Below, piece by piece: positions 1 to 64,000 of a stretch of 64,000 bases of DNA (positions are counted from its first letter, which is position 1; each line of letters begins with the position of its first letter). A program made the position numbers and the translations under genes. A model generated the notes under the pieces. It was given only the letters and a program-made list of their open reading frames with translations. It had not been told where the DNA came from and made no database searches. Origin of the DNA: Mugil cephalus (taxonomy: Eukaryota > Chordata > Actinopteri > Mugiliformes > Mugilidae); NCBI RefSeq assembly GCF_022458985.1, contig NC_061772.1, positions 30,862,506 through 30,926,505 on the forward strand. Reading direction: 5' to 3'.

Positions 1-1
1 A

Positions 2-258
<257 letters not shown>

Positions 259-1571
259 CTACTGGGTCCAGTTCGCCCAGAACCAGGGCTGTGTCTGTGA
301 TGGGGGAGAGCAGGTGGAGCAGGAACTACTATTTATGAATTAATTTATTTTTATCTCTGTAAATTCCTCATCAACACAGAACTCAAAGAAAAGAACTCAC
401 AGAGACGGGACATGGAAAAAAGAGGTTCCTGATAAATGTGAGTCAAAGGCCGACGCCCACTTCTCTCCTGGAAAGACCTTAAACACGGGGTCACGGGGTC
501 ACGGTGTCACAGCATCACAGCATCACGGCATCACGGCGTCGGGTCTGGACACAAACCTCCGGCCTCTCTGAGCTGTGCAGCTACAGCTCCGGTATTTTTA
601 CACACGGTTTCTTATTTCCCGTCCACATGTTCGAAAGATCCACTGGGCTCCGTCTTCTCTCTTTTTCTATGTCCAGTAGATGAAGTGACCTGTGTCAGTG
701 GTTCTTATTGTTGTTATGTTGTGGCTCAGTTCTCGTGCATGACAAAGGTTATTCCAGCTCCTAGTAGTTAGCCAGCGTACGTCTTTGTTTAGCTCTTTGT
801 TTTTAGCTGCTTCGCACTCAGATGGAAAACTGGCGACTGTGTCAACATTCACACGTTCCTCAGACCTGGTTCTGTGGATCCACCGGATCAGAACCAAGAA
901 CAGCAGCAGCGCCACCGTGTGGTAGGTAGAGATCCATCAGAGACAGCAGCTGATACAATATTCTACTGACCACATGGTGGCGCTGCTGCTGATTCACACA
1001 GACTGAGATCAGATCTGTCTGGACTCGTTTTAGTGAATTAACTCCAACAGGAAATTAATGACTTAAAAATCATTGAGATCTGAATCAAACTTTTATAAAT
1101 GTCAGAATCCAGTTATTTTATCTCTGGTTTCCGAGGCAGATTAATCAGAAGTATTTATTATTATTTAATGAGTCTACATGTGTGATTTTGGTGAATAGCA
1201 ATAACAGGACATGTTGACAATCAGATGAACCAGTTTCCTTCATGTTTCTGCTTCTGTCGTCGTCACTCGAGCTGATTGTTGCTTTTTGTTTAAAGTCCTG
1301 AACTAATAAACTTATGATCAGAGTCTAAGTCTCACATGAAGAACTTTAATATTTAGTGCCTTCCTTCCTTCCTTCCTTCCTTGCTGAGTGGCTGCGTTCC
1401 ATTTAGATCCTATATCCTGACTGAATTGAGCTCGGCCGCCGTTAATGGTTCAGCTTCAAACTCTTTAAGTGAAGATGCTGCTGTTCTTTGAGCTTTTAGC
1501 TTCGATCTGAATCCTTTATTAAAATGGTTCGAAACATCCTGAAAGCAGACGAAGAGAAACCAGTAAACACA

Positions 1572-1633
1572 GGAAGGAAGGAAGGAAGGAAGGAAGGAAG
1601 GAAGGAAGGAAGGAAGGAAGGAAGGAAGGAAGG
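1572..1633. repeat. (GGAA)n microsatellite
   Basis: About 15 uninterrupted tetranucleotide units. A short complementary (TTCC)n tract lies 200 bp upstream at 1361-1382. Confidence 0.95.
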
Positions 1634-2159
1634 ACGCTCACAGCTGATACTAGAAACTCTTCATTCATATGTGATATTGGCTCGTTTTACTCTAATATTT
1701 CTGTTCCATGTTTCTTTCTTTCTTTCTGTTGATGTTTTGATTCATTTTTATGAAGAAATTAACACAAAGAATAAAAATGTTTCGTTCTAATGTAAAAACC
1801 CTCTCGTTTCCGTGTGAATGAACCAGATCATCTGCAGCCATTTGACCCAGTTTCCACCTCCAACATATTCAGATCATCCATCGACATTTTCTACACGAAT
1901 CAGCTCATCAGGATCCTGTGAGTGAAGCTCGTGTCTAACATTGACTCATTTTTACTGGATAAATTAGGACGTTTTTCATTTTAAACGTATGAAGTTCTGG
2001 AAGACGTGAAAAGCTTTAAACGTCTGAACCAGTAAATCACATGAGTAGAAAGAATATTAAGGATATTAACTTTTCATTTCCACCATATAACAGTTTATTC
2101 TTGATTCTTTAGTTTTTGAACCAAACGTTCCGGTGACAAACAGAAGAACTCGTGAATCC

Positions 2160-4009
2160 AAGATATGACTGGTGCGCTTTATTAAGATGAACCGATAACT
2201 TAAGATATAGACACAATTGTACAATTTATCAATCTGTACAAACATAAAACCGTTCATTATGACCCCCCTCTCACATTTAACCCTCCGAGCTTCACTGAAA
2301 TGACCTCATTTCACTCTTAACGCGTTTACATTGGAATTATAGTCAGTTATAGAATTCAATATAGTAAAAAAAAACATAATAATAATCAAAAATCAAAACA
2401 CAGTTCTTTAATAAAAAAACAACAAAATAAAATAAAACCACACAAGAAGACGATGAGAAAACGATGGAGGTACATGAGACAGGATCAGAAATCGTATTCT
2501 CAGAAGAAAGGAATCACTTCGGCCCCAGAGCTGGACACGTCCAACACCACCAGCACCAGCAGCTCCACCACCGGCTCCACCAGCACCACCGGCACCACCG
2601 GCACCGGGCCGCGGAGGAGGCCGGGGAGGAGCCCGGGGAGGAGCCCGGGGAGGAGCTCCCAGCCCGACCACGCAGGGCTCATGGAGCAGTAATGACGCTG
2701 TGAGCTACGTAAGGCGAAACAACGCTGAAGCCATGCATTGTGTAGAAGTCAGAGGCAGCTCGGTGAGCGTAGGCTCGACGTGACGGACGTCGCTTCAGGA
2801 GGAGGAGGAGGAGGAGGAGGAGGAGGTTAGCGAGGGATGGAGGAGGAGGAGGAGGAGGAGGTTAGCGAGGGATGGAGGAGGAGGAGGAGGCACTGAGGCC
2901 CTCGACCGATAGAGATTAGACGTTAGAGATTGAGCCTCGTGTTTGGTTGTTAAAAGATAAAAGATTCAGTGCAAGATTCAGATTAGTTCACGAAATTAAA
3001 AAATTAAAACTACACGTCAGTGGTTCCATGCAAAGCAGATTAGTTCATATCATTAGGAATCAAAGGAGCACGACCTCGGCTACTTCTGCCATCTACTATG
3101 GGGGGACGGGGGGTTAAACAGCCAGTTTGTGCATAGTCGAATGTGTTATAGGATGGATGCATGTTAGGAGGAGGAGGAGGAGGAGCAGGAGGAGCAAGAG
3201 GAGGAGGGGGAGGAGCCTGGGGGAGGAGGAGCCTGGGGGAGGAGGAGCCTGGGGGACCGATGCGTCTTCAGTCCTTCTCAGAATAAACGTGTCAGCGTGA
3301 AACGACTCGTCCTCCGGGCGGCGCTAGTGTTCCCTACGGCCTACAGACATGCTAAGCTAGCCTGACGCCGCATTCGCAGCCAATCAGACGACGCGACGCT
3401 GGCGTCCGCTTCCAAACAAACAGTACATTGCACTAGAAGAAAGAGGGAGGGGCTAAAACGATGAAGAGTAGAGAGGAAACACACTGATGTGCTTTAAGGT
3501 CTTTATACCAAGGAGCAGACGGAGGGAGGTGGAGGAGGTGGAGGAGGTGGAGGTGGAGGTGGAGGAGGAGGTGGTGGAGGAGGAATCAACATGGAGACAG
3601 GAAACTAATCACATTCAGATTTTAAGACATTTCTGTGATGTCAGCGCTTCTACAGGAAGGAACTCTAACGTGATATGAAAGGCCTGCTGTCCTGCTTCGC
3701 TTTGGGGAGGGAGGGGGGCGCCCCACACTTCATCTTATACTGGGGTATATTTACCTCGGGAGGGGGGGAGGGGGAGAGAGGAGGGGGGGGAGGGGGAGAG
3801 GGGAGGAAGGGAGGAAGGGGGGCGGGTACAGGTAGGTGCAGAGTTCAGGTCCCAGCCTGGGAGCTGTGGCTCGTCCCTCCCACACCCAACTGAGGCAGTC
3901 TATTCTCTGAGGGAGGGGGGAGAGAGGAGGGAGGGGGAGGGAGGGGGGAGGAGGAGAGAGGGAGGGGGTGAGGAGGGCTAGCAGCAGATCCGTGGCCCCC
4001 CCTCCCCGG
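2160..4009 (-). other. Probable rab11a 3' UTR, purine-rich on the plus strand
   Basis: Lies just downstream of the rab11a stop on the minus strand. TTTATT at 2178-2183 reads AATAAA on the minus strand and is a candidate poly(A) signal, implying a 3' UTR of about 1.8 kb. The stretch has several GGA/GGGA-rich blocks (2798-2890, 3168-3252, 3517-3590, 3698-3965). Frames predicted here on either strand are low complexity and not supported as genes. Confidence 0.45.
3698..3965 (+). repeat. G-rich ([14 protein letters not shown]) block
   Basis: Dense runs of three to eight G on the plus strand, hence C runs in the rab11a transcript, end about 45 bp from the rab11a stop codon. Many four-run combinations fit the G-quadruplex pattern on the plus strand. 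Confidence 0.75.
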
Positions 4010-8888
<4,879 letters not shown>

Positions 8889-9097
8889 TGTCCTAGAAAG
8901 AAACGGCTAGTCCAAAATTAAATGAGTTTTATTGGAAATTCTGCCGCACTGTATTTTTTTTTTTTTACTCCAACGGGAATCTGTTTGGAAACGTTACTTC
9001 CGGAGTTTCTTCTTCTTCTCTGAAGGATTTACAGGCAGCACACACAGCGACATCAGAAACATAGTGGCCAGATTAAGGAACTGCACACGGAGAGATT

Positions 9098-9253
9098 AGA
9101 CGATAGTTGGTTGTTTTTCCTTCATTTTTAAGGTTGTTTTTTTTCTGTATCTACCATGAGACAGTTGATGAGCCAGTTGACTACACCTACCACCAGACTC
9201 ACATGTTTTTATCAGATCTTGATGAAGGCCCCGATCCACTTTAACCACGTCTG
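9098..9253 (+). repeat. Dispersed repeat, copy 2 of a pair
   Basis: Same family and orientation as 6572-6720. This copy runs directly into the (GGAT)n/(AGAT)n array, a usual arrangement for retroposon-like elements with a simple-sequence tail. Confidence 0.8.
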
Positions 9254-9289
9254 GATGGATGGATGGATGGATGGATGGATGGATGGATG

Positions 9290-9361
<72 letters not shown>
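9253..9361. repeat. (GGAT)n(AGAT)n compound microsatellite
   Basis: About 9 GGAT units followed by about 18 AGAT units, uninterrupted. Likely polymorphic. Confidence 0.97.
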
Positions 9362-9363
<2 letters not shown>

Positions 9364-9769
9364 AGTCGTATGTGATTTTAATGCCTCATGAATCGTCCAT
9401 GTGTGTTCATTTGTACTCTACATGTTGATTTCATTATGGATGTGTGGTCCAGTCAATTCATAATGTTTTACATGAGTTTTATTGAAAATATTACATCACA
9501 TGTGGAAAACTGTACAATGTCAGACACTATCAGACACTATCAAGAACTTATTGCAATGAATATATGATCAGAAGAAAAGAATGCGATTAAATGGCGATAT
9601 GTCCTTATTCTGCACATCTCAGCAACTAATACCTCTTATATATTCTTTCATTTTATCCCATTTTGACACATAATTAAGTGGAGAACAAAGAGAAGGCAAC
9701 TTTCATGTTGTTCAAATGAAACAATGAAAACCAGGAGGCCCAGAGCGGCGCCTTGAGGAACTCCACCTT

Positions 9770-14397
<4,628 letters not shown>

Positions 14398-15026
14398 CTA
14401 TGGCTGTTGGCGTCTGTGGGTGAATGAATGCTGTCATTGTCTTTATCTCGACTCGCCCGCCGGACGCCGCTCGGTTTCATTTTATTATCAGTGACCTGCT
14501 CCCAGATTGAACTTTAACAGCTTGGTCATAGTAAATGAGTCTGAACCACCGCACACACTGGCCACTTCATTAGGTACGCCAGTGGAACCAGTCCTGCTCT
14601 AAACCTGCTGCTGGTATCATTCTCATAACTGTGTTTTTATTCTGGAGAACTGTTGAAGTGACATGTGTTGAAGGTATTTTGACACAGCAGTCAGTGGCCT
14701 GGACTAAATAACAGAAACACTTTACAGTTCAGTTAATTCCAGTTTAACTTCATCAGGTGAATTAAAACCTTTCTGTTTCTACATCAACCTTGTTGTTATT
14801 ATTGTTATCCCGCGTGTTTCCGTCCCTTAACTCAATATATCAAAATGTGCGGTTTGATCGGGATCAGTGTCCTGTTACTTTTCTTAATGAATATGATTTT
14901 TTTTTGTTGGTACTTAGAGTAGGAGAACGTGTGTGAAATCGCCTTCAACTTTTCTCTTTCCACACTCGTCCACAATCTCTGCTGTTAATGCAGCTGATCC
15001 CTGTGTCCCACACGTTTATGTTACAG

Positions 15027-15590
15027 CCACACACACCAACACACACACCAACACACACCAACACACACACCAACACACACACACACACACACACCAACAC
15101 ACACACCAACACACACCAACACACACCAAAACACACACAGAGGTAACTTCGTGATTACAGTTTTACACACACATGCGCGCACAAGCACCTTCCTCACCCA
15201 CACACACACACACACACACGTACGCATGCTAACACAAACTCACAAGTAGCTTTATGTTATTACAGTTACAAATACACACAGGAAGAGTAGTAGGATACAC
15301 ACTCATGCGCGTGAAAGCGCACATTAATCTCTCACACACAGGCTAACTGTGCTAACTGTAAGCTAACTGTGCTAAATGTAGGGTAACTGTGCTAACTTAC
15401 AACAACACACACCAACACACACTACACAGGTAACTTTGTGATTACAGTTACACACACACACACAGATACACACGCGTAAGTGTGCTACACAAAAACACAC
15501 ACGTAGCTTTATGCTATTACAGTTACAGATACACACACACATAGAGAACATACACACACAAACACACATATGCGCGCACATTACTTTGTC
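15027..15590. repeat. CA/ACACCA-rich simple sequence
   Basis: Several CA and CACACCAA arrays separated by short unique pieces. A block near 15135-15270 (TTACAGTT next to CA repeats) recurs near 15425-15530, suggesting a local duplication. Confidence 0.85.
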
Positions 15591-15597
15591 ACACACA

Positions 15598-15833
15598 GGC
15601 TAACTGTGCTAACCGTAAGCTAACCCTGCTAACCGTTTGCTAACTGTGCTAAATGTGGGTTAATTGTGTGACATGTGGGTTGACTGAACTAAATGTAGGC
15701 TAACTGTGCTAATCGTAAGCTAACTGTGCTAAATGTGAGTTAAGTGTGCTAACTGCAGGTTAAATGTGCTCACTGTAAGCTAACTGTGCTAACCATAAGC
15801 TAATTATGCTAAATGTAGGTAGTGTGCTAACTC
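15598..15833. repeat. 11/22-bp minisatellite (GCTAACTGTGCTAA type)
   Basis: Diverged units alternate GCTAACTGT with GCTAAATGTA. The same unit appears singly at 15340-15395. Confidence 0.9.
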
Positions 15834-16893
15834 CCATGTTGACAGAGACGGTAGCCCCGGCATTAGCTCCCGTAGCCCCTTCAACATTTCCCAGAGGGAA
15901 TTCTCTAGTTATTTGTTTATTTATTTATTGCTAGTGTACCTAATAAACTGGCCACATGTACATACAAACTGTTTTAATTGTTGTAGATGCACAAAGTTTT
16001 CCATTTCTACAGTTTCTGGAACTTTATTATTTTAACATTTCTTAATTATAATCTTGGTTTTGACAGTTTTTCTTCTTACATTTTAATTGTTAATACTGTG
16101 GTTTATTATTATGAATATAGATACAGAATATAGTTGTCAATACAGAAAGTTTATCTAATGTCCAACTCTCAGTTAATTGAAACTCTAATTTCAGCCATTA
16201 AATCTGAAATCTATTAAACTCTTCAAATGTGAAGGCAGGTTCTGAATGGCGCTTTTAAGCTCAGTGAAAAGTATTTAAAACAAAAGACAGAAACTAATTT
16301 AAGGTTTAGCTTCAAATAAACTTTACTAAAATAATTTATGTTCACACGTGACCGACCAGCGTCAGACGCGCGAGCTGAACACATGGTCGAGCCGAGGCGG
16401 ACGGGAGCGCGCAGCCCAGAACGCATTGACACCAAACTTCACTTAAAATAAAGTCAAATTAATAGTTTATTTGAATATCTTGAAAAATAACGCGCCGATT
16501 CCACATATTTGAGATCGTCCCACGAATCTTTACGTATTAAATTTTAATTCGGCATTAAATAGAAAACAATTATGTTTATGTTAAATGTGAATAAAATTGG
16601 TGTTTTTCTGAACGGAGTTCTGAATGGAGCAGCGTCCTCTGTGCAGGCCTCACGGCTCAGAGCAGCTGCAGGAGGAGGAGGAGGAGGACCCGGTGTATTT
16701 TTAAAGCAGTAAGACATGTTCTACTCTCTGGTCTGTGTCTCACTTCAGGACAAACTGAGCTTCTTATTTGTGACCAGACTCATTCTCCAGCTGCAGGATC
16801 TGAGTCCGTGCAGGAAACCTGAGGTCAAGCTGCCTCCGTGTCTCTGCACGTCCAACACATGAAACCTGAAGCTTTAACAGATCATCTGCAGCC

Positions 16894-25902
<9,009 letters not shown>

Positions 25903-26095
25903 AGCCTCCTTCTTTCCTTCCTTCTTTTCCTTGTGTCATTTACATTGAGAAGGAGAGATAGAAACTCGTTCCAACAACAGCATCTTTTTCACTTCTTTTT
26001 GGTTTGATTCTCTCTTGTGGTGTGAGAAGTTCAGGGTTCGAGTGAATGTTACGGCCCAGATCAGTGGAGGATCAATAAATGTTGTCATGTTGAAG
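25903..26095 (+). other. dapk2 3' UTR with AATAAA
   Basis: AATAAA at 26074-26079 lies about 170 bp after the stop codon and is followed by GTTGTCATGTTG, a GT-rich downstream element, so the transcript probably ends near 26095. Confidence 0.6.
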
Positions 26096-26884
26096 TAAGG
26101 TTGATATTTCCTCTCCTTCCTTCCTTCTGAAGCTTTGTCAGGTGGGGGTCTCGTAGTGAATCTGGTTGATGGTTTGACGCCGTCTCGTTGGTCGTGGGTT
26201 CATCCTGGGACAGATCAGAGCTTCTCCACCAGGACAGAAATCGACGCCTGAAATCAACACCCAGCATCTTCAGACCATCTGCAGAAACTCTCTGCTATTC
26301 TGAGAGCAGGCGTCTATGTCTGGATCTCTGGAGCGTCATGTTTGGGCCCCAGGGGTCCGGGCTTTCCAAATGTTTTTAAAACGTGGGCCCACCACAGTTT
26401 ACCATTATCTTTCCACAGATCGACAAAACTCCTCAACGCCTAAATACATAAAGTCCTACACAAAGAGAAAAATGCAAAACAACAGAGAGAATGGAAGTCA
26501 TTTTCTACTAGCTGGTAATAATAAAAGGCACCGACTGTTTCTAAAGTAAATGAACACGATGTCTGGGGAGGTTTTTCTTCTGTGAAACTGAAAGAGTAGA
26601 GAGGATAAGTGACAGCTAGGGGGCGCTCTGCTCACCTTTTACCAGGACAGATCCTCTCTGACTTCTAACACCGGTCCTACTGCCACTGGGCCTCACTCTG
26701 CTGTCAACACAGATAAATGAAATAATAATAATGTTGTAGAGAGATAAGAGCAGTTGAGGCGTTCGCTCCGTCTGCAGCGCTGAGATAACAAAGAAAATTT
26801 AGCTCATGTCTGGAAACATTAAGAAGTATTTACCTAGAAATGAACAACAACAGCAGTAACAAACACATTTAACAGTGCAGGGGT

Positions 26885-26998
26885 GACTACGCTTATGTCC
26901 TGGGACACCTGTCCAGGTAGGACCCAGCTGAGACAGGCTCCAGTCCCACCCAGACCGTCCAGAGGACAAGATGTTACAGACAATGAATGAATGAATAA
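26885..26998 (+). mobile_element. 3' end of a fish LINE/SINE-type retroposon
   Basis: GGGACACCTGTCCAGG, then GAGACAGGCTCCAGTCCC and a GAAT tail. This matches, from memory, the widespread retroposon tail in fish genomes that reads CCTGTCCAGG ... TAGGCTCCAG ... and ends in a GGAT or GAAT repeat. Confidence 0.6.
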
Positions 26999-27439
26999 TG
27001 ACAACAAATATTTAACTGAAATAGAAGGAATATGTACCCACAAATAAACAAAAACAATAATCAATAATCATCATAGTTCCTAAAACAAATCCTAATGCTA
27101 CAAATAGTAAAGTACATATAAGACATACAGGTTACAATATAAAACACATAAGACATGATCTCGTGATCAGGCAGGAACCCCTGTGACCTTTGGAGATATT
27201 GACAGTATTAATAGTCATTATTCAATGTTTTCTTCCTCCTCTGCTAAATAATAACAATAATAACAGCCCTGCTGAACAAAAACAGCTGACACAGTCATAT
27301 CATTTCAGCCACAACGTTTCACTTTCATGAAAATAATGACTGTGCAATAAGTTTTTTTCCTTTTCCCCAAACAAATGCAATATTATACAGCCCTGTCTGC
27401 ATTCTAATTTGTATGTCTAGTTTAGTTATTTATTGAATA

Positions 27440-27545
27440 TTTATCTTTTGCACTGATGGGAGAGCTGTGCCTAAATTTCGTTGTGCAATGTATATTGTTA
27501 TATTCTACCGTGCAATGACAATAAAGACTCTAATCTAATCTAATA
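27440..27545 (+). mobile_element. Probable non-LTR retrotransposon 3' end
   Basis: AAATTTCGTTGTGCAATG, then GTGCAATGACAATAAAGA and a TCTAA pentamer tail. This layout is typical of fish L2/CR1-type LINE tails. Family recalled, not checked. Confidence 0.5.
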
Positions 27546-27840
27546 GCAGCAAAAACAACAATAATAATATTTAAAGTGCTTTACATAGCTCTTCTTCATT
27601 CATATACCCTGTGAAAATCCTCTATTAATAATTTAATATATGTACTATATTCAATTATATATACATTATATATATACTACATAATTATTATTATTATTAT
27701 TGTTATTATTGTTATACTCTGTGGACCTGACTGACGTGACAGATGCTGACAGAGAGGAACTGATGAGCAAACAAACAAATAAACTCGTGCAGATGCAGAT
27801 ACAGACAGACGTAAACAGACGGACGGACGGATGCAGGCGG

Positions 27841-28089
27841 GTCCCAGCGTCACCGGCCGGGCTGGGGCTCCCTGAGGGGTTGGGGCTGAGCGGACTCATT
27901 GCAGAGGAAGGTACGGGAGAGGCGGACGGAGGCATGAGAGCCACACACCCCGCTGTCTCCTTCCACAGCCCGGACAAACAAAGCCACCGCAGCCGTTCAT
28001 GACATGAAGCCAGGCCGAGAGGCTCCGCACTGAGAACACGACCCTAAGCAGGGGAGGGAGGGACGGAGGCCTCTGATTTGACCGCACTG
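27841..28089 (+). promoter_or_regulatory. Probable herc1 promoter and non-coding first exon
   Basis: GC- and CpG-richer than its surroundings, ends in a good donor (ACTG|GTGAGC at 28089/28090) and lies 4.2 kb before the first coding exon, which has its own acceptor at 32318. The transcription start cannot be fixed from sequence alone. Confidence 0.45.
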
Positions 28090-28556
28090 GTGAGCTTTTA
28101 TTCCGGGTATCTGCTGGAGCTAATCGGAGCTAACTGGGGGTAGCCTGGCTGGAGCTAACCGGAGCTAACTGGGGGTAGCCTGGCTCTGCTATGAGACAGC
28201 ACTTAAACTGGGCTAATGCGGGCTAAACTAGCTCCCCGGAGCAGAAGCTGAGCAGATGCTCATTTATTTAGCTATTTATTTATGAACCTTTACTGCACAT
28301 TAAACTGTCACGTCTGTTTTTTGTAGGGATTTTAAGCTTCGGCTGGCTTGGGGAAGTTAACGGCTAACGGTGGCTAACGTAAACAGAAGCGACCGTTGAC
28401 AGTTTTATTTCAAATCACGTTTAACGATATTGTCGCGAGCAATAATGAGGCTGCTAACGATTTTAAAATACCGACAGATGTCTCAATATCAGGTTTATGA
28501 AACTGTTCCGTTAGCATCGCTGCAATCTGTCCCTTCTAATCTGACACCAGAGCCAG

Positions 28557-29047
28557 AGCAGCCTCCGGGCTAGCTTCCAGGTTAGCTTCCAGGTTAGCTT
28601 CCAGGCTAGCTTCCAGGCTAGCTTCCAAATAATACCAATAATAATAAGGTTGTAGAGACATAAGAGGCCGTTAACTATGATGCAAACCATTTTAAATACT
28701 GACATGTCTCTAAATGTCGGATTTGTGAAGCTGTTACTTAGCATCACAGGAATCTGCCCCCTCTAATCTGACACCAGAGCCAGGCTAGTTTCCAGGCTAG
28801 TTTCCAGGCTAGTTTCCAGGATAGTTTCCAGGTTACCTCCCAAACCAGCTGCCAGGTTAGTCTGTAGGCTACTTTCTAGACTAGTTTACGGGTTAGCCTC
28901 CAAACCAGCTGCCAGGTTAGATTCTAGGCTAGCGTCCCCGTTAACTTCCAGGTAGTTTACAGGCTAGCCTCCAGGTTAGCCTCCAGGTTAGCCTCCAGGT
29001 TAGCTTCCAGACTAGTTTCCAGGTTGGCCTCCAAACTAGCCTCCAGG
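28557..29047. repeat. 11/12-bp minisatellite (GCTAGCTTCCAG type)
   Basis: Units GGTTAGCTTCCA, GGCTAGTTTCCA and GGTTAGCCTCCA in two blocks (28557-28625 and 28785-29047) around about 160 bp of non-repeat. The 28680-28790 piece repeats part of 28450-28560. Confidence 0.9.
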
Positions 29048-29884
29048 TTCCAAGTTAATTATTACGTAATTATTTATTGATGAGAGATTATAGGTCACAA
29101 AACATGGTTATTCTGTTGTTGTTGTTGTTGCTGGTGCTGCTGTTTTGTTGTTACTGTTATTGTTGCTGGGAAGTTGCCAGTTTATTATTATTGATATTTT
29201 AATTATGTTACTTGTAACTATCCATGATATTTGGGGCTGTAAGAACAACTGTAAAATATAATAATAGTTCTGCAGTGTCTGCATGAGTTTGGTTGAAAAG
29301 CATAAAAATGGTCAAAAACTGTCGACTTCGAGGTGTAGACGTACAAGATTAAAATCCAGATGAGTTTTATTATAATAATAAAGCCAATAATAAAGCCAGT
29401 TCATTAGGTACATTAGTGAAATGCATTAATGCCCTTTATGTATTTAAACTTTCTTTTTATTAGATCAGATTAGATTTAAAGTTGTTATCCTTCCATATAA
29501 CAACTATAAGTACATACACAATGAAATGCAGTCTGACATCTTGTGCTAATTTAACCCAATAATAGTATTTTACCACAGTGATTACCTATAATAACGGCGT
29601 GTCTGTTTGAAAAGTATAAAAATAAAACTGTAAATCTGCAAAGTTATTTAAAAATCTATTGAAACAGAGTAGTAAACATACAAGACGAAAATTAAGATTA
29701 ATGTAGAAAATGTAAATCTGTGTATTACACTAACTTTAATCAGTTAGTTTTGCACACGCACACACACACACACACTGGCCACTTTATTAGGTACGCTGGT
29801 GTTAATCTAGTCTCCATGAAGGTTCTGGTGTTTAGCTTTAGTTTGTATTAACTGAGAGAGATGATTCTACTGTTCGTTTCATTT

Positions 29885-30214
29885 TGGGATGCTCGATATT
29901 GTCTTTTTTGCCAATATATGATTTGCCGATATTGTCCAACTCTTCATTTCCAATTTGCAACAACAACTGATCGCTAGCTTGTTAGCCACAGCTAGCGATC
30001 AGTTGTTGTTGTTGTTGTCTTGTTGTTGTCTTGTTGTTCTTCTCCCTGTTGTTGTAATACGTCATCCAGCTGGTAAACGTTCGTGCTGCGTTCATTGAGG
30101 CTTCGAAATCCTGAAGCTTACATTGGTTGAACTTTGGTTACTAAACCCGATACCAGTATTCAGATATTACGTTTTCATGGTAATATCAGAAGGCTGATGA
30201 TATCAGACATCCCT
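29885..30214. mobile_element. hAT-like non-autonomous element (GGGATG ends)
   Basis: Starts GGGATG (29886) and ends CATCCC (30213) with CGATATTG / CCGATATTG and ATATCAGACATCCCTA inside. This resembles a fish repeat family with GGGATG termini and CGATA motifs, recalled from general knowledge. A perfect 21-bp hairpin sits inside at 29958-30011. Confidence 0.55.
29958..30011. repeat. Perfect 21-bp inverted repeat with 12-bp loop
   Basis: 29958-29978 is the exact reverse complement of 29991-30011; the loop is TTGTTAGCCACA. The core of each arm is CTGATCGCTAGC and its complement. The stem would be stable in RNA from either strand. Confidence 0.95.
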
Positions 30215-30741
30215 AATTCTGATCATTTAATCCGGTGAAACAGCAGCACAACATCCTCCATCCTCCACAGTGGTCATCACGTTGAATCCCACCTTTCTGA
30301 CACTGGTTCAGTATTAACTCAGCCTTATTTAGATTAAAATGACTTCATTAGTGTACCTAATGAACTGGCCAGGCTGTGTACACGTCATGTTAGCGTGATG
30401 ATGGTGTATGTGGGCCAAGAATAGACTCAACACCAACAAATACACATGAATCAGAATCATTTCTCCAGGTATTGTTTTTTTTTTTGTCTGATTATTTAAA
30501 TTAACGAGCTGCCACCATTGGTTTGAGGCTGTGACGAGCTGTTAAATGAAGGATTTCCCTGATTCTTTTGGTATTTAGCGAAGCTACGGAGCGTTGAACT
30601 GGAGACCTTTTTGCCTCAGCTGCTCTGCAGTCAAATAAACGCTGATAAGGAGCTGGTGATGTTGTAGGTTTCCCTATCTGTGCAGCCAAAGTCACATTTA
30701 TTTACCAGCTACATGACACATACATGACACCAACCAGCTAA

Positions 30742-30905
30742 TCCTGCTGTCTCTGCTGTCTCTACTGTCTCTGCTGTCTCTACTGTCTCTGCTGTCTCTG
30801 CTGTCTCTGCTGTCTCTACTGTCTCTACTGTCTACTGTCTCTGCTGTCTCTGCTGTCTCTACTGTCTCTACTGTCTACTGTCTCTACTGTCTCTGCTGTC
30901 TCTGT
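30742..30905. repeat. 12-bp repeat CTGCTGTCTCTA
   Basis: CTGTCTCTGCTGTCTCTA units with occasional loss of six bases, herc1 5' intron. Confidence 0.92.
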
Positions 30906-32344
30906 CTTTAGTGTTTACTGCGTTTTCATTAGAGCAAAAAATACTATATATATATATATAATTATTAAACCGTCTGTGTTTCTTGTCCATTACAGCAGAA
31001 AATACCAAAACCAAAAGTAAACATGAAGAGTTGTGGTTCAGAGTGCGTTGCAGCCGTCCAGTCTCAGAGAAACCATCTCCCACTCTGTTATGAATCATCA
31101 GCTCCTTCCATCTCTTCTTAACTAAATCATTTCCTCTCAGCCTCTAACGTCTCCATCATGTCCAGCCTTTTGTTCTAACGTAGGGTTCCTCTCAGACCTT
31201 CTCCTGCTCACGTCCAGCAGTGGGAGCTGAGCTTCAGCTGCCTTTGTTAACAGTTGGCATGGCTTCAGTCTGGAGGGTTGTTGATGTGTGTGAGGCGTTG
31301 TTTTAAACCCTTTTAGGCTCTTAAAGCTGCAGAGAAACGCTTCCAGTCTGAAACAAGTTGCATTAATGTCTTCGAATGTCCCGTTAGACCTGGTTAAAAG
31401 TCCAAAATCCAGAGTTTGGCTTCACTGCTGCCTACGTGGCCAAGCTCCATCCTCCACAACCATCATCGCTTCAACCGTTCTGACCACGTCTCAACATCGT
31501 CCTCAGCGTTTTTTTCTTTAAGTCTTATGGTGAAGAGCAGAATCAGATCAATATGATCCCATGAAGCAGCACTTCACATGAAATCAATCAAGTTATTACC
31601 TCCTGTCATAATGTTAATACAGTTTCATAAATAATACAAGTTAAATGTGTTCATTTGACTTTAAAGCAGCCATGAAGCTTTGCTCCTTCTTTATTCCTGT
31701 TTGTATTAGAGGACGTTCTGTTACTGTTGTTGTTGCTGTTGTTGTTGTTGTTGTTGTTGTGTGGTATTGAGTCTGAATAGACATTTAAATCAAACAGCTA
31801 CAGAATTATTCATATTTAGCCACTTTATCTCTTTTATGGATACACGCTGTGGAAATAAATAGACATAACAGGTTCTTTTATTCATATTTACTAAAAGAAC
31901 GTTGAGGCTCTAGTTCTCTTGTCTGTGATTGTGAACATAAACTACAGAATAAATAAATGTTTGAACCCTTCGCAATTATCTGCATTTCATCCTAAAATGA
32001 CTTAAAATGTTCTGAAAGTAGACGAAGAGAACCCACACACACATGGAACACAAATAATAGACCTGTAGATGTGTTCATTCAGGAAAACGAGTACGAATGA
32101 AGCTACAGAATCTTCCACATGCTTCAGTTCTGCTGTTTAACCAGTATCATCAGACGTGACCATGGTGCTTATTATAGAACCAGTGAAGATCAGGACATTG
32201 TCCCCATGTTAACTAACAGACCTCTGTGTGGTGGACAGGTACCTCCCTTATCGACCTTCTCGTCTGCGTGGATCGGACCAGGATTTCCCTGGTTAACATC
32301 TGGAGCCGATGTTTTCAGGACTGATGGCTCCAGAGTGATGTGCC

Positions 32345-34468
32345 ATGGCTTTAATGATCCCCCCAGTGAAACTCAAATGGCTGGAGCACCTGAACAGCTC
32401 ATGGATCACGGAGGACAGCGAGTCCATCGCCACCAGGGAGGGGGTGTCGGTGCTGTACTCCAAGCTGCTGGCCAACAAGGAGGCGGTGCTGCTTCCCCAG
32501 CAGGTCCTGTGTCTAAAGGGCCCCCAGCTCCCAGACTTTGAGCGCGAGTCGCTGTCCAGCGATGAGCAGGAGCACTACCTGGACGCTCTGCTCAGCAGCC
32601 AGCTGGCTCTGGCCAAGATGGTTTGCTCCGACTCCCCGTTTGCCGCCGCGCTGCGGAAACGGGTCCTGGTGCTGCAGCGCATCTTCTACGCCCTCTCCAA
32701 CAAGTACCACGACAAGGGCAAGGTGAAGCAGCAGCAGCACTCCCCAGAGAACAACTCGGGCCTGGCCGACCTGCACTCGGTCAGCGAGCGGCCGCGGTCC
32801 AGCACCGACGCCCTCATCGAGATGGGCGTCCGCACGGGCCTCAGCCTCCTCTTCGCTCTGCTGCGCCAGAGCTGGTTGATGCCCCCTCCGCCCGGCCCCG
32901 GAGGAGGAGCCGGACCCGGGGGCGGCGGCGGCGGCGGCGGCGGCATCAACCTGTGCAACGACGTCATCCACACGGCCATCGACGTGGTCAGCTCCCTGCC
33001 CCCGCTCTCCCTGGCCAACGAGAGCAAGATCCCCCCGATGGGGCTGGACTGCCTGGCCCAGGTCACCACCTTCCTGAAGGGCGTCACCATGCCCAACTCC
33101 GGGGCCGACATCTTAGGCCGGCGCCTGGCGTCGGAGCTGCTGCTGGGGCTGGCGTCCCAGAGGGGCTCCCTGCGCTACCTGCTGGAGTGGATCGAGATGG
33201 CGCTGGCTGCCTCGGCCCTGGTCAGCACCATGGACCAGAACCAGGAGGGTCTGATCGGATACGACTGCTTCATGAACATCCTGATGCAGATGAGACGCTC
33301 TCTGGTGAGTCACGAACCCAGACCCTCAGGGAGCCTCAGATACAGCCTCAAGTAGAACCTCAAGTAGAACTTCTAGTAGAACTTCTAGTAGAACCTCAAG
33401 TAGAACCTCAAGTAGAACCTCAGGTAGAACCTCAGATAGAACTTCTAGTAGAACCTCAGGTAGAACCTCAAATACAGCCTCTAGTAGAGCCTCAAGTAGA
33501 ACCCCAAGCAGAACTTCTAGTAGAACCTCAAATAGAGCCTCAGATACAGCCTCAAGTAGAACTTCTAGTAGAACCTCTAGTAGAGCCTTTAGTAGAACCT
33601 CAAATACAGCCTCTAGTAGAGCCTCAAGTAGAACTTCTAGTAGAACCTTTAGTAGAACCTCAGGTAGAGCCTCTAGTAGAGCCTCTAGTAGAACCTCAGG
33701 TAGAGCCTCAAGTAGAACCTCTAGTAGAACCTCAGGTAGAGCCTCTAGTAGAACCTCTAATAGAATCTCTAGTAGATTCTTTAATAGAACCTCTAGTAGA
33801 ACCTCTAGTAGAACCTCAGGTAGAACCTCAAATAGACCCTCAGGTACAGCCTCAAGTAGAACCTCGAGTAGAACCTCAGGTAGAACTTCTAGTAGAACCT
33901 CAAGTAGAACTTCTAGTAGAACCTCAAGTAGAACCTCAGGTAGAGCCTCAAATAGAGCCTCAGGTAGAACGTCTAGTAGAACCTCAAGTAGAACCTCAGG
34001 TAGAACTTCTAGTAGAACCTCTAGTAGAACCTCAGGTAGAGCCTCAGGTAGAGCCTCAAGTAGAACCTTTAGTAGAACCTCAGGTAGAGCCTCAAATAGA
34101 GCCTCAGGTAGAGCCTCTAGTAGAACCTCAGGTAGAACCTCTAGTAGATCCTTTAATAGAACCTCTAGTAGAACCTCTAGTAGAACCTCTCCATGCCGTG
34201 TGGACTCTTGATGATTTCCTTCATGTCTCTGTAACCTTAACGTTCTGGTTCCAGTCAGATTAAACTTGTGAAGCTAACGATGCTGTGGAGTTAATTGAAG
34301 TGAATTAGAGTTAATTAGAGTTAATTAGAGTTAATTCCAGTTAATTGAAGTGTGTGGCTGTGTGCGTCTCAGGGTTCCTCAGCCGACCGGAGCCAGTGGC
34401 GGGAACCGACCCGGACGTCTGAGGGTCTGTGTTCTCTGTATGAAGCAGCTCTGTGCCTGTTTGAAGAA
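32345..34468 (+). CDS. herc1: herc1 coding exons 1-2: N-terminal region
   Basis: Exons 32345-33304 and 34373-34468 (residues 1-352). Exon 1 is unusually long (960 nt coding) and begins [21 protein letters not shown] Gly-rich insertion (nine consecutive Gly before INLCND, coded by GGC repeats near 32928-32944) sits where mammals have a few residues. Exon 2 codes [15 protein letters not shown] and CLFEE. Intron 1 holds an 850-bp, 12-bp-unit minisatellite that reads as [11 protein letters not shown] in one frame but is not coding. Confidence 0.96.
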
Positions 34469-35188
34469 GTAAGAGCATCGTTCAACATTTAATAAAAACC
34501 CTTTAATGTTAGAGTGGCACTAACGCCTCCTCTCCTCCTCTCCCTCCTCCCCCTCCTCCCCCTCCTCCCCCTCCTCCTCCTCCTCCTCCTCCTCCTCCTC
34601 CTCCTCCTCCTCCTCCTCCTCCCCCAGGTGTGTCGCATGGCCTCAGACTACTCTCGTACCTGCGTGAGTCCCGACAGCATCCAGACCGGCGAGGCCCCCG
34701 TGGTGTCAGAGACCTGTGAGGTCTATGTGTGGGGCAGCAACAGCAGCCATCAGCTGGTGGAGGGAACCCAGGAGAAGATCCTGCAGCCCAAGATGGCCGC
34801 CAGCTTCGCCGACGCTCAGACGGTAAGAAAACACCTGCACAGCAGACCTGGTCCTCCGGTCTGTCCTCAGGAAACAACCTGGTCCTGTTTCCTAAAGAAA
34901 GAGTTGCTCCTAGTGGTTGAATTCTAAGAAACTTCTTAGAACCGTCATGTTTTCTAAGAATTCAGAGTAGATCCTGGTAAAGATGAAAGGTCCTAAAGAA
35001 TCTTAGCTCCTCCTCCTTCTTCTGTTCTATTTCCAGTAGCATTGATGCTCATCTTCATCAACAATGATGTTCTAATATATATAATATACCATTGGTCAGT
35101 ATCTAATCCTGTCTCCTCCTGTGTCCTCCTGTCTCCTGTCTCCTGTGTCCTCCTGTCTCATCCTGTCTCCTGTGTCCTCCTGTCTCCT

Positions 35189-35225
<37 letters not shown>

Positions 35226-38200
35226 CCCCCGTGTCCCCCTGTCTCCTCCTCAGATCGAGGCGGGCCAGTACTGTACCTTTGTGATCTCGTCTGACGGTCC
35301 CGTCAGGCCTGTGGAAGGCACTATGGCGTCCCGTCCTGGGCGACTCCAACACCAGTCGCTCCCTGAAGAGCTCCTGACCGTCACCGGTCCTGAAGAAGGT
35401 GTCCTCCGTCCAACGGTCTCGACGACAACCTGCCTTCACCATCCAGGAGGTCTCAGCTGGGGTCGGACTCGCAGCTGGCCACGCAAGCTCCTACACAGAA
35501 GTACCCCAGTCTCATCCGTCCCTCAGTGTACCCCCCCCTCAGACCTCTACCAGTACCCCCACGCCTCCCCGTCCTCCTGTCTCCTGTCTCCTGTCTCCTG
35601 TCCCCCTGTCTCCCCCTGTCTCCTCCTCAGATCGAGGCGGGCCAGTACTGTACCTTTGTGATCTCGTCTGATGGGTCAGTGAGGGCCTGTGGGAAGGGCA
35701 GCTATGGGCGTCTGGGTCTGGGCGACTCCAACAACCAGTCGACCCTGAAGAAGCTGACGCTGGAGCCGCACCGGGCCGTGAAGAAGGTGTCCTCGTCCAA
35801 GGGCTCGGACGGACACACGCTGGCCTTCACCACCGAGGGGGAGGTCTTCAGCTGGGGGGACGGGGACTACGGCAAGCTGGGCCACGGCAACAGCTCCACA
35901 CAGAAGTACCCCAAGCTCATCCAGGGGCCCCTGCAGGGCAAGGTAGGACCCCCCCACACAGACCCTCTAACAGACCCCCCCAACAGACCCCCCAACAGAC
36001 CCCCCAACAGCCCGGGTCTTAGTGTGTGTGTGTTACAGTGTGTGTTATAGTGTTACAGTGTGTGTTATAATGTTACAGTGTGTGTTACAGTGTGTGTTAC
36101 AGTGTTACAGTGTGTGTTACAGTGTGTGTTACAGTGTGTGTTACAGTGTGTGTTACAGTGTGTGTGTGTTATAGTGTTACAGTGTGTGTTACAGTGTAAC
36201 TGTGTTACAGTGTGTGTTATAGTGTGTGTGTTACAGTGTGTGTGTTACAGTGTTACAGTGTGTGTTACAGTGTGTGTGTTATAATGTTACAGTGTGTGTT
36301 ATAATGTTACAGTGTGTGTTACAGTGTGTGTTACAGTGTTACAGTGTGTGTTATAATGTTACAGTGTGTGTTATAATGTTACAGTGTGTGTTACAGTGTG
36401 TGTTACAGTGTTATAGTCTGTGTTATAGTGTGTGTTATAGTGTGTGTGTTACAGTGTGTGTGTTACAGTGTGTGTGTTATAGTGTGTGTGTTATAGTGTT
36501 ACAGTGTGTGTTACAGTGTGTGTTATAGTGTGTGTGTTACAGTGTGTGTGTTATAGTGTTACAGTGTGTTACAGTGTGTGCGTTACAGTGTAACAGTGTT
36601 ACAGTGTGCGTTACAGTGTGCGTTACAGTGTGCGTTACAGTGTGTGTTACAGTGTGTGTGTTACAGTGTGTGTTACAGTGTGTGTTACAGTGTGTGTGTG
36701 TGTTACAGTGTGTGTGTTGTAGTGTTACAGTGTGTGTTATAATGTGTGTGTTATAGTGTTACAGTGTGTGTTATAGTGTTACAGTGTGTGTGTTACAGTG
36801 TGTGTGTTACAGTGTGTGTTACAGTGTGTGTTACAGTGTGTGTGTTACAGTGTTACAGTGTGTGTTATAGTGTTACAGTGTGTGTGTTACAGTGTGTGTT
36901 ACAGTGTGTGTTATAGTGTTACAGTGTGCGTTATAGTGTTACAGTGTGTGTGTGTTACAGTGTGTGTGTTACAGTGTTACAGTGTGTGTTACAGTGTGTG
37001 TTATAGTGTTACAGTGTGTGTTATAGTGTTACAGTGTGTGTGTTATAGTGTTACAGTGTGTGTTATAGTGTTACAGTGTGTGTTACAGTGTGTGTTATAA
37101 TGTGCTGTTGTGTGTCCAGGTGCTGGTGTGCGTCTCTGCTGGGTACAGACACAGCGCTGCCGTCAGTGAGGACGGAGAACTCTACTCCTGGGGGGAGGGA
37201 GACTTCGGACGTCTGGGTGAGACTCCTCCTCCTGCTGACTCCTCCTCCTTCCTCCTCCTCATCCTGACTCCTCTTTCCTTTCCCCTGCTCCTCCTGCTCT
37301 TTACCTTCCCCTCCTCCTCCTCCTGTTTACCACCTCCTCCTTCCTCCTCCTGTTTACCACCTCCTCCTTCCTCCTCCTCATCCTGACTCCTCTTCTCCCC
37401 CCTCCTCCTCTTTACCTTCCCCTGCTCCTCCTGCTCCTCCTCCTCCTCCTCCTGCTCCTCTTCTCCCCCCTCCTCCTCTTTACCTTTCCCTCCTCCTCCT
37501 GCTCCTCCCCCTCCTCCTGCTCCTCCTGCTCCTCCTGCTCCTCCTTCTCCTCCTGCTCCTCCCCCTCCTCCCCCTCCTCCTCCTCCTCCTCCTCCTCCTG
37601 CTCCTCCTGCTCCTCCTCCTGCTCCTCCTGCTCCTCCTCCTCCTCCTGCTGCTCCTCCTGCTGACTCCTCCTGTGTGTGCTGCAGGTCACGGGGACAGTA
37701 ACAGCAGGAACATTCCCACCCTGGTGAAAGACATCAGTAATGTTGGGGAGGTGTCCTGTGGGAGCTCCCACACCATCGCGCTGTCCAAGGACGGACGCAC
37801 CGTCTGGTCCTTTGGAGGAGGAGACAACGGTCGGTCCCCTCGGTTATTATAATGAGATGTGTTGGTTTTATTATTCTTATTATTATAATATACAGGTAGG
37901 CCCGTAGGTGTTTGGACATGGACACATCTTTGGTTTGGACTCTAATTCCACCACATTAGGTCTGAAATGAAACGACTCAGATGCAGTTGAAGTTCAGACT
38001 TTCAGGTTTAATTCAAGAGGTTGAATAAAAATCTAAACTGTTCACTGTCCATTTACTTTTGGTCCCTTGAAAAAGAGGCGGCTTCATATTAAAGAGCTTT
38101 AAACCTAAACCTTCCTCTGGTTTGGATGTGAATCAGATTCCAGAGAGTCTGACCTGTGAGACATGATTATTATATTATAAAACCTGATTATGTTTTAGAG

Positions 38201-41200
38201 CTAAAATAACACAACCAAGTATACATGGACCCAACTGTATTATTATGGTATTATATATAGTTATAATAACTATAATAATATATAAATATATGTAATACTG
38301 TTATATGATTTTATTGTTGTAATATAACTGGAGCTCTGTCCTCAGGGAAACTGGGTCACGGTGACACCAACCGAGTCTATAAACCTAAAGTGGTGGAGGC
38401 TCTGCAGGGGATGTTCATCAGGAAAGTCTGTGCAGGAAGTCAGTCCTCTCTGGCCCTGACCTCCACGGGACAGGTACGAGTCCTCCTCCAGCACCTCCTC
38501 AGCTCCCACAGAGAGGAGGAGGAGCAGCACCTCCTCAGCTCCCACAGAGGAGGAGCAACACCTCAACACAGTCTATCAACCAATACAACACAATGATTTA
38601 TTTGAAGGTTAACTTCCTTGCGTTTTTCGTCTCCTCCTGCTCCTCCTGCTCCTCCTCCTCCTCCTCCTCCTCCTCCTCCTCCTCCTCCTCCTCCTCCTCC
38701 TGCTCCTCCTCCAGGTCTATGCCTGGGGCTGTGGAGCTTGTCTGGGATGTGGCTCCTCTGAGGCCACAGCGCTCAGACCCAAACTGATTGAGGAGTTGGC
38801 TACGACCAGAGTGGTGGACATCTCCATCGGGGACAGCCACTGCCTAGCCCTGTCCCACGGTAACTACCTCCTCCTCCTCCTCCTCTTCCTCCTCCTCCTC
38901 CTGGCCACACTAACATTCCTCCCTCTTCTAGACAACGAGGTGTACGCGTGGGGCAACAACTCCATGGGTCAGTGTGGACAGGGCAACTCCACGGGGCCTA
39001 TCACTAAACCCAAGAAGGTGGTGGGTCTGGACGGAGTCGCCATCCAGCAGATCTCTGCCGGGACGTCCCACAGCCTGGCCTGGACGGCCCTCCCCAGGGA
39101 CAGGTCAGTGGACTCCCCCTGTTCTCAGTATAGATTATAAAACCCTGGTTACACAAACATGACGAAAGCCTCTGTGGACTCTGGAGCTGTGATCAGACCA
39201 GGGTCCAAAACCCTCAACTCCCAAAATAAAACACGACGAGGACACGTTTCAACACGACCACTATGAATGTAAATGTATTTATACAGCAGCCCACAGGTGA
39301 ACCCAGCGTCCTCTAACCGGAGTCCTCTAACCAGAGTCCTTTAGTTCTAACCAGGTCCTTTACAAGAGAAAATAAAAATAATAATATGAAAAGAGTAAAA
39401 TAAAACGAGATGTAAATAGATTAAAATGAATAAATAAAGAGTGTGAGCACACTACAGGGAACTGAAAGCCATTGTAAACAGATGAGCTTTGAGTTCAGTA
39501 TGAGGCAGCATGGACCCGTCTCTCATAGACCAGATGGGACGAGGCCAATAAGAGCTTTAAAACAATCATTAAAAGTTTAAAATCAATTCTAAAGTGGACT
39601 GAGAGGAGGAGGCGCAGAGCAGATTCATAATAGTCCAGTCTGCTCCTGCTTAGAGTATGGACGGATTCATCAGGGTCTGAAAGAAGCTCGTCCTGACAAG
39701 GTTGTCAGTTTGTTTGTTTGAACTGTCAAATATCACTAGATTTGATGCAGTTTGACTGAAGGTAAAGTAGCTGAACCCAAACACACGATGCTTCCTGTCC
39801 TCATTTAAACCAAATAAAGGTCTGAATCAGTGAGTCCTGGTTCTGACTGAGGATCGGCCCAGGAACAGAACCCGGAGGGAGGACAAACACAGTGTCAAAC
39901 AGCTGTTCCTCAGGTTCACAGCGTTTTAGTGAGAGTTATGGACACAACAGGACACTGATACATGGAACTATGCAGGAACCACACGTATCCTAAGTCAACG
40001 TTTCCTAACGTTGACTCCTCCCTCTCCAGGCAGGTGGTGGCCTGGCATCGGCCGTACTGCGTGGACCTGGAGGAGAGCACCTTCTCCCACCTGCGCTCCT
40101 TCCTCGAACGCTACTGCGACGGCATCAACAGTGAAGTTCCTCCTCTCCCCTTCCCCTCATCCAGGTAAACGCTCTCCTCCTGAGAGCGACCTCCTCCTAC
40201 CTCCTCCTACCTCCTCTTACCTCTGCTGACACCTCCTCTTACCTCCTCTTACCTCCTCTTACCTCCTCTTACCTCTGCTGACACTTCCTCTTACCTCCTC
40301 TTACCTCCTCTTACCTCTGACACCTCCTCTTACCTCCTCTTACCTCCTCTTACCTCTGACACCTCCTGAAGTCCCTAAACCACATGTGCAGGATGATTGA
40401 CCTGATAACCTTCTGAATCTCTGAATATATTTGCAGGGAGCATCATAACTTCCTTAAGCTGTGCCTTCGCCTGTTGTCCAATCACCTGGCTCTGGCTCTG
40501 GCCGGGGGCGTGGCCACCAGCATTCTGGGTCGGCAGGCCAGACCCCTGAGGAACCTGCTGTTCAGACTGATGGACTCGTCTGTGCCTGATGAGATCCAGG
40601 AGGTGAGAGGTGCATCCGTCCTGAGTCTCAGCTGGAGCAGGAAATGATTAGTCCCACATAGGAACACGATGAGGATTTAGTCTCAAGTCTCATCAGTCGT
40701 CAGATTTTAACTTAAACGTAGATCGATGCCTCTGCACCAACCAGATCCTCCAACCAATCAGAGTCCGAGCAGATCTTTGCTGGAGCTCAATCAGTTCCCA
40801 ACGGAGACTCAGGAGCAGTTTAACCTCCTATTATTTATCTCTGACCTCATTCAGTGTTTAACGTCTCTAAATATACATATATCATATTTGATGACTTTTC
40901 CTGAATTAACGGAGACACTGTTCCAGACATAATATATATTATTATACCAACTGTTCTAGAGAACAAGAATATTTATTTAGAAATGATATAAATCCCCTTA
41001 AACGTGTCTCTTTCTAATCTGAAAGGTGGTCTGAATGTTTCTCCTTTAGCTGCAGCGTCTCAGACTCAGACAGACGTTAATGATCCACGAGGGAAATGAC
41101 TTTGTCACCGTAGCTTTGTTGCACATAAAAGTAAAGACTCATAAAAAACTCAGGACAAGAACAAACTCTGGAGTCAGAGCAGCTTTTGAATCCCAGTTTG

Positions 41201-43647
41201 AGATCAGTGGCAGGAACCAGAAACATTTGAGTTCTTTTTTGTTAAAGTCTAAAGACAGCGTGTTTTTGTTTTTTTCGTCCCGTCAGGCCGTGATTGAGAC
41301 TCTGTCCGTGGGGGCGACCATGTTGCTTCCTCCTCTGAGGGAGAGGATGGAGCTCCTTCACTCCTTGTTGCCTCAGGGTCCAGACCGATGGGAGAGTCTC
41401 TCCAAAGGACAGGTACTGATTTATCCCGGGTTTGACTCTTAACCTTCAGGAGACACCGTCACGTCTGTTCAGGTGCAGCTCGGTTCTTTGGTTCCTTCTC
41501 TGACCAGAATCCATCGTTTAATTCAGCACTAAGACGTCACTGTTAATAACTTTATGAAAGTCTGCAGGACGTCAACGTGATTAAGATCAGAGCAGAAGCT
41601 CAGTGTCTCCGGTCGCCTCCATCTTCGCACCTAATTGGTTCAAAAAGATTCTATCTGGATGAAAGTCTGGTTGAACAGGACGTCTGTGTCCGGGTCTTTA
41701 TTCAGAGGACAGACATGGACGAGTTTACAGGAGGTTTTACAGACAGGACAGGATTTAAACAAACCGTCCTGGTTCCTGGTTCTGAAGCTAACAAACTGTT
41801 TCTCCTGGTTCTGTCCAGCCAATCAGAGCGACTCAACGTTATATTTATTTTAGTGCTGTCAAACGCTTCAACTTCTCAGTCGGATGAATAACTTTCCGTC
41901 CCGGTCGCTGTGTGTGTTGCAGAGGATGCAGCTGGACATCATCCTGACCAGCCTGCAGGACCACACCCACGTGGCGTCTCTGCTGGGTTACAGTTCTCCC
42001 GCCGACGGCCCGGACGTCCTCTCCTCGGGACCGGCCTTCACCGCCTCCCCCGACGGAGCCTACGGCACCACGGCCGGACACCCCGACACCCACCTGGCCG
42101 AGATCCTGATGAAGACGCTGCTCAGGAACCTGGGCTTCTACACCGTGAGTACAGTCAGAGTCTCATCACACTAGTCAGGGAGGACGTCATCAGGAAGTCC
42201 AGACTGATCCAAGGGTCACATCCAGTCCTTCATCTCCACCTCCTGCTGCTCCTCTGAGTGGAACACACTCCTGAACACTGCTGATGCTTTTTCCTCGCAA
42301 CTAAATCACAAATTCATGCTGGACCTGATAAACTCTATAGTAGGAGAATATTTGGGTGGGATTACAACCCCCCCTCTGTCCAGTTCATTAGGTACACACA
42401 GTTCTTCTTCTGGTTCTTCTTCTTCTGGTTCTTCTTCAACTGGATGTCCATTTTTGAGGAAGTAGTAGCCAAATCCACCTGACTACTATGTCAGAATATT
42501 AGGAACACATGTCAGTTCAGTGGTTCTTCAGAATAAATCCCGGTAGAATAAAAAACATCTCTATGAGTTATGAGAAACTAAAACTGAACACCAGAACCTT
42601 CATGTAGACTAGATCTAGAGAGGATTGGTTCCCCTGGTTCCCCTGGTTCCCCTGGTTCCACTGGTTCCACTGGTTCCCCTGGTTCCCCTGCTGTGTGTAA
42701 TCCTCTGTGTGCTGGTGTGGTCCAGGATCAGGCGTTCGGGGAGCTGGAGAAGAACAGCGATAAGCTGCAGCAGGGCACCTCCTCCTCGGACAGCAGCCAA
42801 CCAGCTCACCTCCACCAGCTCCTCTGCTCCCTGCAGAAGCAGCTGTTAGCGTACTGCCACATCAACTCCGTCACGGAGGTAAGAACGAACACACAACCCG
42901 TCTCAGTTCAGACCCGGTGTCGACGCGTCTCCGTGGTTTTTATCCTCGCCTCCTCCTCAGCAGTGGCTCTGATCTACCTACTGCTGGATCAGACCTGTGA
43001 GCAGCTCTGTGCTCTTTATGTTGAATAAATTATTTAAACTGATCTCACCACCTCCAAATCCCCCCCCCAGTACTCTGACTGATACCATAGACTGTGAACA
43101 GAGATGGAGGGTGGAGCAGCTCCTCTACAGTGAAGCCAAAGCTAGTAGAGCTCCCCCTGGTGTCTGGTCATAAACTCCACCTCCTCCATATCAGTGGGTG
43201 GGACATGTGTCAACATTTTTATTTTTCAAGGATGGTTTCAGTCATTTTAGGTCGTTAATATAATGTTGATGAACGTTCAAGTCTCAGTTTTGGGGGGTTA
43301 GGTTTAGTTTCATTTTCATTTTGTTATTTGACGCTTTGGAAACACGACGTGACATAATGATGGCCACCAGTTGCCATGCCAACCGCTCCACAAAGAGGTC
43401 CAGGGAAAGTTGTAAAAGCTATTTTTGTGTGTATAATCTAACATTTTCCTTGTATCTGGTGGAGGAAGAGCCGAGTGTAGGATTAATTAAACGGAAACGC
43501 CAGTGAGTCTGGAGGAAGTGTGGGCGGGGCATCAGTACTGTGGCTCCGCCCTCAGACCGTACTGATCAGACTCTGGCTCCGAACTCACCACCTGTAATAC
43601 TATCAATGACCAATGACCAATGATGATGAAGCAGTGAATACTAGATG

Positions 43648-43695
<48 letters not shown>

Positions 43696-43814
43696 CGATG
43701 AAGATGATGATGATGATGATGATGATGAAGCAGTGAATACCAGATGAGTGGATGATGATGTGATGTGATGTGATGTGATGATGATGATGATGATGATTGT
43801 GATGTGATGTGATG

Positions 43815-43859
<45 letters not shown>

Positions 43860-44132
43860 CGATGACGATGACGATGAAGATGACGATGACGATGATGATG
43901 ATGATGATGACGATGAAGATGATGATGATGATGATGAAGCAGTGAATACCAGATGAGTGGATGATGATGTGATGTGATGTGATGTGATGTGATGTGATGT
44001 GATGTGATGTGATGATGATGATGATGATGATGATGACGATGAAGATGACAATGACGATGACGATGATGATGATGATGATGATGATGATTGTGATGTGATG
44101 TGATGTGATGTGACGATGATGACGATGATGAC

Positions 44133-44175
<43 letters not shown>

Positions 44176-44496
44176 GTGATGTGATGTGATGTGATGTGAT
44201 GTGATGTGATGTGATGATGATGACGATGATGACGATGATGATGATGATGATGGTGATGGTGATGTGATGTGATGTGATGTGATGCGATGTGATGATGATG
44301 GTGATGTGATGATGATGTGATGATGATGATGATGTGATGTGATGTGATGTGATGTGATGTGATGTGATGTGATGATGATGATGTGATGTGATGTGATGTG
44401 ATGTGATGTGATGTGATGTGATGTGATGATGACGACGATTGTGATGTGATGTGATGTGATGTGATGTGATGTGATGTGATGTGATGTGATGTGATG

Positions 44497-44546
<50 letters not shown>

Positions 44547-47500
44547 TGATGTGATGTGATGATGAAGTCTCCATGTTTGTCTGCAGAACTCGAGCAGTGT
44601 GGCTCTGCTGCACAAACACCTCCAGCTCCTCCTGCCTCACGCCACCGACATCTTCTCCCGCTCGGCTGCTCTGATCAAAGAAAGTTCCTGGAACGGCAGC
44701 ATCAGAGAGAAGCTACAAGGTGACGGGGTCAGATGAAAGGTTTTAGTTCAGACCAGAGCCTCAGAAAGACGATGGGTGGAAGGTGTTTATCTCCACTCTG
44801 CTGTTAGTCGGGAGGGAAGGAAGGAAAGAAATAACCAAAGGAAAGGATGTAGAAAGGAATGAAAGGATAGAGATGTGATCTCTTCCCTGTGTTTCCTGTC
44901 CAGATGTGATCTACGTGTCGGCTGCCGGCAGCATGCTCTGTCAGATCATCAACTCTCTGCTGCTGCTCCCGGTGTCGGTGGCCCGGCCTCTGCTGAGCCA
45001 CCTCCTGGACCTGCTGCCCCCCCTGGACCTGCTCAACAGGCTGCTCCCGGCCGCCTCCCCCCTGGAGGACCAGGAGCTGCAGTGGCCCCTGCACGGTGAG
45101 GACAATGTCCCGCATCACAAACCTGCTCAGGGACGTCCTGTCTGTGACGTCTCTGACTGGACCCACTGTCCTGTTCTACGTCTCATCATGTCTCTGTGTC
45201 CCCTGCATAGACACTGAGCTAATTAGCATTGTAGCTATGAGCTGTCGGCCATTTGGTGCCTGAACAGATGTTCAGTCATTTCCCTGTAGCAGGAATCCTC
45301 ACAGCCCCACACGTCTTCTGTGTGTCTCTGGTTGTGTGTCCCTGGTTGTGTGTGTGTCCCTGGTTGTGTGTCTCTGGTTGTGTGTGTGTCCCTGGTTGTG
45401 TCCCTGGTTGTGTCCCTGGTTGTGTGTGTCTCTGGTTGTGTGTGTCTCTGGTTGTGTGTGTCTCTGGTTGTGTCTGTCTCTGGTTGTGTGTCTCTGGTTG
45501 TGTGTGTCTGTGTGTGTCTCTCTTTGTGTGTCCCTGGTTGTGTGTCTCCCTGGTTGTGTGTCTCCCTGGTTGTGTGTGTCTCTGGTTGTGTGTCCCTGGT
45601 TGTGTGTGTCTCTGGTTGTGTGTCCCTGGTTGTGTCTCCCTGGTTGTGTGTGTCTCTGGTTGTGTGTCCCTGGTTGTGTGTCTCTGATTGTGTGTCGTGT
45701 CTAGTATTTGACCAGATCTTGTCTGACTCTCCAGGGACCTCGGACTTTGCTGAGCCGCCCTCGGGGACGTCCCTGCCCCCCCCGGCTGTGTCCTGGGTGT
45801 GGCTGGTGGACCTGGAGAGGACGGTGGCCCTGCTGGTGGGCCGCTGCCTCGGTGGGATGCTGCAGGGAGCCCCCACCTCTCTGGAGGAGCAGGACACCGC
45901 CTACTGGCTGAAGACGCCCCTGTTCAGCAACGGCCTGGAGATGGACATCCCTCAGCTCGGTATGGGGGGGGGCGGAGCCTCCGGGTTCTGTGTTGTGGTC
46001 GTTTCCTGTGATGACGGGATTGTTGTGTGGTGTCTTTTCAGACGTCTGCATCAGCTCGTTACTGGAGGCGGCTCTGTCTGGTAACGAGGAGCAGAAGCCC
46101 TTCGACTGCACTCTGCGTCCTGACCTCAGCGTCCTGGTGGACTTGGCCCTGGGTTCCTCTAAAGAACCTGCCAACAGCCTGTGGATCAACATGCTGGACT
46201 ACGCCATGAGCAAAGGTCTGTCTGCAGACCACACCGGCCATGATAATGTGAAGCAGCAGGACCCCCCAGGTCAGACCGGTCCTGTTGAGTTGTTCTGACT
46301 GTGTGTTGTGTTGCAGACTGGGACAACGCGTCTCTCAGTAACGAGTCCCTGTTGGACACGGTGTCCAGGTTTGTGTTGGCGGCGTTGCTGAAGCACACGG
46401 GGCTGCTGGGCCAAGCCTGTGGAGAGGGAAGGTACTGGAGCCTCACAGCTTCTCATTAGAGTCAGGCCCCATGAATCTGGAGCTCTACGTTTAATACTAA
46501 CCCCCCCCCCATACAGGTACCAGCCGTCTAAGACTCTAGCCGAAGTCTATCGCAGCGTCTACAAGGTCAGGAACCGTCTGCTGGCCTGTAAGAACATGGA
46601 CTTCATCCAGACGAGGTCTTCGTCCAGAGAGAGGAGGGTGAGTAGCCTCCAGCCAATCAGAGAGCCTCCTCAGTTACTGCTCAACTCCTATTGGTCCAGA
46701 GCTCGGCCTGGAAGACAAGACAACTTCCCGGAGCCTCTGATCCATCACCACTTCTTTCTTTCTCTGCTTTCTTTTAGTGTTTAGTGTTTTTTTCTTTGTT
46801 TCTCTCGTTGCACTGAATCCAGTCGACTCCAGGAGAAGACGAGGACTTTATCCGTCCACAGGGACGTTTAACATGTTTACTGTAGGAAACCGCTGGATGT
46901 GTTTGGGTTGCAGATCTCAGATAACCAGGACTCGCTGGACATGGACCCCCAGGAGCACTCGTTCACCCGGACCATCGACGAGGAGGCGGAGCTGGAGGAG
47001 AGGGCCGACCGCGAGAGGGAGGAGGGCCACCAGGAGCAGGACGAGGAGGAGGAGGACCGGGAGCATGAAGTCATGACGGCTGGAAGTGAGTAGCTCCGCC
47101 TGGACGCCTGCTTCAAGGCTGCTGCATCAGGTCTGCATGTTTCACCGACCTCACAGAGAATGTGTTTCATTTAGTTAAACCCTGTTTAACCAGGAGCCTC
47201 CTTTATCAGAGACCAGACACACAAAGTCAAAATAAAGACTCATGTTGAGTAGTTTACTACAGATAAACACAACTAGATCAAATCAATTGATTCATCTCAA
47301 TAAAGTATTTGAATCTGTCCACAGAACTGGTGGAAATAAATGTGACCACACAGATAATTAGTTGTGAACATAGTTACACTTTGTTCCTAAATCTGGATCA
47401 TGTCTCCAAGTCTCCAACCACGTGTTCCTGGTTCTGGTCCAGAGGTAGATTCATCAGAGACAGCAGCTCTGGCTGTTGACCTGAGCGTGAATGTTGCTCT

Positions 47501-50500
47501 CCATTAAACCCTGGTTGGATGGATGGTTGGATGGTTGGATGGATGGTTGGATGAGATGTGGATGGTTGGTTGGATGGATGGTTGGTTGGATGGATGGTTG
47601 GATGGTTGGATGGATGGTTGGATGGTTGGATGGATGGATGGTTGGTTGGATGGATGGATGGTTGGTTGGATGGTTGGATGGATGGTTGGATGATTGGATG
47701 GATGGTTGGTTGGATGGTTGGATGGATGGATGGATGGTTGGTTGGATGGTTGGTTGGATGGTTGGATGGTTGGTTGGATGGATGGTTGGTTGGATGGTGG
47801 ATGGTTGGTTGGATGGATGGTTGTTGATGTGGATGGTTGGTTGGATGGTTGGTTTGGTTGGATGTGGTGTGGTTGGATGGGTGTTTGGTTGGTTGGATGG
47901 ATGGTTGGTTTGGATGAGTGGTTGGTTGGAGTTGGTTGGTTGGATGGTTGGATGATTGGATGGATGTTTGGTTGGATGGTTGGATGGTTGGATGGTTGGT
48001 TGGATGGATGGTTGGTTGGATGAGTGGATGGTTGGTTGGATGAGTGGATGGTTGGTTGGATGGTTGGTTGGATGAGTGGATGGTTGGTTGGATGGATGGT
48101 TGGTTGGATGGATGGTTGGATGATTGGATGGATGGTTGGTTGGATGGTTGGATGGTTGGTTGGTTGGATGGATGGTTGGTTGGATGAGTGGATGGTTGGT
48201 TGGATGGATGGTTGGTTGGATGAGTGGATGGTTGGTTGGATGGTTGGATGGTTGGATGGTTGGTTGGTTGGATGGATGGTTGGTTGGATGAGTGGATGGT
48301 TGGTTGGATGGTTGGATGGTTGGATGATTGGATGGATGGTTGGTTGGATGGTTGGATGGATGGTTGGATGGTTGGTTGGATGGATGGTTGGATGGTTGGA
48401 TGGTTGGTTGGATGGTTGGTTGGATGGATGGTTGGATGGATGGTTGGATGAGTGGATGGATGGATGGTTGGTTGCTTTGCTGCATGAATGGTTGGTTGTT
48501 AGGTTGTTTGGTTGTGTTGTTGTGTTGTTGTTTGGTTGTGTTGTTGTTAGGTTGTTTGGTTGTGTTGTTGTTTGGTTGTGTTGTTGTTAGGTTGTTTGGT
48601 TGTGTTGTTGTTTGGTTGTGTTGTTGTTTGGTTGTGTTGTTGTTTGGTTGCGTGGCTGCTGCTCGTCCTCTAACTCTGCATCTTGTGTTTGTCTGTTTTT
48701 ATTTGTGTGCGCCCGTCACACAACAGAAATCTTTCAATGTTTCCTCTCAGCGCGGGAGGTCGCTCGAAGCCGGGACCGAGAACGAGTCACCAGCACCGGG
48801 CTGGGCTCCAGCTCCAGGAGCGGAGGAGGAGGAGGAGGAGGCGGAGGAGGAGGTGGGGGAGGAGGAGAGGAGGACGCCATCTTGTCCCAGGAGGGGAGGA
48901 GAGGTAGCTCTGGTCTCCCTGAAGGACAGGACCTGTACACGGCCGCCTGTAACTCTGTGATCCACCGCTGTGTCCTGCTGCTGCTGGGAGTCAGTCCGGT
49001 TCTAGAGGTCACCAAGCAGAACCAGGAGGAGACCCAGACCCACTCAGCCTCAGGAACCCAGGAGAGTCTCAGCTTCATGACCAGGTCTGCCCTTCCTTCC
49101 TTCCTACCTTCCTTCCTTCCTTCCTGTCTATGAATGTGATGTGATGTTCTCTTTGTGTTCAGGAGTGAGAGTCTCAGCGCTGAAAGCCGGTCGGTCCAGA
49201 ACAGCCCCAGTTACCGGCTGATGAAGTCCCGGAGCGAGTCGGACCTGTCCCAGCCGGAGTCGGACGAGGAGAGCTACACTCTGGTAAATCAGAGCCCTTC
49301 TCTGTCCCTGTGTCTCTGGTTTCCTTCCAGCTGGAGCTAAAACCTGGTGTCTGTTGTTTCAGAGCGGCCGGAGGAACGTGGACCTGGACCTGGCCTTCTC
49401 TCAGAAAAAGAGAGGTAACTATGCAGCTATGGAAGCTGTGGGCTCAGAGCAGAGCAGTGGTTCTCAACTGGTGGGTCCCGACCCAAAAACCGTTCAGAGA
49501 AAAGAAATGATCAGAGTGATTCCACCTCCTCAGCAGTAGGTGGCGGTCAAGGTTAGATCAGACCTGAACCCAGACCAGCTGAGAACCAGTGTGGGGGGGT
49601 GGGAGGACGGGAGGACGGGGACTGTCCCTGGTCGTCCTTCATGTCTCTTCTTGTCTCCCTGTCTCTTTGGATCCGCTGTGGATAGTTTATTTGCTTCTTT
49701 TGGGCCAGTTGAGCCCCAGACACCAGAGGAGCTGCAAGCAAGTAAACGATGGCATGTTTCCTCTCGTCTGTCGCCTCCATCTCCGCCTCCATCCACCCTC
49801 AGATAGATCAGCAGCTTTCAGACGCCTCCACTGGACAAACTCATCCTGCTCTGTTTGTCTGGAGCCTCATGGGAACACTGACTTAACCTGGACCCTCCCT
49901 CCTTCTCCCCTCCTTCCCTCCTTCCTCCTTACCACCCTCCCTCCTCCTCCCCTCCTTCCCTCCTTCCCCCCTTCCCCCCTCCTTCCCCCCTTCCCCCCTT
50001 CCCCCCTCCTTCCCTCCTTCCCCCCTTCTCCCCTCCTTCCCTCCTTCCTCCTTACCACCCTCCCTCCCTCCTTCTCCTCCTTCCCTCCTTCCCTCCCCTC
50101 CTCCTCCCCTCCTCCCACCCCTCCTCCCCTCCTCCCATCCTCCCTCCCTCCCCTCCTTCCCTCCCCTCCTTCCTTCCCGTCCTCCTTCCCTCCTTCTCCC
50201 CTTCTCCCCTCCTTCCCTCCTTCTCCCCTCCTTCTCCTTCCTTCCTTCCCTCCCCTCCTCCTCTCTCCTCCTTCCCTCCTTCCCTCCCGTCCTTGTCCCC
50301 TCCTCCCTCCCTCCTTCCTCCTTCCCTCCCTCCCCTCCTTCCCTCCTTCTTCCCTCCCATCCTCCCCCTCTCTCCTCCTTCCCTCCCCTCCTTCCTTCCC
50401 TTTCCTCCTCCCCTCCTCCCCTCCTCTCCTCCCCTCCCCTCCCTCCCTCCTTCTCCCCTTCTTCCCTCCTTCTCCCCTTCTTCCCTCCTTCCCTCCTTCT

Positions 50501-53500
50501 TCCCTCCTTCTCCCCTCCCTCCTTCCTCCCTCCTCCTCCTCTCCTTCCTCCCTCCCTCCCTCCCTTCCCTCCTTCCCTCCTTCTTCCCTCCCCTCCTCCC
50601 CCTCTCTCCTCCTTCCCTCCTTCTCCCTCCCTCCCTCCCTCCCTCCCCTCCTCCTCCTCTGTCCTCCTTCCCTCCTTCTTCCCTCCTCCTTCCCTCCTTC
50701 TTCCCTCCCCTCCCTCCTCCCTCCCCTCCCCCCCTCCCCTCCTCCCCTCCTTCCACCCTCCCTCCCCTACTTCCCTCCTCTCCTTCCTTCCCTTTCCTCC
50801 TCCCTCCCTCCTTCCCTTTCCTCCTCCCTCCCTCCCTCCTTCCCTTTCCTCCTCCCTCCCTCCCTCCCTCCTTCCTTTTCCCCTCCCTCCCTCCTTACCT
50901 CCTTACCTCCTTACCTCCTTTTCCCCTCCATCCCTCCCTCCCTCCTCCCCCCCCCCCCCTCATTTCTTCTCAGCAGCTCTTGGAATCATTTCCAGATGAA
51001 CTCATCCTGGCTGATAAAAGCTTGTGGCCGCATGTTAGAATCAGCATTTTCCATCTGGTGATGGATCGATATATAATGATATAATGCATCCAGCTCTTCA
51101 GTGCTTTAAACGCTGCTCAGTCCATCATCCATTTTATGCATTGATGCATCTGAAAGTCCTCCTCCTCCTCCTCCTCCTCCTCCTCCTCCTCCTCAGGCCT
51201 CCTCCACAGCTCTCCAGACTCCCTGGCTGAGTCCTGGTTCCGGGCCAAACTGAGCCGCCAGCGAAGTTACGGTTCAGCGCACTCGTACGAGGAGTCGGAC
51301 CTGGACCTGAGCCGCTCTCTGGGGATCCACGCTCTCATCGACAACATGGTCAGCTTCATCAGCGGCGACGTGGGCCTGACGCCGGCCTTCAAGGAGCCAG
51401 AGGAAAGTATGTCCACCAGCCCCCAGGCCACCATCCTGGCTATGGAGCAGCAGCAGAGCAGAGCCGAGGTGAGAGGGCAAATGGTTATTACACATAATAA
51501 ATATAGAGAGGTAGCTTAGCATGTAGCCTAGGTGGCTGGTAGCTTAGCATTGCTATGTAGCATGTAGCCTTGGTGGCTGTTAGCTTAGCATTGCTATGTA
51601 GCATGTAGCCATGTAGTTCCATGTAGGGGTGGGCGATATGACGATATTAAATCGTGAGCGATTACAACGTGAAGACGATCTGTCAAACTGCAGAGATCGT
51701 GGTTGTCTAGGGCACATTCTATAAATTGCATTTCTATGCTGATGCACCGAAGCACCAGACGTATCACGTCGTCAACCTGACCGACCAATCATAGCGAATT
51801 ACGGGCAGTGACGTGCTATTCACGTTATTCATATTCATATTAAAATAATAAAAAAATAAACTTTCTCCAGACAGAAACTGTCTGTGAGCCTGTGAAACGC
51901 CTCCATTTTGGAAACAGCTGCCAAAAGCTGCTGACTGTAGAGCTCAGAGAAATCCACCAGGGGGCAGATGACAGGGATCAAATCATATAGATTTATTCCT
52001 GTTGTCAGTGTCAGACCTGGAGGGTTAAAGCCACGTTTAAACCGTGCGTTGCTGTTTCTGCAGCTGAGGCTGGAAGCCCTCCACCAGATCGTGGTGTTGA
52101 TCTCTGGTATGGAGGAGAAGGGGAGCCAGCCAGGGGGATCAGACCGGTCCAGCGCCGCCTTCCAGTCCTCCTCCCTCCTCACCTCCGTCAGGCTCCAGTT
52201 CCTGGCCGGATGTTTCGGCCTCGGCACCGTGGGAACCGGAGGCCTGAAGAGAGAGAGCGTTCAGCTGCATCACTACCAGGTACCAGGCTGGTTTCATACG
52301 GTGACACAAGCTGGAGGATAAAACCTCTTTAAACGTCTTTAACTCCTTCACAGGACGGAGTGAAAGCAGCTAAGAGGAGCCTGCAGATGGAAATCCAGAC
52401 CGCGGTCCACAAGATCTACCAGCAGCTGTCTGTCACCCTGGAGAGAGCCCTGCAGGCCAACAAGCACCACATAGGTACCAGAGTCACCTGGAAACACCAA
52501 CACTGATCCGGTCTCTAGTCCAGGGGTGGACACCCGTCTGGTCTCTAGTCTGGTCTCTAGTCTGGTCTCTAGTCTGGTCTCTGGTCCAGGGGTGGACACT
52601 GATCTGGTCTCTAGAGTCCAGGGGTGGACACTGGTGACGTCTGGTCATTAGTGATGAGCCTTTATAAAGATTCTGGACCTGGACCTGAGAACTAAACTAA
52701 ACTAGAAACTAATGTGAACTAGAATCAACTCAGGACATGATGGATGTGAATGAAAGCTCTGATCCAGCCCCCCTCCCCCCTTGTGTTTTCCTCTACAGAA
52801 GCTCAGCAGCGCCTCCTGCTGGTGACCGTGTTCGCCCTGAGTGTCCGCTACCAGCCGGTGGACGTGTCCCTGGCCATCTCCAGTGGGCTCCTGAACGTCC
52901 TGTCCCAGCTCTGTGGCACAGAGACCATGCTGGGGCAGCCCCTCCAGCTGCTGCAGAAACCCGGGGTGTCCCAGCTCAGCACGGCCCTGAAGGTGGCGTC
53001 CACACGGCTGCTGCAGATCCTGGCCATCAGCACCGGGTCAGAAAAACCTTTCATTATTATTATTATTAACCTTAAAAATGACAGGAGCAAAGACTTCAGG
53101 GTGTAAAAGATAAATAATAAAATAAAAAAGTGTTGAGCTGAACAGATGGACCAGGTGTAACTGGGCTTTAAGGTGCTGAACCTTGAGATGTAATAATATT
53201 AAACATATTAAGAATGTTCACTGAACGTAAACCTGTCTTTAAAGAGACACTAAATGTAGATTTACAGAAGTTTTAACTCTGAATCCATTTATGTTTCTCT
53301 GTTAAACTGTTACTGCTGACACCTCCACCTGTTCTCCACCTGTTCTCCACCTGTTCTCCACCTGTTCTCCATCTGTTCTCCACCTGTTCTCCACCTGTTC
53401 TCCACCTTTGGCTGAGCTGCGCTCACAAGAAGAACCTGTACGCTCTGAACAAGGTTCTAAGTAAAACTTCAAAATTCAAAAAAAAAAAAGAAACCAAACA

Positions 53501-56500
53501 TTTAGAGCAGGAAATGAATGAACTGAACCAGTGTGTTGGTTCATCACCTGATCGACAGGTAGAATGTGTTAAAGGATGGAGGAGCTACTCGTCACTGAGG
53601 CCTTTGTTGAGTAGCAACCAAAACAAATAACACATCTGAAGATGGAAATACTCTCATGATCACATTTAAAAAGCTTCAGAACAGCTGATTTCTACCATGT
53701 TTTAAACGTGTCTGTCCTGTTTCGTGTCCTCTTTAAAGAACCAAACTAAACCAACCGCTGTGTCTCTCTGGGTTTACAGGACGTACGCAGACAAGCTGAG
53801 CCCGAAGGTGGTCCAGTCTCTGCTGGACCTGCTCTGCAGTCAGCTGAAGAACCTGCTGTCTCAGGCCGGAGTCAGTCTCCTGTCTCCAGGGAAAGAGCAG
53901 GAGGACACAAAATACGAGGACAGCGCCGACTCGGAGAAGAAAGACTTCAGAGGTGAAGAAGAACATGACTTCTGAAATAATGCTGATAGGACCTTTAAAT
54001 ATATCATGTTTGATTCATTTACTGAACATCCAGTGTCTCGTATCTGGAACATGTCAAACATTTCTTTTGGTTTCTATTAGTAATACCTCTGGACATATTG
54101 GACATAGAAAACATAATATAAGTCCACTAATATATAATAAATTAAAGCATTTTTTAATTTTGTATATTCATAATGTAAGTCCATGGAGGAGCCTGGGTAG
54201 ATCCACCAGGGGGCAGATGACAAGTTTTATTGGAGTTCATCTCTAAAAACAAATGAATGAATGAGTCTAAATACTGAAGGTGATAAACTGGAGGGATGTG
54301 TGTGATGATCAGAAGCTTTGAGCTGCAGAGATCTTGTAATAATGTGGATATTGTCTTGTTTTCCAGCGTTGATCCGTAAGCAGCACACTGCAGAGCTGCA
54401 CCTCGGGGACTTCCTGGTCTTCCTGAGGAGGGTGGTGTCCTCCAAGGCCATCCAGTCCAAGATGGCCTCCCCTAAATGGACCGAGGTGCTGCTGAACATC
54501 GCAGCGCAGAAGTGCTGCTCAGGTACGACGGGTTCATGTACAGACGCAGGAAAACTGATCCATCGAAGCCAAACTTGGACGTTAACGGCGTCTCTCCTTC
54601 CAGGCGTCCCTCTGGTGGGGAACCTCAGGACTCGGCTCTTAGCGCTCCATGTGTTGGAGGCTGTGCTGCCGGCCTGTGAGGCCAACATGGAGGACGACCA
54701 GATGACTCAGGTAGGGTCCAGTTGGTCCAGGTTTGTCCCAGTTTGTCCCGTCCCAGAGTGGACGTACAGGCTGGTGATGGACTGGTTGTCTTGTAGGTGG
54801 TGGAGAGGCTCTTCTCGCTGCTGTCTGACTGCATGTGGGAGGCTCCCATCGCTCAGGCCAAACATTCCATCCAGATCAAGGAGAAAGTGCAGGAGCTCAA
54901 ACTGCAGGTGAGGAACCTCCAGCCAGTTACACGACCTGATACGTGATTGTTCTCGTATGTTTGAGTGACTGAGAGTTTGTGTGACCTGCAGGGAGAAGCC
55001 GAGGAGGAGGACGAGAACCTCCCCATTCAGGAGGTGTCCTTCGACCCGGAGAAGGCCCAGTGCTGCGTGGTGGAAAACGGCCAGGGCCTGACCCACGGCA
55101 GCGGGGGCAAAGGCTACGGCTTGGCCTCCACGGGGATCTCCTCCGGATGCTACCAGTGGAAGGTACCGTGGGACTGAGTGTGTCTTTACTAGGGACGTCC
55201 ACACCGGTATCTGCCCTCAGCCAAGAATCATCTTCTCTAGTTATTTAGTTCAGGTTTGGGTTTTCTTTACCAAAACCACGTCCCTGTAGCGCCACAATCT
55301 TCTGTTTTAATGGCGGTGGACTGGAGTTAAAGCAGCCAAAAAGAACCAGAACCATGTGTCCATTCATGTCTCCTGTGTAAACGCAGTGATTGAGGCGTTC
55401 GTCTCTAGTGTGGATGTGTGATTGGAGATCATCTAAACACAATCCATGGAGTCACTCAGTCAAAGGCTGCAGACAAACAACAACAACATTTAAAAGTAGA
55501 GAAAAGTTCCCTGGAGACAGATCTTCCAGAGAGAGTTAGAGAGTTCATGGCAGAACATTTCTGGAGTAGAGAACACAAAGTAGGAGCTCCGGCCTCCACA
55601 TTAACTCTGACTGGAAGAAACATTCACTGGATCCAGTCGACTGTAGCAGACAAGGACAGACTCCAGGAATCTACAGGAGACCAGCTCTAGGACATTTAAC
55701 ACCAGATCAGGGGGATAAAACCTTGATCTGGGATCATCCCCGGTCTGAACTCTACAGTGTTTAAACGTGTTGTTGTCGTCTGTTTCCTTCGTGTGATAGT
55801 TTTACATCGTGAAGGAGAATAGAGGCAACGAGGGAACCTGCGTCGGCGTCTCTCGCTGGCCCGTGCACGACTTCAACCACCGCACCACGTCGGACATGTG
55901 GCTGTACCGGGCCTACAGCGGGAACCTCTACCACAACGGAGAACAGACCCTGACCCTGAGCAGCTTCACGCAGGGAGACTTCATCACCTGCGTCCTGGAC
56001 ATGGAGGCCAGAACCATCTCGTTTGGCAAGAACGGAGAGGTGAGGCTTCTCAGGGTTCATCACCAGGTATTCGTGAAGTTTAAAAGGCGTATGAATGTAT
56101 AATGAGCTTATGAACCGTGTGTCTAACAGGAACCTAAATTAGCCTTCGAGGACGTGGACGCCACAGAGCTCTACCCCTGCGTCATGTTCTACAGCAGCAA
56201 CCCAGGAGAGAAGGTAACCGGTCCGTTCTCCAGAGAAAACAAGTCAACTCCAACAGGTCGTAATGTGTCAAAATGTGTTTCCAGGTTAAAATCTGTGACA
56301 TGCAGATGAGGGGAACGCCCCGAGACCTGCTCCCTGGAGATCCGGTCTGCAGCCCCATGGCCACGGTGCTGGCCGAGGCCACCACGCAGCTGATCCGCAT
56401 CCTGCACCGCACCGACCACTGGACCCACCGCATCAACAAGACCATGATTGAGCGGCTCCACAAGATCAAGCCTTGCTTCAGAGACCCGTCCGGAGCGTCC

Positions 56501-59500
56501 GGTAACGGCGGCGGTCAGCGGCTGAAAAAGAGTCGCTCGGTGCAGAGCCGCGAGGAGCACGAGAACCAGAACCAAGAGATGCCGGCCAAGATGGAGGAGG
56601 AACGCGGTCGCCACGGACGCCAGCACGGCCTCGGGGAGCTGTCGGAGCTCCACCTCAGGACGCTCTGCACCGACGTCTGGCCGGTCCTGGCCGTCATCGG
56701 GGGGGCGGACGCCGGCCTCCGTGTCGGCGGCAGATGCGTGCACAAGCAGACCGGGAGGCACGCCACCCTGCTGGGCGTGGTCAAAGAGGGCAGCACGTCC
56801 GCCAAGGTGCAGTGGGACGAGGCCGAGATCACCATCAGGTACGGGACTCAAACTCTGTTCTGCTCTGTTTGTGTTTGCTGAGGCTCTGAACGCTTGTCAC
56901 CACCTCAGCAGCTCGTTACACGACGCTCTGGTCACTGGTCCAGGACCAACACCACAACATGGACACGAATGGTTTCTGTCGTTGTTCTGTGTCGTCTGTG
57001 AAGGTTTAAAAACTCTAAAGAAAGTTCAACTGCACGTAGACAGAAACCTCTGAACATCTGTCCTAAGATCTTTATTTATTATTTAGACAGAGAGTATTAA
57101 TACGTCAGGTTGTTGGTGACCATGAGTCCTGTTCTACGTTACTAGATGATGCATTTAACCCAGATCTGACCCCGTTCACACCTGGAGACTGAAGTAGAGC
57201 TGTTCATTGGAGAAAGAGGACACGATCAAATTCTACCACTGTGCACATTATAGAATCCATCAGAATATTAATGTTGTGCTCAGGACAAGATGTCTGCTCT
57301 CTGTTTCAGTCCAGATGTCTTTCTTTAGTGTGTTTTAATATTTAATGTGATCTTTTCCTTCGCTCTGGTTCGTCTCGTTTGCATCGTGTCCAGACGTCCC
57401 ATCTCTTGTTTTTTCTTCTTGCATGCCGTGCTCTTTCTCTCCTGCCCTTTCCCTTACTTTGTGTTTCCTTTCCCTTTCCACTCTTCACTCCGTCCTATTA
57501 AAGCTTCCCAACTTTCTGGTCGCCTAGTGACACCCCCCTGTACAACCTGGAGCCCTGCGAGCCGCTGCCCTTCGACGTGGCGCGACTCCGCGGCCTCACC
57601 GCCTCGCTGCTGTTCGACCTCACCTACCTCACCAGCATCCACGAGGAGACGGGCGCCAAGCTCAGCGTGAGACGCCACGAGAAGAAGCACCGCAACGCCG
57701 CCTCCACCGGCCACGAGCCCAGCGCCGCCGAGGAGAAGGCGGACGCCGAAGGACACCACCGCGGCGAACAAAGAGACGCGGGAGCCTCGGCCGGAGCGGC
57801 GTCGACCACCTCCACCTCCGACCTGCGCGTCTCCCACAGCCTGGAGGAGGTGAAAGCTCACGCGGCCCCCAACTCCAAGTCAGAGAGCGAGATCTCCTCC
57901 GTGGCCGGAGGCATGGGCGCCGGGAACGAGGCCCTCTTCGCCTCAGCTCCTCACGCTCCCCCCGACGGGAGCAGGAAGAAAGGCCACGAGCACGGATCAC
58001 GCAGCCACGAGCCTTCGCCTTCCTCCATCGCCACGCAGTCCGAGATCCACGCCGTGCAGCTGTCCTACCTCTACCTGGGCGCCATGAAGACCCTCAGCGC
58101 CCTGCTGAGCTGCAGCAAGTACGCCGAGCTGCTCCTCATCCCGAAGGTCAGAACAACAAGGACCAGGCCACACACGTTTTTACCTCTTTTTGCACATTTG
58201 AAATTTGAACCTGTATTATTTTTAGAGCTTAATATTGAATGATGATGATAATGTATATTTATAAACAGCACTAGGCCGAGGTAGGTAGGGGGGTCTGAAA
58301 AACATTGGAGCCTCCTGGACTAAAGCTGTTACTGTAAATCGATTTAAATGTAACTGTGTGAGTTTAGAGGTGGAGGTTTTGTTTCAGTCCAGAGAATTAG
58401 AGCAAACAGAGTCTGAACCCCCTCCGTCCGGTTCTGTCCTGTGACGTCAGGTGTTGCCAGAGGCAGCGGCCAGCGGACACAACGCCGACCTGAACGCCGG
58501 CAGCAGCGGGAGCACAACGGCCTCCTCCCCGGTTTGCCAGGAGGAGGTGGAGATGAGGGCGGCGCTGCAGGTCCTCATGCGCCACATGGTGAAGAGGGCG
58601 GTGATGCGCTCCCCCATCAAACGGGCCCTGGGCCTGGCAGACCTGGAGAGGGCCCAGGCCATGATCTACAAGCTGGTGGTGAACGGGCTTCTGGAGGAGC
58701 CCAGCACAGGGAAGACCAAGACTGGTGAGGACTGAAGACGTTAGATATTCAAAAAGAATAACAACATATCAATGCTAAGCTAACAGGCACCAAGGCTGCA
58801 TGCTACACATCAATGCTAAGCTAACAGGCACCAAGGCTACATGCTACACACCAATGCTAAGCTAACAGTAGCCCCTAGATGTAGTCACAGGGTTCAGATT
58901 CTATGAGTCCCGTCTCCATGTGGTTCATAGCTGATGTAGAATCATGAGGATCGACTCTAGAACCAATAAAACTAGTTGTATGTGTTCATGGTTTGTGTCT
59001 TCGTGTCCTCGTGTCCTCGTGTCCCTCAGGGGTGAGGAGTGAACCAGAAGGGGAGGGTGAAGCCCCCGAGGGTGAACAGCTGGCTCAGACCCCCGTCACC
59101 ACCAGCCCCTCGGCCTCCAGCACCACCTCCTTCATGAGCTCCTCCCTGGAGGACACCACCACGGCCACGACGCCCGTCACCGACACCGAGACCGTCCCCG
59201 CCTCCGAGTCTCCGGGGGTGATGCCTCTCAGCCTCCTCAGGTCAGAACCCACCTCCTCCTCCCTGCTCCTCAGCAACCAGACGCCTCCTCGTTACCACGG
59301 AGCCTTTTCTAACCCTCCTCCTCTGTGTGTGGCGACAGGCAAATGTTCTCCAGCTACCCCACCACCACCCTGGTACCGACCCGCCGAGCCCAGACCCCCC
59401 CGGTGTCGTCTCTGCCCACGTCTCCTTCAGACGAAGTCGGCCGGAGGCAGAGTCTCACCTCCCCAGACTCTCAGCCCACCAGACCCCAGAACCGGACGGG

Positions 59501-62500
59501 AACCTGTACGTATGCCCCCGATGTTAGAGAGGAACATGTAAGATGTAACCCCCCCCCCCATGTCAATGTTTTAATGATGTCACTGCTGTTTGCTGCAGCT
59601 CTGTCAGACCCCAGCAGCAGACTGTCCACGTCTCCACCTCCTCCTGCCATCGCTGTGCCTCTGCTGGAGATGGGCTTCTCCCTACGACAGATCACCAAAG
59701 CTCTGGAGGCCACGGGTCAGTATCCACCCACACATCCAGGTCTGCACCCAGGTCTAAGCGATGGTGGGGGGGTGGAGCAGGAACATCTGAGGGTCACATG
59801 ACTCTGGATCTGTTCTTGGATGGTTAGCGTCAAAACTGCCAAAGGAGAACGTTCATAACTGAAGGAAATAGTTTGAAACTGAAATATGCAGATTCAGGAC
59901 GTCCACTGTGACCTTCCTCATCCATGTCTGTAATTTATAAAGTAAAACTTACACCATAAATGTCCTTTCAGGTCATTTCTTCAACAGGATCAAATATATA
60001 TTTTTATTATCTAAACTAACTAAAGCTGTTAGTGTAAACCTGCAGCAGAGACACAACGATGGTCGACACATTTAGTTTATTTATCCTGTGTGAATGAACA
60101 TTATGGAACTCAGACGTAGGGTTCAGGGTTCAGGGTGGGGGGGTGATGTCTGACCCACAGCGGGTCCTCAGATTGTTTGAGTCGACTCTAACCGTGGGAT
60201 ATGTTCCCTCCAGGGGCTCGAGGGGAGGCGGACGCTCAGAACATCACAGTGCTGGCCATGTGGATGATCGAACACCCAGGAACCGACGACGAACACGACG
60301 AGTCTCACTCCAGAGGAGGCGACGGCTCCGACTCGTCCTGTCCTGGCGCCACGGCCTCGGCTGGAGGAAAGTCTCTGGACAGGAGCTCGTACCTGTGTTC
60401 ACCTGGAGACATAGCCAGCGCCGACGCTGCCGAGATGGAGGAGGGCTTCAGCGAGAGGTACGCGACTGAGTGTTGATGTGTGACGTGAAGCCTCGTAGGT
60501 AATAGAAGCTTCTCGTAGCCTCGTGGTTGTGTTTGGACCTGTTTATTTTCCTCAGTAGCATCACAGATGATCCTAATGCACTAATACATTGTTGAATGTT
60601 AACGTGTAAAGTGGATCTAAGGCCATGTTGTCTGTAGTCCTGAGGGTCTGGAGCAGGACAGTGCGGCGTCCTCCAACGGGGCCCCCCTCCGAGGACGCTC
60701 TGCCGTGGGGAGGAAGCACCGCTTTGACCTGGCAGCTCGGACACTGTTGGCCCGCGCTGGTGAGAATAAGAATAAGAATAATAATAAAAATCCACACACA
60801 CACGGTTTAAGGGAGGATGATATGGGCTAAAATGATATTTGTTTAAAGAGCTTAAAAATCATGATAGAAATGATTCTAATTCTGACTCAGTCTGTCTCTG
60901 CATTCTGTCCTAAGATGATACTGAGCAGTTAACACAGTGAACTTAACTCCAGGTTTAACTAGTGCTTCTCATACTGAACCTGTTGAGCCTTTGTGTTTTT
61001 ATTTCCTGGAGGATGTGGCTGCTTCCTCCTGACTCGTTTACTGGTCGTTCTCCTTGTGGTTGTTGATCAGGTGGTGAATAAATGTGTTGACATTAGTTTG
61101 TTCCACCTCCTGATATCTGAGCCAGTTCATGTTAATGATGAGGAGCGTGTTTAGATCCAGGTTATTCTGCTCTAAACATCAGATTATTACAGCTGAGATA
61201 CGGCTACGTTATCATCTAGTGTTTATGATGAGATGGTAAATTCTCATGGATTGTTAACGTACAGTCCTGCTCTGAAGCTCACCTTACCCCCCTGTCTCGG
61301 TCCCAGCTGGTCTGTACCGCTCGGTGCAGGCCCACCACAGCCAGACCCGCCGGGAGGTGTCCTCCCTCCAGCAGCAGCAGGACCCCGGCGCCCTGTACGA
61401 CTTCAACCTGGACGAGGAGCTGGAGATGGACCTGGACGAGGAGACCATGGAGGCCATGTTCGGCCAGGACCTGGCCAGCGACACCGACATTCTGGGAATG
61501 TGGATCCCGGAGGTACTGGACTGGCCAACATGGGTGTGTGTGACTTTATGCTGCAGCCAGAGAGCTGCCATCTCCACCCCCTCTGTAGCTGCCCTGCATC
61601 ACCCCCACCCCCAGTAGATCCATATGTGCACGCTAGCAAACATTTAACCCTCTGGAGTCCAAACGGTCTCTGATTCAACTTCAGTAGAAACTTAACCTAT
61701 AGATCAGCTTTCAACTAGTGTTTCTAGACCAAGTAAAACTAGACTGGTTCTAAATAACTGAGGCTTCTTCCTGAATATTGTCGTCATGTTTGGTTCACGA
61801 AGGAAAACGCTAACAGGAGGAGAGAGCTAGCAGGAGGAGAGAGCTAGCAGGAGGAGAGAGCTAGCAGGAGGAGAGAGCTAGCAAGAGGAGAGAGCTAGCA
61901 AGAGGAGAGAGCTAGCAAGAGGAGAGAGCTAGCCAGCAACACATGGTTTAAATGTGTTGATCAGCTTTAGAAATGTCCAGGTTAGATTTACATTCTAAGT
62001 TCTAGAAATGGTTGGTTCAACATGTTTGTGGTTTTCTAACTTGTTCCTCCTGGATCTGATGGTTTTAGCTCCAACGTGTTAAAACAGTTTGTCAGAATGG
62101 AAAAATAAGTGTAAAGTGACACATGAGGTTGAGAATGAAACCAAACCAGGAACAAGGTGAACGTTTTTTAACGGGAAGTAGAGTCAGACTCCAGCACCAC
62201 TAGACTCTGAACTCCAGAGGGTTAATAACAGATTTACACATCATGACACATCCTCACCTGTTCAGACACATTCTCCTGGAGGGATCTAACCGGCATGAAA
62301 GGAAACAACTAACCATCCTTACTGGTGTTTACTTGGAGTTTATTAGACCCAGGGACGTCCTGATCTCATTTTTAAAATAATTAGGTAAACTCGGTTTAAA
62401 CTAGAAGCACGTTGCTGTGGCATGAAAACTTCTTCTTCTGTTGTGATGACGGTTGGCTGGAGTTAAAGCTGCCGAATATCCCAGAAGAAGAAGAAGAAGA

Positions 62501-63688
62501 CTCGGGTGACTGAAAGTCTTGGGTGTGGATCAGGACATCCTTCTCATTGACTCATGTTTCATCCCAGGTTCTTCTGTCTGTTCTGGAGTTTTTATTCTTC
62601 TTCTTCTTTTTATTTCTCCCTGACTGAGCAGCATGTGTGTGAGGCCGACGACCGGGATGAGGTGGTGGTGTGTGAGCTGTGTGAGGCCAACGTGGCCAAC
62701 TTCAACCAGCACATGAAGAAGAGTCACCCGGGATGCGGGCGCAGCGCCAACCGCCAGGGTTACCGTAGCAACGGGTCCTACGTGGACGGCTGGTTCGGGG
62801 GCGAGTGTGGGAGTGGGAACCCCTACTACCTGCTGTGTGGAAGCTGCAGAGAGAAATACCTGGCCATCAAGAGCAAGGCCAAGGTTCCTGTGGTGGAGAG
62901 GTAAGAACGTAAAGGATTCAGTCACTGAAGCCACTTCTTCCTCCAAATAAACCGTCATAATGTTCCTAAGAAAACCAGCGGTGTGTCAGGCATCAAAGAC
63001 ATCTCTGGTCTTTCAATAAAATGCTGTGTGGTCAGATGTTCTGACTCCAGGTGTTACCTCCCTTGTTGCAGGTTGCACAATCTAGAGCTAAGGGAGCTAA
63101 GCTAATTAAAAGTTGACTGGAACCTAAATGTCTGGTTACTGCCATTAGCATTAGCACTGTTAGCATTAGCACTATTAGCATCATGGTACCGGTATCAGGA
63201 CCCGTCCTTAGCAACGATGACATCTATGACCACAGTTACGCCTCCGTCCATCATCACATTAAGCCCCGCCCCTCTTTGCTGGAGCAGATGAACGTTGTTC
63301 AGGCCTCCAGTCTGCGTCGGCCATGTTTGAAGTTCTGTCTTCATGTCTGTCTTTTTTCAGGTACAAGGGTCAGGCCCCTGATCTCCTGGGGAAGCAGGAC
63401 AGCGTCTACGAAGGTAAACCTCGGCTCTGAGACACGTTTTTTGTGTGTCAGCGTCTTTGGTTCTGACTGGTGTTTGTCCTCCTGCAGAGGACTGGGACAT
63501 GCTGGACGTGGACGAAGACGAGAAGCTGACAGGGGAGGAGGAGTTTGAGCTGTTAGCCGGTCCGTTGGGTCTCAGCGAGCGAAGGATCGTCCCGGAGGCC
63601 GTCCAGTTCCCCGACAGCGACCCGCTGGGCGCCTCCGTCGCCATGGTGACGGCTGCCAACAGTATGGAGGAGACGCTGCTGCAGATAG
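32345..63688 (+). CDS. herc1: HERC1, giant HECT/RCC1-domain E3 ubiquitin ligase (first about 3,228 residues)
   Basis: Forty-seven coding exons give 9,685 nt in one continuous frame; the gene runs off the right edge. The start ATGGCTTTAATGATCC sits in a strong context (GCCATGG) in an exon that opens at 32319. Similarity to vertebrate HERC1 is high throughout. In order: conserved N-terminal region, RCC1-like domain 1 (about residues 380-750), long helical middle, SPRY domain (about 2040-2200), UBA-like segment (about 2825-2860), Cys/His-rich segment (about 3055-3145). Human HERC1 is 4,861 aa, so the second RCC1-like domain, WD40 repeats and C-terminal HECT domain with the catalytic Cys are missing only because the window ends. 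HERC1 is a cytosolic/Golgi-linked ligase connected to membrane traffic and proteasome function. Exon details are in the segment entries. Confidence 0.97.
33344..34190. repeat. 12-bp minisatellite, about 70 copies, herc1 intron 1
   Basis: Unit AGTAGAACCTCA/AGTAGAACCTCT with AGA/GGT and ACC/GCC variants. It starts 40 bp after the exon 1 donor and is part of a long open frame only because 12 is a multiple of three. Confidence 0.98.
34515..34626. repeat. (CTC)n tract serving as the exon 3 polypyrimidine tract
   Basis: An almost pure CTC/CCCTCC run reaches the CAG acceptor at 34625-34627. Confidence 0.9.
34628..39103 (+). CDS. herc1: herc1 coding exons 3-9: RCC1-like domain 1
   Basis: Exons 34628-34822, 35631-35942, 37120-37216, 37686-37829, 38346-38473, 38715-38859, 38932-39103. 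The RCC1 repeats are visible as [72 protein letters not shown] and [13 protein letters not shown], each followed by conserved SxGSxHxLAL-type segments, making a seven-bladed propeller. In HERC1 this domain binds small GTPases. A second, broken copy of the 35631 exon lies at 35254-35524. Confidence 0.96.
35098..35250. repeat. TCCTGTCTCCTG simple repeat
   Basis: Pyrimidine-rich units TCTCCTG/TCCTCCTG ahead of the degenerate exon copy. The same kind of tract (35572-35630) precedes the true exon, so the duplication included flanking sequence or arose through it. Confidence 0.9.
35254..35524 (+). pseudogene. Frame-wrecked duplicate of a herc1 RCC1 exon
   Basis: The first 41 bases are identical to the true exon (35631), as is the CTCCTCCTCAG acceptor before it. 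After that the copy loses many single bases, mostly in G or C runs, and ends near CAGAAGTACCCCAGTC without the GGGCAAG/GTAGG donor. It is either a decayed exon duplication or poorly corrected long-read sequence left in the assembly. Confidence 0.85.
36022..37105. repeat. TGTGTGTTACAG satellite, about 1.1 kb, herc1 intron 4
   Basis: Units of 10-14 bp, mainly TGTGTTACAG and TGTGTTATAG, fill the intron to within 15 bp of the exon 5 acceptor. Each TTACAG resembles a 3' splice site core. Confidence 0.98.
37217..37685. repeat. Pyrimidine-rich CTCCTC tract, herc1 intron 5
   Basis: Almost entirely CTCCTCCTG/CTTCCTCCTC, with two near-identical pieces CCACCTCCTCCTTCCTCC (37329 and 37357). It ends at the exon 6 acceptor. 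Confidence 0.92.
37830..38345 (+). other. herc1 intron 6
   Basis: AT-rich. Contains CATGGACACATCTTTGG and later ACATGGACCCAACTGTATTA, possibly pieces of a dispersed repeat. No exon is seen. Confidence 0.5.
39104..40029 (+). other. herc1 intron 9 with a dispersed-repeat relic
   Basis: 39470-39720 (AAACAGATGAGCTTTGAG, TTTAAAATCAATTCTAAAG, ATAGTCCAGTC) resembles a repeat seen in many fish genomes, as far as I recall. It has no frame of interest. Confidence 0.5.
40030..47085 (+). CDS. herc1: herc1 coding exons 10-21: middle region
   Basis: Exons 40030-40164, 40437-40602, 41287-41412, 41923-42144, 42726-42878, 44587-44719, 44904-45095, 45735-45959, 46042-46215, 46317-46431, 46517-46637, 46914-47085. 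Recognisable HERC1 stretches include [83 protein letters not shown] and [15 protein letters not shown]. Exon 17 has two in-frame acceptors 30 nt apart (45705 and 45735). The second fits the family better; the first would add [10 protein letters not shown]. The region ends in an acidic [14 protein letters not shown] stretch. No enzymatic motif is visible. Confidence 0.93.
40185..40365. repeat. ACCTCCTCTT repeat, herc1 intron 10
   Basis: 10-bp units TTACCTCCTC with TTACCTCTGCTGACA interruptions at roughly 60-bp spacing, a two-level repeat. Confidence 0.92.
42145..42725 (+). other. herc1 intron 13
   Basis: Contains one Tc1-like end (CAGTTCATTAGGTACACAC at 42381) and a GGTTCCCCTGGTTCCACT repeat (42628-42690) just before exon 14. 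No exon is seen. Confidence 0.6.
43080..43250 (+). mobile_element. Dispersed fish repeat, first piece
   Basis: GTGAAGCCAAAGCTAG, CTCCCCCTGGTGTCTGG and CATATCAGTGGGTGGGAC recall a common fish element with a conserved TGGTGTCTGG core. 63806-64000 may be another part of the same family. Identification is from memory. Confidence 0.4.
43649..44562. repeat. (GAT)n and (GATGT)n alternating satellite, herc1 intron 14
   Basis: About 900 bp of GAT triplets alternating with pentamer GATGT blocks. GCAGTGAATACCAGATGAGT occurs twice (43730, 43938), showing a larger unit of about 210 bp that duplicated. His/Ser/Ile-rich frames are artefacts. Confidence 0.98.
45318..45700. repeat. GTGTGTCTCTGGTTGT minisatellite, herc1 intron 16
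   Basis: Units of about 16-18 bp (CTGGTTGTGTGTCTCT / CCCTGGTTGTGTGT) reach the exon 17 acceptors. Confidence 0.96.
47086..48726 (+). other. herc1 intron 21, mostly satellite
   Basis: The first 430 bp are non-repetitive with no exon. 47514-48475 is a satellite and 48476-48660 a TTGTTGTGTTGTTTGG tract. The exon 22 acceptor follows at 48726. Confidence 0.8.
47514..48475. repeat. (GGTTGGAT)n / (GGAT)n satellite, about 960 bp
   Basis: Tetramer GGAT mixed with octamer GGTTGGAT and occasional GGATGAGT and GGATGATT units. Tryptophan-rich ([10 protein letters not shown]) and [11 protein letters not shown] frames come from it on either strand and are not genes. Confidence 0.98.
48727..54907 (+). CDS. 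herc1: herc1 coding exons 22-32: middle region continued
   Basis: Exons 48727-49084, 49163-49283, 49363-49414, 51197-51468, 52064-52279, 52354-52474, 52799-53036, 53780-53952, 54367-54522, 54604-54710, 54797-54907. Family matches include [113 protein letters not shown] and [18 protein letters not shown]. Exon 22 carries a run of about fifteen Gly after SSSRS, coded by GGA repeats near 48822-48869. No catalytic motif is seen; the region is predicted helical. Confidence 0.93.
49415..51196 (+). other. herc1 intron 24
   Basis: CAGTGGTTCTCAACTGG at 49459 resembles the end of a hAT-type element common in vertebrates. 49892-50962 is a polypyrimidine tract of about 1.1 kb. A (TCC)n run (51155-51195) precedes the exon 25 acceptor. 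No exon is seen. Confidence 0.7.
49892..50962. repeat. Polypyrimidine (CCCTCCTT)n tract of about 1.1 kb
   Basis: The plus strand is almost only C and T, in TCCCTCCTTC-type units, with rare A (ACCACC) and G (CCCGTCC). The minus strand is its GGGAGGAA complement. Confidence 0.98.
51469..52063 (+). other. herc1 intron 25 with a GGGTGGGCGATAT repeat
   Basis: 51480-51615 has two copies of a TAGCATGTAGCC motif. 51626-51830 begins GGGGTGGGCGATATGACG, the start of a dispersed repeat familiar in fish and other vertebrates. No exon is seen. Confidence 0.55.
53037..53779 (+). other. herc1 intron 28
   Basis: Contains CTGTTCTCCAC repeats (53323-53407, about eight 11-bp units). Otherwise no structure is seen. 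Confidence 0.7.
54992..56213 (+). CDS. herc1: herc1 coding exons 33-35: SPRY domain
   Basis: Exons 54992-55162, 55800-56039, 56130-56213 (about residues 2037-2201). SPRY landmarks: [48 protein letters not shown] split over the sites of display, [43 protein letters not shown] and [11 protein letters not shown]. These are the most conserved residues of the gene in this window. SPRY domains bind partner proteins. Confidence 0.96.
55163..55799 (+). other. herc1 intron 33
   Basis: 637 bp. A plus-strand frame at 55418-55690 ([20 protein letters not shown]) has no recognisable homology and lies wholly in the intron. It could be a fragment of a mobile element. Confidence 0.5.
56285..59505 (+). CDS. 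herc1: herc1 coding exons 36-40: linker between SPRY and UBA
   Basis: Exons 56285-56838, 57504-58146, 58451-58724, 59030-59240, 59339-59505. Exon 36 includes [32 protein letters not shown] and [36 protein letters not shown]. Exon 37 is 643 nt with [16 protein letters not shown], then a long charged insertion, then [15 protein letters not shown]. Exon 38 has [20 protein letters not shown]. Exons 39-40 are Ser/Thr/Pro-rich, with [20 protein letters not shown] almost unchanged from mammals. Exon 40 must end at T59505 to keep the frame into RTGTSLSDP. Confidence 0.93.
56839..57503 (+). other. herc1 intron 36
   Basis: 665 bp, no exon seen. It ends in a long CTTTCCCTTTCC-rich tract and an unusual TATTAAAG acceptor that is required by the reading frame ([13 protein letters not shown]). 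Confidence 0.6.
58768..58870. repeat. AATGCTAAGCTAACAGGCAC repeat, herc1 intron 38
   Basis: About three copies of a 40-bp unit containing AAGCTAACAGGCACCAAGG. Confidence 0.85.
59599..61533 (+). CDS. herc1: herc1 coding exons 41-44: UBA-like segment and acidic region
   Basis: Exons 59599-59715, 60214-60457, 60638-60759, 61307-61533. [22 protein letters not shown] in exon 41, continued by [22 protein letters not shown] in exon 42, is a UBA fold signature (MGF loop, LMWMIEH helix) that binds ubiquitin. Exon 44 has [14 protein letters not shown] and acidic [15 protein letters not shown], then [15 protein letters not shown]. The exon 44 donor is TGG|GTGTGT at 61533/61534. Confidence 0.94.
59716..60213 (+). 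other. herc1 intron 41
   Basis: No exon or repeat of note is seen. Confidence 0.6.
60760..61306 (+). other. herc1 intron 43
   Basis: No exon is seen. A short (AATAAG/CA) run lies near its left edge. Confidence 0.6.
61534..62631 (+). other. herc1 intron 44
   Basis: Contains a 17-bp repeat (61808-61934). CCTCTGGAGTCCAAACG (61650) and its inverted form CTGAACTCCAGAGG (62207-62220) lie 550 bp apart as possible ends of a mobile element. Confidence 0.55.
61808..61934. repeat. 17-bp tandem repeat, about seven copies
   Basis: Unit AGGAGGAGAGAGCTAGC, the later copies with AAGAGGAG. GCTAGC is again the recurring core. Confidence 0.95.
62632..63688 (+). CDS. herc1: herc1 coding exons 45-47: Cys/His-rich segment, window edge
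   Basis: Exons 62632-62900, 63361-63413, 63488-63688. Exon 45 has [19 protein letters not shown], a C2H2-like spacing, then [20 protein letters not shown] and a second pair [19 protein letters not shown], together able to bind zinc. Exon 47 has [20 protein letters not shown] and [20 protein letters not shown] and ends LLQI|G with a GTGAGG donor at 63689. Downstream exons are outside the window. Confidence 0.95.
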
Positions 63689-63805
63689 GTGAGGTTTATC
63701 ATTCACCTCAAAGACGCTGAAGACTCACCAGTGACTGTCCTTCTATCGAAGCCTGTTTTAACCAGACGTTAACGTCCAGGTCACACAGATACAGAGAAGC
63801 CCATG

Positions 63806-64000
63806 TGCAAAAAACTGCAGTTCCTTAAGTGGCCACTAGTGGCTCCAAAGGGGAGCAGATCCCCGTAGACCCCGAGTTAAAAAGACCAACTTTAAAGCAT
63901 TATTAAAAATATTCACATGTTCCCGCTTTGAGTGACAGGTGGAGAGTTGGGTGGGCGTGTCTTAGCGTCCAGGCTGCTTTAGCTCCGCCCACTACACGAC
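63806..64000 (+). mobile_element. Dispersed fish repeat at the right edge
   Basis: AAGTGGCCACTAGTGGCTCC with GACCCCGAGTTAAAAAGACC and GAGTGACAGGTGGAGAG resembles an abundant fish repeat (recalled). The window ends inside it. It lies in the last herc1 intron seen. Confidence 0.4.

Follow-up and report, generated by a model that had tools for sequence, protein, structure and literature searches.

An exon of a HERC-type gene is present twice in tandem in the genome assembly of Mugil cephalus, and the pattern of differences in the assembled sequence indicates that the first, damaged copy is very probably an assembly artefact of the type known as false exon gain or homotype false duplication, presumably formed where two contigs meet. 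The window, that is, the whole stretch of DNA analyzed, comprises 64,000 nucleotides (NC_061772.1, positions 30,862,506 to 30,926,505, assembly GCF_022458985.1), and all coordinates given here refer to it. Positions 35254-35560 repeat 35631-35986 head to tail with an offset of 377 bases, and the repeated segment consists of the 312-nt exon and some 40 bases of its downstream intron (Table 1). A second exon copy at 35254 had been proposed in an initial annotation of this DNA and is clearly detected by self-BLAST of the window, in which 35123-35560 pairs with 35501-35979 (75.7% identity, E = 2e-71); self-comparison and pairwise alignment both show one locus placed twice in a row in the assembled sequence. 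As that annotation also stated, the copy lacks a donor, the GTAGGA of the real exon not being kept. The end of the copy, which had been placed at 35524, has to be moved to about 35560, given that the alignment continues into the downstream intron: 35518-35567 can still be matched to the first bases of the intron downstream of the real exon, with a score of 15.4 (0.2 +/- 3.1 for shuffles), and 40 of the 65 aligned columns in the intron part are identical, with none of 1000 letter shuffles as good and with end points that were chosen after trying 16 combinations. Judging from this alignment, the copied unit is a genomic segment rather than the exon as such.

Table 1. Features of the exon copy and the real exon in the window
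Feature	Positions	Strand	Description
CTCCTGT array (pyrimidine-rich) and acceptor preceding the copy	35100-35253	+	final 20 bases match exactly those preceding the real exon
Copy, first 41 exon bases	35254-35294	+	identical to 35631-35671
Noisy remainder of the copy: exonic part up to about 35524, then roughly 40 intronic bases	35295-35560	+	purines lost, pyrimidines gained; distal edge uncertain by several bases
Presumed join, followed by a shorter second CTCCTGT stretch plus the real exon's acceptor	35561-35630	+	
Real exon	35631-35942	+	phase-0 exon of 312 nt in a HERC-type gene; encodes RCC1 repeats; acceptor AG, donor GTAGGA

The differences between the two copies set in abruptly. The identity of the acceptor and the first 41 exon bases, already noted in the initial annotation, also spans the 20 bases upstream of the exon (61 bases in total), and the first differences appear at copy base 35294/35295. 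Beyond this point, 251 bases of the real exon are aligned with 223 bases of the copy with 205 matches, and the 251 exon bases contain 9 substitutions and 40 indel events (31 deletions that remove 37 bases, and 9 insertions of one base each). The event rate is thus 0.195 per base past 35294 and zero in the preceding 41 exon bases; at this rate, the chance of zero events in 41 bases is 1.4e-4, which shows a step in the error rate. The differing columns are spread evenly over the noisy part of the exon (17, 17 and 20 in successive thirds), with the noise continuing across the exon end into the following intron. The 9 substitutions are distributed over codon positions 1, 2 and 3 as 4, 2 and 3, and there are no transitions among them in the alignment used for these counts.

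The losses and gains are also strongly unequal among the four bases. The 37 lost bases include 25 G, 7 A, 3 T and 2 C (32 purines vs 5 pyrimidines), which corresponds to 25 of the 89 available G, 7 of 53 A, 3 of 35 T and 2 of 74 C (Fisher p = 9e-6 for G vs C). Inserted letters are exclusively C or T, without a single A or G insertion under four alignment scorings, and substitutions to A or G are absent under two of these scorings, the remaining two each giving a single A>G change; every scoring was averaged over its first 300 co-optimal alignments. On the + strand, the copy, as aligned, has lost purines and gained pyrimidines. Such a one-strand bias would hardly be produced over 250 bases by mutation or by a consensus of both strands, and a single read in one orientation could produce it. 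The bias might conceivably be read in terms of weak G and A signals in one PacBio chemistry; a literature search for such signals yielded nothing on point.

The initial annotation attributed the losses mostly to runs of G and C, and this part of its argument does not hold. Single G residues are lost about as often as those within runs (7 of 28 vs 18 of 61; Fisher p = 0.80), and none of the 35 C residues within runs is lost. When counted per run, one or more bases are missing from 14 of the 21 G runs, compared with 7 of the 28 single G, as would be expected from longer targets, and the corresponding values for A are 5 of 12 runs and 2 of 29 single bases. With all bases pooled, 24 of the 37 losses fall in runs, which comprise 49% of the bases, a weak enrichment (p = 0.04). 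Collapsing of the runs restores little identity, from 0.79 to 0.84, the values in random-error controls (n=200) being 0.81 without collapsing and 0.818 +/- 0.023 with it. We rejected the homopolymer explanation on these observations. The conclusion drawn in the initial annotation, an artefact of uncorrected long-read sequence, is nevertheless supported by the indel excess (40 vs 9), the error step and the strand asymmetry, which fit uncorrected single-read sequence but hardly a duplicate in decay. Judged by their pattern, namely indel excess and purine-loss bias, the differences are of the sequencing-error kind and not haplotype variation.

For comparison, nine other diverged repeat pairs, hand-picked out of the 72 rows that the self-comparison gave, were aligned identically to the exon copy; several of these are minisatellite or dispersed repeats, and one differs at a single position. 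Substitutions outnumber indel events in all nine pairs (for example, 37 vs 18 and 65 vs 42, as opposed to 9 vs 40 in the exon copy), under a gap-friendly scoring that inflates the indel counts of the control pairs. The initial annotation had expected more substitutions from a decayed duplicate. Lopsided purine/pyrimidine differences are found in two of the nine pairs: in the pair 21199/21585, the purine and pyrimidine bases present in the second copy alone number 13 to 2, and in the pair 15108/15394, those in the first copy alone number 11 to 24. Therefore the base bias is not decisive by itself and persuades mainly in combination with the indel excess and the error step; G/A loss and C/T gain together with an indel excess are not seen in the ordinary divergence of the same window. 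The latter control pair (15108-15395 and 15394-15652; 37 substitutions and 18 indel events) is itself a diverged tandem. Elsewhere in the window, two 90-base stretches (11826-11915 and 23949-24038) located 12 kb apart show one difference and are perhaps a young dispersed repeat.

The real exon matches the RCC1 family of Pfam (7.2e-17), and the top two of its 32 PDB matches are HERC2 (9e-56) and HERC1 (1.4e-54). Splicing this exon with six neighbors yields an open reading of 397 residues that contains seven RCC1 stretches with a single copy of the exon included. Seven blades is the usual count for an RCC1-type propeller. Given that one copy of the exon already yields seven RCC1 stretches, the gene needs just one. 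With seven repeats and HERC proteins as the nearest solved relatives, the host domain can be assigned to the RCC1-like domains of the HERC1/HERC2 kind; the gene name herc1 is the label of the initial annotation, and the matches described here suggest a HERC-type gene. A search of the spliced RCC1 domain against the PDB at E 1e-100 gave no match, this threshold being too strict to inform. Several long arrays are located in the window. A 12-base minisatellite, CCTCAAGTAGAA, in about 70 copies occupies 33320-34190, just past or at the end of a long open frame (32339-33355), and both of its strands are open for 300 codons or more. An array of about 1.1 kb, GTGTTACA/GTGTTATA, at 36026-37109 takes up the greater part of the intron downstream of the real exon, and further long arrays are found at 43644-44565, 47512-48474 and 49893-50961.

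Based on these observations, we propose the following scenario for the origin of the copy. Accurate sequence coming from the left would stop just inside the exon, and an unpolished tail about 270 bases long, which probably stems from a single read in the + orientation, would then run through the rest of the exon into the next intron. Accurate sequence would resume upstream of the same exon, within the CTCCTGT array. The exon would appear twice because the noisy raw tail no longer matched well, such that the overlap of the two pieces was left unmerged. The CTCCTGT array, which is purine-rich on the opposite strand, may have caused the assembly break. What the sequence itself shows is the duplication, the error step, the indel excess and the base bias; a single read, a contig end and an overlap that was missed are components that we infer, with the step as an indirect indication of a contig boundary.

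Several features of the locus do not sit easily with an artefact. There are no Ns at the presumed join or anywhere else in the window, and the duplication is only about 380 bases long, whereas homotype duplications are described as about read length in PMC8081667. Across 35254-35559, no stop interrupts frame 0 of the copy, albeit with a departure from the RCC1 sequence soon past the identical part and without any Pfam family found at E 0.001. The lopsided losses seen in two of the nine comparison pairs count here as well. Furthermore, the CTCCTGT array preceding the copy differs slightly from that preceding the real exon; these small differences may be allelic or may reflect two real sites. 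The latter would be compatible with a recent and genuine tandem duplication of some 377 bases, perhaps on one allele, in which the first copy is covered just by noisy sequence and its true letters may equal those of the real exon. The clean head-to-tail order of the unit and its flanks agrees with such an event, and with an exon of 312 nt in phase 0, a second copy would preserve the frame. If real, a recent duplication of this exon would extend a propeller of seven blades or make alternative exons available. However, the seven RCC1 stretches are already complete with a single copy, and the loss of accuracy, confined to one copy and starting 41 bases inside the exon, would require a separate cause, so we consider a recent duplication very improbable.

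Decay by mutation of a real tandem duplicate into a pseudo-exon would account for the tandem order and for the loss of the donor and of the exon reading frame in the copy. Natural decay would be expected to leave at least as many substitutions as indels, and the copy shows 9 substitutions, with zero transitions, vs 40 indel events, whereas all nine compared pairs are substitution-rich; moreover, 61 identical bases would have to adjoin a stretch with 0.195 events per base, and G and A would have to be lost with C hardly affected. The indel ratio, the error step and the base bias speak so strongly against decay that we rejected it as highly improbable. A different kind of artefact can also be envisaged, in which the consensus was spoiled by reads of the neighboring pyrimidine-rich array stacked on the exon, pulling letters to C and T. 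The gained letters are indeed all or nearly all C or T, and GTCC occurs 6 times in the copy vs twice in the matching part of the exon. The copy nonetheless tracks the exon base by base, and this scenario appears to be the least probable of all. Thus, an unmerged contig end with unpolished sequence remains our preferred explanation for the exon copy.

If left unmasked, the copy might enter annotations as a pseudo-exon or an additional RCC1 blade, or be taken for a structural variant; it should be masked and not interpreted. A check that does not require reads is available for such cases, namely alignment of both copies followed by a test of the strand symmetry of losses and gains and of whether indels outnumber substitutions.

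The artefact belongs to a kind already in print. Homotype false duplications, as characterized in the part of PMC8081667 (Nature 2021) relevant here, arise near contig boundaries or from sequencing errors and are often of read length. The present case resembles them in that one locus is placed as a tandem pair with one poor copy, presumably where a contig ends, and differs from them in that the exon copy is much shorter than the read length and that Ns are lacking between the copies. False exon gains (FEG), a term introduced in the relevant text of PMC9516828 (Genome Biol. 2022), offer a close parallel, an exon being falsely doubled inside one gene, although the copy described here is so damaged that its annotation as a coding exon is probably not to be expected. 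With respect to the type of error, MinION reads are prone to small deletions, PacBio reads to small insertions, and strand-dependent biases at repeats are reduced in newer data, according to PMC6425644 (Genome Biol. 2019). The copy is similar to such long-read errors, being deletion-rich (as in MinION) and different between strands; unlike the errors reported there, which concern tandem repeats in older MinION data, the loss of G and A in this case affects unique sequence. By this comparison, the copy looks more nanopore-like, and we make no claim as to the platform. For the complete human genome, PMC9186530 reports that failing HiFi coverage at GA-rich sequence interrupted the assembly graph and that these breaks were filled from a nanopore assembly. 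Such GA-rich HiFi breaks, which are not evidence for the M. cephalus genome, are a possible parallel for the CTCCTGT array at which the assembly may have been interrupted here.
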